From positions 297,089 to 361,088 of the forward strand of contig NZ_PGFZ01000002.1 of assembly GCF_002923755.1 (NCBI RefSeq): 64,000 nucleotides of DNA, given 5' to 3'. The notes under the pieces were generated by a model. It saw only the letters and a list, made by a program, of their open reading frames with translations. It did not search any database and was not told the origin of the DNA. The first letter of the stretch is position 1. Every line of letters begins with the position of its first letter. Origin of the DNA: Methylovulum psychrotolerans. Its GTDB lineage: Bacteria; Pseudomonadota; Gammaproteobacteria; Methylococcales; Methylomonadaceae. Shown here piece after piece: positions 1 through 64,000 of the stretch. The translations under genes were made by a program, and so were the position numbers.

Positions 1-1063
1 TGAGGTTGAAATGAAACGTGCTTTGGCAAAACATGATCAAGGGTTAGCGATTGTTGTTCCTATTTTGCTGAGAGCTACTGATTTAAAGGGGTCTGCTTTT
101 GCAAAATTACAAGGTTTACCCAAAAATCTTAAGCCCATAAAGCAATGGTCGGATTTAGATGAAGCCTATCTTGATGTGGTAAATGGCTTGCGTAAATTGA
201 TTGAAGAAATAAAGTCTATTGAGCCGCCTGTCGTTGAACCTGTATTTTCTGATAAGGATTTTATTGACAAAATTCGCGCAGAATTAAAAAAAATTTTCTC
301 GGTAAAACAACATGCTGTTATTGCGTTGACCGAGATGTTACAAAGCCAATCATCCAAGATTGCACCAGAAGAGATATTGATTCCCGCCGATAATTTCGAT
401 CCTGAAAAAGCCATTAGATTTTGGCGTACAGTGGTTAGAAGCTGTTTAGAACAAAATTCAGGATTTACTCAGCAGATAAAAAAAGTTGCACACGATGTTT
501 TAGGTTGGTTGGCATTGTTTGTTGTCAAAGCCGGTGAAGCAGCCAAGCATGTAGGAACATCAATTAATTTTTTCAACGTGGCAGAAATCGTTGTGCCTTT
601 AGACACGCTAGCCGGTACGGGTATATTTGTTGCCCGATTGTTTGAAAAGCAAGTGCGCTTACAATTAAAGGATAATAACGTATATTGTACTGGCTGGATT
701 AATCCTGGAAAATTAGAAAGAGGGTTTTTTCTTGATGATCGTGTAAGGGATATTGAAAGAGAAATTTACCGCCAAGTGATGTTTGAGTTGCCACCTACAA
801 CAGGGGATTGGTTAGAAGAACTCAGGTATACGCTTGAACTCCGCTATATAGATGACCAAGATGTTTATTATTTTACAATTCCTCGTATAGATTATTCTGA
901 TGATTATGGGATTGTTGAGCAATTGAGAAAAGATTTGCCGCATCTTAAAGCTATTCTTACTGGTAAAGATAAAATAATAGGTGATTCGGTATTGGTAATG
1001 GATGAACCCCGTTTAGTCTCAATACTCCGTGAGTTTTTATTAATGTTGGATAAATTTTCATGA
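1..1063 (+). CDS. TIR-domain effector protein, 5' end truncated by window edge
   Basis: The reading frame is open to the left edge (codons from base 2), so the gene starts outside the window; the ATG at 11 is internal. The first ~65 visible residues match the last third of a bacterial TIR domain: a KRAL-KHDQG helix, a strand ending in VPILLRATD, then KLQGLPKNLKPIKQWSDLDEA and a closing helix. TIR proteins of this type usually cleave NAD+ or make nucleotide signals; the catalytic glutamate region is not visible here, so activity cannot be judged. The remaining ~285 residues have no domain I recognise; part is weakly hydrophobic (around GWLALFVVKAGEAAKHVG). The gene is visibly AT-richer than the next three. 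Its stop overlaps the start of the MoxR gene (ATGA), so the two are translationally coupled. I infer it is the effector of a multi-gene conflict system. Confidence 0.8.
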   Translation, partial: EVEMKRALAKHDQGLAIVVPILLRATDLKGSAFAKLQGLPKNLKPIKQWSDLDEAYLDVVNGLRKLIEEIKSIEPPVVEPVFSDKDFIDKIRAELKKIFSVKQHAVIALTEMLQSQSSKIAPEEILIPADNFDPEKAIRFWRTVVRSCLEQNSGFTQQIKKVAHDVLGWLALFVVKAGEAAKHVGTSINFFNVAEIVVPLDTLAGTGIFVARLFEKQVRLQLKDNNVYCTGWINPGKLERGFFLDDRVRDIEREIYRQVMFELPPTTGDWLEELRYTLELRYIDDQDVYYFTIPRIDYSDDYGIVEQLRKDLPHLKAILTGKDKIIGDSVLVMDEPRLVSILREFLLMLDKFS

Positions 1064-2016
1064 ATAACCCATATTCTACCAAAGAGTTGTTGCCTCTTCT
1101 TAAACAAGGCTCTTGGCCGGACAGCGTCCATCTTTTCGAGCAGCAGCACGGTTATGCCCTGATGGCGGCGGAAGCGGCGGGGCGGCCTTTGTTGTTGCGC
1201 GGCGAACCCGGCACGGGTAAAAGCCAATTGGCTCGTGCGGCGGCGGTGGCGCGGCGGCGGCTGTTTTTATCCGTTGTAGTTAACGCCCATACCGAATGCG
1301 AAGATTTACAATGGCAATTTGATGCCGTGGCGCGGCTGGGCGAAGCGCAAATTATGGCTTCTGTTCCCGCTGGCGACCGTCTTAACCATTTGCACCACAG
1401 CCGTTTTCTCAGTCCTGGGCCGTTGTGGTGGGCGTTAAACTGGGAATCTGCCGAGCGGCAATTTCAGTGCTGTCACCATTCTTGCGACGCTATGCCGGAG
1501 CGTCCGGCGGGTTGGCAACCTAGCCACGGCAGTGTGTTGCTGATTGACGAGATAGACAAAGCCGACACCGATTTGCCTAATGGTTTGCTAGAAACTCTAG
1601 GCAATGGCGATTTTAAAGTGCCATATCTGGGCGAGTCGGTGCGGCGCGGCGCCTGCGTACCTGCACCGCTGGTGATTATCACCACCAATGAAGAACGCGA
1701 ATTACCCGCCGCGTTTGTGCGCCGTTGCTTGGTGCTGCCTTTGGGATTACCAGAAAACCCTGATGAATTGCTGGCTTTTTTGGTCAAACGGGGCGAGGCG
1801 CATTTTGGCGACAAATGCAGCAGCGAAGTGCGCCACCGCGCCGCCGAATTATTGCTGGCTGACCGCGCGGTAGTGGAACCGGGGCAACCTAAACCTGGGC
1901 AAGCCGAATATCTGGATTTGCTCAGGGCGATTACGAACATGGCACAAGTGGAAACAAAACAGCTAGAATTACTGGATACCTTGCGGCAGTTTGTGTACCG
2001 TAAAGCGGCGACGTAA
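1060..2016 (+). CDS. MoxR-type AAA+ ATPase of a TIR/vWA conflict cassette
   Basis: 318 aa. Walker A is GEPGTGKSQLA (residues ~48-58) and Walker B is VLLIDEIDKAD (~158-168), followed by the sensor-like strand PLVIITTNEERELP and the arginine-bearing AFVRRC. This is the MoxR/dynein-related AAA family, whose members act as chaperone-like remodellers, usually paired with vWA-domain proteins. The start overlaps the upstream TIR gene by 4 nt and the next gene starts 7 nt downstream, so the three form one operon. By analogy with described MoxR-vWA conflict systems, I infer that it couples NTP hydrolysis to activation or assembly of the TIR effector. The family call is firm; the immune role is inference. 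Confidence 0.85.
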   Translation: MNNPYSTKELLPLLKQGSWPDSVHLFEQQHGYALMAAEAAGRPLLLRGEPGTGKSQLARAAAVARRRLFLSVVVNAHTECEDLQWQFDAVARLGEAQIMASVPAGDRLNHLHHSRFLSPGPLWWALNWESAERQFQCCHHSCDAMPERPAGWQPSHGSVLLIDEIDKADTDLPNGLLETLGNGDFKVPYLGESVRRGACVPAPLVIITTNEERELPAAFVRRCLVLPLGLPENPDELLAFLVKRGEAHFGDKCSSEVRHRAAELLLADRAVVEPGQPKPGQAEYLDLLRAITNMAQVETKQLELLDTLRQFVYRKAAT

Positions 2017-2023
2017 ACGGCTT

Positions 2024-4768
2024 ATGATCGCCTTAGTTAGCCGTGCCGATTTAGTGGCGTGTCTTAAAGATGCTGATCGCCCGCAGTTAGTGGGGTTGGC
2101 GGCGGCTTTAGGCTATGGTTTGTTTGAGCAAGCGCCCGAACCCGTAACCCCACCAACCCTACCCGATGTGTTAGACATAGATGAGGCGGTGACGGTTGAA
2201 GAAGCCGTACCAGCCCCCGTCCCGCCACAAAACCCAAAGGACACGGCTAAAACCCAAGGCCAGTTTCTGCGCGTGGTTGCCCAGCAAAGTTTTGCTGATG
2301 ACGACGAAGCCGAGGCTGACAAAGCCGCCGTACAATACCTTGACCGGCCAGCCCCGCCAGCCCTGCAAGCCCCCGAAGGCTATAAGCCGCCCGAACAGCC
2401 GCCGCTGATGGCGTGGAACAGGCTATGGCCGTTTTTAAAAATGGCCTTAGGGGCGGATATTGCCCACCATAAGCCGGATATGCCGCGCGTCATCAACACC
2501 TTAGCCAAAGGCAAGCCATTGCGGCGTTTGCCTAAAGTCAAACGCAAAGGCTGGGCTAGCCAAGTGCAGTTAATTATGGATTATGACCCGGCCTTAGTGC
2601 CGTTCAGCCAAGATTTTAACGCCTTAAAAGCCCAGCTTAGCCAAGTGCGCGGTGTGGCGGGGTTGCAGGTGTTGGCGTTGCCCACGGGAGACCCTAGCGG
2701 GCCTTATTGGCAAGCCACGCCCACAGGCTGGCGGCCTCTCGACTATTACCCATGGCCTGCGCCCGGTACACAAGTGCTGGTGTTAAGCGATTTAGGCTGT
2801 AACGGCATGGGCGAACAGCGGCGTGTGCGCTGGCGGCGGTTTGGTGCGCAACTGGCGCGGACGGCTGGCAGGGTCTGGGCGTTAATGCCGTGTCCGCCCC
2901 GTTATTGGGATGCGCAATTGTGCGGGCTGTTTTGTTGCGTGTATTGGGATAGGGGCGTACGGCCACCGCAAGGTGTGGCGCGTTATCGGGTTTATCCGGC
3001 GGCGGATACGGCAGGCGGGCGTGATGAGGGCGCTGCCGAGTGCTTACTGAGCTTACTGGCTATCGCCGTGCGGGTAGAACCTGCCTTATTGCGGGCGGCG
3101 CGGTTGTTGTTTCCTGCCGCCGCGATGGATGTCGGCACTGAATTTGCGGTTTGGAACCATCCGGCAGTACAGGCGGGGCCTTTGGCGTTTTATCTCCAAG
3201 CCGGGCAAGTGCGCCGTTACCGTGAGCAGTTCCGTACCGATGCGCGGGTAACGCCAGCCTTGCAACAGCAAATTAGCGGCTTATTAGCCCAACACCATGC
3301 GGCGTTGTCGCCTGTCATTACTTATGAAGAGCAATGTATTTATGCCGAGTTAACGGGTGACGCGCTGCCGGAGACTGCCCGGCAATTTGCCCAGTGGTTA
3401 GTGGAAACCGTGCAAAAACCCCACGAGGGTGTATTTTTAGCGGCGAAGCAATGGTCGCAACGTATGGGGGGTAGGCAACATCCGTCTTTATGGCAAAACA
3501 AGTTATTAGCCGGGGCGTGGGTTGTCGCTAACCCTGATGTGCCGTTGCCGGAGGGTTTGTCCTTAGAAAACCTCGCCGGGGTGATTAAGGGACCCGTGCT
3601 GAAAAGCTACATTTATCAGCGTGGGCAGGGGGTGGTATTTGCCGCTTCGGCCAGTGAGGCCTCGGGCAGTTTGGTGGGGGAAATTAGTCATCAGTTGGCG
3701 CAGATACAAGTCGAGGGGGTTGCCGAGGCAGGGGCGGCGGTATCGCGCTTGTATGGTATCGGTCAAACGGTGCCATTGCAATACGGTCAAGCGTTGTTAA
3801 TCCGTAGCGACAGGGAAGAATTACGGTTGGATTGGTGTGCTAAGCCAAGCTGGGCGGAGGCTATGGGGCGTGACGGTTTTGGTTTGTATGCGGATTGGCA
3901 GTATAAAGACGTGGTACAGCGGTTCCGTTGGCTGAATCCGGGGCGGTTTTTGATGGGATCGCCGCCGGATGAGGTAGATCGGAGAAATAGCGAAGTGCAG
4001 CATCTAGTGACGTTGACTGACGGTTTTTGGTTGGCTGACACAACGGTGACGCAAGCGTTATGGCTGGCGGTGATGGGCAATAATCCCAGCAAATTTAAAG
4101 ATAATCCCGCTAATCCGGTTGAGACCGTCAGTTGGCAAGATGCTCAAGTTTTTATAGATAAGCTAAAGGGGCTTGAATCCGATTTAGCTGGGCAATTGCC
4201 CAGTGAGGCGCAATGGGAGTATGCTTGTCGCGCGGGTACTGCAACTCCGTTTTCGTTTGGGGCTAACATCACGCCGGAGCAGGTCAATTATGACGGTAAT
4301 TTTCCTTATGCTGGCGGCGAAAAAGGCTTATACAGAGGGCAGACAGTTCAGGTAAAAACACTACCGCCTAATCCGTGGGGCTTGTATGAAATGCACGGCA
4401 ATGTCTGGGAATGGTGCGCTGATGTTTGGCAGGAGCAATTGCCTGCGGGGGGGGCGGTCAATCCGTTTGGTGCCGAAGGTGAGACGGATGCCTTGCGTGT
4501 TGTGCGTGGTGGCTCTTGGGACTACGTCGGCGGGGATGTCCGTTCTGCTATCCGTTCCAGGGACGGGCCAGATAACCGCGACTACAGCATTGGCTTGCGC
4601 CTTGCCCTAGGTCATCCTGAGCTCAGGTCAAGTCAGGTAGCGGCTGGCGGGGTATCGGGCAGACGCGTCGCGGAGCAGCGGCAGACCGAGGCCATACCGG
4701 ACACGGACAATAAGACACCCGATCAAATACAACGTTTGGCCTCTTGGTTTAGGAGGAATGAGAAATAA
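2024..4768 (+). CDS. Degenerate vWA-like protein with C-terminal FGE-sulfatase (C-type lectin fold) domain; putative DGR target
   Basis: 914 aa from the ATG at 2024 (7 nt after the MoxR stop; an in-frame TTG at 1991 would overlap MoxR). Layout: short helical N-terminus (~1-38); proline-rich linker (~40-135); a vWA-like region (~175-330) with strand LIMDYDPALVPF where a MIDAS DxSxS would sit, followed by VLVLSDLGCNG and GRVWALMPCPPRYW; a middle region without assignment; then an FGE-sulfatase domain (~634-866) with FLMGSP, ADTTVTQALW, LPSEAQWEYACRAGT, MHGNVWEWC and VVRGGSW. The MIDAS serines are missing, so metal binding is doubtful. The cysteine pair used by true formylglycine-generating enzyme is absent after GGSW, so the domain is more likely a ligand-binding lectin-fold scaffold. 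The C-terminal part carries a variable segment (4485-4615) and ~50 extra residues. The stop overlaps the next start (TAATG). I infer a sensor subunit. Confidence 0.75.
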   Translation: MIALVSRADLVACLKDADRPQLVGLAAALGYGLFEQAPEPVTPPTLPDVLDIDEAVTVEEAVPAPVPPQNPKDTAKTQGQFLRVVAQQSFADDDEAEADKAAVQYLDRPAPPALQAPEGYKPPEQPPLMAWNRLWPFLKMALGADIAHHKPDMPRVINTLAKGKPLRRLPKVKRKGWASQVQLIMDYDPALVPFSQDFNALKAQLSQVRGVAGLQVLALPTGDPSGPYWQATPTGWRPLDYYPWPAPGTQVLVLSDLGCNGMGEQRRVRWRRFGAQLARTAGRVWALMPCPPRYWDAQLCGLFCCVYWDRGVRPPQGVARYRVYPAADTAGGRDEGAAECLLSLLAIAVRVEPALLRAARLLFPAAAMDVGTEFAVWNHPAVQAGPLAFYLQAGQVRRYREQFRTDARVTPALQQQISGLLAQHHAALSPVITYEEQCIYAELTGDALPETARQFAQWLVETVQKPHEGVFLAAKQWSQRMGGRQHPSLWQNKLLAGAWVVANPDVPLPEGLSLENLAGVIKGPVLKSYIYQRGQGVVFAASASEASGSLVGEISHQLAQIQVEGVAEAGAAVSRLYGIGQTVPLQYGQALLIRSDREELRLDWCAKPSWAEAMGRDGFGLYADWQYKDVVQRFRWLNPGRFLMGSPPDEVDRRNSEVQHLVTLTDGFWLADTTVTQALWLAVMGNNPSKFKDNPANPVETVSWQDAQVFIDKLKGLESDLAGQLPSEAQWEYACRAGTATPFSFGANITPEQVNYDGNFPYAGGEKGLYRGQTVQVKTLPPNPWGLYEMHGNVWEWCADVWQEQLPAGGAVNPFGAEGETDALRVVRGGSWDYVGGDVRSAIRSRDGPDNRDYSIGLRLALGHPELRSSQVAAGGVSGRRVAEQRQTEAIPDTDNKTPDQIQRLASWFRRNEK
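4485..4615 (+). other. Putative DGR variable region VR1
   Basis: Bases 4485-4526 (42 nt) are identical to 5453-5494, and 4592-4615 (24 nt) are identical to 5560-5583. The 65 nt between them align without gaps to 5495-5559 but differ at 17 positions, all but one changing the amino acid or lying in a changed codon. The segment encodes the surface end of the FGE/C-type-lectin domain after GGSW, the usual location of DGR-diversified residues. Ten of the 17 differences have A in one copy, and the others are compatible with an A in a lost or distant template. No template is visible here. Confidence 0.65.
4657..4688 (+). repeat. 32-nt repeat 3' of VR1 with small hairpin
   Basis: This 32-nt block matches 5635-5666 with 3 mismatches, although here it is coding and there it lies after the stop codon. 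Both copies can form a small hairpin, GTCGC-GGAGCA-GCGRC, with a G:T pair tolerated in this copy. DGR targets often have a hairpin just 3' of the variable region that stimulates homing. This one begins 42 nt after the VR1 flank. The stem is only 5 bp, so the role is tentative. Confidence 0.4.
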
Positions 4769-5619
4769 TGAACCTTCATAGCCAACCTTCCCACCCCGTT
4801 TTTCCTTACTCTTGGGCTTCCGATTGGGGCGAAGACCGTTATGGTTTATGGCAAGCTTTTATTTATCAGGCTGTCCGCCATATTTTCCGCTGGATAGAGC
4901 CGGGTAGCTTTATGATGGGGTCGCCTGAAACTGAGCAAGGCCGCTATAGTGATGAAGATTTGCATCAGGTGACAATTAGCCAAGGCTTTTGGTTGGCGGA
5001 AACTACCGTGACCCAAGCCTTGTGGCAAGCGGTGATGGGCGATAATCCTAGCCATTTTAAAGGTGCTGAGTGCCCTGTGGAACAGGTAAGTTGGGCTGAT
5101 GCCCAGGCTTTTATTGCTAAGCTGAGGCAGTTGTATCCTGATCTGAACGCCCGTTTGCCTTGGGAAGCGGAGTGGGAATATGCTTGCCGGGCAGGTACGC
5201 AAACGCCATTTAATTTTGCGGGTGAGTTGACGCTGGCTAAGGTGAATTACCGTGGCACTTGGGAATACAAATCTGATGAATGGGGTAAAGGAGCGAAACA
5301 AGCGACGGCGGAGGTAAAAGCTTATCCCTGCAATGCTTGGGGCTTATTTGCAATGCACGGCAATGTTTGGGAGTGGTGTGAGGATGTTTGGCGGGATTCT
5401 TTGGGTACTGCCGCTGTGTGCGACCCTTGGCAAGTGCCGACAGGTCTGGAGCCGGATGCCTTGCGTGTTGTGCGTGGTGGCTCTTGGGACTACGACGGCG
5501 GGAATGTCCGTTGTGCTATCCGTGAAAGGATCTGGCCAGATGGCCGTTACGACCGCTTGGGCTTGCGCCTTGCCCTAGGTCATGCTGAGCTACAGCAGGG
5601 CGGTGGAACCGCAGGCTAG
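4768..5619 (+). CDS. FGE-sulfatase (SUMF1-like, C-type lectin fold) protein; second putative DGR target
   Basis: 283 aa. The start overlaps the previous stop by one base, with AGGAGG about 10 nt upstream. It carries one FGE-sulfatase domain (~38-275): SFMMGSPETE, AETTVTQALWQAVMGDNPS, LPWEAEWEYACRAGT, AMHGNVWEWC and VVRGGSW. The lead-in SWASDWGEDRYGLW also matches the region just before the FGE domain of the upstream protein, so this gene looks like a duplicated copy of that C-terminal module. The catalytic cysteine arrangement of formylglycine-generating enzyme is absent; the one Cys in the variable segment is not in that pattern. There is no signal peptide. It is probably a second diversified recognition subunit in the TIR-MoxR operon; sulfatase maturation is unlikely. 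Confidence 0.75.
   Translation: MNLHSQPSHPVFPYSWASDWGEDRYGLWQAFIYQAVRHIFRWIEPGSFMMGSPETEQGRYSDEDLHQVTISQGFWLAETTVTQALWQAVMGDNPSHFKGAECPVEQVSWADAQAFIAKLRQLYPDLNARLPWEAEWEYACRAGTQTPFNFAGELTLAKVNYRGTWEYKSDEWGKGAKQATAEVKAYPCNAWGLFAMHGNVWEWCEDVWRDSLGTAAVCDPWQVPTGLEPDALRVVRGGSWDYDGGNVRCAIRERIWPDGRYDRLGLRLALGHAELQQGGGTAG
5453..5583 (+). other. Putative DGR variable region VR2
   Basis: Partner of 4485-4615. Flanks of 42 and 24 nt are identical at the DNA level, including synonymous sites, while the body of the two FGE domains is clearly more diverged. The 65-nt centre (5495-5559) holds 17 substitutions and no indels, clustered in the codons after GGSWDY and around the PD-R motif. Identical flanks with concentrated replacement changes are the pattern left by mutagenic retrohoming; gene conversion plus selection is the alternative. 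Confidence 0.65.
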
Positions 5620-5634
5620 TCGGTCATCGGGTGC

Positions 5635-5666
5635 GGGCAGGTGCGTCGCGGAGCAGCGACAGACCG
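5635..5666 (+). repeat. 32-nt repeat 3' of VR2 with small hairpin
   Basis: Second copy of the block at 4657-4688 (29 of 32 identical), here 16 nt after the stop codon. It contains the perfect short stem GTCGC/GCGAC with loop GGAGCA. It probably marks the 3' boundary of the duplicated module and may be part of a DGR homing site. The remaining bases to 5844 hold no gene I can support. Confidence 0.4.
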
Positions 5667-5844
5667 TGCCGGATGAGCGACGGGGGGATTTATGGTCGCT
5701 ATGATTATTAACAGATAAAAGACACTGAAATCCATATAAAGACAAAAACCGTTTCACATCGACTTATCCCCCATAATTTCCCCCCAATAGCCTACAAATT
5801 TACGCTACTATAAGCCATTACCCACACTTGCGAACGCCAAGAAA

Positions 5845-5970
5845 ATGTCTAGCCCTAAAATAATCTTATTTTTACTGTTAAACTTATTGCTTACCGCTTG
5901 CGGTCAACCTGGGCCGCTTTATCTGCCGGATAAAGCCCCACCTACCCCTACACAACCGGACAAAAAATAA
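5845..5970 (+). CDS. lptM: LptM-like (YifL family) small lipoprotein
   Basis: 41 aa, reading MSSPKII then a leucine-rich signal segment with lipobox LLTAC (Cys at residue 19), then GQPGPLYLPDK and a proline/lysine-rich tail. Short lipoproteins with the CGQ-GPLYLP signature immediately upstream of lysA are typical of Gammaproteobacteria. The E. coli homologue LptM assists maturation of the LptD-LptE LPS translocon at the outer membrane. The stop is 6 nt before lysA, so the two are co-transcribed. Family and position agree well; the function is transferred from E. coli. Confidence 0.88.
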   Translation: MSSPKIILFLLLNLLLTACGQPGPLYLPDKAPPTPTQPDKK

Positions 5971-5976
5971 CGAACT

Positions 5977-7224
5977 ATGGACTATTTTAATTATCAAAAC
6001 AATGAGCTGTTTGCCGAAGCGGTGGCAGTGCAGGATATTGTTTATCAATTTGGCAGCCCTTGCTATATCTACTCGCGTGCGACGCTGGAGCGGCATTGGC
6101 GGGCATTTGATGGCGCGTTTGGCGCTATACCGCATTTGGTCTGTTATGCGGTTAAGGCTAACTCTAATTTAGGCGTGTTGAATGTGCTGGCGCGGTTGGG
6201 GTCGGGGTTTGATATTGTCTCGTTGGGGGAAATGGAACGGGTCTTGGCGGCGGGTGGTGATGCTAAAAAGATTGTTTTTTCGGGGGTCGGTAAGCGTGAG
6301 GATGAAATTCTGGCGGCGTTAAAAGCGGGTATCCGTTGCTTTAATATTGAGGTTAGCGGTGAGTTGGATCGGATCAATAATCTGGCCGGACAATTGGGTG
6401 TGGTCGCGCCCGTGTCGTTCCGGGTGAATCCCGATGTCGATGCCAAAACCCATCCGTATATCTCGACAGGCCTGAAAGAAAATAAATTCGGTATCGACAT
6501 TGATACGGCCATCGCCGAGTACCGCCGCGCCGCCGCCCTGCCGTATATTAAGGTAGTGGGTATTGATTGCCATATCGGTTCGCAATTGACCGAAACCCGG
6601 CCATTTTTGGACGCGTTGGATAAGTTGCTGGAACTGGTGGCGACGTTGCGGGAAGAGGGTATCCATCTGCACCATTTGGATTTGGGCGGCGGTTTGGGCA
6701 TTTGTTATAAGGATGAGCAGCCGCCCCAGCCTGCACAATATATCCAAGCGGTGTTGGAACGTTTGGGGCAGCACAGTTATGAGATTCTTTTGGAACCGGG
6801 GCGGGCGATTGTCGGTAATGCGGGGATTTTGGTCACGCAAGTGGAGTATCTGAAACCGACCGCTAATAAGAATTTTGCCATTGTCGATGCGGCGATGAAT
6901 GATTTGTTGCGCCCGTCGCTGTACGGGGCGTGGCAGGAAATTATTCCGGTCAGTCCGCATGATGATGCGCCGTTAGTGCATTGGGATATTGTCGGCCCAG
7001 TGTGCGAAACCGGGGATTTTTTGGGTAAAGAGCGTTTGCTGAAACTGGCGGTCGGCGATTTGCTGGCGGTGCGCTCGGCGGGGGCTTATGGTTTTAGTAT
7101 GAGTTCCAATTACAATTCTAGGCCACGGGTCGCTGAGGTGATGGTGGACGGGACACAATGCCATTTGGTGAGGGCTAGGGAAACCTTGGCGCAATTGTGG
7201 GCGGGGGAGAGCTTGTTGCCGTAG
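5977..7224 (+). CDS. lysA: Diaminopimelate decarboxylase
   Basis: 415 aa, the normal length. It is a PLP-dependent fold-type III decarboxylase converting meso-diaminopimelate to L-lysine and CO2, the last step of lysine synthesis. Visible motifs: YAVKANSN (PLP lysine), SLGEMERVLAAG, FRVNPDVDAKTHPYISTGL, the glycine-rich phosphate-binding LDLGGGLGI, EPGRAIVGNAG, and GPVCETGDFLGK with the substrate-binding cysteine, then GAYGFSMSSNYNSRPR. It starts 6 nt after lptM. The usual downstream dapF is not here; a MITE-like element begins 34 nt after the stop instead. Confidence 0.97.
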   Translation: MDYFNYQNNELFAEAVAVQDIVYQFGSPCYIYSRATLERHWRAFDGAFGAIPHLVCYAVKANSNLGVLNVLARLGSGFDIVSLGEMERVLAAGGDAKKIVFSGVGKREDEILAALKAGIRCFNIEVSGELDRINNLAGQLGVVAPVSFRVNPDVDAKTHPYISTGLKENKFGIDIDTAIAEYRRAAALPYIKVVGIDCHIGSQLTETRPFLDALDKLLELVATLREEGIHLHHLDLGGGLGICYKDEQPPQPAQYIQAVLERLGQHSYEILLEPGRAIVGNAGILVTQVEYLKPTANKNFAIVDAAMNDLLRPSLYGAWQEIIPVSPHDDAPLVHWDIVGPVCETGDFLGKERLLKLAVGDLLAVRSAGAYGFSMSSNYNSRPRVAEVMVDGTQCHLVRARETLAQLWAGESLLP

Positions 7225-7257
7225 TAGGGTCTGGGGTAATCGATAATTTCTGTCTTA

Positions 7258-7425
7258 GGAACGTGCATAAATTAAGTAGGCGTTCTATATTGCACGGGAT
7301 CCCAGCTCTAGGCCTTTGGGCGAAGCCGAAGAGCCGCTCCCTTCGGCTTCGCTCAGGGAACGGCTTTCGGCTTCGCTTAGGGAACGCCTCTTCGTCTCTG
7401 CAACGGATTTTTTCGTGAGCGTTCT
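7258..7425. mobile_element. MITE-like element, copy A (TTA target duplication)
   Basis: A 168-nt non-coding element bounded by TTA at 7255-7257 and 7426-7428. The left end, GGAACGTGCATAAATTAAG, is repeated in copy B (9985-). The right end, ...TTTCGTGAGCGTTC, is roughly its inverted repeat. The interior holds two copies of a TTCGGCTTCGCTYAGGGAACG motif that also appears (partly) in copy B. No transposase is encoded. Non-autonomous elements of this kind are mobilised by a related transposase elsewhere in the genome. Confidence 0.65.
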
Positions 7426-7477
7426 TTAATGGCCGTTGTACGTTATTCACGGTTCGAAATTTTTAATAGGTCAGCGC

Positions 7478-8440
7478 ATGAATTTTCTTGATATTAAAAC
7501 CGATTTTGCGTTTAAAAAAGTCTTTGGCAGCGAAGGCTCTCAGGATATTTTGCTCAGTTTCCTCAATTCGGTGCTGGATTTTAACGGACGGTTGATTACG
7601 GACCTGATATTTGTTGACCCGTATAATATCCCGATGTTGAAGGGTATGAAGGATACCTATGTCGATGTCAAAGCGAAACTGGATGACGGCAGCCAAGTGA
7701 TTGTCGAAATGCAGGTGCTGCACCATGAAGGTTTTGAAAAGCGTATCCTCTATAACGCCGCGAAAAATTATTCTGCCCAACTGAGTAAGGGTGAGGATTA
7801 TGGTCTGCTCAATCCGGTCATCGGTTTGACGTTGACCGATTTTATCCTTTTCCCAGATCAGCCGTTGATTAACGGCTTTAAGTTGCTGGAGAAAGAGCGG
7901 TTTATCGAATATAACGACGATATTGAGCTGGTCTTTATCGAATTGCCGAAATTTACTAAAACCGAAGCTGAGTTACTTACTATTCAGGATAAGTGGCTGT
8001 ATTTTATTAAAAATGCGGGCAAGTTAGATGCCGTGCCTAAAAATCTGGCGCGGGAGCAGGAAAAAGCCTTTGCGATTGCTAATGAGGCTAATTTAAGCGC
8101 GGAAGAGCTGGATTTACAGCATCGAAAGCGCGATTGGATTATGATTCAAAAAGGGGCATATTCGCTGGCGTTGAAGCAAGGGCTTGAACAAGGCATGGAA
8201 CTGGGCATCGAAAAAGGCATGGAACTGGGCATTGAAAAAGGCATAGAGCAGGGCATCGAAAAAGGCATGGAACTGGGCATTGAAAAAGGGGTTGGGCAGG
8301 GCATAGAACAAAACCGCCGCCTGATTATTGCCAACGCCGATAAAGCGGGCATGGGTGTTGATGCCATTGCCGCCATTGTCCAGTTAGATGCTGCTGAGGT
8401 GGCGGTGATTTTGGCAAGCTGTGCCGATAAGGCGCAGTAG
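7478..8440 (+). CDS. Rpn family recombination-promoting nuclease / PD-(D/E)XK transposase-like protein
   Basis: 320 aa from the ATG at 7478; an earlier in-frame ATG at 7436 lies in untranslated-looking sequence next to the MITE. The N-terminus FLDIKTDFAFKKVFGSEGSQ is characteristic of the Rpn/YhgA-like family, followed by a PD-(D/E)XK-type core with YVDVKAKLDDG and IVEMQVLHHEGFEKRILYNA (the E-Q motif). Family members in E. coli are DNA endonucleases that stimulate RecA-independent recombination. The C-terminus (~234-280) is a run of short charged repeats of the GMELGIEK type, a usual and variable tail in this family. It is probably a selfish or defence-type accessory gene; catalytic residues look intact. 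Confidence 0.88.
   Translation: MNFLDIKTDFAFKKVFGSEGSQDILLSFLNSVLDFNGRLITDLIFVDPYNIPMLKGMKDTYVDVKAKLDDGSQVIVEMQVLHHEGFEKRILYNAAKNYSAQLSKGEDYGLLNPVIGLTLTDFILFPDQPLINGFKLLEKERFIEYNDDIELVFIELPKFTKTEAELLTIQDKWLYFIKNAGKLDAVPKNLAREQEKAFAIANEANLSAEELDLQHRKRDWIMIQKGAYSLALKQGLEQGMELGIEKGMELGIEKGIEQGIEKGMELGIEKGVGQGIEQNRRLIIANADKAGMGVDAIAAIVQLDAAEVAVILASCADKAQ
8180..8311 (+). repeat. In-frame 12/24-nt tandem repeats in the Rpn tail
   Basis: About ten 12-nt units of the form GGCATNGAANNN encode alternating G-(I/M)-E-(K/L/Q) residues, with a higher-order 24-nt period (GMELGIEK). Unit number can change by slippage without breaking the frame. This is expected for the Rpn family and gives a length-variable charged helix. 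Confidence 0.8.
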
Positions 8441-8497
8441 CGGGGGGAGCCGAAGGAGGAGGCAGGAAAAATGCGCGGTGCTTCGTTTGGCTGCTTT

Positions 8498-8533
8498 CCC
8501 ATTCCCGCCCCTGAAGTTAGGGGTGGGAATGGG
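8498..8533. terminator. Bidirectional terminator-like hairpin
   Basis: A 15-bp stem, CCCATTCCCGCCCCT with AGGGGTGGGAATGGG (one G:T pair) and a 6-nt loop, lies between the convergent Rpn and porin genes. Neither side has a clear T-run, so it may act as an mRNA end-protecting hairpin rather than a classical intrinsic terminator. Confidence 0.5.
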
Positions 8534-8580
8534 GGCAGAAAACGGATGCCTAGCTGTGTTGGCTTGTCGGCACAGGCGAT

Positions 8581-9906
8581 TTAAAAGCTAATGTTGCCTT
8601 GCAGCCAGATTTTTTGGGTGTCGGTGCTTTTAAATGTCGGGTCGAGGTTGTCGCCGGCGTGGTAGTAAGCGTATTTTGCCAGCAAGCTATAATGCTTGCC
8701 GAACTTTTGCACGGCTTGGAAATTCCACTCGTCGCCGTAATTATAGCGGCCACCGTCATCGGTATAGGCATGGTAAATGCCGCTGAGCACTAAGTCGCCG
8801 CGTTGGAACGGCACCATTACCGTACCGAAGACATCGCGGATACCGTTGCTAGGCGTGGTCAGGAACAAATCCGCCCAGCCTTGGAAAGCGTGGTTAGTGC
8901 CTAAGGGGGTGTCAAAGGTTTTGTTCAGGCCAGAACCGCCCAGTTGCTCCATAGCCCCTTGGAACATAATGTTATAGGCGCTTAAGCCGCCCATGACGTT
9001 GTAACGGTCAGCTTCGTACCCGGTCGGACCATTGCCGTAGTTGCTTTGATGACTCCATTCCGCGGTGTAAGCCAAGCCAAAATGGTCGCTGATTTTGTAC
9101 GAGTCCAGCGGTTTGACGCAGCAAGTGGCGCGTAAGCCGTAAGTTTGGCTGGATTTTTCGTAGTTAGCCTTTTCGGTGTAGTCTAACAAGTAGCCATAGC
9201 CAATCAGGTTGCCGTAATCGCCCATTTTGTAGTTCAGGTTTAGGATCGGGGCTTGGACGTTATCGGTGGTGCCGGTAAAGGTTTGTACGTTGGCGATATA
9301 GCCCGCGTTCACGACTAAACCGAATAGGGTTTGGTTGTTATGGGTCAGCAGTACCGAATCGTAAGTTTGTTCCATTTGCCGCCAGCCGACGTTACCGATA
9401 AAGCGGTCATCGTCCAATTTGATGCGCTGTCTGCCGAGTTTAATGAGGTTGTCGGGGATGCCGGAGTAGGCCAGCCAGAATTGGTTCAACTCGCTGCGGT
9501 CAGGGTCGGCGACTCTTGAATATAACGGGTTGCCGTTGGGCAAGGTGTTGTTATATTCGTCTTCCATCGCTAAATTGCCTTCATATTCGGCATAAGCTTG
9601 GAAGCCTACAAAGGTCGGGGTGAGGTAGCCTAGGCGCAGGCGGGCGGTATTGGCGTTGGCGGTTAACGGTTGCTTGGCGGCGGGCAGCACGGTGCCAGTC
9701 GGGGCAAAGCGGTTGTCTTCGTTAACGTTTTCATAACGGTAGTTCAAGTCGAACTTAATCGCGCCATTATGGCCGTAGTGGTAAAAGTTAAGCGCGTCCT
9801 CGATTTGTTGGGTCAATCCCGCCGAAGCAGGTAGGCTGACGACAGATAGTGACAAGAGTAGGGCCGAGATGGAACCCGACAGTTTCTTTTGTTGTTGCTT
9901 AGGCAT
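8581..9906 (-). CDS. Alginate-export-family (AlgE-like) outer membrane porin
   Basis: 441 aa from the ATG at 9906, which has GGGAGG about 7 nt upstream; this decides against the ATG at 9927. A signal peptide (KKLSGSISALLLSLSVVSLPASA) precedes a sequence of alternating strands: LNYRYENVNEDNRF, ARLRLGYLTPTFVGFQAYAE, NQFWLAYSG, LIKLGRQRIKLDDDRFIGN and a terminal strand ending in W-L-Q-G-N-I-S-F. The GRQ-I-LDD-RFIG motif is typical of the alginate export domain family of beta-barrel porins, many of which transport anions or small solutes. It stands between two MITE-flanked spacers and next to the nitrate transporter, so a role in nitrate entry is possible but only inferred. Confidence 0.8.
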   Translation of the reverse strand: MPKQQQKKLSGSISALLLSLSVVSLPASAGLTQQIEDALNFYHYGHNGAIKFDLNYRYENVNEDNRFAPTGTVLPAAKQPLTANANTARLRLGYLTPTFVGFQAYAEYEGNLAMEDEYNNTLPNGNPLYSRVADPDRSELNQFWLAYSGIPDNLIKLGRQRIKLDDDRFIGNVGWRQMEQTYDSVLLTHNNQTLFGLVVNAGYIANVQTFTGTTDNVQAPILNLNYKMGDYGNLIGYGYLLDYTEKANYEKSSQTYGLRATCCVKPLDSYKISDHFGLAYTAEWSHQSNYGNGPTGYEADRYNVMGGLSAYNIMFQGAMEQLGGSGLNKTFDTPLGTNHAFQGWADLFLTTPSNGIRDVFGTVMVPFQRGDLVLSGIYHAYTDDGGRYNYGDEWNFQAVQKFGKHYSLLAKYAYYHAGDNLDPTFKSTDTQKIWLQGNISF

Positions 9907-9984
9907 AAAGCCTCCCTTTGTTGGCAATGAAAAAAGATGTTGGTGGGATAATGGGTAATTAAGTAACTGCTCATAAATCGTTTA

Positions 9985-10199
9985 GGAGCGTGCATAAAAT
10001 TAAGTAGGCGTTCCATTGCACCTCTGCGTGTTAAACCCCACCCCAGCCCTCCCCTTGGCAGGGGAGGGAGCGAACGGCTTCCCTGTCGTACAGGCGAAAG
10101 TCAGGGGAAAAAGCCCCTTCCCCTGCCAAGGGGAAGCCCTTCGGCTTCGCTTAGGAGGGAGGGGGTGTCGTCCTTTCGATTTTATTTCGTGTACGTTCC
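9985..10199. mobile_element. MITE-like element, copy B (TTA target duplication)
   Basis: A 215-nt element bounded by TTA at 9982-9984 and 10200-10202. The ends, GGAGCGTGCATAAAATTAAG and (reverse complement of the right end) GGAACGTACACGAAATAAAA, form an imperfect terminal inverted repeat and match copy A. The interior contains GC-rich arms, CCCTCCCCTTGGCAGGGGAG and CCCCTTCCCCTGCCAAGGGG, able to form large foldbacks. The right TTA is also the stop codon (TAA on the minus strand) of the nitrate ABC ATPase gene. Confidence 0.7.
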
Positions 10200-11954
10200 T
10201 TAATGGGTGTGGTCGCACTCGGTTAAAAAGGTCAGAATGCTTTCGCGGTAGTGGTAATAGTCGTTATGGGTCAATAAGGCTTTACGGGTACGCGGGCGGG
10301 GCAAATCAATCTCTTGGATTTTGCCGATTTTGGCATGGGGGCCGTTGGTCATCATGACCACGCGGTCGGCCAGCAGAATCGCCTCGTCGACATCATGGGT
10401 CACGACAATGGCGGTCACATGGGTGCGCTCCCAAACTTCCATCAGCACTTCTTGCAATTCCCAGCGGGTTAAGGAGTCGAGCATCCCGAACGGCTCGTCT
10501 AAGAGTAAGAGCTTGGGTGACAGGGCGAAAGCGCGGGCAATGCCGACCCGTTGGCGCATACCGTTGGACATGTCGCCGGCTTTTTTGCGCAGGGCATCGC
10601 CTAGGCCGACGCGGGTCAGATAATACTCAACAATGTCTTCCCGTTCCGATTTGCTGGCATGGGGATAGACTTTATCGACCCCAAGCATGACGTTTTCAAA
10701 CGCGGTCAACCACGGGAACAGGCTAGGGGCTTGGAAGACCACGCCTTTATCGGGGCCGGCACTGTCCACTTCGCGGTTGTCGAGGATAATGCCGCCCTCG
10801 GAAATTGAAGTCAAACCTGCCGCCATCGATAATACGGTGGATTTGCCGCAGCCGGAGTGGCCGATAATGGAGATGAACTCGCCTTTTTTCATTTTCAGGT
10901 CAAAACCATCAACCACTTTTACCGTACCGTTACCGTTGGCTTTAGGGTAGATTTTCGACAATTGCGAAAACTCCAAGTAGCGGGGCCTGCCCAGATTATC
11001 CTGTTCTGGCTTTAAGGTCGGTGCGCCAGATTTCCAATCGTTGCTGGTATTCGGGCGGACATTGGGCAGGACGATCTTGTCGCCTGGGGTGTCTTGGGTT
11101 TTTGCCATGCCGATAGCCATCAAGTATTGGGTGATTTCCGCCCGCAAACGTTTGAATTCTTCGTTATGGTTTAAGTCCGTGCGGTCACGCGGGCGCTCAA
11201 TCGTCACCGGAAAATCGGGGCCGAAAGTGGCATCAGGGCCTGGATTGAGCGGAATGACGCGGTCTGCCATATAAATGGCCTCATCGACATCATTGGTGAT
11301 GAGGATGACGGTTTTCTTTTCTTGCTCCCAGATGGACAGGATCTCATCTTGCAAGTTACCGCGTGTCAAAGCGTCTAAGGCGCTGAGCGGTTCGTCCAAT
11401 AATAAAATGTCCGGGTTTGCCGCCAAAGCCCGCGCCACGTTGACACGTTGGCGCATCCCGCCGGACAGTTCGGCGGGTTTTTTATCCATCGCCGCGCCTA
11501 GATTCACCATGCGCACATATTTTTCGGTATGGGCTTTGCGTTGCTCAGCCGTCCAGTCCTTAAAAATTTCATCGACCGCTAAGGCGACGTTTTCAAACAC
11601 AGTCAGCCACGGCATCAGTGAATAGTTTTGGAACACCACGCCGCGGTCAGGGCCTGGGCCAGTAATGGGTTTGCCTTGTTTTAACACCTGACCGCTATCG
11701 GCTTGAATTAAACCCGCCAAGGTAGAGATTAACGTAGTTTTTCCGCTACCCGAAAAGCCGACAATAGCAATAAACTCGCCGTCTTTAATTGACAGGTTGA
11801 TATTCTTTAAGATCGAGTTTTTGTCTTTGCCGTCACCGTACGATTTACAGACATTAATCAATTCGACCAGCGGCAATTCCGGGTCATTGGAAGGCGTGTT
11901 AGGGATTGATGACATAGCAGTGTTAACAAGTTTAAGTTTTGCGGCTGCGCTCAT
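10200..11954 (-). CDS. Nitrate-type ABC transporter, tandem double ATP-binding subunit (NrtC/NrtD-like fusion)
   Basis: 584 aa with two complete nucleotide-binding domains. The first (~28-270) has Walker A GFSGSGKTT, signature LSGGMRQRV and Walker B ILLLDEPLSALDA. The second (~328-575) has GHSGCGKST, MSNGMRQRV and [13 protein letters not shown]. Both carry the GPDRGVVFQ / GPDKGVVFQ and PWLT-FENV motifs of the nitrate/sulfonate/taurine (NrtD/SsuB/TauB) branch. Fusion of both ATPases into one chain replaces separate NrtC and NrtD proteins. The start has GGAG ~8 nt upstream and lies 15 nt after nrtB. The stop codon coincides with a MITE target duplication, which may have fixed the present C-terminus (ECDHTH). 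Confidence 0.88.
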   Translation of the reverse strand: MSAAAKLKLVNTAMSSIPNTPSNDPELPLVELINVCKSYGDGKDKNSILKNINLSIKDGEFIAIVGFSGSGKTTLISTLAGLIQADSGQVLKQGKPITGPGPDRGVVFQNYSLMPWLTVFENVALAVDEIFKDWTAEQRKAHTEKYVRMVNLGAAMDKKPAELSGGMRQRVNVARALAANPDILLLDEPLSALDALTRGNLQDEILSIWEQEKKTVILITNDVDEAIYMADRVIPLNPGPDATFGPDFPVTIERPRDRTDLNHNEEFKRLRAEITQYLMAIGMAKTQDTPGDKIVLPNVRPNTSNDWKSGAPTLKPEQDNLGRPRYLEFSQLSKIYPKANGNGTVKVVDGFDLKMKKGEFISIIGHSGCGKSTVLSMAAGLTSISEGGIILDNREVDSAGPDKGVVFQAPSLFPWLTAFENVMLGVDKVYPHASKSEREDIVEYYLTRVGLGDALRKKAGDMSNGMRQRVGIARAFALSPKLLLLDEPFGMLDSLTRWELQEVLMEVWERTHVTAIVVTHDVDEAILLADRVVMMTNGPHAKIGKIQEIDLPRPRTRKALLTHNDYYHYRESILTFLTECDHTH

Positions 11955-11969
11955 GGCGGGCTCCGGGGG

Positions 11970-12986
11970 TTACAGTGATCGGCCAAAAGAGAAGACTTTT
12001 TGGAAAGACTGCATGATACGGTCGAGAATGAAGCCGATAATGCCAATGGTGAATACGGCGACCATAATGCGGCCTAGCGAGTTGGAGCTGCCGTTTTGGA
12101 ATTCGTCCCAGACGAACTTGCCCAAACCGGGGTTTTGCGCCAACATTTCGGCGGCGATCAACACCATCCAGCCCACGCCCAGCGACAGTCTCATGCCGGT
12201 AAAAATATACGGCAATGCCGAAGGCAAGATGATTTTTTGGATTTGGGTCACATAGTTCAAGCGCAACACTTTGCCGACGTTGACTAAATCCTTGTCAATG
12301 GAGGATACGCCCACCGCCGTGTTAATCAGGGTCGGCCATAGCGAACACAGGGTGACAGTAATGGCGGAGGTCAGGAAGGATTTTTCAAACCACGAGTCAT
12401 CGGTACTCACATACACAGAACTGACGATGAGCGTGACTATCGGTAGCCAGGCCAGCGGGGATACAGGCTTAAAAATTTGTATGATCGGGTTAAGGGCGGT
12501 ATTGATGATGCTGCTCATACCGCAGAGGATGCCTAAGGGAATGGCGACCAGCGTCGCAATGATAAAGCCCGCAAATACAGTGCGCAGGCTAGTCAAAATT
12601 TGGTCAAGATAAGTCGGTTTGCCGGTATAAGGGCGTTTTTTCACTTCGGCGTTAGGGTTTTCCGCGAGCATTTTATCGTCACGCGCTTGTTGGCGTTGGT
12701 AAAATTCGACTTCTTTTTGGCGTTCGGCGTAATGCGCCTCCAGTAAGCCGCCCGCTTCCTCCCAAACGGCTGAAGGGCCTGGAATCGCGCCTAAGCTGGT
12801 GTGGACTTTAGAGGCGGAGAAGCTCCACATCCCTAAAAACAGCATGAAGGCAATAATGGGGATACCCATAATCAGCCATAATTCGCGCAGTTGTTGGCTG
12901 GGGTTTTCGCCCGTCGCCAGTTTTACCAGCGGGACAAACCATGTCAGCCCGGCGATATTGAGAAATTTGATTAATTGATGGCTCAT
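11970..12986 (-). CDS. nrtB: Nitrate ABC transporter permease
   Basis: 338 aa from the ATG at 12986 (AGGGG upstream); the ATG at 13055 would add an unlikely leader. An N-terminal TM segment (ELWLIMGIPIIAFMLFLGMW) is followed by a periplasmic stretch and then the binding-protein-dependent transport domain with several TM helices. The cytoplasmic EAA-like loop reads VGKVLRLNYVTQIQKIILPSALPYIFTGMRLSLG, cited here as separate motifs VGKVLRLN and LPSALPYIFTGMR. It matches NrtB-type permeases for nitrate or cyanate. It lies between nrtA (378 nt upstream, across several hairpins) and the double ATPase (15 nt downstream). Confidence 0.88.
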   Translation of the reverse strand: MSHQLIKFLNIAGLTWFVPLVKLATGENPSQQLRELWLIMGIPIIAFMLFLGMWSFSASKVHTSLGAIPGPSAVWEEAGGLLEAHYAERQKEVEFYQRQQARDDKMLAENPNAEVKKRPYTGKPTYLDQILTSLRTVFAGFIIATLVAIPLGILCGMSSIINTALNPIIQIFKPVSPLAWLPIVTLIVSSVYVSTDDSWFEKSFLTSAITVTLCSLWPTLINTAVGVSSIDKDLVNVGKVLRLNYVTQIQKIILPSALPYIFTGMRLSLGVGWMVLIAAEMLAQNPGLGKFVWDEFQNGSSNSLGRIMVAVFTIGIIGFILDRIMQSFQKVFSFGRSL

Positions 12987-13125
12987 AATGACCCCTAGCA
13001 GGCGTGCGCCGCTGATAAAAATAGAATGTGTCGTAAAAAAAGTGCATCCTTGCACTAAACCTAACCGCCTTGTCTAACCAGGAACACTCACTTACGAGTT
13101 GGATGATGCTGTAACATATACTTCA

Positions 13126-13292
13126 AACGGCCAGGTTTTCGGTTTTTTTGGTAGGGTACGCTGTACCTTCAGGGGCATAAATGCGTACCTTTAAAAAATC
13201 CTCATAAAAATCAGTGTAAAAAGTACGCATTTATGCCCCTGAGGGTACAGCGTACCCTACGGTGAATTGTAAAAGCCGAAAACTTGGCCGTT
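13126..13292. repeat. Nested long inverted repeat between nrtA and nrtB
   Basis: Outer arms 13126-13142 and 13276-13292 match at 16 of 17 bp. Inner arms 13151-13188 and 13223-13260 match at 37 of 38 bp around a 34-nt AT-rich spacer. Each inner arm contains GTAGGGTACGCTGTACC and GGGGCATAAATGCGTAC. It could be a foldback or palindromic MITE, or an RNA hairpin that lowers expression of nrtBC relative to nrtA. No coding capacity is evident. Confidence 0.75.
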
Positions 13293-13332
13293 CACAGTAT
13301 AGTTGCTTTTTAGGGGTGGGGATTCCTAACGT

Positions 13333-13349
13333 GCGGGCAAGATGCCCGC
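13333..13349 (-). terminator. GCGGGC hairpin 3' of nrtA
   Basis: The stem GCGGGC/GCCCGC with a 5-nt loop lies 15 nt after the nrtA stop. There is no T-run, so it is a weak terminator or mRNA-stabilising hairpin. Together with the larger inverted repeat it fills the nrtA-nrtB gap. Confidence 0.4.
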
Positions 13350-13364
13350 GCTCCCTGCTAGGGG

Positions 13365-14756
13365 TTAGTCAACCACTTTACCGCCGACCACTTTTTGTTT
13401 GCCTTTCAGGCCAATCGGGAATTGTTCCAAATAGGCGTTAGGCTTGTTGGCATCAAAGGCCATTTTGTCGATAAAGAAGTTTTGCGAAGGTTTGATGCTG
13501 GTGTCGGCAGGAAAATCGGCCGCCTGGGCTTTGCCTTCGGCAACCAGTTCTTTGGCGGCAGCTAAGTAAATGTCCGGGCGATAGACTTTTTTCGCGGTTT
13601 CCATGTACCAGTTATCAGGCTTAAATTCGCTGATCATGCCCCAACGGCGTAACTGGGTGAGGTACCATACCGCGCTGCTGTAAGACGGGTAGCTGGCACC
13701 GTTACGGAAGAAGGTGTTAAAGTCGGGTAAGGGGCGTTTGTCGCCTTTTTCATATTCAAAGGTGCCGGTCATACTGTTGGCTAAGACTTCGTAGTCCGCG
13801 CCCACATACTGTTTTTGCGCCAACATCTCAATGGCTTCTTTGCGGTTTTTGTTGTTGTCGGCATCCAACCAGATAGCGGCGCGGATTAAGGCTTTAACCA
13901 CGGCCAAATGGGTGTTGGGGTTTTTGTCCGCCCACGCTTTGGTCACGCCAAAAACTTTTTCCGGGGTGTCTTTCCAGAGTTCGTCATCGGTGACGACGGG
14001 AACACCTATGCCTTTAAACACGGCTTGTTGGTTCCAGGGTTCGCCGACGCAATAGCCGTTAATAGTGCCGGATTCCAAGGTAGCAGGCATTTGTGGCGGT
14101 GGGGTGACGGAGAGCAGGGCATCGGCATCCAATTGCCCGGAGGTGTCTTGGGGTGGGGCATAAAAGCCCGGTTTAATGCCGCCTGCCGCCAACCAATAGC
14201 GTAGTTTTAGGTTATGGCTACCAATTGGGAAGGTCATCGCCATATTGAATGGCTTGCCCGCACTTTTGAATTTGTCGACTACAGGCTTTAGGGCATCGGC
14301 TTTAATGGGATGTACGGGTTTGCCGCCTTCCATCGGTACGTTCGGTTTCATTTGTTGCCAAACGTCATTGGATACGGTGATGGCGCTGCCGTTAAAACCC
14401 ATGCTGAACGCGGTGACGATGTCGGCTTGCGCACCAAAGCCGACGCTCATGCCCAAGGGGGCGGGGGCTAGCATGTGCGAGCCGTCCAATTCGCCGCTGA
14501 CCACGCGGTCCATGACCACTTTCCAGTTGGCTTGCGCTTCTAATTGGACAAACAGGCCTTCGTCTTCAAAGAAGCCTTTTTCAAAAGCGACCGCGAGCGG
14601 GGCCATGTCGGTCAGTTTAATGAAACCGAATTTAAGGTTTTCTTTTTCAATGTTGGCTACGGCAATGGCATCAGAAGCAAAAGCCAAAGTCGTCAAGGCG
14701 GTAACGGCAGAAAGTGCAGTTACCCATTTTTTGAGGGTCAGTCCGGTTTTTTTCAT
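13365..14756 (-). CDS. nrtA: Nitrate ABC transporter substrate-binding protein
   Basis: 463 aa from the ATG at 14756 ([17 protein letters not shown] upstream). Longer in-frame starts would extend into the leader terminator and are rejected. A signal peptide ends near [13 protein letters not shown]. The mature part has [24 protein letters not shown]-type loop [16 protein letters not shown], and [17 protein letters not shown], all typical of NrtA/CmpA-like periplasmic nitrate or bicarbonate binders. There is no lipobox cysteine at the cleavage site, so it is probably soluble. It is first gene of the nrtA-nrtB-ATPase operon and is preceded by a sigma54 promoter and an antitermination-type leader, which supports nitrate as substrate. 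Confidence 0.9.
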
Positions 14757-14785
14757 GGTGGCTTTTCCTGTATGGAATTTCGGGC

Positions 14786-14847
14786 AAAAAAAAAGGCGCC
14801 TCCAAATCGTAGGTCTAAATGAGACCATTCGATTTTTCGACGCCTTT
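14786..14847 (-). terminator. Intrinsic terminator (attenuator) in the nrtA leader
   Basis: Read on the minus strand, AAAGGCG (14847-14841) pairs with CGCCTTT. Inside it AAATCG pairs with CGATTT, and a top hairpin GGTCT/AGACC closes the structure. Nine T residues (14794-14786) follow directly. This ends 30 nt before the nrtA ATG, so transcription would stop unless the terminator is prevented from forming. Confidence 0.8.
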
Positions 14848-14854
14848 GTCAAAT

Positions 14855-14895
14855 ACTCAACAGTGAGCTAAGGTTTTGGTTCCGTCTTTAGAACC
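14855..14895 (-). promoter_or_regulatory. Two-hairpin ANTAR-type (NasT/NasR) RNA element
   Basis: Hairpin 1 (14895-14878, minus strand) is GGTTCT-AAAGAC-GGAACC. Hairpin 2 (14868-14855) is GCTC-ACTGTT-GAGT. Each can present a six-base loop with A at position 1 and G at position 4, the known signature of RNA bound by ANTAR-domain antiterminators such as NasR and NasT. The linker is 9 nt and the terminator begins 7 nt later. The second stem is only 4 bp and includes a G:T pair. Confidence 0.6.
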
Positions 14896-14910
14896 ATTGC
14901 AAATAATAAA

Positions 14911-14925
14911 GCAGGACTTGTGCCA
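14911..14925 (-). promoter_or_regulatory. Sigma54 (-24/-12) promoter of nrtA
   Basis: The minus strand reads TTGGCACAAGTCCTGCT, giving TGGCAC-N5-CTGCT, with GG (14924-14923) ten bases from GC (14912-14911). The expected start near 14899 is only a few bases before the first leader hairpin at 14895, so promoter and RNA element fit together. NtrC is the likely activator; only a partial half-site (TGCACC at 15075-15080) was noticed upstream. Confidence 0.7.
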
Positions 14926-15181
14926 AATTTTTTTATTTGGAAGGTGCGGTAAGTTTTTTAATATAAAACAATGCCTTGTTTTTCTATGTCAACAGCTTGG
15001 CAGGAGGGTAATGGACTAAAAAGCGACAATAAGTGCTGTTTTTGCTTCAATTTCGTGCGGTTATGTAGGGTTTCTGCACCAATCCCGAACGGTTGCGGGG
15101 CTGTTGGCTAAAGCTCGATGATGGAGTGAAAGGTCTGACCCGTGCAGATGGCCCAATTATTTTCTGCCTGTTCTATAAACG

Positions 15182-16075
15182 TTAATAGTCCTTACCCGCC
15201 AACAGCAGTTCTTCAATAAAATGCTGGCTGTAGAGCGGCAGATAATTTTGTTTTAAATAAGCGATTTTGGTGCTGGACAGGGGGATCAGGTGTGACAGGT
15301 CACGGGCGCACAGGTCTTGGTCGATGTCGGCATCGTAAGCCATGCCGGCGATAAGGCCTACGCCCATACCTAAGCGGACGTAGGTTTTTATCACATCGGT
15401 ATCGGCTGCGGCTAAGATAATGTCCAGCTCATAACCCGATTGCTTAAAGGCGGACTCAATATTGGAACGCCCGGTAAAGCCGAAGCTGTAGGTGAGTATC
15501 GGTTGCGCCGCCAAGCGTGCGTAAGTCAGTTCGCCTTCGCAGAGCGGGTGGCCTTTGGGCATGACCACGCTATGGTGCCATTCGTAGCAAGGTAACGTGA
15601 CTAAGGCAATATCAGTAGCGACCCTTTCGGTGCAGATGGCAATGTCAGCCTTATGCACATGCAGTTGGTGGATCAGTTGTTCGGGCGAGGCTTGCACCAT
15701 GTAAATCCGTACGCCTGGATATTTTTTTCGGAACCGTTGGATGGGTTTGGGCAAAAAATATTTGGCTTGGGTGTGGGTGGTGGCGACATGGATAGTGCCT
15801 TGGTTGCTGTCGAGAAAATCGGCGGCAATCGTTTGGATGTTAAGCTTGGCCTGGCAGATGGTGGTGACTTCCGACATCACCCGTTTGCCTAAGGGGGTTA
15901 AGGCCATTAATTTTTTGCCGCTACGCTCAAATAGCGGCGAGCCTAATTCTTCCTCAAAGAGCTGTAATTGCCGGCTGACGGCCGATTGGACGACATGCAT
16001 TTTGTCGGCGGCTTTAGACAAGTTCAGTTGGGTTTCCTGCAAAATGCGCAGCAGTTCGATTTGGCTTAAGTTCAT
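15182..16075 (-). CDS. cysB: CysB-like LysR-family regulator of sulfur assimilation
   Basis: 297 aa. The N-terminal winged HTH contains SKAADKMHVVQSAVSRQL and GSPLFERSGKKLMALTPLG. The ligand-binding domain carries the CysB/Cbl-type features TTHTQAKYFLPK, HADIAICTE-like KADIAICTERVATD and LGMGVGLIAGMAYD. CysB senses N-acetylserine/sulfide status and activates sulfate uptake and reduction genes. It is slightly shorter than E. coli CysB (324 aa). It is transcribed divergently from the EAL-like gene (207-nt gap) and lies 1.3 kb from the sulfate transport operon, its expected target. Confidence 0.88.
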   Translation of the reverse strand: MNLSQIELLRILQETQLNLSKAADKMHVVQSAVSRQLQLFEEELGSPLFERSGKKLMALTPLGKRVMSEVTTICQAKLNIQTIAADFLDSNQGTIHVATTHTQAKYFLPKPIQRFRKKYPGVRIYMVQASPEQLIHQLHVHKADIAICTERVATDIALVTLPCYEWHHSVVMPKGHPLCEGELTYARLAAQPILTYSFGFTGRSNIESAFKQSGYELDIILAAADTDVIKTYVRLGMGVGLIAGMAYDADIDQDLCARDLSHLIPLSSTKIAYLKQNYLPLYSQHFIEELLLAGKDY

Positions 16076-16282
16076 GGTTTTTCAAAGGTCGTCTGAGTGT
16101 GGCGGTTAACGCAGGTTTATTATATCTGTTTATTCGATATAAAAATCTAAACATATCGTTTTGTTAAAAATAAAGATGACTTTATTATGTTGACCAACAG
16201 CAAAAAGACGGCACTATGGTACGCTTATAAACGTCTTGCCAGTCCGGCTTAGACAACACAACATTATAATTAGGAGAAAAAA

Positions 16283-17119
16283 ATGCCTTTACAACAGCTT
16301 GTTAATCATTTCAATGAGCGTTTCGCTAACGAACACCATTCCGACCTGCACCCTTTTATTTTGGAAAACAACCGCGTTAGCGGTCTGTTTGGGCCTATCC
16401 GTATCAGCAGCACCTTTACGCCTGTCCGTTCCGGCGACAACCACGAAGTGCTGACCGGACATATCGCCCAATTATCGGTGGCACCTTATGATGGTTTCCA
16501 ACATGCGTCGCACGACGGCAAAAAAAATGCGGCGGATTTTCAATCCATCATCAACCTTGACCGTTTGTCCAGAACTGTCCACATGCTGAATTATCTGCCG
16601 TTTTCCCATTTGGGTGGGGTTTTGTTCTTAGATGTGGATCCCCGCCACGTTTTGGGGGTCAGCAGTAACCATGGCGCGTATTTTGAAGAAGTGATCGCCA
16701 AATGCGGCTTGGCAACAAAAAATGTCGTGATTTCCATCGCGGTTAATAATTTTTATGCCTTGCACCATGATGAACTGTTGGAAGGCCTGCAAAATTATCG
16801 CCAGCGCGGTTATAAAATCGCTTTGAATATCGGCCATTTATATGCCGCTAATGGTTTGGTGGATCTGATTTCTAAGCTTTCTCCCGATTATCTGCGGGTC
16901 AACGCGCCAGGTTCAGGCCAGGGCGATTTGGATGTACAAATTACTTGGCCTTCGGCGTTAAGCTCGTTAAAAGAACTCATTGACTTGCTGGGAGGACAAA
17001 CGGTTCTGCAACAAGTGGATGAAAAAGAGCAGGCGTTCATCGTATCCTCAGTTGGTTTTAATTTAGTGCAAGGCCGTTATTATGATCTGTTGGCGGTCGA
17101 TCACTTAAGATGCTTGTAA
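16283..17119 (+). CDS. Degenerate EAL-like domain protein
   Basis: 278 aa, with GGAG about 5 nt before the ATG. The sequence follows the EAL phosphodiesterase fold: an N-terminal strand (NNRVSGLFGPIR), LSRTVHMLNYLPFSHLGGVLFLDVDP, VVISIAVNNF, a helix with LLEGLQNYRQRGYKIALNIGHLYA and a terminal FNLVQGRYYDLL. I cite these as separate short motifs. The EAL triplet and most metal-binding acidic residues are missing, so c-di-GMP hydrolysis is unlikely; a protein-binding role as in YdiV-type degenerate EAL proteins is possible. It is divergent from cysB, which suggests shared control. No signal peptide or TM helix. Confidence 0.75.
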   Translation: MPLQQLVNHFNERFANEHHSDLHPFILENNRVSGLFGPIRISSTFTPVRSGDNHEVLTGHIAQLSVAPYDGFQHASHDGKKNAADFQSIINLDRLSRTVHMLNYLPFSHLGGVLFLDVDPRHVLGVSSNHGAYFEEVIAKCGLATKNVVISIAVNNFYALHHDELLEGLQNYRQRGYKIALNIGHLYAANGLVDLISKLSPDYLRVNAPGSGQGDLDVQITWPSALSSLKELIDLLGGQTVLQQVDEKEQAFIVSSVGFNLVQGRYYDLLAVDHLRCL

Positions 17120-17157
17120 AGTCTCCATGTGGGCAATATGATTGCCCCCGCCCTCTA

Positions 17158-17190
17158 AACCCTCTTCTTCGTGAAGGGGGTTCTTTTTTT
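17158..17190 (+). terminator. Intrinsic terminator after the EAL-like gene
   Basis: The stem AACCCTCTTC/GAAGGGGGTT (with a G:T pair) and a TTCG-containing loop is followed by a run of seven T (17184-17190), 38 nt after the stop codon. Confidence 0.75.
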
Positions 17191-17278
17191 CTCCGCTATT
17201 TTACTCACCGCCATGCTCTGTAAGGCGGTTCACCGTCTCTGATCACCGTCATATCCTAAAAGTAACACTCTCCCTAAG

Positions 17279-17311
17279 CTATCGGCAAAGACTGAAAGCC
17301 TTTGCCGATAG
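17279..17311. terminator. Hairpin at the 3' end of cysA
   Basis: A perfect 12-bp stem, CTATCGGCAAAG/CTTTGCCGATAG with a 9-nt loop, lies 20 nt beyond the cysA stop and between convergent genes. No T-run follows on either strand, so it may protect the mRNA end rather than terminate. Confidence 0.5.
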
Positions 17312-17331
17312 AAATCATCTTCTGTCGGCGT

Positions 17332-18375
17332 TTAATGGAACCAATGCGCATTACGGATGCGTAAATTAACTTTATCGCCGCGTTGCAAATCTAAGCGTCT
17401 GAACTGTTCGTTAGGCATTTCTGCATAGACGGTCGCTTGTTCGCCTTGGGCGGCATTCTTGACCAATTCAACACGGATCAGCGCCCCTAAATGTTGCCAG
17501 TCTTTTAAGACCGCATGGGCGGCTGCGCTATCGTCAGCTTTTTGCACTTCAATATCATGGGGGCGGACATGGGCGGTTTTGCCGGATTTATCGGCAATCG
17601 GCAAGCCTGAGCTGTGCAACCAGATGGCATCGTGGTCATCCGGCGCAAAGATGTTGGTCTGGCCGATAAAACGCGAGACAAAGGCATTGGCGGGATGGTC
17701 ATAAATGTCGCTGGGCGCACCTTGCTGTTCAATCCGGCCTTGGTTAAGCACCACCACTTGGCTGGCGACTTCCATTGCCTCTTCTTGGTCATGGGTAACA
17801 AAAATACTGGTGACGTTTAGCTCATGGTGCAGGTTTCTTAGCCATTGCCGTAAGTCTTTACGGACACTGGCATCTAAAGCCCCAAACGGCTCATCCAACA
17901 ACAACACTTCCGGCTCTACCGCTAAGGCTCGCGCTAAGGCGATACGTTGGCGTTGGCCACCGGACAATTGGTCGGGGAAGCGGTCATGCAGCCAGTCCAG
18001 TTGCACCAAATTCAATAAGGCATGGACTTTTTTGGCGATGTCGGCTTCACTGGGGCGGTGTTGTTTCGGTTTGACCCGCAAGCCAAAGGCGATATTGTCA
18101 AACACGGTCATGTGCCGGAACAGGGCGTAATGTTGGAACACAAAACCGATGCCGCGATGGCTGACGTGCTGCTCGGTCTTGTCTTCACCATTAAGTACCA
18201 CCCGCCCGGAATCGGCTTGTTCCAAACCGGCGATGATGCGTAATAGGGTGGTTTTGCCGCAACCGGAAGGCCCGAGCAGGGCGACCAATTCGCCTTCGGG
18301 GATTTCAAGGTCAATATTGTTCAGGGCGGCGAATTGCCCGAAGTTTTTGGTGATATTAGACAGTATGATGCTCAT
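17332..18375 (-). CDS. cysA: Sulfate/thiosulfate ABC transporter ATP-binding protein
   Basis: 347 aa from the ATG at 18375 ([13 protein letters not shown]), the usual CysA start; a longer version would overlap cysW. Walker [11 protein letters not shown]-loop FVFQHYALF, signature LSGGQRQR, Walker [14 protein letters not shown] and switch histidine FVTHDQEEA are all present. The C-terminal ~110 residues form the TOBE-like regulatory domain ([10 protein letters not shown]). It energises import of sulfate and thiosulfate with CysT and CysW at the inner membrane. It is the last gene of the leftward sulfate operon. Confidence 0.95.
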
Positions 18376-18413
18376 AATAAGTTGCCCGCAAATAAGGTGT
18401 AAAAGACGGCGGC

Positions 18414-19259
18414 TTATTTGCCTTGCCGCCATTCCAAAATGGATTTCAGAACCAAGGTGACAATCGCCAACCCTGCCAGTATTGAAGCGCTGGCGAAAGC
18501 GCCGACAAAATCGTATTCGTTATAGCTGACTTCGACATGTAAGGGCAGGGTATTGGTCAGGCCACGGATATGGCCAGACACCACTGAAACCGCGCCAAAC
18601 TCGCCCATTGCCCGCGCATTACATAGCAATACGCCGTACAGCAACGCCCATTTGATGTTCGGTAAGGTAATTTGGAAGAACATTTGCCAGCCGCTCGCGC
18701 CTAAAGACAGCGCGGCTTCCTCTTCTTCGCTGCCCATTTCCTGCATCAGCGGGATCAGTTCGCGGGCGACAAACGGGAAGGTGATGAACAAGGTCGCTAA
18801 AACAATCCCCGGCACGGCGAAAATAATCTTGATGTCATGATCGGAGAACCAATGGCCGAACCAGCCTTGGGCGCCGAACATCAACACGAAAATCAGGCCG
18901 GAAATGACTGGCGACACCGAAAACGGCAAGTCAATCAAGGTGGTCAACAGGCTTTTACCTTTAAATTCAAAGCGCGTGATCGCCCAAGCCGCACAAACCC
19001 CTAATACCGTATTTAGCGGCACGGTGATAAAAGCAGTCAGTAAGGTCAGGCGCAGTGCCGCCAACGCGTCGGGTTGTGCCAAAGCGCTGATGTAGGCTGT
19101 CCAGCCTTTGGCGAAAGCTTCACTGATGACTATCCAGAGCGGCAGGCATAAAAATAGCAGGATAAAGCCGAGGGCGGTGGCGATTAGCCCCCATTTGAGC
19201 CAAGCCGGATCATGTAAAGCCCGTTTGGTCATAGTTTGGGTGTGGGTAACGGCATTCAT
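18414..19259 (-). CDS. cysW: Sulfate ABC transporter permease CysW
   Basis: 281 aa. It is a binding-protein-dependent permease with about six TM helices (for example [20 protein letters not shown]). The EAA loop appears as [19 protein letters not shown] and [17 protein letters not shown] is the conserved CysW segment. The start is 12 nt after cysT. With CysT it forms the membrane channel of the sulfate/thiosulfate importer. Confidence 0.95.
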
Positions 19260-19271
19260 TAGCGCATCTCC

Positions 19272-20099
19272 TTATAATTGCCCGGAACGTTTGCGTACCC
19301 AGAGCTGCAATAAATTAATCACCAGTAACATGATGAAAGAAATCACCAGCATGGTGAGGGCAATCGCGGTCGCACCGGGAATATCGTATTGCTCCAGCTT
19401 AGTGACTATCATCAGCGGGACAATTTCGGAGACGTAAGGCAGGTTCCCGGCGATAAAAATGACCGAACCGTATTCGCCGATACCCCGTGCAAACGCCAGC
19501 GCGAAGCCGGTCAGCAGGGCGGGGAAAATGTTCGGGAAAATGATTTTTACAAACACTTGCAGGCGGGTTGCCCCCAAGCTGGCGGCGGCTTCTTCCATAG
19601 ACGAATCAAATTCCTGCAAGACCGGCTCAACGGTACGCACGACAAACGGTAAGCTGATGAAGATTAATGCGACGACGATACCTAAGGGCTTGTAGGCGAC
19701 TTGTATGCCGAAGCTGTGCATCAGCCATTGGCCGATCAGGCCGTTAGGTTGGTAAATGGTTGCCAAGACGATACCCGCCACGGCGGTGGGCAAGGCAAAT
19801 GGCAAATCGATCAACGCGTCAAAAAAACGCTTGCCGGGAAAGGAGTAACGTACAAACGACCAAGCAATGATAAAGCCAAACAGGCTGGCAATGCTGGCGG
19901 CCGCAAAGGCGGTGCTGAAACTGACTCGGAAAGAGGCCAGCACACGGTCATGGGTAATGATTTTATAAAAATCCGCCGCACTGAGTTCAAAGCTTTTGAA
20001 AATCAGGGTACTGAGCGGAATCAGCACGATCAGGCATAAATACACTATCGTAAAACCCAGCGTTGGGCGAAAGCCCGGCATAATGTTACTTTGTCTCAT
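19272..20099 (-). CDS. cysT: Sulfate ABC transporter permease CysT (CysU)
   Basis: 275 aa with six predicted TM helices. Motifs: DLPFALPTAVAGI, the EAA loop SSMEEAAASLGATRLQVF, and ARGIGEYGSVIFIAGN, all standard for CysT/CysU. It pairs with CysW downstream. A 160-nt gap with a strong hairpin separates it from sbp, which would allow more binding protein than permease to be made. Confidence 0.95.
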   Translation of the reverse strand: MRQSNIMPGFRPTLGFTIVYLCLIVLIPLSTLIFKSFELSAADFYKIITHDRVLASFRVSFSTAFAAASIASLFGFIIAWSFVRYSFPGKRFFDALIDLPFALPTAVAGIVLATIYQPNGLIGQWLMHSFGIQVAYKPLGIVVALIFISLPFVVRTVEPVLQEFDSSMEEAAASLGATRLQVFVKIIFPNIFPALLTGFALAFARGIGEYGSVIFIAGNLPYVSEIVPLMIVTKLEQYDIPGATAIALTMLVISFIMLLVINLLQLWVRKRSGQL

Positions 20100-20186
20100 G
20101 GTTAACCTTCGTTTTTGTGGTCAGGTTATGGGGTTCTGATGCCGGAAACGGCTGACCTGCAAACCGTTGTTCTGGTTTAAACGGTC

Positions 20187-20220
20187 TTAGCCACGCAGGG
20201 CTTGCGCCCTGCGCCGCTAA
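20187..20220 (-). repeat. Intercistronic hairpin between sbp and cysT
   Basis: Minus strand: TTAGC-GG-CGCAGGGC-GCAA-GCCCTGCG-TG-GCTAA, an 8-bp GC-rich stem extended by 5 bp after a small internal mismatch. There is no T-run. Such hairpins between a binding-protein gene and its permease genes usually stabilise the upstream transcript and reduce downstream expression. Confidence 0.6.
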
Positions 20221-20259
20221 GATTTTAATGTTGCCGGATAGCAGACAAAATCGGCGGGT

Positions 20260-21264
20260 TTAAGGCGCGTAAATCTGGTCAAAAATGCCGTTATCGTCAA
20301 AATGCTCTTGTTGCACGGCTTCCCAGCTACCGAAACGGTCTTTGATGGTGAACAGCTCCAGTTTTGGGAATACGGCCAGATCGGCGGGGTCGGCGTATTT
20401 AGGCTCAATCGGACGATAATAATGTTTCGCCGCCAACTTTTGTCCGGCTGGCGTGTACAGGTAGTTTAAGTACGCTTCGGCCAAATCTTTCGTGCCGTGC
20501 TTGTTGACGACGGTATCGACGACCGCTACAGGCGTTTCGGCAAGGATACTGGCAGGCGGCGCGACGATTTCAACTTGGTCGCCGCCCATTTCTTTAATCG
20601 CTAACAGGGCTTCGTTTTCCCAGGCCAACAGCACGTCACCGATGCCGCGTTGCAAGAAGGTTGTGGTCGCACCGCGTGCGCCGGAATCCAGTACGGGGAC
20701 GTTTTTATAGAGTTTTTTGATAAACTCTTTTGCCGCTTCTTTACCGCCATATTGCTTTTCCGCGAACGCCCAAGCCGCCAGATAGTTGTAACGGGCACCG
20801 CCTGAGGTTTTCGGGTTAGGTGTCACTACGGACACGCCTTCTTTAACCAGGTCATCCCAGTTTTTGATGCCTTTGGGGTTGCCTTTACGCACTAAGAAGA
20901 CAATAGTCGAGGTATACGGGATGCTGTTGTTCGGCAGGCGGCTTTGCCAGTCTTTCGGCAATAGCTTGGCTTTGTCGGCAATTTTGTCGATGTCGTAAGT
21001 GATCGCCAGCGTCAAAACATCGGCATCCAAGCCGTCAATTACCGCGCGGGCCTGTTTGCCGGCACCGCCATGGGATTGTTGGATGGCGACGGTTTCGCCG
21101 GATTTTTCTTTCCAATATTTAATAAATTCTTTGTTAAAGTCTTGGTAGAGCTCACGGGTGGGGTCATAAGAGACGTTTAATAGGGTGCGGTCGGCAAATG
21201 CTACCGTGCCTAGGCTTAAGCTAACGGCAAGTACCGCCAGTTTTAGGGTGGCTGTAAGGTTCAT
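20260..21264 (-). CDS. sbp: Sulfate-binding periplasmic protein
   Basis: 334 aa. The signal peptide ([18 protein letters not shown]) is followed by the Sbp/CysP core: [34 protein letters not shown]-type segment ([11 protein letters not shown]), [16 protein letters not shown] and [11 protein letters not shown]. These are the sulfate-coordinating loops of the family. It delivers sulfate to CysTWA. It is second in the operon after the OprP-like porin (29-nt gap). Confidence 0.95.
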
Positions 21265-21293
21265 GTCATGTCCTGGGTAAGGCTTTAAAGGGA

Positions 21294-22814
21294 TTAAAAT
21301 ACGAACTGTAGACGGGTCGCAAAGGCTTTTTCTTCAGGACGGTTACCGCCTGAAGCGGCCCCACCCGTAAAGCGGGTATCTTCATAATCCGCCATCAAGC
21401 GGGTGTTATTGTTCAGATACCAGTTGAAGCCGACCGCCCAAGCGGTCGCTTGGCTGACCGAATTGCTGGCGCTTAACAGTTGAAAAGTGTTTTTGTCGAC
21501 TGATAATTCGCTCCAACGGGCGGCGAACTGCAACGCGCCCCATTGGCCTTTTGAGGGGTTAAATGCTGCGCGTGGCTTGACGCTTTGGAAAGTATTGTTC
21601 TCGCCAGTCAGGACATAAGAGGCTTGGATTTGCCAAGCGGAATTGTCTTGTTTGATGTGGGTGCGGCCTGCATCGCCCGTTAACTGTTGCGAAGACAGGA
21701 CATATTCGCCCATCAGGCCGTAAGGCCCCTTATACCAGTAGGCTTGCGGATAAATACGGTAATGTTCGCCATCGGCAGCAATACCGCTGACTCCGGTTTT
21801 CAGTTTGGTATAATCGACAATGGTGTTTTGGCCAATGGCGCTTTTTAAGTTAAGGGCGCCGCTGGCGAATGATAGGCTGTCGTTTTGGGGCTGGACATAA
21901 CTGGCCGCGACACCCGCGCCGAAGCCCTCCAGCGCATTGATGCCGGAATTTTGGAACGGATGCAGCCACAAACGCCCTGCCACCTCTTTATTGTCGGCGA
22001 CAGCTTTGTAGGAGTCTTCTGCCCCGTTATCGCCGCCGCCGTTAAAGACACCGACTTCATAAGTGGCAAAGTTTTTGAAATCAATAGGGCCTGCGTATTC
22101 GGTCTTTTGGCCGGGCGCACCAAAACTGCCGTGCAATTTAATGCCGTTGTCACGGTTGCTGGCAAGGTAAGTCGGGTAAGCGCGTTCGACAAAGGTGCCA
22201 TCAGTGTCGCCTTGCAGACGCTCTAAGCTCAGTGGGGTTTTTTGTCTGCCCACCGTCAAAGCCGCGCTATTCCAGTAATGCAAATCAATATAGGCATCCG
22301 CCAATAGGGTTTTGCCATTGCCAAAATCGGGCATGAGTTTAAAATCGTTGTATTTCCAAAACCGTCCTTCTAGCCATAAACGCGCTTGTCTAAGATCAAA
22401 ACGGTTATTTAGTGCCGAACCTGAAGGATCGTCTATAAAAAAGCGTTCGTCGCCTTGTATTGAGCCGCGCAGACGCACGGAATGGTCGCCATCCGCCGAG
22501 GTAAAGCTGATGCCTTTGTTGCTCACGTCCAGCTTAGGTGCGGTTTTCGACGCTTCCAAGGCGATTTCTTTGTTCACTTCGTTTTGGCGTTCAAGGATTT
22601 TGACTTTTTGGTCTAAGGCTTGGACGACAGGGTCGGGTTTGCTGGGGGCATTAAGGTTAGGGGTAACGTTTAAGCGCTCTTCTAACAGCCGCAGACGTTT
22701 TTCCAGCAGGTCGATTTTTTGATCTTTCGCATCGGCGAAAGCCGTGTCCAGGCTGGCGGCGGCCAATAGGCCATGAATAGCCGCCGTGAGCAGCAAACGG
22801 TTTGGGTTTTTCAT
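21294..22814 (-). CDS. OprO/OprP-type anion-selective porin in the sulfate operon
   Basis: 506 aa from the ATG at 22814 (AAGGTG upstream); an ATG at 22868 adds an unlikely leader. It has a signal peptide, then an N-terminal coiled coil ([18 protein letters not shown] and a second heptad segment near [13 protein letters not shown]), as in trimeric OprP-like porins. The barrel follows, with [42 protein letters not shown] and a terminal ATRLQFVF strand ending in phenylalanine. The family is described as phosphate or pyrophosphate specific. Placement between yezD and sbp suggests that this member admits sulfate, which is inference. Confidence 0.85.
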
Positions 22815-22928
22815 AAGTTCACCTTGTGGGTAATTTCCGGTTATCCGGTCTGTTTTATTGACTTTCATGATGACAATCCTCGGTTATCCGCTAGATTTAA
22901 GCCAATGGCTTGAGGTGAGGATGGGGTT

Positions 22929-23099
22929 TTATAATGCGTCTGGGCGTAGTTTCTCTTTGCGTTCAATTTGGACAATTTTGCTGTCGTGGATAACGATTTC
23001 CACTGAGCCAAACCGTATGCTTTCCAGCATCTGCATGATCTGCCGGGCAATTTCAGCATTCCGCTGTTTTTGGTGGTGGTTGCTCTCAGTAGTTGCCAT
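22929..23099 (-). CDS. YezD-like (DUF2292) small protein
   Basis: 56 aa, beginning MATTESNHHQKQRNAEIARQ and continuing IMQMLESIRFGSVEIVIHDS then KIVQIERKEKLR. The core I-x-FGSV-I-IHDSKIVQIE-KEK matches the YezD/DUF2292 family, small proteins very often found beside sulfate or sulfur assimilation genes. Function is unknown. It is the first gene of the sulfate operon here, with the porin starting 114 nt downstream. Confidence 0.85.
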   Translation of the reverse strand: MATTESNHHQKQRNAEIARQIMQMLESIRFGSVEIVIHDSKIVQIERKEKLRPDAL

Positions 23100-23496
23100 A
23101 TTGCTAATCTTAATGTGGTTCGATCAGTGTAAATATCGGGCTAAAACGTCTGTTTAGTGATTTCGGAAACAGGATAAGCAAATTTTTGCCGATAAGAAAA
23201 TGACCAAATTCGATGAATTTATCTGCTTTTTAGATACACTGGGCGGGGCGGCGGGCGGAGCTTGAAAGAAGGGTGGGAATAGGCAAGACAAGAAATGAAA
23301 AACAGCCGTTGTAAGGTCGGATAGAGCGAATGGGGAGAGGGCTTGCTATATCCTAATCACACGCCTGAAAAGACGGTGTGGTTAAGACGCTTTATGCTCT
23401 GAATTTTCAGGCAGGGCGGCGAAGTCAAACGCGCTAATCAGCAGGGGATGCCAAAAAGCGCGCAAGCTTTTCTAGGGAGGGACTGTTGAATCAGCG
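23100..23496. promoter_or_regulatory. Non-coding spacer with probable sulfate-operon promoter
   Basis: A 397-nt gap between yezD and the LruC-domain gene (both leftward). The yezD-proximal 120 nt are AT-rich and contain GATAAG twice (23173-23178 and 23191-23196, 18 bp apart on the plus strand), which could be part of a CysB site. The rest contains no gene or clear terminator that I can support. Confidence 0.3.
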
Positions 23497-25206
23497 TTAT
23501 TTGCTGATATACAGATAATTCTTATTGGTGGGATGTAAATACCAATCGGTATTCTGTACCCCGCTGCTTTCCGCCCAAGAGCCAAAGAAGCCGTAAGCGG
23601 TGGTCACATCTTGGGTTTCTAGCGGATACTGCCAAGTGTCAGGAATATCCAAAGCCCAAGGCAAATTATTGGCTGTCCGATAATAATGGCCTTTGCTAGG
23701 ATCGGACGCATCATCCCCCGTGCCAAACAGGCTACGGTCAGCTAATGCGGTCGGTTGCATATCAACCAAATGGGTTTCTTTGCCGCGGTTAATCGCCGAG
23801 AAAATGAACGGGTTATAAGGCGGTGCAGTCAGGTTAGCCTTAGGTTTAGTGAAGGTGATATGCGCGGTGTAGCGCGGGCCTTGCACCGTTGGGCATTGGC
23901 TCCAGGTGTTAAAGTAACTGCATGGAAACGTCTGGCTGGGCAACGTTACCGGTTTCAGGTCTGGGGAAATGATCAACACCGCTTCGGGTTGGTTAGCCTC
24001 AGGCACTAAGGCGACCGGAGTCCCGTTATTGGTCATTAGTGTTGCAGCGGGGCTACCGTCGGCATTTTTTAGCACAATATCACTACTGGCCACACCCGGA
24101 AAATGCAGGCCGAAACCACGGTCATATACACCGCCCCGTGCCATCACTTGATAAATGGAATCCACATCAGTGACTTGTCCCGCCGCATTCAGGGTTTCGA
24201 TAATACGGTAATTCATCACCACATCATTCATATCGTAATCGCCTCTCAGTGGCCATTGGTCTTCAAAAGCCAATTTGCCATAGCCAGTCGAACTGGGATA
24301 AAAGCGTTGAGCAGAACGGGTCGGATCGTTGGGGAATGCGTCCAGATAATCCGGGACGGTGTCCTTGTCGGTATCAATCAAGTTCAAATCGGCCTTAGGG
24401 GTCAGGCTATTGAGCTGGCTGGTATCAACCGCACTGAACGGTGTCACATGGATAGCAATGACCACATCGTTAAAATCATTGTCGCTGCCTTGGCCGGGGG
24501 TGCGGTTCATGTCCTCAAAACCCAAGACCAACAGCCCGTCGGAAGGGTTGGATAACAGCACGGTATGTGCTTTATAATTGTTAGTACCGACATTCACTTC
24601 TGGATTCAGCTTTTGGAGGGTGCGGAAAATGGCGTTGGCGGATTGGTTAGGATTGTCCGCACCTAAGCTTGGAACCCAGCCATTGCCTAATAAGGTGAAG
24701 CCCAGCGCGTCGCCGGCATGGAAAGTGCCTAAGTCCAGGGCATTGCCGTATTTTAAAAAAGCGGTGGACGGGTTATAAATGGCTGATGTGCTGCTGGGGA
24801 ACAAAATCTTGTCTTGCACTTGAGTGGTTTTGGTCGGCATATTTTCGGCGCTGAATTTGAAAAACCCCAAGCCGTTATGGTAGCCCGCACCGCTATAGAC
24901 AAACGCGACCTTAACTTCTGCATCACGGACTAAGAAAATGTTCGCCCCTTGGTCATCGGTGAGCAATTTCTCGGAATTTTTGTTGATATTCTGCCCTTCC
25001 GGCAATTTACGGAGTACGCGTGACAGCAAATCCGACGGTAAGCTCTTACTCATATCAAATATGGCGTTTGGCACGCCTGTGGTCTTGTTGTACGGGCCAA
25101 AATATTGCCAATCGGTTTTCGCATTAGCGTGGCTACTGATGCCAAACGGCCCGGCCAACAGTAGGGTGGCGAGTTTTAGCCATGATGTTGTTGATGTCTG
25201 TGCCAT
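23497..25206 (-). CDS. LruC-domain exported protein (DUF4114/DUF4842-like)
   Basis: 569 aa from the ATG at 25206, with AGAGAG upstream and a clear signal peptide (LKLATLLLAGPFGISSHANA). The middle has a DUF4114-like block with FVYSGAGYHNGLGFF and GFEDMNRTPGQGSDNDFNDV, a calcium-type acidic loop. A thrombospondin-3-like DTDKDTVPDYLDAFPNDP follows, then the LruC core with LAFEDQWPLRGDYDMNDVV and GFGLHFPGV. LruC-domain proteins are exported and thought to be surface associated; function is unknown. The small exported gene lies 127 nt upstream and a sigma54 promoter precedes that, so both may be controlled by the adjacent LuxO-like activator. Confidence 0.85.
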   Translation of the reverse strand: MAQTSTTSWLKLATLLLAGPFGISSHANAKTDWQYFGPYNKTTGVPNAIFDMSKSLPSDLLSRVLRKLPEGQNINKNSEKLLTDDQGANIFLVRDAEVKVAFVYSGAGYHNGLGFFKFSAENMPTKTTQVQDKILFPSSTSAIYNPSTAFLKYGNALDLGTFHAGDALGFTLLGNGWVPSLGADNPNQSANAIFRTLQKLNPEVNVGTNNYKAHTVLLSNPSDGLLVLGFEDMNRTPGQGSDNDFNDVVIAIHVTPFSAVDTSQLNSLTPKADLNLIDTDKDTVPDYLDAFPNDPTRSAQRFYPSSTGYGKLAFEDQWPLRGDYDMNDVVMNYRIIETLNAAGQVTDVDSIYQVMARGGVYDRGFGLHFPGVASSDIVLKNADGSPAATLMTNNGTPVALVPEANQPEAVLIISPDLKPVTLPSQTFPCSYFNTWSQCPTVQGPRYTAHITFTKPKANLTAPPYNPFIFSAINRGKETHLVDMQPTALADRSLFGTGDDASDPSKGHYYRTANNLPWALDIPDTWQYPLETQDVTTAYGFFGSWAESSGVQNTDWYLHPTNKNYLYISK

Positions 25207-25333
25207 AAAAATTTCTCTCTGTGCAAATCTGGTTGATAGTGTCATTTGCGGTTTGAATCCGCCCAATTTCTAAGTCTTAAAGTTTTATGCTTCCGGCACT
25301 GTGTTTGGCCGTTTTGGCATTGTGTCCGCTGTA

Positions 25334-25711
25334 TTAAAAGTTATCAATGACGGTATTGACTTTGTTTTTAGTAATAGATACTTTGACTTCTTTAAACGAA
25401 TCTAACCAACGTGATCTGACGACGATTGTTTTTAACGAAGCGGGAATCCGCAATTTGCCGTTGTAATGGCCTGAACTGTCCACCATGCGTGAATCCAGCA
25501 AACGTAAGCCGCCTGCGCCTTGGCTATAAAAGCTTAAACCACTTTCTTCATTAGCCCCAGTATTAATCTGAATATCGACGGCCACGGTTTTTTGGGTTTT
25601 ATAGGCAAACGAGTCGCCGACATTGAGGCTGTTCATATCGGCAAATACAGCGCCTGATGCCAAGGATGATAAGAGGATCAATCCGTTCAGCAAGTTAGTA
25701 TAGGTAGTCAT
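25334..25711 (-). CDS. Small exported protein of unknown function
   Basis: 125 aa with a signal peptide (LLNGLILLSSLASGAVFA). The mature part has alternating beta-type strands: KTVAVDIQINTG, GLSFYSQGAGGLRLLDSRMV and LKTIVVRSRWLDSFKEVKVS, suggesting a small beta-sandwich. I do not recognise a family. It is the first gene after a strong sigma54 promoter (25760-25774) and is followed by the LruC-domain gene, so it is probably co-regulated with it. Confidence 0.7.
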   Translation of the reverse strand: MTTYTNLLNGLILLSSLASGAVFADMNSLNVGDSFAYKTQKTVAVDIQINTGANEESGLSFYSQGAGGLRLLDSRMVDSSGHYNGKLRIPASLKTIVVRSRWLDSFKEVKVSITKNKVNTVIDNF

Positions 25712-25759
25712 GAAATAAATCCTGTATTAAAAAATAATTTTTAGGTTATTTGGTCTATA

Positions 25760-25774
25760 GCAAACAGTGTGCCA
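25760..25774 (-). promoter_or_regulatory. Near-consensus sigma54 promoter for the LruC operon
   Basis: The minus strand reads TGGCACACTGTTTGCTA, i.e. TGGCAC-N5-TTGCT, with GG (25773-25772) ten bases from GC (25761-25760). The expected start near 25748 leaves a leader of about 37 nt before the ATG at 25711. The adjacent divergent gene encodes a sigma54 activator. Confidence 0.8.
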
Positions 25775-25837
25775 TAATAATATATTATTAATATCAATAA
25801 CTTATATTAATGTGTATGGGTAAGCTACCCAATAGTT

Positions 25838-25872
25838 TCGCAAAATGCAAATGGCTGAAATGCAAAATGCGA
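25838..25872. promoter_or_regulatory. Tandem LuxO-type enhancer dyads
   Basis: Site 1 (25838-25850) is TCGCAAAATGCAA and site 2 (25860-25872) is ATGCAAAATGCGA. Each is a GCA-N3-TGC dyad close to the Vibrio LuxO site TTGCA-W3-TGCAA. Centres are 22 bp apart, two helical turns, and lie about 70-95 bp upstream of the -24 element of the leftward sigma54 promoter, a normal enhancer distance. A weaker half-site (TTGCAATTTG) follows at 25888. Confidence 0.6.
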
Positions 25873-26074
25873 AAAGCGATAAGGTTGTTGCAATTTGAAA
25901 ATGCTAAAAAACTAGAGAGCCAGTAAAGTACCTTGCATTTAATGGACGTTATCGGCAGTAAGGGATACCAAATTTGCGGCTTTAATGACAAGGCTATACA
26001 CTGAATGATGTTGTCATTCCTAACCGATCATTAACACGATGTCTACAGTTCCCTTAACCCATGAGGTGAATGTT

Positions 26075-26404
26075 ATGCCTATTATCGACTTTGCCGTATT
26101 GGCGCATTTGCAGGCAGAGTTGCCTGAAGATTTGTACCAAGAACTGCTGGCGCTCTTTCTGGAACAAGGCGGACAGCGGGTCATGGCGATTGAACAGGCC
26201 ATTGCGGAACAGGATTTTGCGGTGTTGGCGCATGAGATCCATGCTTGCGTCAGCGAGGCGGCGACTTTTGGCGCGATGCAGTTGGCGGCTTTAGCCAGCC
26301 ATAGTAATGGCCTTTGCCGTCAAGGAGAAAAGGCACAGGCCTTTGCGGCGGCGGCCACAATCAAGCCAGCTTGGCTGTTAGTTTATGCCGAACTGAACAA
26401 GTAG
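26075..26404 (+). CDS. LuxU-like histidine phosphotransfer (Hpt) protein
   Basis: 109 aa from the ATG at 26075, which has GAGGTGA 5 nt upstream; the ATG at 26039 is less well placed. It is all-helical, with the Hpt-type sequence LPEDLYQELLALFLEQGGQR, then FAVLAHEIHACVSEAATFGA. The latter resembles the phosphorylation helix (H-x-L-K-G-x-A) but reads HEIHACVSEAA, with an altered spacing and no lysine, so phosphotransfer by the usual His needs testing. It lies 34 nt before a LuxO-like activator, the same order as luxU-luxO partnership genes. No hybrid sensor kinase is in the window. Confidence 0.7.
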   Translation: MPIIDFAVLAHLQAELPEDLYQELLALFLEQGGQRVMAIEQAIAEQDFAVLAHEIHACVSEAATFGAMQLAALASHSNGLCRQGEKAQAFAAAATIKPAWLLVYAELNK

Positions 26405-26438
26405 TCGTGGTAACTTAACCTAATCCTATACTGACATT

Positions 26439-27857
26439 ATGCCGACAACGTCCTTGCCTACTGTCTTACTGATTGAAGATAGCCCAACCTTGAGCTTGTT
26501 ATATAAGGGGTATCTGCGCCATGAAGATATTCAGCTCTGCCATAGCAGCACAGGGGCGGAGGGCTTAGCGTTCATCGACGGGCAATGTCCTGACGTGGTG
26601 GTGCTGGATTTGAATTTGCCGGACATGGAAGGTATGGATATCCTCAAGGTCATCCAAAAGCAAAACCTGCCCTGCGCCGCCATTGTCATAACGGCTTATG
26701 GCAGTATTGATGTTGCCGTTGATGCCATGCGTTACGGTGCGTTTGATTTCATCGAAAAGCCTTTTTCCGGCAAAAGGTTATTGGTCACTTTACGCAATGC
26801 CTTAAACAGCCGCTCTTTGCAGCGGCAAATCGAGCAACTTAGCCAAGATTTCCGCCCTAATTATCATGGTTTTATTGGATCATCCTTGGCGATGCAGAGG
26901 GTTTACCGCATTATTGACAGTGCCGCGCCCAGTAAGGCGACCGTGTTTATCACCGGAGAAAGCGGGACAGGCAAAGAAGTCTGTGCGGAAGCGATCCACC
27001 AACAAAGCCCGCGCAGCAAGCAGCCGTTTATTGCCTTGAACTGTGCCGCCATACCGCGCGATTTGATGGAAAGCGAAATTTTTGGCCATGTCAAAGGCGC
27101 GTTCACTGGCGCGTCAGGCGAGCGCAAAGGCGCGGCAGAGCAGGCGGATGGCGGCACGTTTTTTTTGGATGAAATTTGCGAAATGGACATTGACCTACAA
27201 GCTAAATTGCTACGATTCATCCAGACCGGAAAAATACAAAAAGTCGGTGGGACAGGTACAAAAACCGTCGATTTGCGCTTTATCTGCGCCACTAACCGTA
27301 ATCCGTTGGATGAGGTGGCTGCTGGGCGCTTTCGGGAAGATTTGTTTTACCGCTTGCACGTCATCCCCCTGCATTTGCCGCCCTTGCGGGAACGCTCGGA
27401 AGATGTGCTGCTGATTGCCCGCCAGTTTTTGCAGACTTACAGCACCGAAGAGCATAAGGAATTTGTCGGTTTGTCGCCAGAATGCGAAGCCATTTTTACC
27501 GCCTACCCTTGGCTGGGCAATATCCGTGAATTGCAAAATGTCATGCGCAATATTGTTGTCTTAAACCAGGGCCAATGGGTGGAAGCCGAGATGTTGCCGG
27601 AGCCGTTAAGATCGGTACGTCCACAACCACAGCAGCTATTGAAACCGCACAAAACCGCCCAACCGGACACACCACCCCCACCGCAGGAGATTTTGCCTTT
27701 ATGGCAGGTGGAAAAAACCGCGATAGAAAATGCGCTGCGTTATTGCCAGGACAATATACCTAACGCCGCCGCGTTGCTGGAGGTCAGCCCGTCAACGATT
27801 TACCGAAAGATTCAGGGTTGGCAGAAAAACGGGCAGGACACTAAGACAAAGCCATAA
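26439..27857 (+). CDS. LuxO-like sigma54-dependent response regulator
   Basis: 472 aa. Receiver domain (~8-125) with VLLIEDSPTLSLLYKGYLRH, acceptor aspartate in VVVLDLNLPDMEGMD, and K in DFIEKPF. The AAA+ domain (~145-375) has Walker A GESGTGKE, the sigma54-contacting GAFTGA, Walker B GGTFFLDEICEMD, and arginine fingers in FREDLFYRL and WLGNIRELQN. The C-terminal Fis-type HTH ends with NAAALLEVSPSTIYRKIQGW. The receiver start and overall order are closest to LuxO among NtrC-family regulators. With the upstream Hpt gene it forms a phosphorelay output; the nearby sigma54 promoter and GCA-N3-TGC sites mark the LruC operon as its likely target. Confidence 0.9.
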   Translation: MPTTSLPTVLLIEDSPTLSLLYKGYLRHEDIQLCHSSTGAEGLAFIDGQCPDVVVLDLNLPDMEGMDILKVIQKQNLPCAAIVITAYGSIDVAVDAMRYGAFDFIEKPFSGKRLLVTLRNALNSRSLQRQIEQLSQDFRPNYHGFIGSSLAMQRVYRIIDSAAPSKATVFITGESGTGKEVCAEAIHQQSPRSKQPFIALNCAAIPRDLMESEIFGHVKGAFTGASGERKGAAEQADGGTFFLDEICEMDIDLQAKLLRFIQTGKIQKVGGTGTKTVDLRFICATNRNPLDEVAAGRFREDLFYRLHVIPLHLPPLRERSEDVLLIARQFLQTYSTEEHKEFVGLSPECEAIFTAYPWLGNIRELQNVMRNIVVLNQGQWVEAEMLPEPLRSVRPQPQQLLKPHKTAQPDTPPPPQEILPLWQVEKTAIENALRYCQDNIPNAAALLEVSPSTIYRKIQGWQKNGQDTKTKP

Positions 27858-27941
27858 GAGAAAGTCAGTTAAAGGCGTTGGCGATATGCGTAAAACTTGC
27901 TACAGTGCTGGTATCTATTTTTTACAGACGTAGGCTAGCCC

Positions 27942-28715
27942 ATGTTGATTGACTCCCATTGCCATCTTGACCGTATCGACCTTAAACCCTACCAAAATGA
28001 TTTTGGTTGCTTTATGCAAAAAGTAACCGATAGCCAAATCGAATATCTGCTGTGCATCGCCATCGACTTGGAAGCTTATCCCGCCATGTTGGCCAGGGTT
28101 GCCGATTACCCGCAAATCTCGGTCAGTGTCGGGGTGCATCCTAACGAGCATGAAGGCCACGACCCTAGTGCCGAAGAATTGATTGAACTGGGGCAAAACC
28201 CCAAAGTGATCGCCATAGGTGAAACGGGCTTGGATTATTTCCGTTCGGAAGGCGATTTAAGCTGGCAGCACCAACGTTTCCGCACCCACATTGCCGCAGC
28301 AAAAGCGTTGAAAAAACCGTTGATTATCCATACCCGCGAAGCGAAGGATGATACGTTGAAGATTTTGGCGGAGGAGGGCGCGGCAGATGTCGGCGGTATT
28401 ATCCACTGCTTCACCGAAGATTGGGAATTCGCCCAACGGGCGATGGACTTGAACTTTTATATCTCTTTTTCTGGCATCGTCACCTTTAACAACGCCACGG
28501 CCATTAAAGATGTCGCCCAACGCATCCCCGCCGACCGTTTCCTGATAGAAACCGATTCGCCTTATCTCGCCCCCGTACCGTTTCGCGGCAAAACCAACTA
28601 CCCGCTCTACGTCCGCCACGTCGCCGAACACATCGCCCAATTGCGCGGCACAACGTTTGAAGAGGTGGCGCAGTTGTCTAGGGATAATTTTTATCGGTTG
28701 TTTGGGATGGCTTGA
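27942..28715 (+). CDS. tatD: TatD-family metal-dependent hydrolase
   Basis: 257 aa, full length. Metal-binding motifs of the TIM-barrel family are present: DSHCHLD at the start, GVHPNEHE, GETGLDYF, IIHTREAKDD, GIIHCFTEDW and ETDSPYLAPVPFRGK. Members are 3'-5' DNA exonucleases or D-aminoacyl-tRNA-related hydrolases; this one is closest to the YcfH-type branch by its motifs. It is separated from luxO by 84 nt and is convergent with the FAD oxidoreductase gene. Confidence 0.93.
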   Translation: MLIDSHCHLDRIDLKPYQNDFGCFMQKVTDSQIEYLLCIAIDLEAYPAMLARVADYPQISVSVGVHPNEHEGHDPSAEELIELGQNPKVIAIGETGLDYFRSEGDLSWQHQRFRTHIAAAKALKKPLIIHTREAKDDTLKILAEEGAADVGGIIHCFTEDWEFAQRAMDLNFYISFSGIVTFNNATAIKDVAQRIPADRFLIETDSPYLAPVPFRGKTNYPLYVRHVAEHIAQLRGTTFEEVAQLSRDNFYRLFGMA

Positions 28716-28731
28716 GTAGCGGTGGGTATAT

Positions 28732-29787
28732 TTAGGCAGGGTAATGCGCGGCATAGTGGCGGCTGATGGCACCCGGTGCGGGGGTGTTGTTCAGCAGGCT
28801 GTCGGCAAAGCGTTGGCTGTACCAAGGTATCTGTAAGCTGCCTTTGGCTCCGAAGCCGTTAAAAATCGCCAGTTGCGGGTGTTGGGGGTGGTAGCCGAGG
28901 AAAGGCTGCTTATCTAAGGTGCAAGGGCGGATGTTGGCGTGGTGGGCGGTCAGTTCGGCTTGCACCAAGTCGGCGGACAGAGCGGCAAGTCCGGCCAGCA
29001 GTTGCTGTCGCCCTTGTGCGGTCGGTTCGGTATCGGTGGCGTTATGGGTAAAGGTTGCGCCGATACGGCTGTGCTGGCTGTTTAAGGGCAATAGCCAATG
29101 GCCGTAATTGAGCAAGGCATCGGGTAGGGGCTGGTGGTGCGCTAAGGTCAGGATTTCGCCTTTGGCGGGTTGGAAGGGTAGCCAGCTAAACCAAGGGTTG
29201 TGCTGGGCGTGGTAGCCTTCGCAAAAAATCAGCCGCTTCGGCTTAATGTCTTGCCAGCGTAAGGGGTTTAAGCGAAGGTCATCTGGGTGGAAAGCCGCTT
29301 GCCGATAGCTGTTTTGGGCAAGCAAAAATCCGCGTAGGCAGGCTAACAGCGGGCGGGTGAGCAGGTAGCCGGTTTGTTGCTGTACTACTGCGCCGTCTGG
29401 GTTGCTTAGGCCGTAGGCTGAGGTGTTGGGCGGGTAAAGGGTGGCTAGGTAGGCTTGGTAAGCATCATCGCGCAGGCGTTTTTCGGCTTGCTGGTATTGG
29501 GCTGGGCTATGCAAAAGCCGCAGCATGGGTTTTTCGATATAAAACGGTTGCCCGAAGACGCTGGCAAGCTGTTGGTAGCAGTGTTTGGCAACGGGTAGTA
29601 GGGTGTCCGCTTCGGTGGATTTGACCAAACGCAGTCCAGTGACGGGGTTGATCAGCCCGGCGGCGATTTGCGAGGCGTTTTCTTGGCCGTTATCGACGAC
29701 CAGCACCGAGCTACCGCGTTGGATGAGTTCCCAAGCCAATAGGCTACCCGCTAGGCCTTGGCCGATGATGAGGAAATCGACGGGCAT
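28732..29787 (-). CDS. FAD-dependent oxidoreductase (DAO family)
   Basis: 351 aa. The N-terminal dinucleotide fold IIGQGLAGSLLAWELIQRG is followed by VLVVDNG and SQIAAGLINPVTGLR. The C-terminal FAD-contacting NIRPCTLDKQPFLGYHP and IFNGFGAKGSLQIPW resemble DAO-family proteins such as the oxidoreductase half of MnmC. The substrate cannot be read from the sequence. The start is 4 nt after the TOPRIM gene stop, so it is in the same transcript as the ATPase/TOPRIM pair, possibly by chance insertion of that pair. Confidence 0.82.
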   Translation of the reverse strand: MPVDFLIIGQGLAGSLLAWELIQRGSSVLVVDNGQENASQIAAGLINPVTGLRLVKSTEADTLLPVAKHCYQQLASVFGQPFYIEKPMLRLLHSPAQYQQAEKRLRDDAYQAYLATLYPPNTSAYGLSNPDGAVVQQQTGYLLTRPLLACLRGFLLAQNSYRQAAFHPDDLRLNPLRWQDIKPKRLIFCEGYHAQHNPWFSWLPFQPAKGEILTLAHHQPLPDALLNYGHWLLPLNSQHSRIGATFTHNATDTEPTAQGRQQLLAGLAALSADLVQAELTAHHANIRPCTLDKQPFLGYHPQHPQLAIFNGFGAKGSLQIPWYSQRFADSLLNNTPAPGAISRHYAAHYPA

Positions 29788-29791
29788 GGCT

Positions 29792-30355
29792 TTAAGTAAA
29801 CAGGTAGGTCAGGGCGGATTTTAAGCCGTCAAAATGCGGGTGTCCGAAATTGTAGGGGGCGTTAGGGTAGGCGGTTTTATAAATTTGGTGCAGAATGGCT
29901 TTGTGGTTTTCTTTGGATTGAAAGTTGGAGCAGTTTAGAAAGTGTTGGATGCACTGCCGTTCTGTAGGGGATATGCTGGATAAAATCAACGATTCCAAAT
30001 AGCCTGTACCCGTTTCTGGGTCGCACATAATATAGGTTTGGCTGATGTCCTGAAAGCCCAAGTCGGCTATCATCGCGGTAAGTGCGGCTTGAGCGTTGGC
30101 TCGGCCACCGTATTTGCTGTCGTTTGTCGGGTCATCCGCATCGACAATAAACAATATTTTTTCAATTTGGTCGGTCTGTGCAGCTTGTTTTAAGAAAGAA
30201 TAGCTGTCGGTTTTGAAAAAATTGCTTTTCGAACCCATGCCCCGAAACTCAATTAATGCTGTTGCTAGCCCTAAGTGTTCCAGCAATAAGCGAATGAGTT
30301 CATTATCGGCGGTTTTTTTAGCGCTGCCTTCGTGGACGATAAAAATCGACTGCAT
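29792..30355 (-). CDS. DUF3226-type TOPRIM protein, partner of the adjacent ATPase
   Basis: 187 aa. TOPRIM features: an early acidic strand IFIVHEGSAKKTADNELI and the DxD motif in ILFIVDADDPTNDSKYGG, followed by YIMCDPETGTGYLESLIL, as in DUF3226/DUF4435-like proteins. It starts directly after the stop of the ATPase gene with no spacer. Split ATPase-TOPRIM pairs of this kind resemble OLD-family nucleases and the PARIS (AriA/AriB) phage defence pair. I infer a defence or DNA-processing role; the exact family is not certain. Confidence 0.72.
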   Translation of the reverse strand: MQSIFIVHEGSAKKTADNELIRLLLEHLGLATALIEFRGMGSKSNFFKTDSYSFLKQAAQTDQIEKILFIVDADDPTNDSKYGGRANAQAALTAMIADLGFQDISQTYIMCDPETGTGYLESLILSSISPTERQCIQHFLNCSNFQSKENHKAILHQIYKTAYPNAPYNFGHPHFDGLKSALTYLFT

Positions 30356-31315
30356 TTATCGCACCTCATACCCTTGTGTCATGCTGTCTAGGAGCATGTC
30401 ATAATCTAAGGAAATGGTTTTGACTTCTGCTTGTTTGTTTTTTACCAGAATCGTGTAGCTAATGTCTGAGTCAGCTTGTTTTTGTGCCGCCCGCACCAAC
30501 GCTTCCAGCATTTCTTTGGAATGGGTGGTGGCAAACACTTGGCACTGGTTTTGTTTGGACAGGCTTAGGATGATGTCCCATAAGCGGTCTAATTGGCTGT
30601 AGTGAATGCCGTTATCGATTTCGTCTATGAACAAATAGCCGTTTTCGCATTGATATAATGCGCAGATAATGGAAATGTAATGCCTTAAACCATCACCAAA
30701 TTCGCTGATGTCGCGGTATATGCCGTTTGTTTTACATTGGGGTTTGTCGCCGATGACTTTGAAATTTTCGATGCTGTCGTCAAAAGCCCGAATATAAGTA
30801 TTCAACTCGCTTTCTTTGTCTTGTTTTTGGATGGCTTGAAAAGCACTAATGAGATCCTGATTTGACCAGCCATAATTATCGATAAACTCAATATTGTTGA
30901 TACGCTTAGCGGTTATGTTTAAGTCTTTGCCGTTAATGGATGTCAATTCACCTTGAAGGGTAAAATGATATTCTTTTATGCCATTTTCTTCTAGGATAGA
31001 AAATGCGGTGTCGCTGACAGTAGACTTAGCAGCATAGATCCGTGTCGTGTCTATTAACTGTTGAGAATTGACATTATTAGCTTTGTCGGCAAGGAGATTT
31101 AAGTTTTCGCGGGCAAACTTAATAGAATGGATTGCAGTTATTATCCCATCAATGCTCTCCGAATAGACATTGATAAAACAAGCCTCCAGCAACGCGGTTT
31201 TGCCGATATTATTCTTGCCGCCAATCAAATTGACGCGCTTAAACCCCGATACCTGAAAATCGCTGAAACATTTAAATTGCTTAATGGCAATATCGGTTAA
31301 AAAATGTCCGTCCAT
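30356..31315 (-). CDS. OLD-like AAA/ABC-type ATPase of a two-gene defence-like pair
   Basis: 319 aa. The N-terminus IKQFKCFSDFQVSGFKRVNL leads into Walker A GGKNNIGKTALLE (~31-43). FGDGLRHYISI is a signature-like segment, Walker B is YLFIDEIDNGIHYS, and FATTHSKEMLEAL gives the switch histidine. This is the AAA_15/AAA_21 group of SMC/ABC-like ATPases found in OLD, Gabija and PARIS systems. There is no nuclease domain in the chain; the TOPRIM function is in the next gene. It begins 35 nt after waaC, so it is embedded in an otherwise housekeeping operon. Confidence 0.82.
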   Translation of the reverse strand: MDGHFLTDIAIKQFKCFSDFQVSGFKRVNLIGGKNNIGKTALLEACFINVYSESIDGIITAIHSIKFARENLNLLADKANNVNSQQLIDTTRIYAAKSTVSDTAFSILEENGIKEYHFTLQGELTSINGKDLNITAKRINNIEFIDNYGWSNQDLISAFQAIQKQDKESELNTYIRAFDDSIENFKVIGDKPQCKTNGIYRDISEFGDGLRHYISIICALYQCENGYLFIDEIDNGIHYSQLDRLWDIILSLSKQNQCQVFATTHSKEMLEALVRAAQKQADSDISYTILVKNKQAEVKTISLDYDMLLDSMTQGYEVR

Positions 31316-31350
31316 TTAACGCTCTCCAGTACCGGGGCTTTTCCCTGTTA

Positions 31351-32496
31351 TCAATCAATATCAATCGAGAAAAAATCGTCAGAATCAATGTTTTCTAATG
31401 AGTTGGCGATGTCGTCCAAGTCTTTGTCATTAATGTCGCGTATCGGCAGGGCTTGTTTGCCGATGATGGCGGCACGGCTTTGGGTGGAGGCGGGCGGCAG
31501 GTGTGCCAATAAGTCTTGGGCGATGGTGATAATTTCTTGCGGGTTGATGTCCCGGATGGAAAAATCCTGCTTATCGAGCTTATGCGGGTTAACCGCTGAG
31601 GACGATTTAACGACCTTATTAATGTCAGTCTGATAGACACGGCTGATGGGGGTGGGGCCAAAGATGGTGATGGAGGGGCGGTTCAGCCCCCAAGCCATGT
31701 GGGTGGGGCCACTGTCATTGCCGATGACCAAATCCGCATGGGCAATCAGGGCTTTTAGGCTGTTTAAATCCAGTTTGGGCATAATCTGCACGTTATCGGA
31801 TTGGTCGCACATCCATTCGGCATTTTTACGCTCTTGATCAGTCCCCCAGACAATCAGGCAGTTTTGTTTCAAGGCATCGGCAATCTTAACGTATTTTTCA
31901 ATTGGGTAGTTACGGCTTTCCCAGGTCGAACCGATGACTAAGACGATATTTTTTAAATTTTTGTGCAGGTAGAGTTCTAGGCGTTCGTCTTGGTCTTTAA
32001 AGAACAAAAAGGGTTTTTTCGCTAAAATTTGTTCGCGGCTAATCTCTATGCCTAGGGGTTGGGTCAGGACAGTGGCGTTGCGGTCGATGGTGTTGGCATC
32101 GTAGGGGATGGCCACTTTGACGTTATATAACCAAGAGGCGAATTTTTCGCGGGCGGAATCGGCATCAAAGCCGGACACGCGGCTACCCAGCAAACGCGCG
32201 GTGATGGAGGATTTGAGCAGGCCTTGGGCATCAATGACCAGATCATAATGTTTGGCGGCGTAGCGGCGCAGGCGTTTGATTTCGCGTAACAGCGAAGTTT
32301 TGTCGTTTTTTAGGGCTTTAAGGTTGACGGTCAGGACATTATCCAGATCGGGCTGGTATTGCAGCACTTCGGCAAAGCGATGTTCGACAATCCAGTCGAT
32401 TTGCGCATCCGGCTGATGCGCTTTTATAAATTGCAAGGCGACCATTGCATGAACGATATCACCGAGCGCGGACAATTTGACAATGGCAATTTTCAT
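31351..32496 (-). CDS. waaC: Lipopolysaccharide heptosyltransferase I, with acidic C-terminal tail
   Basis: 381 aa from the ATG at 32496, which overlaps the waaF stop by 4 nt. GT9-family fold: MKIAIVKLSALGDIVHAMVA at the start, YDLVIDAQGLLKSS, VIGSTWESRNYP, and the ADP-heptose-binding LVIGNDSGPTHMAWGLNRP with ITIFGPT. It adds the first heptose to Kdo2-lipid A in the inner core. The last ~50 residues (after IITIAQDLLAHL) form an acidic extension ending DSDDFFSIDID that ordinary WaaC lacks. Confidence 0.9.
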   Translation of the reverse strand: MKIAIVKLSALGDIVHAMVALQFIKAHQPDAQIDWIVEHRFAEVLQYQPDLDNVLTVNLKALKNDKTSLLREIKRLRRYAAKHYDLVIDAQGLLKSSITARLLGSRVSGFDADSAREKFASWLYNVKVAIPYDANTIDRNATVLTQPLGIEISREQILAKKPFLFFKDQDERLELYLHKNLKNIVLVIGSTWESRNYPIEKYVKIADALKQNCLIVWGTDQERKNAEWMCDQSDNVQIMPKLDLNSLKALIAHADLVIGNDSGPTHMAWGLNRPSITIFGPTPISRVYQTDINKVVKSSSAVNPHKLDKQDFSIRDINPQEIITIAQDLLAHLPPASTQSRAAIIGKQALPIRDINDKDLDDIANSLENIDSDDFFSIDID

Positions 32497-33509
32497 GGTG
32501 GCAGTAACTCCTGCACTTGTTCGGGCCTGATACCTTGCAAACAAGCGGTATGGCCGAGCGGACAGACACGTTTGAAGCAAGGCGCACAAGCCAAATTGAG
32601 GGAAATAATCTGGGCTTTCGCAGTCAGTGGCGGTGTAAAGCCTGGATCGGATGAGCCGTAAATGGCAATAACGGGTTTATCCAGCGCGGCGGCAACGTGC
32701 ATTAGGCCGGAATCGTTGCTGACTACGGCATCGGTCAGGGATAATAAATCGACAGCTTCGGCCAGCGAGGTTTTGCCCGTAAAATCAAGGCAAGCGTTTA
32801 GGGTTGCCCGGTTAATGTCGGCAGCGACAGTTTGGTCTTTGGCCGAGCCAAACAGCCAAACTTGCCAGCCTTGCTTAAGCTGATGACGGGCCAATTCGGC
32901 GTAATGTTCCGTGGGCCAGCGTTTGGCTTCGCCGTATTCGGCACCCGGACACAAGGCGAGAATCTTCTGGGCGGCTAAGCCCTCGGCGTTGAGTTTGAAT
33001 TGCACTTGTACCGCGTGTTGTTGTGCCGGACTGATGGCCAAGCGGGGCAACGGGTAGGGCGTTGGCAAGTGAGCACCCTTAGGATGGCCTAGCGCGGCAA
33101 AGCGTTGCACGGTCATGGGCAGTTGTTGTTTGTTGAGCTGCCGGGCATCATTGAGCAAGCCCCAACGGCATTCACCGACATAACCGGTGCGTTGTGGGAT
33201 GTCGGCAAAAAACGGCGTTAACGCGGATTTCCACGAATTGGGTAAGACGACCGCTTGCTGATAAGCATCTGCCCGCAACTGCTTGCCCAGCGTGACGCGT
33301 TCCCATAAGCCCAGTTGCCCATGCCCTAAGGGCATGGCAATGGCGCGGTTGACTTGCGGCATCCGCTCCAGCAAGCCGAATGTCCATGCTGGTGCCAGCA
33401 CGTCAATCAGACAGTCGGGCGCGTTAGCTTGTAACGTTAAGAACAAGCTTTGCGCCATCACCATGTCGCCGACCCAAGACGGGCCGACGACGAGTATTTT
33501 CCTAGGCAA
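32493..33509 (-). CDS. waaF: ADP-heptose:LPS heptosyltransferase II
   Basis: 338 aa. GT9 family: KILVVGPSWVGDMVMAQSLF, AVVLPNSWKSALTPFFADIP, ALCPGAEYGEAKRWP and VVSNDSGLMHVAAALDKPVI, all standard WaaF motifs. It adds the second heptose of the LPS inner core. It overlaps ilvE by 8 nt upstream and waaC by 4 nt downstream, so the three are translationally coupled. Confidence 0.95.
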   Translation of the reverse strand: MPRKILVVGPSWVGDMVMAQSLFLTLQANAPDCLIDVLAPAWTFGLLERMPQVNRAIAMPLGHGQLGLWERVTLGKQLRADAYQQAVVLPNSWKSALTPFFADIPQRTGYVGECRWGLLNDARQLNKQQLPMTVQRFAALGHPKGAHLPTPYPLPRLAISPAQQHAVQVQFKLNAEGLAAQKILALCPGAEYGEAKRWPTEHYAELARHQLKQGWQVWLFGSAKDQTVAADINRATLNACLDFTGKTSLAEAVDLLSLTDAVVSNDSGLMHVAAALDKPVIAIYGSSDPGFTPPLTAKAQIISLNLACAPCFKRVCPLGHTACLQGIRPEQVQELLPP

Positions 33510-34425
33510 CGTAAGTCAACCAGTCGGCATGGCTATCGCCACGGCCATGGACGGCATCGAAATACAGGGCTTGCAACTGTTCGGTGACAGGCCCCCGGCT
33601 ACCGCTGCCAATAGTGCGGTTGTCCAGTTCCCGAATTGGCGTGACTTCGGCGGCGGAGCCGGTGAAAAAGGCTTCGTCGGCGACATAAATCTCATCACGC
33701 GTAATGCGTTTTTCCATCACTTCATAACCTTGCTCGCGGGCGATGGTCATGACGGTATCGCGGGTAATGCCTTCTAACGCCGAGGTGGTTTCTGGCGTAT
33801 AAATTTTGCCGTCCCGGACGATGAACAGGTTTTCCGCACTGCCTTCGGCGGCAAAGCCTTCATGATCCAGCATCAGGGCTTCATCGTAACCGTTCGACAG
33901 GGCTTCTTGCAAGGCCAAAATGGAGTTGATGTAGTTACCGTTGGCTTTGGCTTTGCACATGGTGCTGTTGTGGTGGTTGCGGGTATAAGACGAGGTGCGG
34001 ATGCGGATGCCTTTTTCGATGCTTTCCGCGCCCAAATACGCGCCCCAAGGCCAAGCCGCGACCATAACGTGTACTTTCAGGTTATCGGCACGCAAGCCCA
34101 TGCCTTCTGAGCCATAAAAGCACATGGTACGGATGTAGGCGCTGTCCAGTTGGTTTTTGACCAGCGCGTCGCGTTGCGCTTGGTTTATTTCGTCTTTCGT
34201 GAACGGCATTTTCATGTTCATGATATGCGCGGAACGGAACAGGCGGTCAGTGTGCTCCTGCATTCTGAACACCGCTGTGCCTTGGGTGGCGTGATAGGCG
34301 CGGATACCTTCAAACACGCCCAAGCCGTAGTGCAGGGTATGTGTCAACACATGGACTTTCGCTTCACGCCACTCAACCCATTGTCCATCCAGCCAAATAA
34401 CGCCGTCTCTATCGTCCATCGTCAT
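33502..34425 (-). CDS. ilvE: Branched-chain amino acid aminotransferase
   Basis: 307 aa. Class IV PLP aminotransferase: VIWLDGQWVEWREAKVHVLT, HYGLGVFEGIRAY, the PLP lysine in CKAKANGNYINSILA, EALMLDHEGFAAEGSAENLF and AFFTGSAAEVTPI. It interconverts leucine, isoleucine and valine with their keto acids. GGAG lies 8 nt before the ATG. It is first in a leftward operon leading to the heptosyltransferases. Confidence 0.95.
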   Translation of the reverse strand: MTMDDRDGVIWLDGQWVEWREAKVHVLTHTLHYGLGVFEGIRAYHATQGTAVFRMQEHTDRLFRSAHIMNMKMPFTKDEINQAQRDALVKNQLDSAYIRTMCFYGSEGMGLRADNLKVHVMVAAWPWGAYLGAESIEKGIRIRTSSYTRNHHNSTMCKAKANGNYINSILALQEALSNGYDEALMLDHEGFAAEGSAENLFIVRDGKIYTPETTSALEGITRDTVMTIAREQGYEVMEKRITRDEIYVADEAFFTGSAAEVTPIRELDNRTIGSGSRGPVTEQLQALYFDAVHGRGDSHADWLTYVA

Positions 34426-35065
34426 CGTTTTTTCTCCACCTAGCAGTAGTCTGAGTTATAAATGGTCTAGTTTACTATAAACTCCATGACAGCAATACCG
34501 CGTTTATTGCTTAAAATGCGTTATTGTGGGCAATGGCTAATGATAAACGGAGAATAGCCTTTTTAGCTATAGGGGAATTGGAGTTTTGGGCGATAGGTGG
34601 GGCGGTATTCTGCCGTAGCACCTAGGCGCTTGAAGCTGTCCCACTGCCCGTTCCCTGTTGCTAGGCAGGCATTGCCGTGCCATTTCGATAACAATATGTA
34701 TTCAATTGGTTGACAATTACGGTATTGTTACGGTTTTTTTGTGCTATTTGGCGCATAATTGCACCTGTATGATACATTCCCTCGTACGAATTCATGAAAT
34801 GTCCGGCAAAAAAACCGTTATGGTCAGGATTATTTGCGGGCGGCTTCGCATTTTTTCCTAAAAATACGCCTAAATCGGTTGAAAAATAGATATTGGCTCA
34901 TATATTGCTGGATATTAACTAAAGTCTGTTACGCATCCTGCGTATTTTTGCTTGCTGGTTCGGCCTGAACCGTAGGGCGTTGTCCCTGTCATACCATTGT
35001 CACCTAGCCCTTTTATGCTGATGTTCGGGTCTTGAATGCTTGCATCCGTTTTAATGGAGGTTCCC
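34426..35065. other. 640-nt non-coding spacer between divergent ilvE and the desaturase-like gene
   Basis: It should hold both promoters. TTGACA at 34709-34714 is a possible -35 hexamer on the plus strand, but no good -10 follows. A 67-codon frame at 34658-34861 has no ribosome site or recognisable content and is not called. I see no RNA gene or repeat here. Confidence 0.4.
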
Positions 35066-36061
35066 ATGTTAGAATTAATGACGTTCTTAGACACTTTTAA
35101 TTGGCCTACTACGCTGTCAGGCGAGGGTGTGGCGGTTATCCTGCTGGCTTTTTTCGGCGTGTGTTACGGTCTGGAACAACTTTTTCCGCACCGTAAGCCG
35201 ATTAAGCGGCGCGGCTCTTATGGCACTAACCTTGGCTTGTTTGCCGTTAACAATACAGTGCTGTCGTTATTGTCGGTGTCGTCGCTGTTTCTGCTCGCCC
35301 AGCATTATGCCGAGCAAGGTTTGCTGCGCTATATCAATCATCCTGCTGCGCAAATGATCGTCGCCTTTTTGGTGCTGGATTTACTGTTATACCTGTGGCA
35401 TCGGGCTTGCCATAGTTTTGATGGCTTGTGGTTGTTCCACCGCGTCCATCATAACGACCCGTATCTGAACACCTCAACGGCGTTGCGGATACACATTTTG
35501 GAACTGCTCATCACTAACTTGCTAAAAGCGGGGTATGTTGTGCTGCTAGGTGTCGACCAACTGATGATGATGGTTAACGAGATGCTGATTACTTTGTTGA
35601 CCTTGTTCCACCATACCAATATTGCCTTTAAAAGTGAGCAATGGCTGGGCAAGTTGTTGATTATGCCGTATCTGCACCGTGCCCACCACTCTACCGAGCG
35701 TTACGAGCATGACAGCAATTACGGGGCAGCCTTATCAGTCTGGGACCGTCTGTTCGGTACGCTTAACGAGCGCGAGCCTGAGGCTATCGGCCTTAACGGC
35801 CATCAACCACAGGAGCTTATCAGTTTGTTTAAACTCGGCTTTAATATCGCAACCCCGGCTTCTGTGCCACAAAGCTTACCTGTCGAATTGGAAATGATGA
35901 TTGCCGAAGCGGCTTATTACCGCGCCGAAAAGCGCGATTTTTCGCCGGGGTATGAGTTGTTGGATTGGCTGGAGGCTAAAAATGATATTGTTAAGCTGGT
36001 GTATGGTCAGCAAGCCAACGCCAAAAAGCAGGGTAAGTATGGATTGCTGATGTTGGGGTAG
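35066..36061 (+). CDS. Sterol desaturase / fatty acid hydroxylase superfamily membrane enzyme
   Basis: 331 aa from the ATG at 35066, preceded by GGAGG at 35056-35060; upstream ATGs at 35036 and 35054 lack such a site. The di-iron histidine clusters are intact: LWHRACH, HRVHHNDPYLN and HRAHHSTERYEHDSNYG. TM helices surround them (VAVILLAFFGVCYGLEQLF, MIVAFLVLDLLLYLW, LITLLTLFHHTNIAF). It is a membrane hydroxylase or desaturase of unknown substrate; methanotrophs carry several such enzymes acting on lipids, sterols or hopanoids, but the sequence does not choose among these. Confidence 0.85.
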   Translation: MLELMTFLDTFNWPTTLSGEGVAVILLAFFGVCYGLEQLFPHRKPIKRRGSYGTNLGLFAVNNTVLSLLSVSSLFLLAQHYAEQGLLRYINHPAAQMIVAFLVLDLLLYLWHRACHSFDGLWLFHRVHHNDPYLNTSTALRIHILELLITNLLKAGYVVLLGVDQLMMMVNEMLITLLTLFHHTNIAFKSEQWLGKLLIMPYLHRAHHSTERYEHDSNYGAALSVWDRLFGTLNEREPEAIGLNGHQPQELISLFKLGFNIATPASVPQSLPVELEMMIAEAAYYRAEKRDFSPGYELLDWLEAKNDIVKLVYGQQANAKKQGKYGLLMLG

Positions 36062-36269
36062 ATGGCTCAACTCCGGTTGATCAAGTTTTTAATCCCCAAT
36101 AACCGTCAGTTAAAGTTGGTGGTTGTTGGGGGGTGAAGGCAATCTGTTTATGCTCTGTGGGTTTAGGCTGTGGACTAACGTATGTTCCTGTAATTAAGGT
36201 CTTGAATCTCCCCATAGAATTGTTTTATGCTATCCTCTGTATAGGTATTAATTCTGAGGATGTTTGTTT

Positions 36270-38720
36270 ATGGCTAATTTAAACACAGAGTCTTTAAGTG
36301 ATCTAGTAACTACTGCCCTTGCCCAAAATGAGCTATCCGGCCTCTCTGCAATTATTGAGGTCATCGCCCGTTCCGTTAACGCGCCCATTGCCATTCTGTG
36401 GCAAGTCGCCCCCGCCCCTATAGAAGACACCTTATTTATTGTTGCCGAATGGTTTGAAAAGCGTCAAAAAGTTCCTACCCATTTTCATACCTTACACCGA
36501 CAAAGCGCAACCATAACCTACAAAGCGCTAACAACAGGCCAATGCCAGGCCAATAATGAAATTTATGCTCAAGATGGGACGTTTTTAGCCGAATTCGGTA
36601 TCCAAAGCCTATTATCAATACCGTTGATGATGGAGAAAAATAAAGATGGTAAAAATAATCATGCCTTAACGCTCTATTGGACAAGAGAAGGTCAGCTTTC
36701 CCGTTCTGAAAACGATGCAGAAAGTCAAAAAGCGCAATTCCTCGCCAGTTTTCTTTTGGATTTCTATCGGACACTAACCGACAAAGTCAGTTATGCCTTA
36801 TTAGAGCAGTGCAATAAAACCTTGGAACAATTATCATCAACTTCTGTTGATTGTAAGCAGGTATTTAAAGAAATTTGCGGATTGATCTCAAACAAACTGC
36901 AAGCCCATGATGTCACCATTTATCTTTGCGAAACAACATCGAAAGGGAACGGCGATTATTGTTTACAAGCCAGCACTTTGAATGAACCCGTAGCGGTAAA
37001 GCCTAAACGGGTTTTGGGCAATAAAACTAATTTAATTGACTGGGTGGTTACGGAAGGAAGGTGTGTCAGGATATTTGATTTGCAATTATATGAAAAATAT
37101 AAAATGGCATACGCGCAAAAATATTCCGGTCTGGCCTTGGGAGAAGATACGCTCAACTGGTGGAAGAATACCAGTCGCCGCTTACTGGACATACCTATTG
37201 ATAAAGAACTGCCGCCGATCAGCGTTCTTGCCGTTCCGATAATGAGCGGCGACCGCTTGCTTGGGGTAATCCGCTGTGGATTGACTAAGAGATCACCTTA
37301 CTATTTTTCTGACCAAGAAAAACAATTGCTTGTTTTGGTGGCCAACCAGATTTCCCAAGCATGGAGCCATCGCCTAAATCTAAGAAACATTGAAGAGGAG
37401 AATCGGACGCTAACTAGTTTTGTAAGTAATTTGGCATCTTTAAATACATATGTTCATAATATAATTAAAAATCATGAAAAATTAGATCAAAATGTATTTA
37501 TTGAAACCCTGCGCAACGATACGTTTACCTCGGCATTGGTTCGTTTGCAGCAATCCATTAATAATGTCAATATCGCGGCAATCCGGTTAGTGGCGGAAGA
37601 TGAAAATGGCCAATACTTATACTTTGCCCATATTTTCGGCGATGTTACCGCGCCGATAGGGAAAAGGTTTTATCTCCACGAAACCAAGGCAGACAATCAA
37701 CCCGCTAAGGCAGGGGTGCTTGTGGTTAAAACCGGAGAGCCTTATATTATGAAAGACAAATCCGATAGCTATTATCCGCTACAAAGTTTTGATGCCGAAA
37801 GCATGGTAATTGCCCCTATAAAAATTGGTTCTGAGGTGATCGGTGTTATTGATGTCCGTAGTGATATTCCGAACGGTTTATCGTCTTCCGTGGTTTCCAT
37901 CATGGAAGCCATCGGCTTACAATTGGGTTTGTATAACGATCTGTTTGACAAAGTGGTTAAGCTAAAACAATCCGTACATGATCTTAAAACGGAACAAAAA
38001 AACCAAACTCAGACGTATGAAGATTTTGCCCATCAGTTAAAAACGCCAATGCAACAGTTAAATTCTAGGGTCCGTAGCTTGATAAATACTTATGAAGATG
38101 ATAGTTTGCCACGCGAGCTTGCCTATTTACGCGGTTCGGCGGCAAAAGCACAGCGGGTTTCGCTAGGTATCCGTCTGTTCGCCGATTTAACCAAAGGTAA
38201 GCCATTGAGGCCAGATCTGATAGTATTAACGGCAGACTGGTTGAGGAAAGTCTTGATTGAGTGTGCGGTAGACCAAGAAAATGCGGTTGACCCCAGTGAT
38301 AATCTTAGGTTTGGCGTCAATAAAGACGGCTTGCCTTCGTTAAATAGAGCGACTGTACAAGCGGATGGGAATTTACTCATTCAAGCCCTTAATAATTTAT
38401 TGGATAATGCCGCTAAATACAGTTATCCCAATAACACAGTCGAAATTAGTTGCGGACTAAGTTCTCGCCGGAAAAATTTCTATATTTCTGTGGTCAATAC
38501 AGGTTTGCCCATTGATAACGAGGATAGGGAGCAGTGTAAAAAGCGATATTGGCGTGGTCATCAACATCAACTGGTCGTCGGCGAAGGTTCCGGTATTGGT
38601 TTATGGATTGTCGATAATATTATGCGGGCGCATAATGGTGAGTTACTGATTAATCCAAATCCGTTGCCCAAAAACTGCACCGAGGTTCGGCTACAATTTC
38701 CTGCAACATTACGTTACTAA
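36270..38720 (+). CDS. Multi-GAF sensor histidine kinase
   Basis: 816 aa from the ATG at 36270 with GAGGA 9 nt upstream; a TTG at 36264 is also in frame. No TM helix, so cytoplasmic. Three GAF-like domains: ~15-170, ~185-370 (ISVLAVPIMSGDRLLGVIRC) and ~395-565 (MVIAPIKIGSEVIGVIDVRS). The histidine box is FAHQLKTPMQQL (~593-604). The ATPase domain has NNLLDNAAKYS, then VVNTGLPI and GSGIGLWIVDN. It autophosphorylates and donates to the response regulator 9 nt downstream. The ligand of the GAF domains is unknown. Confidence 0.9.
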   Translation: MANLNTESLSDLVTTALAQNELSGLSAIIEVIARSVNAPIAILWQVAPAPIEDTLFIVAEWFEKRQKVPTHFHTLHRQSATITYKALTTGQCQANNEIYAQDGTFLAEFGIQSLLSIPLMMEKNKDGKNNHALTLYWTREGQLSRSENDAESQKAQFLASFLLDFYRTLTDKVSYALLEQCNKTLEQLSSTSVDCKQVFKEICGLISNKLQAHDVTIYLCETTSKGNGDYCLQASTLNEPVAVKPKRVLGNKTNLIDWVVTEGRCVRIFDLQLYEKYKMAYAQKYSGLALGEDTLNWWKNTSRRLLDIPIDKELPPISVLAVPIMSGDRLLGVIRCGLTKRSPYYFSDQEKQLLVLVANQISQAWSHRLNLRNIEEENRTLTSFVSNLASLNTYVHNIIKNHEKLDQNVFIETLRNDTFTSALVRLQQSINNVNIAAIRLVAEDENGQYLYFAHIFGDVTAPIGKRFYLHETKADNQPAKAGVLVVKTGEPYIMKDKSDSYYPLQSFDAESMVIAPIKIGSEVIGVIDVRSDIPNGLSSSVVSIMEAIGLQLGLYNDLFDKVVKLKQSVHDLKTEQKNQTQTYEDFAHQLKTPMQQLNSRVRSLINTYEDDSLPRELAYLRGSAAKAQRVSLGIRLFADLTKGKPLRPDLIVLTADWLRKVLIECAVDQENAVDPSDNLRFGVNKDGLPSLNRATVQADGNLLIQALNNLLDNAAKYSYPNNTVEISCGLSSRRKNFYISVVNTGLPIDNEDREQCKKRYWRGHQHQLVVGEGSGIGLWIVDNIMRAHNGELLINPNPLPKNCTEVRLQFPATLRY

Positions 38721-38729
38721 AAGGTTTTT

Positions 38730-39161
38730 ATGTTAAAAATATGGGTGGTCGAAGATAATTTTCAGCAACGTGCCGAAATACGCGAAGCAATCCGGTCCCG
38801 TTGTAAAGCTGACATTTTGGAAATAGCGACGGAATACGATTTTAGGGTGCAATTGGAGCAATTGGAGTCGTCTTATCCTGATATTATCATTATTGATGTG
38901 ATGCTGCCATGGGTTAAGCCCGCCCCTAACATGCCGGAACCCCCAGAAGACGTAAAAACAAACAGCTTTTATCGGGCAGGCATCCGTTGCCTAAGGCTGG
39001 CAAGAGCAAAAGACGAGACTAAGGCTGCGAAAATTATTATTTTGACAAATTTAGAACAAGATGATCTGAAAGAGGATTTAGATGCTATTGATAGACAAGA
39101 GATTTATTTTGTAGCAAAAGGTGGCTACAGTGAATTGCTAGACTTAATGGCTAAACCTTAA
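38730..39161 (+). CDS. Single-domain response regulator with an insertion
   Basis: 143 aa receiver domain: KIWVVEDNFQQRAEIREAI, acceptor aspartate in DIIIIDVMLPW, T in KIIILTNLEQDD and K in IYFVAKGGYS. About 18 extra residues, VKPAPNMPEPPEDVKTN, follow the acceptor strand before the next helix. No output domain, so it acts by protein contact or as a phosphate relay. It is coupled to the GAF kinase (9-nt gap, AAGG site). Confidence 0.87.
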   Translation: MLKIWVVEDNFQQRAEIREAIRSRCKADILEIATEYDFRVQLEQLESSYPDIIIIDVMLPWVKPAPNMPEPPEDVKTNSFYRAGIRCLRLARAKDETKAAKIIILTNLEQDDLKEDLDAIDRQEIYFVAKGGYSELLDLMAKP

Positions 39162-39265
39162 CTGTATTGCAGGTTGTCATTTTTTTCACTGTCCGCTATA
39201 AAAAACTCAATCTAATTCTTCATATTTTATGAGGGTGTAAATGATTTTTTTTGAAATTCTGAGTT

Positions 39266-40543
39266 TTATGCCTGAAGGCTTAGTTTATTTATTTCTCGAT
39301 TCAAAATATTATCTATATCACTAGGCTTTCCTTCAAGCACTTTTCTATAAAATATTTCATACAAATTAGAAAGCTTGCTACGTTGCCTACGGTGCGTATC
39401 AATGATTTCGCCATAGATATGCAACGCAGTAGCTTTTACCTCGCTTTCAGTTCTGTTGGGCATATTCAAAAACCCCCGCTCAACTTTTTGTATTTCAGGT
39501 AGTTTTTCCTCATAAATGCTTCGTGACATCTTTATTGTTACCATGCTTCCTTTTAACGAAATATTTCGGCTATTTGGTATGCAGACAATCGCAAGTTTAT
39601 TAGACATCATTAGCTGGAATGTTTCGCCATGCCTTATAACCTTATGGAGCTTAGGTAAGTAAGTATTTAACAAGCTTGTCCATTCAGCATAATAGGCAAT
39701 ATCAAATAAATCATCATCCCATGTGAGCCTATTATTATCTAACTGTCTAATGGTTAAGAGAAATGGCTTTAATAACGCTTCCCTCTTTAAACCTTGAAAT
39801 AATGCCACGGCCGATTTCAACGCTTGCGCCGCTATATTGAACACCCAATCTTCATCCCGGATCATCTCTAGTGGCTCATCTTCCAGAATAGGCAGTAATG
39901 TGTCAATTTGCCAATCTGCGTTATACAGACCCCTTTTCAGCCAATCGAGAAACAGCCGCTGGCCATCCCAAGATAAACGCCCGACACTGGCCGATAATTT
40001 TTCTTCAAGTTCCGGGTTCAATATGACTTTCGGCTGGCTATTAAGATATTCCTGCTCTGCTTTAATGAGTTGCGCTTTGAGAGGGTCAGCCTGCGCCTTA
40101 AATGTTGCCGGAATGTCGCTTTTCAGGAGTGCGGTTACTATATTTTTAGCATAAATCAAACGTTTTTGGGGTATGGATACCGATTTTATTTCGTCAATAA
40201 TTTCTTGTAGGGTTTCGTCATCAAAATCGCTAAAGTCGTTTTCATATTGGCTATTTTCATCAGTGTGATGTTCGTCAAGCGGTTTGAACTGAGCATGAAA
40301 TTCTTGATGCGCTTGGCGTAAGAAAGAGAATAATGCTTCCCAATTATCAAATTGGGCGGTGGAAGGGGAAAAGCTTTGTTTAAACACCGCATTTTCAATA
40401 ATAGCATCGTCATTTTGCGGCAGGTATTGGACGTTAACCTCTCTGCCAAGGCGGTACGGGGGGGTCAATATGCCTAATTTACCATCAATGCGGAGTATGG
40501 CTGTCGCATCGGGCGGGGCATAAGCTTCTAGTTGTATCTTCAT
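39266..40543 (-). CDS. Protein of unknown function, second gene of an orphan pair
   Basis: 425 aa. I recognise no family. It has an acidic stretch around residues 92-112 (DEHHTDENSQYENDFSDFDD) followed by mostly helical sequence, without signal peptide or TM helix. The N-terminus (AILRIDGKLGILTPPYRLGR) looks like a small beta domain. The start overlaps the stop of the upstream gene (ATGA), so the two work as a unit. It is convergent with the kinase/response-regulator pair. A stress or defence role is possible, but nothing in the sequence shows one. Confidence 0.6.
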   Translation of the reverse strand: MKIQLEAYAPPDATAILRIDGKLGILTPPYRLGREVNVQYLPQNDDAIIENAVFKQSFSPSTAQFDNWEALFSFLRQAHQEFHAQFKPLDEHHTDENSQYENDFSDFDDETLQEIIDEIKSVSIPQKRLIYAKNIVTALLKSDIPATFKAQADPLKAQLIKAEQEYLNSQPKVILNPELEEKLSASVGRLSWDGQRLFLDWLKRGLYNADWQIDTLLPILEDEPLEMIRDEDWVFNIAAQALKSAVALFQGLKREALLKPFLLTIRQLDNNRLTWDDDLFDIAYYAEWTSLLNTYLPKLHKVIRHGETFQLMMSNKLAIVCIPNSRNISLKGSMVTIKMSRSIYEEKLPEIQKVERGFLNMPNRTESEVKATALHIYGEIIDTHRRQRSKLSNLYEIFYRKVLEGKPSDIDNILNREINKLSLQA

Positions 40544-41403
40544 AATTTTTTCTTTGGCTCTAGTTTGAAGTACCCAGCTTGGTCAATTTTTTGTGGTTTA
40601 TTACAATTTTCCAGTATGGTTTTATAATAAGCGAGGGTATCGATTTCTTCAAGCGTTAAAGGTCTTTTGCTTTTCTCTTTTGTTAAGCTTTTTATTTTGC
40701 TATATTCCTTATGGCTTATTCGGATTTCTTTTAAATCTTCTCGGCTAAAACCTTCCAAAAAAATAATCTCAAAATATCGGCCTTGGGCATCGTCAAGAAG
40801 AATACGCGCCCACTCTTCCTTGTCACGTTGGCTCAGTTCGTCAATCCGTTGCAAGGTAGCGAAACAATGCCGATAGCTATAGGGCGCAACATCTGCTTGT
40901 AGCTTACTGTCATCCAAGCGATTAGTATCTGCATGCGATATATCTACATCAGGGAAATAATGCTTTAAGCTATTGCCCGCTAAACAAAACGCTGTTAGCT
41001 TTTCGGAAAAGTCGGCATCTAATAAAACACAGCATGGCCCTTGATAATAGGTTTGCAAGCCGCAACAACCGCCATTTAAGGCACCGTATTTAAATTGCCT
41101 GCTATTCGCCACTGCGGCATCAAACGCCAGGCGTCTGCCTAAAAATTTTTTATTAGGTATATCAATTTCTGTGCCATTAGCATCGGCTACTTCATAGCAG
41201 TTTTTATAGCGTTGGCCTTTAGCTAGCAAATGCGCCACAAAATAACCCATATTAACCGAGATATGCGCATTATCGGCTACCCATTGCTTAAATGCTTTGG
41301 CTTGAACGGTTTTATAATCATCTAATCCAGACAAGGTTTGGGTACATTGCTCTTCTAATGGGATAATGTTTTCTTTGGCACAAGTCAATAAATCAATCAT
41401 CAT
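40540..41403 (-). CDS. Protein of unknown function, first gene of an orphan pair
   Basis: 287 aa if it starts at one of two adjacent ATGs (41403 or 41400); the frame stays open to an ATG at 41550, but that extension is a low-complexity hydrophobic stretch with no ribosome site, so the start is uncertain. Cysteine-rich centre: YKNCYEVADANG, GALNGGCCGLQTYYQGPCCV. The C-terminal third is charged and helical (YSKIKSLTKEKSKRPLTLEE). No family recognised. It is coupled by ATGA overlap to the next gene. Confidence 0.55.
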   Translation of the reverse strand: MMIDLLTCAKENIIPLEEQCTQTLSGLDDYKTVQAKAFKQWVADNAHISVNMGYFVAHLLAKGQRYKNCYEVADANGTEIDIPNKKFLGRRLAFDAAVANSRQFKYGALNGGCCGLQTYYQGPCCVLLDADFSEKLTAFCLAGNSLKHYFPDVDISHADTNRLDDSKLQADVAPYSYRHCFATLQRIDELSQRDKEEWARILLDDAQGRYFEIIFLEGFSREDLKEIRISHKEYSKIKSLTKEKSKRPLTLEEIDTLAYYKTILENCNKPQKIDQAGYFKLEPKKKL

Positions 41404-41673
41404 TATGAGTAAATGAGAGGTAATCATTTGATGTATTATTCTAAATCTTTTGTTAGGATTTGCCAATAATAACGGCTGAAACAAATGCAATACCAATAAT
41501 AGATATAATAAATTGCTTGATATATATAACTTCAATAGGTGGCATAGCAACGCGTACGATCAGACTGAGTCCTTTTTTCTTACCCGGTTTTTATATGGGT
41601 CTGGGCGGATTCTGTGAGCATAGCGTCCGAAGTTGACCACAAACTCATACGGAGTAAGGGTATCTATGCTTCC

Positions 41674-44100
41674 CTACCGCCACCCGTAGCGGCTTAAGTC
41701 AAATACCCCTCTGTTTTCTGGCCGTCCGTCGCGGTGTTTTTGGTTAAAGCTGTCATAGCTTGCCCAAAATTGCGGATCGTTACGCGCCACGCCATACTTA
41801 TTATAAAACTGCGCCATCGCCGTATCGGTTTGGGCTTGCTTTAACTGGTTGGCAAAGTCGGGCAATTGTTCGCTGGCGACTTTAAAAAATTGGTTGGGGT
41901 AGCTGCCGACCAAGCCAGGCAATACCGTCAGGGTGTCTTTGTCCGCTTGCCAACCTTGGCCGTCATCAAACATTACGCCGACATGGCTTAAATAGCGGTT
42001 GCGGATTAAGGTGTATACCGGGTCTTGGTCGGGGGTGGCGGTGGTGATACGCAAAAACGACACTTCGGGTAAGGCTGTGATTTCCGAGCCCTTTAGCGCG
42101 TTTAATTGGGCGATAAAGCCGTCGAATTGCGGGTCGGGCAAGGGGGTGGGCACTGGTACGGCCACGATCGGTTCGGGGACGCTGGCTTGGGTGCAGGGTT
42201 CTTGTGGGCACGGTGCGGGCAGGGCAGGCGGATTAGCGGCCGCTATGGGCAGGGGCGCGACGATTTTGGGCAGCTTGCCGAGCAGTTCGTGCGGATAATC
42301 TTGGCTTTGGTAACTGACGGCAGATTCGCTTTGGTTGGCAAAGTCCGGTGTGCTAAAAACGCCTAGCCATCGGTTGCCCAAATCTGGATACCAACTGGCA
42401 TGAACGGCAGGGCGGACGGCTTTGGGCAGAAAGTGCAGGAAATTGTTTTCCGCTTCGCTACGCAACAGGCTTAGGGTTAGGCGGGTGTTGAGGTGGTGGG
42501 CGCTGTCGCCGTAGAGATTAAAGTCCGCCACCAGCAAATAGTACAGACGCTCGAACAGCGGGTAGTCGATGACCCAAGCGGTGTCCGGGGTCTTGCCCTG
42601 TAGGCCTTTGACGACGGACGCGTTGTCGTTATGGCGGAACAGGGTCAGCAAAGCGTTATCGTTACTGCCGCCGCCATCCCACAGTTGTTTGAGGTCAATG
42701 GCTTGGTTATTGAGCAGGACGGTTTCGGTAAAAGTCGCTTTATTGGCGAGATACTGTTGCTGTAAGGATTTTAGTTCAAACCATTCGGCAAAGCCGCCGC
42801 TCTCACCGCTTGCGGTCGGCAGGCGTAAGAAAGGCGCGTTGGCGCTTAAAAATTGGTTGGTTTGGGCATTCAGCTCGGTGCGCGGTTGCCAAAACGCTAT
42901 CCAGACCTGATCGCGGAAGCCGTTTGCGCCCTCTTGGCTGTTAAGCGCGGGGCTTTTGAGCATGGTTGAGAGAAAATAGTGGGCATCGTCGAGCAAAAAT
43001 TGGTAACGGGCGGCAACGGGCAAATCCTTAAAACTGCTGAACGGCTGGGCATAAGGGGTGGTAGCGTAGTCGGGCGGTTGCGCCACGGTGGTTGCCGGGC
43101 TTAAAAACAGGGCTTTGAGCCGCGCCATTTTGCCGTCGCTGAGTTCGTAAACGGCATGGGTTTTGTCGGCCAGCGTTTCGGTGACGGGGCGCAGGCGATA
43201 GTAAAACTGGCCAATCGCCGGGGCGGTGAAGGGATGCAGGTTATCCAGCTCTTCAATGGCCTGTCCGGGCGGCGTTTTGGCACGGACGAGCCGGTAAAAT
43301 TCGTTGGCGGCTTGGTCTTTAATATGCAAATGCCCTGTGAACAGATGCTCGTAAAGATACCGTGCGGTCAGTTGCATGGCGGGGGTAGTGTCGTTTAAAA
43401 ATTGCTCCCATTTGCCGATTTCTGCCAAGGCAGGCTCAGATAATACTGGGGGCAGGCTATTTTTCGCGCCGTCTTGTAGCCAATTTAATAAAGTTTCCTG
43501 CTCACTAGGGTTTAGATTAGGCAGGGTGTAAGGCATTCCTGCAAAGGGTTGGGTGTGCTGGAAATCGGCAAACTCCGCAAGAGTGGGGCAGTCGTCGCTG
43601 TGGTCAGGGTCGAGTGCGTTGCCGTTGTCCGGCAAGGGCGGATTGCGCTTTAAGACCAGTAATTTCGCCATCAGCGAATTGTTGAGGTTAAGTTCAGGGA
43701 AGTTGGCTTTTTCGTTTAATACTGCAAAAAAGCCCTGTTTACGCCAATCCTCGGTGCTTTTGCCGTCAATGAACAAGCGGCTGGGGGGGATGGCGTGCAG
43801 GCGGGTTTCATAAAGCGGTTGTTTGCTGGCACCGCGTTGCAGGCCTTCATAAGAAGTAAGTTGTAGTTGGCAGGGCGCGTCAAAGCCAGCATGGCAGGAA
43901 GCGCAGCGCGATTCCAGCAAGGGCTGTACCGAGGCATAATTGAGCCTGCCTGGCTTGTGCTTGGAATTAATCGGAATGAAAGTGGCTTTGCCTGCATCCT
44001 TGTCTGTCATAAGGCTACTGAGGCTAATGCCTTTGTAATAGGCAATGCCGGTAGCCGCTAAGGCCAGCAGTAACAGAGAACTAAACTGTAGTTTACGCAT
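41674..44100 (-). CDS. cti: Fatty acid cis/trans isomerase
   Basis: 808 aa. An N-terminal membrane anchor or signal (LQFSSLLLLALAATGIAYY) precedes a c-type haem site CASCH at residues 66-70. Cti is a periplasmic haem enzyme that converts cis- to trans-unsaturated fatty acids in membrane phospholipids, quickly stiffening the membrane under solvent, heat or osmotic stress. Further family features: PGQAIEELDNLHPFTAPAIG, FWASYDSFNQKHRDGRPENR and GVFDLSRYGWR at the C-terminus. It has the usual length of the family. Confidence 0.93.
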   Translation of the reverse strand: MRKLQFSSLLLLALAATGIAYYKGISLSSLMTDKDAGKATFIPINSKHKPGRLNYASVQPLLESRCASCHAGFDAPCQLQLTSYEGLQRGASKQPLYETRLHAIPPSRLFIDGKSTEDWRKQGFFAVLNEKANFPELNLNNSLMAKLLVLKRNPPLPDNGNALDPDHSDDCPTLAEFADFQHTQPFAGMPYTLPNLNPSEQETLLNWLQDGAKNSLPPVLSEPALAEIGKWEQFLNDTTPAMQLTARYLYEHLFTGHLHIKDQAANEFYRLVRAKTPPGQAIEELDNLHPFTAPAIGQFYYRLRPVTETLADKTHAVYELSDGKMARLKALFLSPATTVAQPPDYATTPYAQPFSSFKDLPVAARYQFLLDDAHYFLSTMLKSPALNSQEGANGFRDQVWIAFWQPRTELNAQTNQFLSANAPFLRLPTASGESGGFAEWFELKSLQQQYLANKATFTETVLLNNQAIDLKQLWDGGGSNDNALLTLFRHNDNASVVKGLQGKTPDTAWVIDYPLFERLYYLLVADFNLYGDSAHHLNTRLTLSLLRSEAENNFLHFLPKAVRPAVHASWYPDLGNRWLGVFSTPDFANQSESAVSYQSQDYPHELLGKLPKIVAPLPIAAANPPALPAPCPQEPCTQASVPEPIVAVPVPTPLPDPQFDGFIAQLNALKGSEITALPEVSFLRITTATPDQDPVYTLIRNRYLSHVGVMFDDGQGWQADKDTLTVLPGLVGSYPNQFFKVASEQLPDFANQLKQAQTDTAMAQFYNKYGVARNDPQFWASYDSFNQKHRDGRPENRGVFDLSRYGWR

Positions 44101-44162
44101 ATTTCGGTTAAGGTGTCGTGCAGAACATCAGCCGTCCGCCGTGGCAGATGGCTAGATGAAGG

Positions 44163-44762
44163 TTAAAGTGAACGGGCAAGATGATGCAGCACTTCGCTGC
44201 CATGGCTAAATACTGGCCAGCCATCCCCGGTCAGCACAGCTTGTAGGCCGGGTAGGCTGGCGAGGCGTTTGACCGATTGGATGGCCAGTTTGCGGTCAGC
44301 CAGCTTGCCATCCGGTAATAGGCACAATTCGCCACCGACATGACAACGGATCAGGTCGCCCGTAATCAGCGTGGTGTGTTCTACTAATAAGGCCAATTCG
44401 CCAGGGGTCTTGGAGCCGTTGAGCGTGTAGGCGTTAAGGCCAGGGACGATTTCATCGCCATCATATAACCAGCGGTTACAGATAATAGGGAAGGTGTCCT
44501 GCTCCGCCGCAGGCCCTAGCAGCACCGCCCCGGTTTGGCTGGCGAGTTGCTCGCTGGCGCGGCAATGGTCGCTGTTAGTGATGACGATAAAGCCCACCCC
44601 GCCCAATTTTTGCAGATGCTGGTGGTCGTGGCCAGATAAGGGCAGGGGGTCAATGACGACATTGCCGCCCTCGCGTACCCACACATAGCTATGGAAGTCT
44701 ATATCGCGCTCTTCGTTAAAGACAGACCAAGCGAATAAATCTTTTCGGTGTAATGCTTTCAT
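44163..44762 (-). CDS. MBL-fold hydrolase-like protein
   Basis: 199 aa with metallo-beta-lactamase fold order: SYVWVREGGNVVIDPLPLSG, FIVITNSDHCRASEQLASQT, TTLITGDLIRCH and LTGDGWPVFSHGSEVLHHL. The usual HxHxDH site is reduced to NSDHCR, so it may bind a single metal or none. Function not known. It lies between cti and small redox-type genes on the same strand. Confidence 0.75.
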   Translation of the reverse strand: MKALHRKDLFAWSVFNEERDIDFHSYVWVREGGNVVIDPLPLSGHDHQHLQKLGGVGFIVITNSDHCRASEQLASQTGAVLLGPAAEQDTFPIICNRWLYDGDEIVPGLNAYTLNGSKTPGELALLVEHTTLITGDLIRCHVGGELCLLPDGKLADRKLAIQSVKRLASLPGLQAVLTGDGWPVFSHGSEVLHHLARSL

Positions 44763-44807
44763 CGGCGACCTTGTTGATTATGATTATAATGGGCTTGCCT
44801 ACCCCGG

Positions 44808-45041
44808 TTATGCGTGGCCTTCATACGCTTGTCGGCGTTGCTTGGCATTGGTTAAAATCGCTTGGCGGGTGTGGTTGTCTATCTGGGTCCATTGGGTGAT
44901 TTCTTGTAGTGACCGGAAACAGCCCAAGCAGATGTCATTATCGTCCAAGCAACAGATACGGATGCACGGGGACGCTATAGGCGCGTTGATATGCTGATAA
45001 TCGCTGGCTGGCCGTGGGTCGCCCTGGTGGGTATTGCGCAT
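44808..45041 (-). CDS. DUF1289 cysteine-motif protein
   Basis: 77 aa. The pattern SPCIRICCLDDNDICLGCFR followed by EITQW matches DUF1289, small proteins with four conserved cysteines (C-x3-C...C-x2-C) that probably bind metal. Function unknown. The start is 4 nt after grxC, so it is co-transcribed. Confidence 0.85.
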   Translation of the reverse strand: MRNTHQGDPRPASDYQHINAPIASPCIRICCLDDNDICLGCFRSLQEITQWTQIDNHTRQAILTNAKQRRQAYEGHA

Positions 45042-45045
45042 AACG

Positions 45046-45306
45046 CTAACCTCCGTCTACGAGTAAAGGATCCAGTTTTTTCTGCTGCTCTAGGGCGTAC
45101 AGGTCATCAAAACCGCCGACATGCAGCTCGCCGATATAAATTTGCGGCACTGTCCGCCGCCGCGTTTTTGTCATCATGGCTTCGCGTAGCCCAGGTTCAG
45201 CATCGACATTAATTTCAGTATAGGCCGCGCCCTTTTTGTCGAGCAGACGTTTTGCCATAATACAGTAAGGGCAAATGCGGGTGGTGTAGATGAGTATCTC
45301 AGGCAT
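45046..45306 (-). CDS. grxC: Glutaredoxin 3
   Basis: 86 aa. Thioredoxin-fold protein with active site CPYC in TTRICPYCIMAKRLL, cis-proline segment RRTVPQIYI and GELHVGGFDDLYAL. It reduces disulfides and mixed glutathione disulfides in the cytoplasm. It is the first gene of a pair with the DUF1289 gene. Confidence 0.93.
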   Translation of the reverse strand: MPEILIYTTRICPYCIMAKRLLDKKGAAYTEINVDAEPGLREAMMTKTRRRTVPQIYIGELHVGGFDDLYALEQQKKLDPLLVDGG

Positions 45307-45472
45307 AGGCGGATAATGTTTGTTAAACTATACGGGCATTCTATCGGTAAAGGTATTGTTATTCAATGTCGATAGGTGGCGGCGCGGGCGCTCGGCCTGC
45401 CGCCATCGGGTCAGAATGGAACGCAATTACTAACGCTTAGGCACGTCAACACCCGCGAGATGAGAAATTAAC

Positions 45473-45853
45473 ATGAACGATTTACCCGAAAATTTAAAAT
45501 ATGCCCGCACCCACGAATGGGCGTTATGGCAAGAAGACGGCGTTGTCCGTGTCGGCATTACCGATTTTGCCCAACAACAATTGGGCGATTTGGTGTTTAT
45601 CGGCCTGCCTGATGTGGGGCGTAACGTGGCGGCAGGCGAGCAATGCGCGGTGGTGGAGTCGGTCAAAACCGCTTCCGACTTGCACAGTCCGGTCACTGGT
45701 GAAATTGTCGAAATCAACACCAGCTTGCAGGACGAACCTGAGCAAATTAACGACAGTCCGTATCAGGCTTGGATATTTGCGGTGCGGGCGGCGGATGCCG
45801 CTGAGTTGGACGCGCTGTTAGATGCGGCGGCTTATGAAAACACCTTGGATTAA
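45473..45853 (+). CDS. gcvH: Glycine cleavage system H protein
   Basis: 126 aa. Lipoyl-carrier domain: KYARTHEWALWQEDGVVRVG, ITDFAQQQLGDLVFIGLPDVG, the lipoylated lysine in VVESVKTASDLHSPVTGEI, and LQDEPEQINDSPYQAWIF. It shuttles the aminomethyl group between the P and T proteins. gcvT and gcvP are not nearby. The upstream 166 nt hold a GC-rich hairpin (45375-45407), but nothing like a glycine riboswitch. Confidence 0.95.
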   Translation: MNDLPENLKYARTHEWALWQEDGVVRVGITDFAQQQLGDLVFIGLPDVGRNVAAGEQCAVVESVKTASDLHSPVTGEIVEINTSLQDEPEQINDSPYQAWIFAVRAADAAELDALLDAAAYENTLD

Positions 45854-45928
45854 TGCCCTAAAAGTGGCGGCAAGATAGCGTAGTATGCCGCTTTTCCACC
45901 TTATATATAGCAAACACCCTAATAAAAC

Positions 45929-46288
45929 ATGGCTAACCAAAATGCAAAAGGCCTAAAGCGCCTCGTTAATGCGTGCTTTTTTTCCGCCGCCGGATTTAAG
46001 GCGACTTGGCAACACGAAGAGGCGTTCCGGCAAGAAGTGATCTTATTTGTGGTAAGCACCCCGGTCGCCATCTGGCTGGGTGAAACCGTGATTGAAAAGC
46101 TGCTGTTGATTGGCAGCATGGTTTTAGTGATGCTGGTCGAGCTGCTCAATACCGCCGTTGAATCGGTGGTAGATCGGGTCGGCTTTGAGCATCATGAGCT
46201 GTCAGGACGCGCCAAAGACATTGGTTCGGCGGCGGTGATGATGTCGTTGGCCTGGGCGGCGGTCACTTGGGCTTTAATTTTACTGTAA
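45929..46288 (+). CDS. dgkA: Diacylglycerol kinase (prokaryotic type)
   Basis: 119 aa with three TM helices (VILFVVSTPVAIWLG, LLLIGSMVLVMLVELL, VMMSLAWAAVTWALIL). Signature residues: KATWQHEEAFRQE near the N-terminus and ELLNTAVESVVDRVG with the catalytic glutamate, then SGRAKDIGSAAV. It phosphorylates diacylglycerol to phosphatidic acid in the inner membrane. Confidence 0.95.
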   Translation: MANQNAKGLKRLVNACFFSAAGFKATWQHEEAFRQEVILFVVSTPVAIWLGETVIEKLLLIGSMVLVMLVELLNTAVESVVDRVGFEHHELSGRAKDIGSAAVMMSLAWAAVTWALILL

Positions 46289-46299
46289 AGGACAAAACA

Positions 46300-47235
46300 A
46301 TGAGTGCGTTAATCTGCGGTTCTATGGCTTACGACACCATCATGGTGTTTCATGACAAATTTAAAAACCACATCCTGCCGGAAAAAGTCCATATCCTTAA
46401 TGTGTCTTTCTTAGTGCCTGTATTGCGCCGCGAGTACGGCGGCTGTGCCGGCAACATTGCCTATAACTTAAACTTGTTGGGCGAGGAAGCTTTGATTATG
46501 GCGGTGGTCGGGCATGATTTTGAGCCCTACAGCTACTGGTTGAGCCAGCATGGCCTATCGAGCGACTATATTAAAATCCTCGACAGCCAGTATACCGGAC
46601 AGGCCTATATCACCACCGATGAAGAAGGCAATCAAATCACCGCTTTCCATCCGGGGGCGATGGGGGCCTCACATCTGAATGTTGTACCCGCCGACCGCGA
46701 TGACATTACCATCGGCATCGTTTCGCCCGACGGTAAAGACGGGATGCAGCAACATGCCGCCCAATTCGTCGAGCAGGAAATCCCGTTTATTTTCGACCCC
46801 GGCCAAGGTATGCCGATGTTTGATGGCGCGGAACTGCTCACCTTCATTGACCAAGCTACTTGGGTGACGCTGAACGATTATGAGTCTGAGCTGATGCAAG
46901 AGCGCACTGGCTTGTCGTTAGAAGCCATTGCCGACCGTGTGGAAGCCTTGGTCGTCACCTTAGGGTCGCACGGCTCGAAAGTCTATACCGGAGGCAGTTG
47001 CATCACCATCCCGCCCGCCCAACCGCACGCGCTTAATGATCCGACCGGTTGCGGCGACGCTTACCGCGCCGGGTTGCTGTATGGCCTGATGAACGATCTC
47101 GATTGGCCGACCACCGGACGTATCGCTTCCTTAATGGGCGCGATTAAAATCGAGCATCACGGCACCCAAAACCACCGCTTCGACATGGCAAGCTTTAAGC
47201 AACGCTACCATGAAAATTTTGGCATTTCCTTCTAA
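46300..47235 (+). CDS. PfkB-family carbohydrate/adenosine kinase
   Basis: 311 aa from the ATG at 46300 (AAAGGA 7 nt upstream); an in-frame TTG at 46267 would overlap dgkA. Ribokinase-type fold: YGGCAGNIAYNLNLLG, VVTLGSHGSKVY and the catalytic NDPTGCGDAYRAGLLYGL. Closest in layout to adenosine-kinase-like PfkB proteins. The substrate cannot be decided from sequence alone. Confidence 0.88.
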   Translation: MSALICGSMAYDTIMVFHDKFKNHILPEKVHILNVSFLVPVLRREYGGCAGNIAYNLNLLGEEALIMAVVGHDFEPYSYWLSQHGLSSDYIKILDSQYTGQAYITTDEEGNQITAFHPGAMGASHLNVVPADRDDITIGIVSPDGKDGMQQHAAQFVEQEIPFIFDPGQGMPMFDGAELLTFIDQATWVTLNDYESELMQERTGLSLEAIADRVEALVVTLGSHGSKVYTGGSCITIPPAQPHALNDPTGCGDAYRAGLLYGLMNDLDWPTTGRIASLMGAIKIEHHGTQNHRFDMASFKQRYHENFGISF

Positions 47236-47248
47236 AACGGGCTAGACC

Positions 47249-48040
47249 ATGCTGAACAACACCCAACAATTGCTGGACTTAATGGTACAGTTGCGTGACC
47301 CAAAGCAAGGTTGCCCCTGGGATCTCAAACAGGACTTCACTACCTTAATCCCTTACGTCATTGAAGAAGCTTATGAGGTGGTGGATGCCATCGAGCGTAA
47401 TGATTATGACGACTTGCGCGGCGAGCTGGGTGATTTGCTGCTGCAAGTGGTGTTCCAGGCGCAAATCGCCAAAGAACGCGGCTTGTTTGATTTTGAAGAC
47501 GTTGCCGGCAGTATCAGCAATAAACTGATACGCCGCCATCCCCATGTTTTCGCCGATGCGGTATTTGCCGACGACGAGCAACGCCACCAAGCTTGGGAAC
47601 ATGCCAAGGCTTTAGAGCGGCAAGAAAAACAACCGGATACCAGCAGCGCCTTATCCGGCATTGCCGCCAGTTTGCCCGCCTTAATGGCGGCGGAGAAAAT
47701 CCAAGACCGTGCCGCCCGGCAAGGCTTTGACTGGCCTGAGGCGGAACCCGTTTTCGCCAAGGTGGAAGAGGAGTTGGACGAAGTGCGGGGGGCTTGGGAA
47801 TCCGGCGATTTGGCGCATATTCAGGAAGAGATTGGCGACTTATTGTTCGTCGCCGTCAATCTGGCGCGGCATTTAAAAGTCAACCCCGAAGTCGCCCTTA
47901 AACAAAGTATCCAGAAATTCACCAAACGTTTCCAGTACATCGAGCAACAAGTCGCCGTCTCAGGGCGCGGCATGGCTGACTGCGAACTGGCCGAACTGGA
48001 TGCCTTGTGGGATGAGGCTAAGGTCGTTTTGGCCAAGTAG
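47249..48040 (+). CDS. mazG: Nucleoside triphosphate pyrophosphohydrolase
   Basis: 263 aa with two tandem MazG domains. The first has LRDPKQGCPWDLKQDFTTL, EEAYEVVDAIERND and ELGDLLLQVVFQAQIAKERG. The second has EEELDEVRGAWESGDLAHIQ, EEIGDLLFVAVNLARHL. The acidic EExxE...ELGD residues bind magnesium. It hydrolyses non-canonical NTPs and can lower (p)ppGpp-related stress signalling. It starts 13 nt after the kinase gene. Confidence 0.95.
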   Translation: MLNNTQQLLDLMVQLRDPKQGCPWDLKQDFTTLIPYVIEEAYEVVDAIERNDYDDLRGELGDLLLQVVFQAQIAKERGLFDFEDVAGSISNKLIRRHPHVFADAVFADDEQRHQAWEHAKALERQEKQPDTSSALSGIAASLPALMAAEKIQDRAARQGFDWPEAEPVFAKVEEELDEVRGAWESGDLAHIQEEIGDLLFVAVNLARHLKVNPEVALKQSIQKFTKRFQYIEQQVAVSGRGMADCELAELDALWDEAKVVLAK

Positions 48041-48055
48041 GATGGGGGAGTAAGA

Positions 48056-48077
48056 GCTTTCGGCTTTTGCCGAAAGC
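48056..48077 (+). terminator. Hairpin after mazG
   Basis: A 9-bp perfect stem GCTTTCGGC/GCCGAAAGC with TTTT loop, 15 nt after the mazG stop. No T-run follows, so terminator strength is uncertain. Confidence 0.5.
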
Positions 48078-48694
48078 CTTAAGGCATGGGTGTGGCCAGT
48101 AAAATAGCTAAAGCCCGCCCCCGCCAACCCGCTTTAAAACAGAGTGCAAAAGTCTTTAGCCTTTGCCAGTGACTTTAGGGCGCAGCGCAAACCTATAAAT
48201 ACTATACTCCCAACCGCTTTACTTAAAGCCCTGCATAGCCATTAGACATACCCCGCGTAACCTACAGTTATCATTTTTCATTATCTCCCCCTGTGTCATC
48301 CAAAAAGTAATAGGCGCTGTCCGCATCTTACTATCCCTTATTGAAACCTGCGAAAACTGCGGTTGGTGAACTAAGCCGATAAAATGGCCATTTTTATCCG
48401 AAACCCTGTCAGCATAGGCTGTTGTTCGCCAAAAAATACTACTTTATTTTATTATAAATGTGAAGTCCGTCACAAAAACAACAAATAAATCATAGTGTGC
48501 TTTTATTTTGTAATAAACTCATGGCTCTATTTGGTATTGTCTTAGGTGGACTGAATAGCCTGCTATTCAGCCATTAGGTAATTGTTATGGCCGATGTCCG
48601 TTAAAAACAGGCCGTAGGCAACGCCGCCATTACCAAAAATAGCGGTTTAGCCCAATTAAGCCCCATTACTCAAACCCTTACTGTCAGGTGCAAC
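48078..48694. other. Non-coding region upstream of the RHS gene
   Basis: About 620 nt, with an AT-rich central part (48430-48530) likely to hold the promoter. A perfect dyad CTGAATAGC-CT-GCTATTCAG (48551-48570) may be an operator or a short RNA hairpin. No open frame or known riboswitch was recognised. Confidence 0.45.
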
Positions 48695-51600
48695 ATGCTT
48701 ACAGCGCATTTCCCGAAACGAAGCCGTCCCTTAGCCAATAAAAGCTACTGGGCCGCCAGCCTGTTTGTCCTGTTGTGCCTGCTGGGGAGTCTTATCCCCG
48801 CCCCGTATTCCCCGGCCTTGGCCAGTAGCACCAATAACAACGCGGTGGTGGCGCTGCAAATCGGCAATTACGTCCTCATTTCCAAGCGTAAAGCGTCAAA
48901 TACCCTATACGATTACACCTACCAAGCCAGCATCACCAATTTGGGTACGGCCACGGCGCGTAACGCCAAAGCCAAGGCGGACAGCCTTAATCCTGCCATC
49001 AAACTGCAAAACCCCGACCTGCAATTCGGCGATGTGCCGCCCGGCAAGACCGTGGCCAGCCGCGACACCTTCACCCTGCGCAAAGCCGACAGCACCGTCT
49101 TTAAGCCCACCGATTTGAAGTGGCAATTCAACCAGCCGCTGTCCCCGGTCGCCAATGCCGGCCCCGACCAGACCGTCGCCTTGGGCAGCACCGTTTACCT
49201 GGACGGCAGCGGCTCTTTTAATCCCGAAGAGGACGAAGACGACCCCGTCGTTTACCAATGGAGCTTCCTCAGCAAACCCGCCGGCAGCACCGCCACCTTA
49301 TCCAAGCCGACAGCAGTCAACCCCAAGTTTATCGCCGATAAAAAAGGCAGCTATACCCTGCAATTGGTCATCGGCCAAGGCCATTGCCTCAGCGCCGCCG
49401 ACACCGTCGTCATCAGCACCAGCAACAGCGCCCCCGTCGCCAATGCCGGCCCCGACCAATCCGTGCACAGCGGCGACACCGTCGTTTTAGACGGCAGCCG
49501 TTCCGGCGATGCCGACCACGACCCGTTAACCTATAGTTGGACACTGACCAACAAGCCCGCTACCAGCCAAGCCGTCTTAACTAACCCGACCACCGTCAAC
49601 CCCCGTTTCATCGCCGACCAGCCCGGCACTTATTCCGCACAACTGATCGTTAACGACGGCCATGCCGACAGTGCCGCCGCCATCGTGCTGGTCACCACCG
49701 TCAATACCCGCCCTGTCGCCCGGACAGGCGGCGACCAAAGCGCGAAAGTCAACACCCTTGTCTTGCTGGACGGCAGCGCCTCCAGCGATGCCGACGGCGA
49801 TGCCTTAAGCTATAGCTGGACGCTGCTCAGCAAACCGGGCGGCAGCACTGCCATTCTCAACAACCCGCTGAGCGTCAAAGCCAGCCTGACCCTTGATAAG
49901 GCGGGCGTTTACGTCGCGCAACTGATCGTCAAAGACGCGCTGTCCGACAGCGACCCCGTCACCGTCACTGTTACCACCGAAAACAGCCGCCCCACCGCCA
50001 ACCCCGGTTTAGACCAAAGCGTCGCCCTCAACACCGTTGTCCAATTGAGCGGCGCGGCTTCCGGCGACCCCGACAGTGACCCGTTAAGCTACCAATGGGC
50101 CATGGTGAGCAAGCCCGCCGCCAGCCAAGCGGTGCTGTCCGACCCCGTGCTGGTCAGCCCGACCTTTACCGCCGACAAGCCCGGTAATTACGTCCTTAGC
50201 CTGAGCGTCAACGACGGCAAACTCACCAGCGACCCGGCCAACGTCACCATCAGCACCCTGAACAGCCGCCCCGTCGCCAATGCGGGCAGCGACCAGACCG
50301 CCGCCCAAAGCCTGATTTTCTTAGACGGCACCGCTTCCAGTGATGCCGATAACGATCCCCTGACTTACCAGTGGTCGTTATTAAGTAAACCCGCCGCCAG
50401 CCAAGCGGCCTTGAACGGCATCACCCTCAGCAAACCCCAATTCACCGCCGATTATCCGGGCTATTATGTCGGCCAATTGACCGTCAACGACGGGCATTTA
50501 GACAGCGACCCCGATACCGTCACCGTCGAAGTGCCGTCTATCCTGTTCAACCACGCGCCCGGCATCACCTCGCTGGCCCCAATCACCGCCACAACCGGCA
50601 CCGCTTATACCTACACAGTAGCGGCCAGCGACCCCGATGCCGGCGACACCCTGACCTTCAGCCTGGGCAGTGCGCCCGCCGGGATGCAGATCCAAGCCGA
50701 CACCGGACTGATCCAATGGCAACCGGATGCTAGCCAAATCGGCAGCTTTGCCGTGGCCGTGACCGTCAGTGACCGCTTCGGCGCTACAGTGACCCAGAAT
50801 TTCTCGGTCACTGTGACCGCCGCCGTCACTACCACCCGCGTCCCCACGGTCATTGGACAAGCCAAAGCCGCCGCTGTCGCCGCACTCAGTGCCGCCCACC
50901 TCAACCTGGGCAACGTCAGCTACGTCTACAGCGACACCGCCGCCTCAGGCACCGTCATCCAAGCCACCCCCGCCAGCGGCACTTTGGATATTGGCGCACC
51001 CGTCGATCTGGTGATTTCTTTAGGGACTAACAGCGGCTTGCCGCCCGATCCCAGCGCCGTCGCACCGCCCCTAAACCCGACCGCGCCCGTCACCCCGCTG
51101 AACCAAGCCGCCAACTTCCTGTATACCGGCGAGCATCCGGTGCAAACCGGGCTGCTGGCCAGCACCATCGACGCCAAACGCATCGCCGTTATTCGTGGCA
51201 AAATCCGGACCCGTGCCGACCAAGCCTTGGCGGGTGTCACCGTTTCGGTCAAAAACCACCCCGAATTCGGCCAAACCCTTTCGCGTGCCGACGGCCAGTT
51301 TGACCTGGCGGTCAACGGCGGCGGCTACCTGGTGCTGGATTACCAAAACCCCGGTTTCTTGCCAGCCCAACGCCAAGTCAAAACCCCGTGGCAGGATTAT
51401 GTCTGGGTCGAGGACGTGGTATTGCTGCCCTTGGACAGCCAAGTCTCCGCCATCGACTTGAGCGCGTCCAACCTGCAAGTGGCACAAGGTAGCCCCAGCA
51501 CCGACGCCGACGGCATCCGCCAAGCCACCGTGCTGTTCCCGGCCGGCACCCAAGCCACCATGACCCTGCCGGATGGCAGCAGCCAAGCCCTGACCGCTCT

Positions 51601-54600
51601 GCATGTCCGCGCCACCGAGTACACCGTCGGCGCCAACGGCCCCCAAGCCATGCCCGGCCCCTTACCGCCCACCTCCGGTTACACCTACGCCGTAGAACTG
51701 AGCGTGGATGAAGCCGTGGCGGCGGGTGCCACCCAAGTCAACTTCAGCCAGACCGTCCCGTTTTATGTCGACAACTTCCTCAACTTCCCCACCGGTTCGG
51801 TAGTGCCGGTCGGCTGGTATGACCGGGCGAAAAGCGCGTGGATCCCGTCCGATAATGGCCGGGTCATCAAAGTACTGGGCGTTAGGGATGGCGCCGCCGA
51901 CCTGGACACCGACGGCGACGGCGTGGCTGACAACGCCGACCAATTGGCGGCTTTAGGCGTGACGGCGGACGAACAGGCGCAGCTTGCCGTGCTGTATGCG
52001 CCGGGCAAGACCTTATGGCGTTCGCCGTTAAGGCATTTTTCGCCGTGGGATTTGAACTGGCCTTGGGGGCCACCGCCTAATAGTGTGCCTCCTGCGTCTC
52101 AGCCGCCATCTAAAAATCCGACACCAGATAAGGATAGTGACATTTGCCCAGGATGTGCCATCAATGCTCAAGCCGGAACGGTAGGCGAAGAGCTGCCCGT
52201 CTTAGGCACCCCGTACTCCCTGCATTACCAAAGCAGACGGGCTAACGGTTACCGCCCTGAACAGGCCATCCCCGTCACAATTTCCGGCAGCACGCTACCC
52301 GATAGCCTAAAGGGTATCGATGTGTCGGTGTCGGTTGCGGGGCAATCTTTCAGCCGGTCTTTTCCGGCAGAACCCAACCAATCTTATACCTTTGACTGGA
52401 ACGGCCTCGACGGCTATGGCCGTCCGGTGACCGGGGCGACCGTGGCGACGGTTACGCTCAGCTACAACTACAATCTCGTTTACTATGCGGTACGGCAAGA
52501 TGTAGCGCAAAGCTTTGCCCAAGTCAGCAGCGAACCCGGCGCGGCCTTTATTGCTGGTCGCTATGCCGCCACTTTTGCCATGACACGGACTTGGCAACAA
52601 ACGCTTACCAAGAATCAGAAGGAGCAACCATTAGGCAACTGGAGTTTAAATATTAACCATAGTTACGATGCTCTTAACCAGATGATTGAATTGGGGACTG
52701 GGGAGCACCGTAAGGCCGGTGATTTAGGCAGGGCCATCACCACAGTGGCGGGTAACGGTGGGATGGGGTTCAGTGCGGGTAGTCAAAACGCCAAAACAAC
52801 GCCGCTAAATTATCCCCGTGACGTTGCGGCCGCACCTGATGGCGGCTTTTATCTGGCCGATACTTCCAATAACCGTATTCGGCGCGTCAAGCCTGATGGC
52901 AGCATCGTTACGGTAGCCGGTACCGGCTACCCCGGTTACGGAGACAGCCGCTATGCCGAGGGTGCGCTTGCTACGCAAGCGCCGCTTAACTATCCCACAG
53001 GCATTGCCCTTGGCCCGGATGGCAGCCTCTATATTGCCGATTATGTCAACCAGCGTATCCGTCAAGTCAGGCCGGACGGCACCATCATTACCGTAGCGGG
53101 TAACGGAACGGTCGGCAGCGGCGGCGACGGTTATTTTGCCAAGCAAGCGCAATTTAATTATCCGAGTGATATCGCCGTGGGCGCTGATGGGAGCCTGTAT
53201 ATTGCCGACACCCTAAACAACCGTATCCGTAGGGTTGGCCCTGATGGCATCATCACGACCGTGGCGGGTACTGGAATTTATGGTTACAGCGGCGATGGCG
53301 GTCCGGCAACCCAAGCCGCTATTTATAGCGGTTGTCTTGATGTCGGCTCTGACGGCAGTATTTACCTGGCTGGGGGGAGCCGCATCCGGCGCATCGATCC
53401 TTCCGGTGTTATCACGACCATAGTGGGTACCGGAAGTAGTGGTTACAGCGGCGACGGCGGGCCAGCCAATCTGGCGAGAATTGACGGCGGCGGTTGCCCC
53501 GATGTTCAAGCTGACGGTAGCCTTTATCTTGGCGGTTACGAGAACTACCGTGTCCGGCGGGTCGATCCGAACGGTATCATCACTACCGTAGCGGGAACTG
53601 GGAGCCGCGGTGATAGCGGTGATGACGGTCTTGCCACGCAGGCACAGATTGATGAGGCGGGCATTGATGTCGGGCCAGACGGTAATCTTTACTTAGCCGA
53701 CTGGAGAAACCAACGGATTCGCCGGGTGGCTTCCATTTTGCCGGGATATAGCGTCAACGATGTGCTGGTCCCTTCCGACACCGGTGATGAAATCTATCGG
53801 TTTGACGCATCGGGAAAGCATCTGGGCACCTTGGATGCGCTAACCGGCAGCGAACGTTACCGTTTTGCTTATAATGCTGCCGGACAACTGACCCAAATCA
53901 CCGATGCTGACGGCGACATGACCCGCATTGAACGGGATGGTATGGGCAAGCCTTTGGCGATTGTCGCACCGGACGGCCAGCGGACGGTATTGGCAGTAGA
54001 CAGTAACGGCTATCTTGCCTCGGTCAGTAATCCGGCAGGTGAACCCCACCGCATAGCCTACACCGCTGACGGGTTGATGAGCCAGTTTACCGATCCTAAC
54101 GGCAACAGCACCAACTTTGGCTATGATAGCCTTGGCTATTTGCTGAAAGACACCAACGCAGGTTTGGGGGGCTGGACGGTTACCCGCACCGAAACGGTTA
54201 GCGGGCATAGCAATACCATGACCACCGCCGAAGGCCATGCGACAAGCTTCTCTGTAGACACCCTGCCTTGGGGAGACCGCCGCCAAGTCAACACCTATCC
54301 TGACGGCACTACCCAAACTAAGCTGTTCAAAACCACCGGTGAAGAAACCACCGCCAGCCCCGACGGCTCTTTCAGTTCCCTCCTGCAAAAACCGGATCCG
54401 CGCTTTGGGATGCAAGCCCCTGTTTCGGGTACGTCCAGTGTCCGCTTGCCAAGCGGTTTGACTTTAGCCGCCTCCACGACCCGTACGGCACGTCTGGCCG
54501 ACCCTAACGATCCGCTCAGCTTGATAAGCTTTACTGAAAGTGCCGAAGTCAATGGCTTCTCCCATACGCGTAACTTTAACAAAGCCAGCCTGACCTACAC

Positions 54601-56896
54601 TGACACCACCCCCACCGGACGGACAACCACCACCCAAGTCAACGCCAACAACCGCCCGCTGCAAACCAGCGTCCCGTCCCTTTATCCGGTCACCTACAGC
54701 TACGACAGCCGGGGCCGTCCCACCAGCATCCAACAAGGCCCCGCCGCTGCCCCGCGCGTCAGCCAAATCAGCTACAATGCCCAAGGCTACGTCGACACCC
54801 TGACCGATGCCCTCAACCGGAACACCACCTTCCACTACGACCTGGCCGGACGGGTCACCCGCAAAACCCTGCCCGACGGGCGCGAACTGGCCTACAGCTA
54901 CGACGCCAACGGCAACCTGACCTCGCTCACCCCGCCCGGGCGGCCGCCGCATGTGTTCGATTACACCCCCGTCGATTTGGCCGACCGCTACACCCCGCCC
55001 GCCGTCGGCCAAGGCAACCCGCAGACGCTGTACGAATACAACAAAGACAAACAGCCGACCCGCATCACCCGCCCCGACGGGCAACGCTTGGACTTCGGCT
55101 ATGCTGCCGCCAGCGGCCAGCTCCTCAGCCTGACCACCCCAGACGGCGCGTACAGCTACCGCTACTCGCCCACCAGCGGGCAGATGACAGGCCTCACCGC
55201 CCCCGACGGCAACCAGCTCGGCTACACTTATGACGGCTTCTTGCCCAAAACCACCACCTGGACAGGCGCGGTCAGCGGCAGCGTCAGCCGGGGCTACGAC
55301 AGCGACTTCCGCACCACCAGCCTGGCCATCAGTAATTTCAGCATCTCCAGCTTCAGTTACGACCGGGACGGCTTGCTGGTTATTGCCGATGGCCTCACCC
55401 TCAGCCGTGACCCCAACAACGGGTTGCTCACCGATACCGCCCTAGACCAAGTTACCGACAGCTACACCTATAGCGGCTACGGCGAAACCCAAAGCTACCA
55501 AGCCGCCGCCAACAACAGCCGCGTCGCCCAGTGGACATACCAACGCGACAGCCTGGGGCGCATCACCCAACGCCAAGAAACCCTGCAAGGCGTGACCACC
55601 ACCTACGGTTATAGCTACGACCCCGCAGGCCATCTGCTCGAAGTCACCGCCGACGGCAACAGCCTGGCCACCTACAGCTACGACGACAACGGCAACCGCA
55701 CCAACACCAGCCCGGGCGCAGGCGCGGCGGTCATCGCCCACTACGACGACCAAGACCGCCTGCTCGACTATAGCGGCAGCACCTATAGCTACACCGCCAA
55801 CGGCGAACTGCAAAGCAAGACCAAAAACGGGCAAACCACCCAATACACCTACGATGTTTTGGGCAACCTCAAACACGCCACCCTGCCCGACACCACCGCC
55901 ATTGGTTACCTTACCGACGGGCAAAACCGCCGCATCGGCAAAACCGTCAACGGCGTGCTGGTGCAGGGCTTCCTCTACCAAAACCAACTCAACCCCATCG
56001 CCGAACTGGACGGCAACAACCGGATCATCAGCCGCTTCGTCTACGCCAGCAAAGCCAACGTGCCGGATTACTTCGTCAAAACCGACCCCAACACCCAAAA
56101 CCAGACCACCTACCGCATCATCAGCGACCACCTCGGCAGCCCCCGTTTGGTCATCAACACCGCCGACGGCAGCGTCGCCCAACGCATCGACTACGATGTC
56201 TGGGGCAGCATCACCCAAGACACCAACCCCGGCTTCCAGCCCTTCGGCTACGCAGGCGGCCTGTACGACCAACACACCAAACTTGTCCGCTTCGGCGCAA
56301 GGGATTATGATGCCGAAACCGGACGGTGGACGGCGAAAGACCCAATTGGGTTTGGGGGTGGGGACAGCAACCTTTATGGGTATGTGGTCGGTGATCCGGT
56401 TAATTGGAGTGATCCTAATGGGCTTTTGCCACAAGAATTAGTGGATTTTTCTGCTGGAATGGGTGACACTTTATCGTTAGGTCTAACTGACTTGATTCGC
56501 GATCAAATGGGAACAAATGGTGTTGTAAATAAGTGTTCTGGTGCATATGATGCTGGAGAATTGGCGGGTGCAGGCACTTCTTTGGCAACAGGAGTTGCGG
56601 GCGGTATCCGCGCGGCAGGAATGAAAGGCCCCGGTTTGGAATTTTCACATTGGATACCAAACCGCATGGGAGGCCCTCGCTCAATCTGGAACGGTAACTA
56701 TGTGTCTACAGCAGAACATGCGTTGTCAGATCCATACCGTTATCGGTTTATGCCGAGAGTATGGAAGGCAGCTAATCCGCTTCCGAATCAAATGGTTCAG
56801 CAGTGGAACAGAATACCTAATGTTTACAAGGGAGGGGCAGCGGGTGCTGCTTGGGGAGCCGCAGGGATGGCGAATTCAGGTTGCGAGTGTCAATAA
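48695..56896 (+). CDS. Giant secreted RHS/YD-repeat polymorphic toxin with PKD, PASTA and NHL modules
   Basis: 2,733 aa. Signal peptide with cleavage near ALA-S (~44). Then in order: a CARDB-like domain (~50-146); five PKD/K319-type repeats (~151-613, each with VANAGPDQ-like starts and D-DPL-Y-W); a cadherin/He_PIG domain (~620-708); a PASTA domain (~716-778); a carboxypeptidase-regulatory-like domain (~831-910); a cysteine-bearing [13 protein letters not shown] segment before YD-associated sequence; six NHL-type repeats (~1348-1683, NNRIRRV-PDG); YD repeats (~1690-2470); and the RHS core (~2472-2576) ending [16 protein letters not shown]. The last ~157 residues are a variable toxin tip with [12 protein letters not shown] and [17 protein letters not shown], no family recognised. 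The tip is AT-richer than the core, which suggests module exchange. The layout resembles teneurin-like shells that enclose the toxin. Confidence 0.9.
55690..56410 (+). repeat. RHS core segment duplicated downstream (direct repeat, partner ~58600-59332)
   Basis: The core from TYSY-type YD repeats to DPVNW is repeated about 2,922 nt downstream with high DNA identity, including long identical stretches. Alignment ends at the DPNG boundary, after which the toxin tips differ entirely. The partner has an 18-nt insertion near 58676-58699. Recombination between the repeats would swap the toxin tip. Confidence 0.8.
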
Positions 56897-57774
56897 TGAA
56901 TACCTTATTGGATTTCTTTTTTGCGTGTCGAACAGTCTTTTATAAGTTTGAGAGAAACATTATCGAAGAGGTAAAGGCACATCTTGAATCCGAAGCAGGT
57001 ATCCGTTTGCAAAAACAAGTTGATGGAATAAATAAAATACAGCGGCTTGCTGGTGGTAAAGAAGTAAATCTCTATCATATACAGCGTGGTAAGCCCACCT
57101 TTGATAACAGCCTTCGCTTCCCTAGTGCTTGTGATGAGGCTCTTTTGGCCAATATGAATTTAATCCATCCAGAAAAGCATAATACTAAGCTTAAGGTGGA
57201 AGTTTGGTTGGTAAAGGGGCAGCTATTTTCTTTATTATTTAACAAGCCACCCAAACAGTTTTTTATTGGACTGGATTTGAAATTGCTAGAACCAGAAATG
57301 GCTGATGTGAAAATCTGGTTTGATCCGATGCTCCCTCAGATTCCCAGTATCAGTCGGCTAGCAAATGACGCGATGTCCACAGAATGGCTGCAAGAGTGGG
57401 TCAAAATAAGTCGGGTAACTGAACTTTGTAAAGCATTGTCGTCTACTGAGCGTGAATCCGTACTTCGTAAAATCAATGCCCAACTGCCCTTTGATTATTT
57501 GACGCTTATGGCACAAACCGAAGGTATGAAACTATCGACTTGTACCATTTATGGAGTCTCGAAGATTCGGAAAGTTGTATGTCCTGACGAAAACTACTAT
57601 CTATTGGCAGAAATCGAAGGGTTGGGTGCATTGGTTGTAAAAGAGGGTAGCGAAGATGCAAAATTGTATTTATTTAACTATGAAAATAATGATATAAGCC
57701 TAGTTGAAGGGACGTTTAAAAATGCTGTAGCTATCTTAATGGCACAAACTTATCCTATCGCCCCATCAATATAA
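56896..57774 (+). CDS. Probable immunity protein for the RHS tip (SUKH-like C-terminus)
   Basis: 292 aa. The ATG at 56896 overlaps the RHS stop by one base (TAATG), the usual toxin-immunity coupling. No signal peptide. The N-terminal ~185 residues are unassigned (EEVKAHLESEAGIRLQKQ, FFIGLDLKLLEPEM). The C-terminal ~105 residues resemble SMI1/KNR4 (SUKH) proteins: LPFDYLTLMAQTEG, NYYLLAEIEGLGALVV and LYLFNYENNDISLVEG. AT-rich like the toxin tip. Immunity is inferred from position. Confidence 0.7.
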   Translation: MNTLLDFFFACRTVFYKFERNIIEEVKAHLESEAGIRLQKQVDGINKIQRLAGGKEVNLYHIQRGKPTFDNSLRFPSACDEALLANMNLIHPEKHNTKLKVEVWLVKGQLFSLLFNKPPKQFFIGLDLKLLEPEMADVKIWFDPMLPQIPSISRLANDAMSTEWLQEWVKISRVTELCKALSSTERESVLRKINAQLPFDYLTLMAQTEGMKLSTCTIYGVSKIRKVVCPDENYYLLAEIEGLGALVVKEGSEDAKLYLFNYENNDISLVEGTFKNAVAILMAQTYPIAPSI

Positions 57775-57857
57775 ATAATATGCAAAAACATGATTTTTAT
57801 AATGTTACCCTTGTCAATGCATAACGTCTATAACTATAAAAAGCAATTGTATGGATT

Positions 57858-58568
57858 GTGAATAACCGTTCTCTATTGATGGCTAAACTAGGTATTGTTT
57901 GTTTTTGCTTAACTTTATGGCAAGAAAGCTTTGCAGATTCGGCAACGTCTTGTATTAGTTTTGACAATTATAGGCAATATGTTACTGATGCTTGGTGGGT
58001 ATCGGATGCTGCTCTTCGTGAGCATAAGCAGCATCAAGGTATTAAGTCACAAGTATTGGTAAATAAAAAACCAAAGCTATCGGATGACCTATTTCCAATT
58101 ACCGGACACGCATTAACAAAAGGTGATGGCGATGTGCTTATATTTCAAAGGCTTTTTAAAGGTTGGGCAGGTATATCAGATACCGCCTATTTAACGCGAA
58201 TAACTATAGCGGTTCCGTATCATTTGAAGGGGAAGGGTAGTATTCAAATTAAAAAAAACTCTGATGTAACCGTTTTTGTAACAGATGGAATGCCGTCTTT
58301 TCGTGAGTTTTGTATGGGGTATGCTTTAAAAGGGACTATAGAGTATGTCGTTTATCCTTCTGAAAAACCGTCTTCTGATCCGAGTGATGATGTTTTTTTC
58401 TCAAGATTATTGCATATAGATAGGGGCATCAAGGCACAGATTTCTTTAACTGCATCACTTGTCGACTCGATGGGGTCATTAGAAAGCAAATGCGGAAGTT
58501 GCGTATTTAATGCAGACTTAGTGTTTAATCATGGTAATATGGATTTGATTAACAATGAGATAAAGTAA
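57858..58568 (+). CDS. Exported protein of unknown function in the RHS locus
   Basis: 236 aa from a GTG at 57858, or 229 aa from the ATG at 57879; neither has a good ribosome site. A signal peptide (LGIVCFCLTLWQESFADS) precedes a periplasmic or secreted domain with four or more cysteines (TSCISFDNYRQYV, FREFCMGYALKG, SKCGSCVFNADLVF). I recognise no family. A periplasmic location would fit an immunity protein against a toxin acting outside the cytoplasm, but this is a guess. Confidence 0.6.
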   Translation: MNNRSLLMAKLGIVCFCLTLWQESFADSATSCISFDNYRQYVTDAWWVSDAALREHKQHQGIKSQVLVNKKPKLSDDLFPITGHALTKGDGDVLIFQRLFKGWAGISDTAYLTRITIAVPYHLKGKGSIQIKKNSDVTVFVTDGMPSFREFCMGYALKGTIEYVVYPSEKPSSDPSDDVFFSRLLHIDRGIKAQISLTASLVDSMGSLESKCGSCVFNADLVFNHGNMDLINNEIK

Positions 58569-58594
58569 AAGTTATTGTGTTTTTGTTAGGGTGA

Positions 58595-59683
58595 GGATTC
58601 ATAACCAATACAATCCCTACCGCAGGCGCGGCGGCAACAGCCCGCTATGACGACCAAGACCGTCTGCTCGATTACCCTTCGACAAGCTCAGGGCAGGCCT
58701 CTTTATACAGCTACACCGCCAACGGCGAGCTGCAAAGCAAGACCAAAAGCGGGCAAACCACCCAATACACCTACGATGTTTTGGGTAACCTCAAACACGT
58801 CACCTTGCCCGACACCACCGCCATCGGTTACCTTACTGACGGGCAAAACCGCCGTATCGGCAAAACCGTCAACGGCGTTCTGGTGCAGGGTTTCCTCTAC
58901 CAAAACCAGCTCAACCCCATCGCCGAACTGGACGGCAACAACCGGATCATCAGCCGCTTTGTCTATGGCGACAAAAGCAACATCCCGGCCTACTTCGTCA
59001 AAACAAACCCCAGCACCCAAAACCAGACCACCTACCGCATCATCAGCGACCACCTAGGCAGCCCGCGTCTGGTTATCAACACTACTAACGGCAGTGTCGC
59101 CCAGCGCATCGACTATGATGTCTGGGGCAACATCACCCAAGACACCAACCCCGGCTTCCAGCCCTTCGGCTACGCGGGCGGCCTGTACGACCAACACACC
59201 AAACTTGTCCGCTTCGGCGCAAGGGATTATGATGCCGAAACCGGACGCTGGACGGCGAAAGACCCGATCGGGTTTGGGGGCGGCGACAGCAACCTTTATG
59301 GGTATGTGGTCGGGGATCCGGTTAATTGGGTGGATCCAAATGGATTGAATGCCGTCACTTTAGGGGCTAAAGCGGCCAGCTTAGCGGCTAAGGTGACCAG
59401 TAGTTTGGAAATAGTAAATCCTGTGGGCTTGACAATATTAGCAGGTGAAGTCGGCTATGGGGTTGGCTCGTTGATCTACGATACATGGGGCGATGAAATT
59501 GATGCGGCTGTGGAGCAGGTGTTTGGGTCGCCTATAGCATGTTCAGTAGATGATAGCGATGACAAAGAACATACAAAAAACAAGCGGCCTAGTTCAAAAG
59601 GAAAGCATGAGAAAGGACGTTCTAGAACCCAAAAAGATAAAGGAGGCGAAAAAGGTGACAAACGACGGCCTTATCAGAGATAA
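58595..59683 (+). pseudogene. Displaced RHS core plus toxin tip (orphan module)
   Basis: The frame opens after a TGA at 58592 and has no ATG start; the first possible start is a TTG at 58781 inside the core. It continues the YD/RHS core ([33 protein letters not shown]) to [11 protein letters not shown], then a different tip of about 115 residues. The tip has a helical glycine/alanine segment and a very basic end with [19 protein letters not shown], a motif I have seen at ends of RHS toxins but cannot name. Lacking the secretion part, it is probably silent unless it recombines with the large gene. Confidence 0.8.
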
Positions 59684-59726
59684 ATAGTGTCTAAAAATTT
59701 TTATTTTTCTATTGGGGTTAAATCGG

Positions 59727-60296
59727 ATGCCATTTAAACAAATTTTAGAATACGCAAAAATACATAATATTATTGTGTCGGCGTATGTTAATGCTAACGA
59801 TTGGGGGCAATATTCTGTTGGATATGTAGATTCAATTACAAATGGACATGTTCGGTTGCGCACTCTTTCGAAGTATGGTGAAAATGCCGGATTTGAAATA
59901 AGGTTATTATCGGATATTGTTAAAATTGAATATGATGGAAAATATGAAAAAAAAATTGAACTGTTAAACAAAAAACAAGGCAAGGTATTCAACGAAATAG
60001 ACCCTAACAAAATATCATCAGGTAATCTTTTTGAGGATGCCTTAAAGCAATCTTTAGAAGATTCCGTTGTAATCGTTATTTGGGGAAATGATCCTGATGA
60101 TTCATTGGTAGGAATTGTCGAAAAGTTAGACTCGGAATTGATTAGCGTCCGTTTAGTCAATGAGTTTGGGGAAGATGACGGACTTTCCACAATTAAAATT
60201 GATGAAATTAACAGCATTGATTTCAATACACAATCTGAACAAGTAAGAAGCTTTTTATATAAACACTCTGCGCTAATTCCTAATTCGATAGGTTGA
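59727..60296 (+). CDS. Probable immunity protein for the orphan RHS tip
   Basis: 189 aa from the ATG at 59727, with GGGGTT about 8 nt upstream, 43 nt after the orphan tip stop. No signal peptide. Mixed alpha/beta sequence with two similar halves: GQYSVGYVDSITNGHVRLRT and DDSLVGIVEKLDSELISVRL both precede acidic GE-x-x-G turns, suggesting an internal duplication of a small beta domain. No family recognised. Immunity is inferred from position. Confidence 0.65.
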   Translation: MPFKQILEYAKIHNIIVSAYVNANDWGQYSVGYVDSITNGHVRLRTLSKYGENAGFEIRLLSDIVKIEYDGKYEKKIELLNKKQGKVFNEIDPNKISSGNLFEDALKQSLEDSVVIVIWGNDPDDSLVGIVEKLDSELISVRLVNEFGEDDGLSTIKIDEINSIDFNTQSEQVRSFLYKHSALIPNSIG

Positions 60297-60435
60297 TTCG
60301 CACAACGTGGTAAGGCGCATACCGTAAACCCATAAGGCGAATTTGCCCTAAGGTAATCCACCTTATGGGTTTGCATTCATTAAAAGCACCTGTATTTTCT
60401 GGTATGGCGGCAAAAAATGGGAGGATTTAATTCTA

Positions 60436-60615
60436 ATGAATAAATCGACTATTTTGTGCTATGTGTGTTCCCATGAAGGGTTTGGGGAAATATTTGGGGA
60501 TGAGCTGTTGTTCAAAAACTTAAATTTACAGGCTACATCCTGTAAAGAAGGGCGTGTTTGGGAAATTAATGGGGTTCGGATTGAGCAGGCATTGATTGAT
60601 AAATTTATAAGGTAA
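60436..60615 (+). CDS. Small hypothetical protein in RHS remnant region
   Basis: 59 aa, beginning MNKSTILCYVCSHEGFGEIF and including LQATSCKEGRVWEINGVRIE. GGAGG lies 11 nt upstream. It has three cysteines (two in CYVC) and no known family. It may be a remnant of an immunity gene. Confidence that it is a real gene is limited. Confidence 0.4.
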   Translation: MNKSTILCYVCSHEGFGEIFGDELLFKNLNLQATSCKEGRVWEINGVRIEQALIDKFIR

Positions 60616-60631
60616 TACGCTGCAACTGTAA

Positions 60632-60817
60632 AGGGATGAAGATTCATTTGAGGCGGCTGTTGGTTCGGTAATCCTATTAGATGAAGTTGAGTACGAAGGT
60701 AAAACAAAAAATATTGACATACGCGACCAGGGCTACACTGAAAAATGGACTGGTGTGGATTCTAACGGTGAATGGCAATCGGCATTGAGAAATCCGAAAA
60801 CAGGCAGATGGAAATAG
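60632..60817 (+). pseudogene. Remnant of an RHS toxin C-terminus
   Basis: A frame without a start codon opens after a TAA at 60629 and ends at TAG (60815-60817). It reads DEDSFEAAVGSVILLDEVEY, then GYTEKWTGVDSNGEWQSALR and NPKTGRWK. It looks like the last part of a secreted toxin that has lost its upstream portion. Confidence 0.5.
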
Positions 60818-60903
60818 GGCCATAGAACCTAAAAAAACGATAAGTATTGGTAAATTTGTCCCTTTGGTTTCTGTCTCGTGTGGAATATGGTTAAAGGTGT
60901 GGT

Positions 60904-61386
60904 ATGGATAAGATTATTCGGGTAACACAAGGCATTTGTGACAACGAATATAATTCAATGTCTGAAGCAGTAGCGGCTGCTAAACAAAAAGAGAATGTAT
61001 ATAAAGTTAAGCTGGATTTAATAAATGGTAAAGTTTTAAAGGGCTATCAATTCAATGGCAGTACATTGGTTTTATTTTTTGCTAATGATCTATATGCAGT
61101 GATTGCACCTGGTCAAAACGCAGTAAATTTTGATGTTGTGCCACATAAACCGAGGATTGATGTTCTTTCAGGAGAACAGGATATTTATTTAGAGCTTCCC
61201 TGTGGTACTAGAATAGTATGGGATTGGAATAAAATACTGGATAACTTTATGGGTAAGCAAATTGCGGTCTCACCGAGTGATCAAGTTTTGTTTATTTTTG
61301 CCAGAGATGGGGATGAATATTTGATTACTTTTTATGTGAAATATGATGATCCACAAAAGCAATTGTTATATATTTCTCAGGCATAA
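60904..61386 (+). CDS. Hypothetical protein, possible orphan immunity gene
   Basis: 160 aa with AAGGTG 5 nt before the ATG. No signal peptide. Mostly beta sequence: YKVKLDLINGKVLKGYQFNG, LVLFFANDLYAVIAPGQN, QDIYLELPCGTRIVWDWN and DQVLFIFARDGDEYLITFYV. No family recognised. It follows a toxin remnant at 60632-60817, the usual place for an immunity gene that has outlived its toxin. Confidence 0.6.
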   Translation: MDKIIRVTQGICDNEYNSMSEAVAAAKQKENVYKVKLDLINGKVLKGYQFNGSTLVLFFANDLYAVIAPGQNAVNFDVVPHKPRIDVLSGEQDIYLELPCGTRIVWDWNKILDNFMGKQIAVSPSDQVLFIFARDGDEYLITFYVKYDDPQKQLLYISQA

Positions 61387-61519
61387 CCCCTAACTTGACG
61401 TAATCCTGATAACCAATACGAATGCACCTATGGCTGACCAGGGTCTACACAACGGACGGCTTAATGACACTGCTTGCCGATTCTAAAGGTAATAACACAG
61501 ATTATGAGAGGGATATGCT

Positions 61520-62013
61520 ATGTGGCCTTTCAAAAGAAAAACCTTTAGGTTGGACAATCTGAAGGAGCTGGAACGTTGCTATGGCATTCCGAGCCAAAAA
61601 ACACCTTGCTAAATATTGATATATACTATGTTTTTATATACATCCATGGATCAATAGATGTTAACTCATGCCCAAAATACAAATTACTTGTAGATGCTCT
61701 TTTAGCTTCTGGGGCGGGTGTTGACAATATAAACGGTCCCTTTGTCTTATCATCTTACGGGTTGTTTCCAAAACTATATGATAGGGTTGATTTGCCAAAT
61801 GCGCTTGCTGCTTGTGTCAAAAATATAAAATCACTGCCGCTTGATGGCATATCGGGCGTGTATGGGGTTTCAAAAGGCATCGCCTTTGAGGCCGGAAGTG
61901 AGTTTAGAAAAAACTACACCTATGTATTGGAGCATCATAAGGAAATATATAAGTTACTATTAAGTTGCGATCCAGGCTGCTTTATACAATACCCACGACC
62001 CGATGGACGATGA
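61520..62013 (+). pseudogene. Frameshifted hypothetical (immunity-like) gene
   Basis: The ATG at 61520 has a good ribosome site (GAGAGGGA, 6-7 nt upstream) and reads MWPFKRKTFRLDNLKELERC then YGIPSQKTPC and stop at 61610. In the next frame the reading continues from the A6 run at 61596-61601 as NTLLNIDIYYVFIYIHGSID to 62013. A one-base change in the A run would join them into a ~165-residue protein. Either the gene is broken, or expression uses frameshifting, or there is a sequencing error. No family recognised. Bases 62078-62130 further on resemble an RHS remnant (SYDGFLLKTT). Confidence 0.5.
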
Positions 62014-62157
62014 CGGACTTCAGAGAAGGTTTAATGGCTATAAAAAGCGATGCTGACCGATATTACCCCAGACCAAGTCCAACGACAGTTACGATGGCTT
62101 CTTACTCAAAACGACTGCCTTCATGTGCATTGATGATGTGGGGCAGTTGCCTTGCTT

Positions 62158-62205
62158 AAGCCCTTTCTCCAGACCTTGCAACAATGTCTGGAGAAAGGGC
62201 TTTTT
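62158..62205 (+). terminator. Strong intrinsic terminator closing the RHS locus
   Basis: A perfect 17-bp stem, AAGCCCTTTCTCCAGAC with GTCTGGAGAAAGGGCTT, has an 11-nt loop and a run of five T at its 3' end (62201-62205). It lies 51 nt before the end of the convergent lnt gene and can serve the rightward transcripts. Confidence 0.85.
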
Positions 62206-62255
62206 GCATTAGGCTCCAGTCGCGAATTCTAAAAATAGTCGTTAATTGTGTTGTA

Positions 62256-63788
62256 TTAACTTATTTTACCGCGCTTATACCCCGCATTCACCTGACACCC
62301 CCACCACGCTAAAAAAATTCCCAGCAATACCAGCACTATAGGCCGGTCGCCGATTCGGGCGTAGGGGGTCATACCGCCCATTGGGGTGATATTGGCTTTT
62401 AGCACGGTGGTGGTAAATGGTGCGGCGCTGGCGCTGATGTTGCCGTCTGGGGCAATCACGGCGGTGAGGCCGGTGTTGGTGGCGCGGAGCATAAAGCGGC
62501 CAGTTTCCAATGCCCGCATTTGCGCGATTTGCAGGTGTTGGTGCGGTTCCATAGAGTCACCGAACCAGGCATCATTGGTGACGTTGACCAGATAGGCGGC
62601 TTGGGGCAGGCCGTTGATGTTGGCGTCGCCAAAGGCATCTTCATAGCATATCGAGGTGATGAAAGGGTAGCCGCCCGCTTGTAATAGGGGTTGTTGGTCG
62701 CCGCCGGGAGTAAAGTCACCTAGACGGATGTCGAGTTTATTGAGGATATAGCCGGATAAGGGTTGCCAGGGCATGTATTCACCAAAGGGCAATAGGTGAT
62801 TTTTATTGTATTGGCCGGGGTGTTGGCCTAGGGTCAGTACCGCGTTATACATGATTGTGTCGGTGTCGCCTTCGGCGGGTAGGCTGACGATTAAATCGGT
62901 GTGGTGCTGGAGGGCTTCGGTTTGTAGGGGCGTGAGGTAAAAGCCTTCGACTTCGGATAAGTAGGCGGGGATGGCGGTTTCCGGCCAGACGATAACATCT
63001 GCGCCCCAGTGTTCGGCGGTGAGGTTTTTATACAGCATCAAGGTGTTCATTTGGTTGTCCGGCAACCATTTTTGGTCTTGGCTGATATTGCCTTGGATTA
63101 AGGCCACTTGCAGGTCTTTGCCGATAGGGGTAGTCCAAGTGATGTGGCGTAGCCCCGCCCCTGCGATCCAGATCAGAGCCAGTAGGCCACCTAGCCAGTA
63201 ACGACGTTTGCTATGGTGCAGTACGGCGACGGCAAGGGCGGCGGACAAGGCGAGCAAAAAACCCGTGCCATAAGCCCCAATCAGGGGAATGTAGCCCGCT
63301 AAGGGGCTGTGCAGTTGCGAATACGCCCCCAGTAGCCACGGAAAGCCGTTCAGCAGCAGTACGCCACGGAAGTATTCCAGTAATGCCCAAATTAATGCCA
63401 CACCCAGAAAGCTATGGCTGGCGCGGCATTGTACCGTCAACCAGCCCGCCAAGGCCGGAAAGAGCGCCCAAAAGCTAAAGAAGAGCGTGGTTAAGGCCGC
63501 CGCGCTGAGTACGCCGGCATGACCGTAATCATGAATGCTGACATAGACCCACGATACGCCGATGCCAAACGCGCCCAAGCCGAACAGGTAGCCGCGCCGT
63601 AGGGCGCGTAGCGGTGTAGCGTGCCGCCAGCCGGCAAATAACAGGAGCAGGGCAATGGGGGCTAGGGCGGCGTAGTTAAAAGGTGCGAAGGCTAAGGTGT
63701 ATAGGCCGCCTGCGAGGAGGGCGAGCAGGTCGCGGGCAAAGTCAGTGCGCAGGTGTTTGCTGAAGTGGGGCAAGGTCTGGTTGGGCAT
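62256..63788 (-). CDS. lnt: Apolipoprotein N-acyltransferase
   Basis: 510 aa from the ATG at 63788, which gives the usual family length; ATGs at 63833 and 63860 would add a proline-rich leader and none has a good ribosome site. N-terminal TM helices (LAPIALLLLFAGW, FFSFWALFPALAGWL) precede the nitrilase-fold domain. The catalytic triad appears as E in VWPETAIPAYL, K in YNKNHLLPFGEYMPW and C in ITSICYEDAFGD. It adds the third acyl chain to lipoproteins in the inner membrane. It is isolated here, without corC/ybeX. Confidence 0.94.
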   Translation of the reverse strand: MPNQTLPHFSKHLRTDFARDLLALLAGGLYTLAFAPFNYAALAPIALLLLFAGWRHATPLRALRRGYLFGLGAFGIGVSWVYVSIHDYGHAGVLSAAALTTLFFSFWALFPALAGWLTVQCRASHSFLGVALIWALLEYFRGVLLLNGFPWLLGAYSQLHSPLAGYIPLIGAYGTGFLLALSAALAVAVLHHSKRRYWLGGLLALIWIAGAGLRHITWTTPIGKDLQVALIQGNISQDQKWLPDNQMNTLMLYKNLTAEHWGADVIVWPETAIPAYLSEVEGFYLTPLQTEALQHHTDLIVSLPAEGDTDTIMYNAVLTLGQHPGQYNKNHLLPFGEYMPWQPLSGYILNKLDIRLGDFTPGGDQQPLLQAGGYPFITSICYEDAFGDANINGLPQAAYLVNVTNDAWFGDSMEPHQHLQIAQMRALETGRFMLRATNTGLTAVIAPDGNISASAAPFTTTVLKANITPMGGMTPYARIGDRPIVLVLLGIFLAWWGCQVNAGYKRGKIS

Positions 63789-63979
63789 AATGGTTGGGGG
63801 TGTCGGAAGGGGTGTCGGAATTCTGCCAGTCATGGCGGTTAAAAGCAACTCAACAGCCATGCTATTGGCAAAAGCCGCTCTGTTAGCAGGAATAATTCCT
63901 TTTTGTAGCGGTTGGCTAGGGTTTATCGGGCAGATTAGCTAAGATGGCGGTTTTATAGGCTTTGTGAAGTAAGATAGAC

Positions 63980-64000
63980 ATGAAGAAGGTTTTTTGGGCC
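63980..64000 (+). CDS. Possible start of a gene running off the right edge
   Basis: ATG at 63980 followed by KKVFWA, which looks like the beginning of a signal peptide. Only seven codons are visible, so the call is weak. Confidence 0.25.

Follow-up and report, generated by a model that had tools for sequence, protein, structure and literature searches.

Genomic context of the paired genes

The window, a stretch of 64,000 nucleotides from Methylovulum psychrotolerans, begins with four forward-strand genes in the order TIR-type gene, MoxR-like ATPase, long FGE gene and short FGE gene. Of the first gene, the window contains only the 3' part (1..1063), the 5' part preceding the window on the far side of a run of Ns (locus L029, 12080-12089); the gene encodes a metallophosphoesterase, then a TIR domain, which is split by the gap, and then a domain of unknown type. 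Pfam matches to TIR_2 (1.6e-11) and Metallophos (2.9e-09) lie on L029:10719-12077, and the ThsB profile is divided across the gap, with its positions 3-75 on L029:10719-12077 and 79-147 in 11-1060 of the window. The second gene (1060..2016), which adjoins the target genes, encodes an AAA ATPase (AAA_5, 1.5e-11) labelled MoxR-like from its family context; its match to the MadB family ATPase (6.1e-17) is below that family's cut-off. No Pfam match to a vWA or VMAP domain was found in the four genes of 11-5619 or in the upstream gene.

The two FGE genes are neighbouring paralogues. Gene 1 (1991..4768, forward strand, 925 aa) has a long N-terminal extension, in which Pfam recognises no domain, followed by a C-terminal FGE-sulfatase domain (residues 647-872; PF03781, 9.3e-39), and its true start may lie a little downstream of 1991. 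Gene 2 (4768..5619, forward strand, 283 aa), whose start overlaps the stop of gene 1, consists of the FGE-sulfatase domain alone (PF03781, 2.3e-41).

Paired variable repeats

As in targets of diversity-generating retroelements (DGRs), both of these lectin-fold genes carry a repeat at their 3' end. Variable repeat 1 (VR1; 4485..4615, forward strand) has a variable core (4527-4591) between two homogenised flanks, and variable repeat 2 (VR2; 5453..5583, forward strand) is built in the same way around a core at 5495-5559. Re-measurement confirmed the main observations of the preliminary description: the flanks are exactly identical (4485-4526 = 5453-5494, 42 nt; 4592-4615 = 5560-5583, 24 nt), the 65-nt block between them has 17 substitutions and no indels, one copy has A at 10 of the 17 sites, and all changed codons but one are nonsynonymous (12 of 22 block codons differ, 11 of them changing the residue; pN 0.31, pS 0.10). 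The genes are otherwise diverged, as had been stated, with 60% DNA identity between their FGE domains upstream of 4487 and 44% at third codon positions (199 aligned codons). The further remark that each variable site would allow a template A is correct, but it applies to every substitution that separates two copies and by itself counts for nothing. Past 4615 there is one mismatch and then seven further matches, and the full ungapped repeat extends over 4481-4623 / 5449-5591 with 87% identity; the next-best similar stretches of the gene pair (101 nt at 77% and 85 nt at 76%) lie in another register (offset 962). Both copies have a repeat-type 3' end distinct from that of templates, with the mark AGGTC at +17 from the GLR codon (4609..4613 in VR1 and 5577..5581 in VR2, forward strand).

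Because the genes are only 60% identical upstream, both flank runs are beyond chance: with a per-site identity of 60%, the probability is ~6e-10 for a 42-nt run and ~3e-15 for both runs together. That two diverged FGE genes merely share a conserved motif under ordinary functional constraint is hardly credible. The motifs RGGSW and G(F/L)R are indeed conserved in the FGE family, but the flank identity covers the third positions of all 21 codons, compared with 44% upstream, and the flanks, with 0/57 differences between themselves, differ at 10-17 of 57 sites from those of 11 other genomes compared.

Comparison with templates of related DGRs

We collected repeats and templates by a motif pattern, obtaining 86 segments in 51 stretches from 29 chosen genomes. 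Templates were defined by at least seven AAC/AAT codons, and repeats of unequal length were excluded from pair counts. The pattern misses some repeats, such as gene 2 of genomes G121 and G251, and six stretches (L093, L094 and L096-L099), two of which (L097 and L099) hold repeats, were left out of the segment set. Close relatives of genes 1 and 2 adjoin DGR reverse transcriptases (RTs) and templates, and across 23 template-repeat comparisons of the relatives 315 of 334 core mismatches, summed, face a template A.

The variable sites of the window pair follow the same columns. Thirteen of the 17 fall at columns where at least half of the relatives' 14 templates (11 genomes) have A, and the mean template A-frequency is 0.66 at the 17 variable columns compared with 0.36 for the core, a value reached by 6 of 20,000 permutations, or 18 of 20,000 with codon position kept. 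Against three single templates, 11/19, 10/17 and 13/17 variable sites lie at A (p 2e-4, 4e-4 and 6e-6, respectively). Twelve repeat pairs with a template in the same locus, here called served pairs, show 0-2/45 flank and 13-20/72 core mismatches, and the window pair has 0 and 17. The mark AGGTC is present in 47 of 72 repeats, and AGCTC in 11 of 14 templates (9 at +17).

These comparisons make it very improbable that, in place of a DGR, gene conversion homogenised the 131-nt stretch between the tandem paralogues and the binding loop then diverged under positive selection. Such a course would suit genes that are neighbouring paralogues with 11 of 12 changed codons nonsynonymous. However, the variable sites lie at template-A columns, the AGGTC mark and the hairpin core described below are features of the relatives' DGR repeats, and genes of this class are A-targeted in close relatives. 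The block's 5' end is 35 nt upstream of the last base of the Trp codon, in the place where the relatives' template-repeat matches stop (15-37 in 23 comparisons); its 3' end, at 32, is less telling, given template-repeat matches ending at 17-25 and served repeat pairs at 20-54.

The remaining four of the 17 sites are at columns with A in <15% of the 14 templates; at the CGC/CGT site, one template of 14 has A. Served pairs have 0-2 such odd sites, and among 15 other unserved pairs 8 have 2-5 and 7 have 0-1. The A-column fit of the window pair (0.66) is below that of all 12 served pairs (0.71-0.91). Plain drift should mark the flanks too, and the odd sites number 4/39 in the core against 0/66 in the flanks (p 0.017), which makes a template with unusual adenines a possible alternative.

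Search for a reverse transcriptase and template

The assembly is a draft: it has 97 contigs and short N gaps, and a tool estimates its completeness at 99.99%. The preliminary description had regarded both genes as targets of one remote DGR. Rewriting of both from one template, of DGR type, stands as the reading of the repeats, but a search of this draft for a third copy and a DGR RT found neither, and by the test that the description itself had set, one remote DGR in this genome is not supported. The four RVT_1 matches in the genome are a group II intron RT, a retron type IX RT and RT-Cas1, with no DGR-type RT among them. The best DGR RT profile score was 84 bits (18/18 candidates scored), compared with 303-445 in 13 genomes of the family, and the same Pfam search recovers Brt of BPP-1 as a control. 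No template was found in the genome, where the best non-self match had E 1.1 (14/14 candidates scored); in a search space of equal size, all 23 real template-repeat pairs were recovered at E <=1.5e-33. Four scans of viral contigs gave no exact match to the flanks or to template-type 3' ends. The absence of a DGR RT and a template from the genome is thus strongly indicated but not final, the assembly being a draft with N gaps.

RTs of ~500 aa were considered as the missing enzyme and rejected; they are other DGR-like RTs, and none at that score occurs in this genome. One of them carries a MutS domain and adjoins an Lcl_C gene. In the relative G045, an HRDC gene adjoins an RT.

Hypervariability between related genomes

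Orthologous adjacent pairs of G122, G121 and G111, which are close kin and not three independent cases, differ at 15-21 of 72 core positions, compared with 0-11/600 upstream and 0/100 downstream, and the mean A-frequency at their varying core columns is 0.80-0.88. Other comparisons are less clean. At a second locus of G121 and G111, we counted 31 and 1 of 600 mismatches upstream, 10 and 11 in the core and 0 downstream. The G251/G254 comparison gave 1/600 upstream, 23 core and 31/100 downstream; for G117/G114, one comparison gave 56/600 upstream with 18 core mismatches and the other 443/600, which is not alignable, with 21. Flank differences between genomes are small (0-5/57) within the G122/G111/G121 and G117/G114 groups, and those within genomes reach 5-7 in G023, G117 and one G196 pair. 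In G196 (2 contigs), where no RT match exceeds 116 bits, one pair has 0/45 flank mismatches and a second has 4; this genome counts in favour of the loss proposed below.

The pairs of G122, G121, G111 and G125 look freshly rewritten although no matching template is present in their own assemblies, and a missing template is therefore no proof of inactivity. No template of the G122-type pair was found in G122, G111, G125, G121, G117 or G114, with all 7-17 first-look candidates of each scored. Hits with at least seven AAC/AAT codons in those six genomes are templates of other classes and were rejected; one hit stretch, L344, has no segment by motif. The nearest candidate in G122, on contig C222, matches at 82/140 positions, and the G122-type query is too distant for G183 and G196.

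These relatives bear on whether the window pair is still a live target, served in trans by an RT and template on a plasmid, a phage or an unassembled stretch. We consider this possible, if on the whole improbable. It would agree with the flanks remaining identical and with active-looking adjacent pairs in related assemblies without a matching template. A mobile source has parallels as well: in G065 one 8.1-kb contig carries a template and a target gene together with plasmid replication genes (Rep3 and RepL-like), and nine plasmid records contain DGR RT relatives at E 1e-30, avd being annotated on two of these records. Against it, the 99.99% complete assembly has neither a DGR RT nor a template, nothing in the searched viral contigs matches the flanks or template-type 3' ends exactly, the hairpins of the window pair are degraded, and G122, G121 and G125 hold DGR RTs elsewhere in their genomes, unlike this genome. 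If such pairs are rewritten in trans, surveys confined to RT neighbourhoods would miss these targets, a blind spot that Roux et al. (2021, PMC8144416) acknowledge in their own survey.

Hairpins behind the repeats

A 33-nt repeat behind both window repeats led us to longer hairpin arms, in a data-led search with controls run afterwards. Behind VR1, inside the ORF of gene 1, lies a degraded hairpin (4642..4702, forward strand; arms 4642-4658 and 4686-4702, core 4659-4685) with 10/17 Watson-Crick pairs and a DNA fold z of -1.1 (23/200 shuffles as stable). The imperfect hairpin just past the stop of gene 2 (5620..5680, forward strand; arms 5620-5636 and 5664-5680, core 5637-5663) has 13/17 pairs and z -4.0 (0/200 shuffles as stable). 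The hairpin core is conserved and present behind both repeats, and the arms are paired at 16-17/17 positions in the G122, G111 and G125 pairs. The gene 1 hairpin of G114 is also weak (12/17), although the G114 pair looks fresh. Hairpins of at least 13 bp were found behind 24 of 71 repeats, 21 of the 24 being distinct, and behind none of 14 templates; several template-bearing loci have repeats without a hairpin. The hairpin alignment A3 comprises 13 of 23 segments, including both window copies and a weak G065 copy (6/17); four duplicates and six others, mostly weak (5-11/17), were omitted, which favours pairing.

Of 92 core matches (<=3 mismatches of 19; 341 sequences, many overlapping), 86 have a repeat <=250 nt upstream. 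A dispersed repeat or MITE is a less likely reading of the element, which has two copies in the 64-kb window, both behind repeats, although its origin may still be mobile. An intrinsic terminator is unlikely because the elements of the long genes sit inside ORFs. A short hairpin (stem of at least 5 bp, loop of 3-6 nt) did no better than shuffles, reaching p <=0.05 in 10/71 repeats and 1/14 templates.

The BPP-1 DGR of the Bordetella phage (NC_005357), as described by Guo et al. (2011, PMC3240598), offers a parallel to the present system: the template is copied into the repeat with mutagenesis at A, repeat and template differ at their 3' ends, and the repeat is followed by a hairpin. The hairpins reported there for BPP-1 and other phage DGRs have stems of 7-10 bp and GRNA loops of 4 nt and lie 4-34 bp from the repeat, whereas the strong hairpins of our relatives have stems of at least 18 bp and loops of 14-29 nt. 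For the DGR variable protein AvpA (PMC5006420), a hairpin/cruciform past the repeat is described within the coding sequence, an arrangement also seen in the long genes here; the AvpA host is archaeal, unlike that of the window.

Covarying hairpins behind repeats suggest how a DGR picks its targets in cellular, non-phage systems. We speculate that target genes of this family carry a DNA address, a hairpin or cruciform, that would let a DGR, even one borne by a plasmid-like element, find several targets in trans, and that adjacent pairs, including that of the window, might be this trans-addressed class. The address, in an equally tentative description, would have a stem of up to ~23 bp that drifts yet stays complementary and a loop conserved per target class, and would mostly lie 24-74 nt behind the repeat.

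Proposed history of the pair and known systems

That both genes are DGR-type targets rewritten from one template is supported, at the level of sequence, because the variable sites match A columns, near relatives of the genes have DGR RTs and templates as neighbours, and between closely related genomes orthologous pairs prove hypervariable. The reading we favour, and hold to be rather probable, is of a MoxR/TIR-type conflict operon with two sensor-like DGR targets, orphaned and frozen since the RT and template were lost. A DGR would have copied one A-rich template into the 3' ends of both genes, leaving identical flanks and scrambled residues on a lectin-like binding face; the proteins are predicted to sense invaders. 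The RT and template would later have been lost from the genome, probably recently, because the flanks are still identical; the pair would now hold frozen variants, and its 3' hairpins may be beginning to decay. Recent orphaning is suggested by the four sites outside A columns and by the degraded hairpins. The window pair thus looks like paired, recently orphaned hypermutation targets with no mutator found in the genome. Targets that outlive their mutator show the consequences of an end to programmed hypermutation, and the pairs of the related genomes form a series that runs from served ones to decayed ones.

The operon resembles the MoxR-linked two-target DGR loci of clade 5A, as presented by Dore et al. 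(2024, PMC10907252). Common to both are a MoxR-like ATPase just upstream, a TIR effector nearby, a long target with a domain-less N-terminal extension beside a short lectin-only target, and a C-terminal lectin-fold domain with the variable repeat. In the window the targets abut with no cassette between them, and no RT clade can be assigned, as neither RT nor template was found in the genome. With the VMAP and MoxR-vWA ternary conflict systems outlined by Kaur et al. (2020, PMC7159879), the window shares a MoxR-like ATPase, a TIR domain and an FGE (FGS) domain fused to a long partner; it differs from the MoxR-vWA systems in that the genes of 11-5619 and the upstream gene have no vWA or VMAP recognised by Pfam. 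Templates of the ternary systems are reported there either close by or at other genomic sites. The nearest solved structure to gene 2 is Treponema denticola variable protein 1 (2y3c, 3e-22), listed as a DGR variable protein (PMC7159879), whose operon and host are different.

Paired variable regions in adjacent FGE genes

Two neighbouring FGE-sulfatase genes, gene 1 (1991-4768; long, with a C-terminal FGE domain) and gene 2 (4768-5619; FGE domain only), carry at their 3' ends the repeats VR1 (4485-4615, core 4527-4591) and VR2 (5453-5583, core 5495-5559), whose flanks are identical (0/45 mismatches). The coordinates and counts of the preliminary description proved exact on rechecking the sequence, and the paired variable regions are real. 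Upstream of both genes lie a MoxR-like ATPase gene (1060-2016) and a metallophosphoesterase-TIR gene, the latter interrupted by an N run just beyond the window edge. The two proteins are 56% identical across the FGE domain and, upstream of the block, the genes share 60% DNA identity (44% at third positions), so that the identical flanks require a recent common source.

For comparison with diversity-generating retroelements (DGRs), repeats and templates were picked by motif from 51 stretches of 29 genomes, yielding 86 segments, 14 of which are templates (from 11 genomes). When templates were compared with repeats in 23 combinations, a template A stood opposite 315 of the 334 core mismatches (summed by hand); 15 of the 19 exceptions came from one relative, G255, whose template looks partly altered. 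The nearest complete case, in a genome of the same order (G045), has two FGE genes flanking an HRDC gene, a reverse transcriptase (RT) and a template; its short FGE gene is 60% identical to gene 2, and template A is faced by 16/17 and 10/11 of the template-repeat mismatches.

At the 17 variable columns of the window pair, mean A-frequency in the 14 templates was 0.66 versus 0.36 across the core, a value reached by 6 of 20,000 permutations (18 of 20,000 if codon position was preserved). It is lower than the 0.71-0.91 of 12 pairs with a template in the same locus (served pairs). Third-position changes number 3/17 (0-2 in the 12 served pairs), and 4/17 variable sites fall at columns with A in <15% of templates (0-2 in served pairs). 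These off-column sites reflect either a template with unusual adenines or a core starting to drift, the latter weakened because the flanks are intact (p 0.017). Measured back from the end of the Trp codon, the block begins at 35 nt, within the 15-37 nt at which matches between template and repeat begin in relatives. AGGTC stands at +17 in both window copies; AGCTC occurs in 11/14 templates (nine at +17), whereas 47/72 repeats have AGGTC and none has AGCTC there, which makes both copies repeat-like and neither template-like. Taking together the readings that the pair has been orphaned and that its server is unassembled, we consider it very likely that the variable regions are DGR-made.

Search for a reverse transcriptase and template

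Both genes had been proposed as targets of a remote DGR; its residence in this genome is not supported, as neither a DGR RT nor a template was found in the assembly. An RVT_1 profile search gave four matches on three RTs: one of group II intron type (TIGR04416, 343 bits, above cut-off), an RT-Cas1 on contig 89 (locus L021, 2819-4787) read in two overlapping frames, and a type IX retron on contig 2 (locus L019, 6310-8180; PADLOC, RT 1.2e-140, HTH partner 1.2e-63). The two RT-Cas1 frames may represent a frameshift, an assembly error or two genes. Our profile built from five DGR RTs and BPP-1 Brt, with 18/18 candidates scored, matched only the group II intron RT (84 bits) and the RT-Cas1 (83). 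As a query for templates in the genome, VR1 matched VR2 and thereafter nothing better than E 1.1, and a 26-base flank pattern allowing 3 mismatches retrieved none; 23/23 known template-repeat pairs would reach E <= 1.5e-33 at this genome size. We take the RT and template as absent from the assembly, and the pair has probably been orphaned recently. Service by something unassembled is a lesser possibility: N runs of 9-10 bases in 3 of 6 own-genome stretches read leave room for an undetected cassette or a plasmid since lost. In a relative (G065), template and target lie on a contig bearing plasmid replication genes. That plasmid-like 8.1-kb contig (contig 344; L290, template and target gene at 778-3048) carries Rep3 and RepL-like genes. 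Elsewhere in the own genome, on contig 5 (L030, 6334-9096), a 921-aa protein shows a P-loop on visual inspection and carries an FGE domain at its C-terminus; the end of this domain is repeat-like, yet its length and flanks are unlike those of the window pair and it lacks the AGGTC mark.

Gene 1 had matches in 59 of 237 genomes of the family (E <= 1e-40), many spanning the FGE domain only. Among the RT matches listed, at least 13 of the 237 genomes have DGR-type RTs (303-445 bits), and group II intron, RT-Cas1 and MutS-linked RTs are among those scoring lower. In G183, a 520-aa RT with a C-terminal MutS domain I adjoins an Lcl_C gene (L120, 1099-2658 and 3393-4091) and scores 255 bits against the DGR RT profile; similar RTs occur in L123 and L113, domain content having been read in L120 only.

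The gene class is alive in other genomes. Orthologous adjacent genes in G122, G121 and G111 show 0-11/600 differences upstream and 0/100 downstream, while the cores differ at 15, 15 and 21 of 72 sites in gene 1 and at 18 in gene 2, at A columns. Repeats lie 1,020 nt apart in G122 and G111 (968 in the window), leaving no space for a cassette between them. Repeats in G122, G121, G111 and G125 (L271, L275, L272 and L273) look freshly rewritten, and a matching template was not found in these assemblies, including for the G122 and G111 pairs; DGR RTs are present in G122, G121 and G125, at other loci. Six genomes of 1-4 contigs each (G196, G159, G178, G156, G177 and G173) carry relatives of the window pair, several with decayed repeats, and have no DGR-type RT (best 134 bits, all candidates scored). 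Targets lacking a resident DGR thus recur in the family. The kind of locus seen in the window is known (Dore et al. 2024; Kaur et al. 2020); novelty lies in the orphan pair and, beyond it, in the long covarying hairpins.

Hairpins behind the repeats

Behind both window repeats (4642-4702 in gene 1, 5620-5680 in gene 2) stands the same element, a 27-nt core, distinct from the variable core, between partly complementary arms pairing at 10/17 and 13/17 positions, respectively; judged from their sequence, these hairpins are damaged. In 13 sequences carrying the 27-nt core, selected in a way that favours pairing, arms paired in 89.6% of cells compared with 59.5 +/- 2.7% in shuffles, 16/17 column pairs had changed on both sides, and shifting the partner by 1-3 columns reduced pairing to 31-42%. 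The two genes of G125 have perfect but different 17-bp arms (hairpins at L273 4289-4365 and 5968-6044; fold z -7.1 and -9.6), and further hairpins lie behind repeats in L271, L274, L289 and others. Stems of >=13 pairs occur within 180 nt behind 24/71 repeats (21/65 distinct), the majority of repeats therefore showing none, and in 0/14 templates, 0/144 upstream windows and 2/130 more distant windows.

A hairpin raises homing in BPP-1, the stems of phage DGRs being 7-10 bp long and their loops 4 nt (PMC3240598), and an archaeal DGR has its hairpin inside coding sequence (PMC5006420). We interpret the long hairpins as enlarged versions of such a signal. They may also derive from a mobile element, MITE-like stem-loop repeats being described in such loci by Dore et al. 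(2024). In the openly accessible literature searched, the portions seen did not mention long stems following the repeats of cellular DGRs. In other target classes the stems are about as long and enclose different loops, which are alike among the repeats within L086, L266 and L269.

Elsewhere in the window, 48695-56896 encodes a protein of 2,733 aa containing PKD, teneurin-like NHL, YD-shell and RHS repeats, and 7436-8440 a PD-(D/E)XK transposase-family protein with a MELGIEKG-like repeat run close to its C-terminus.
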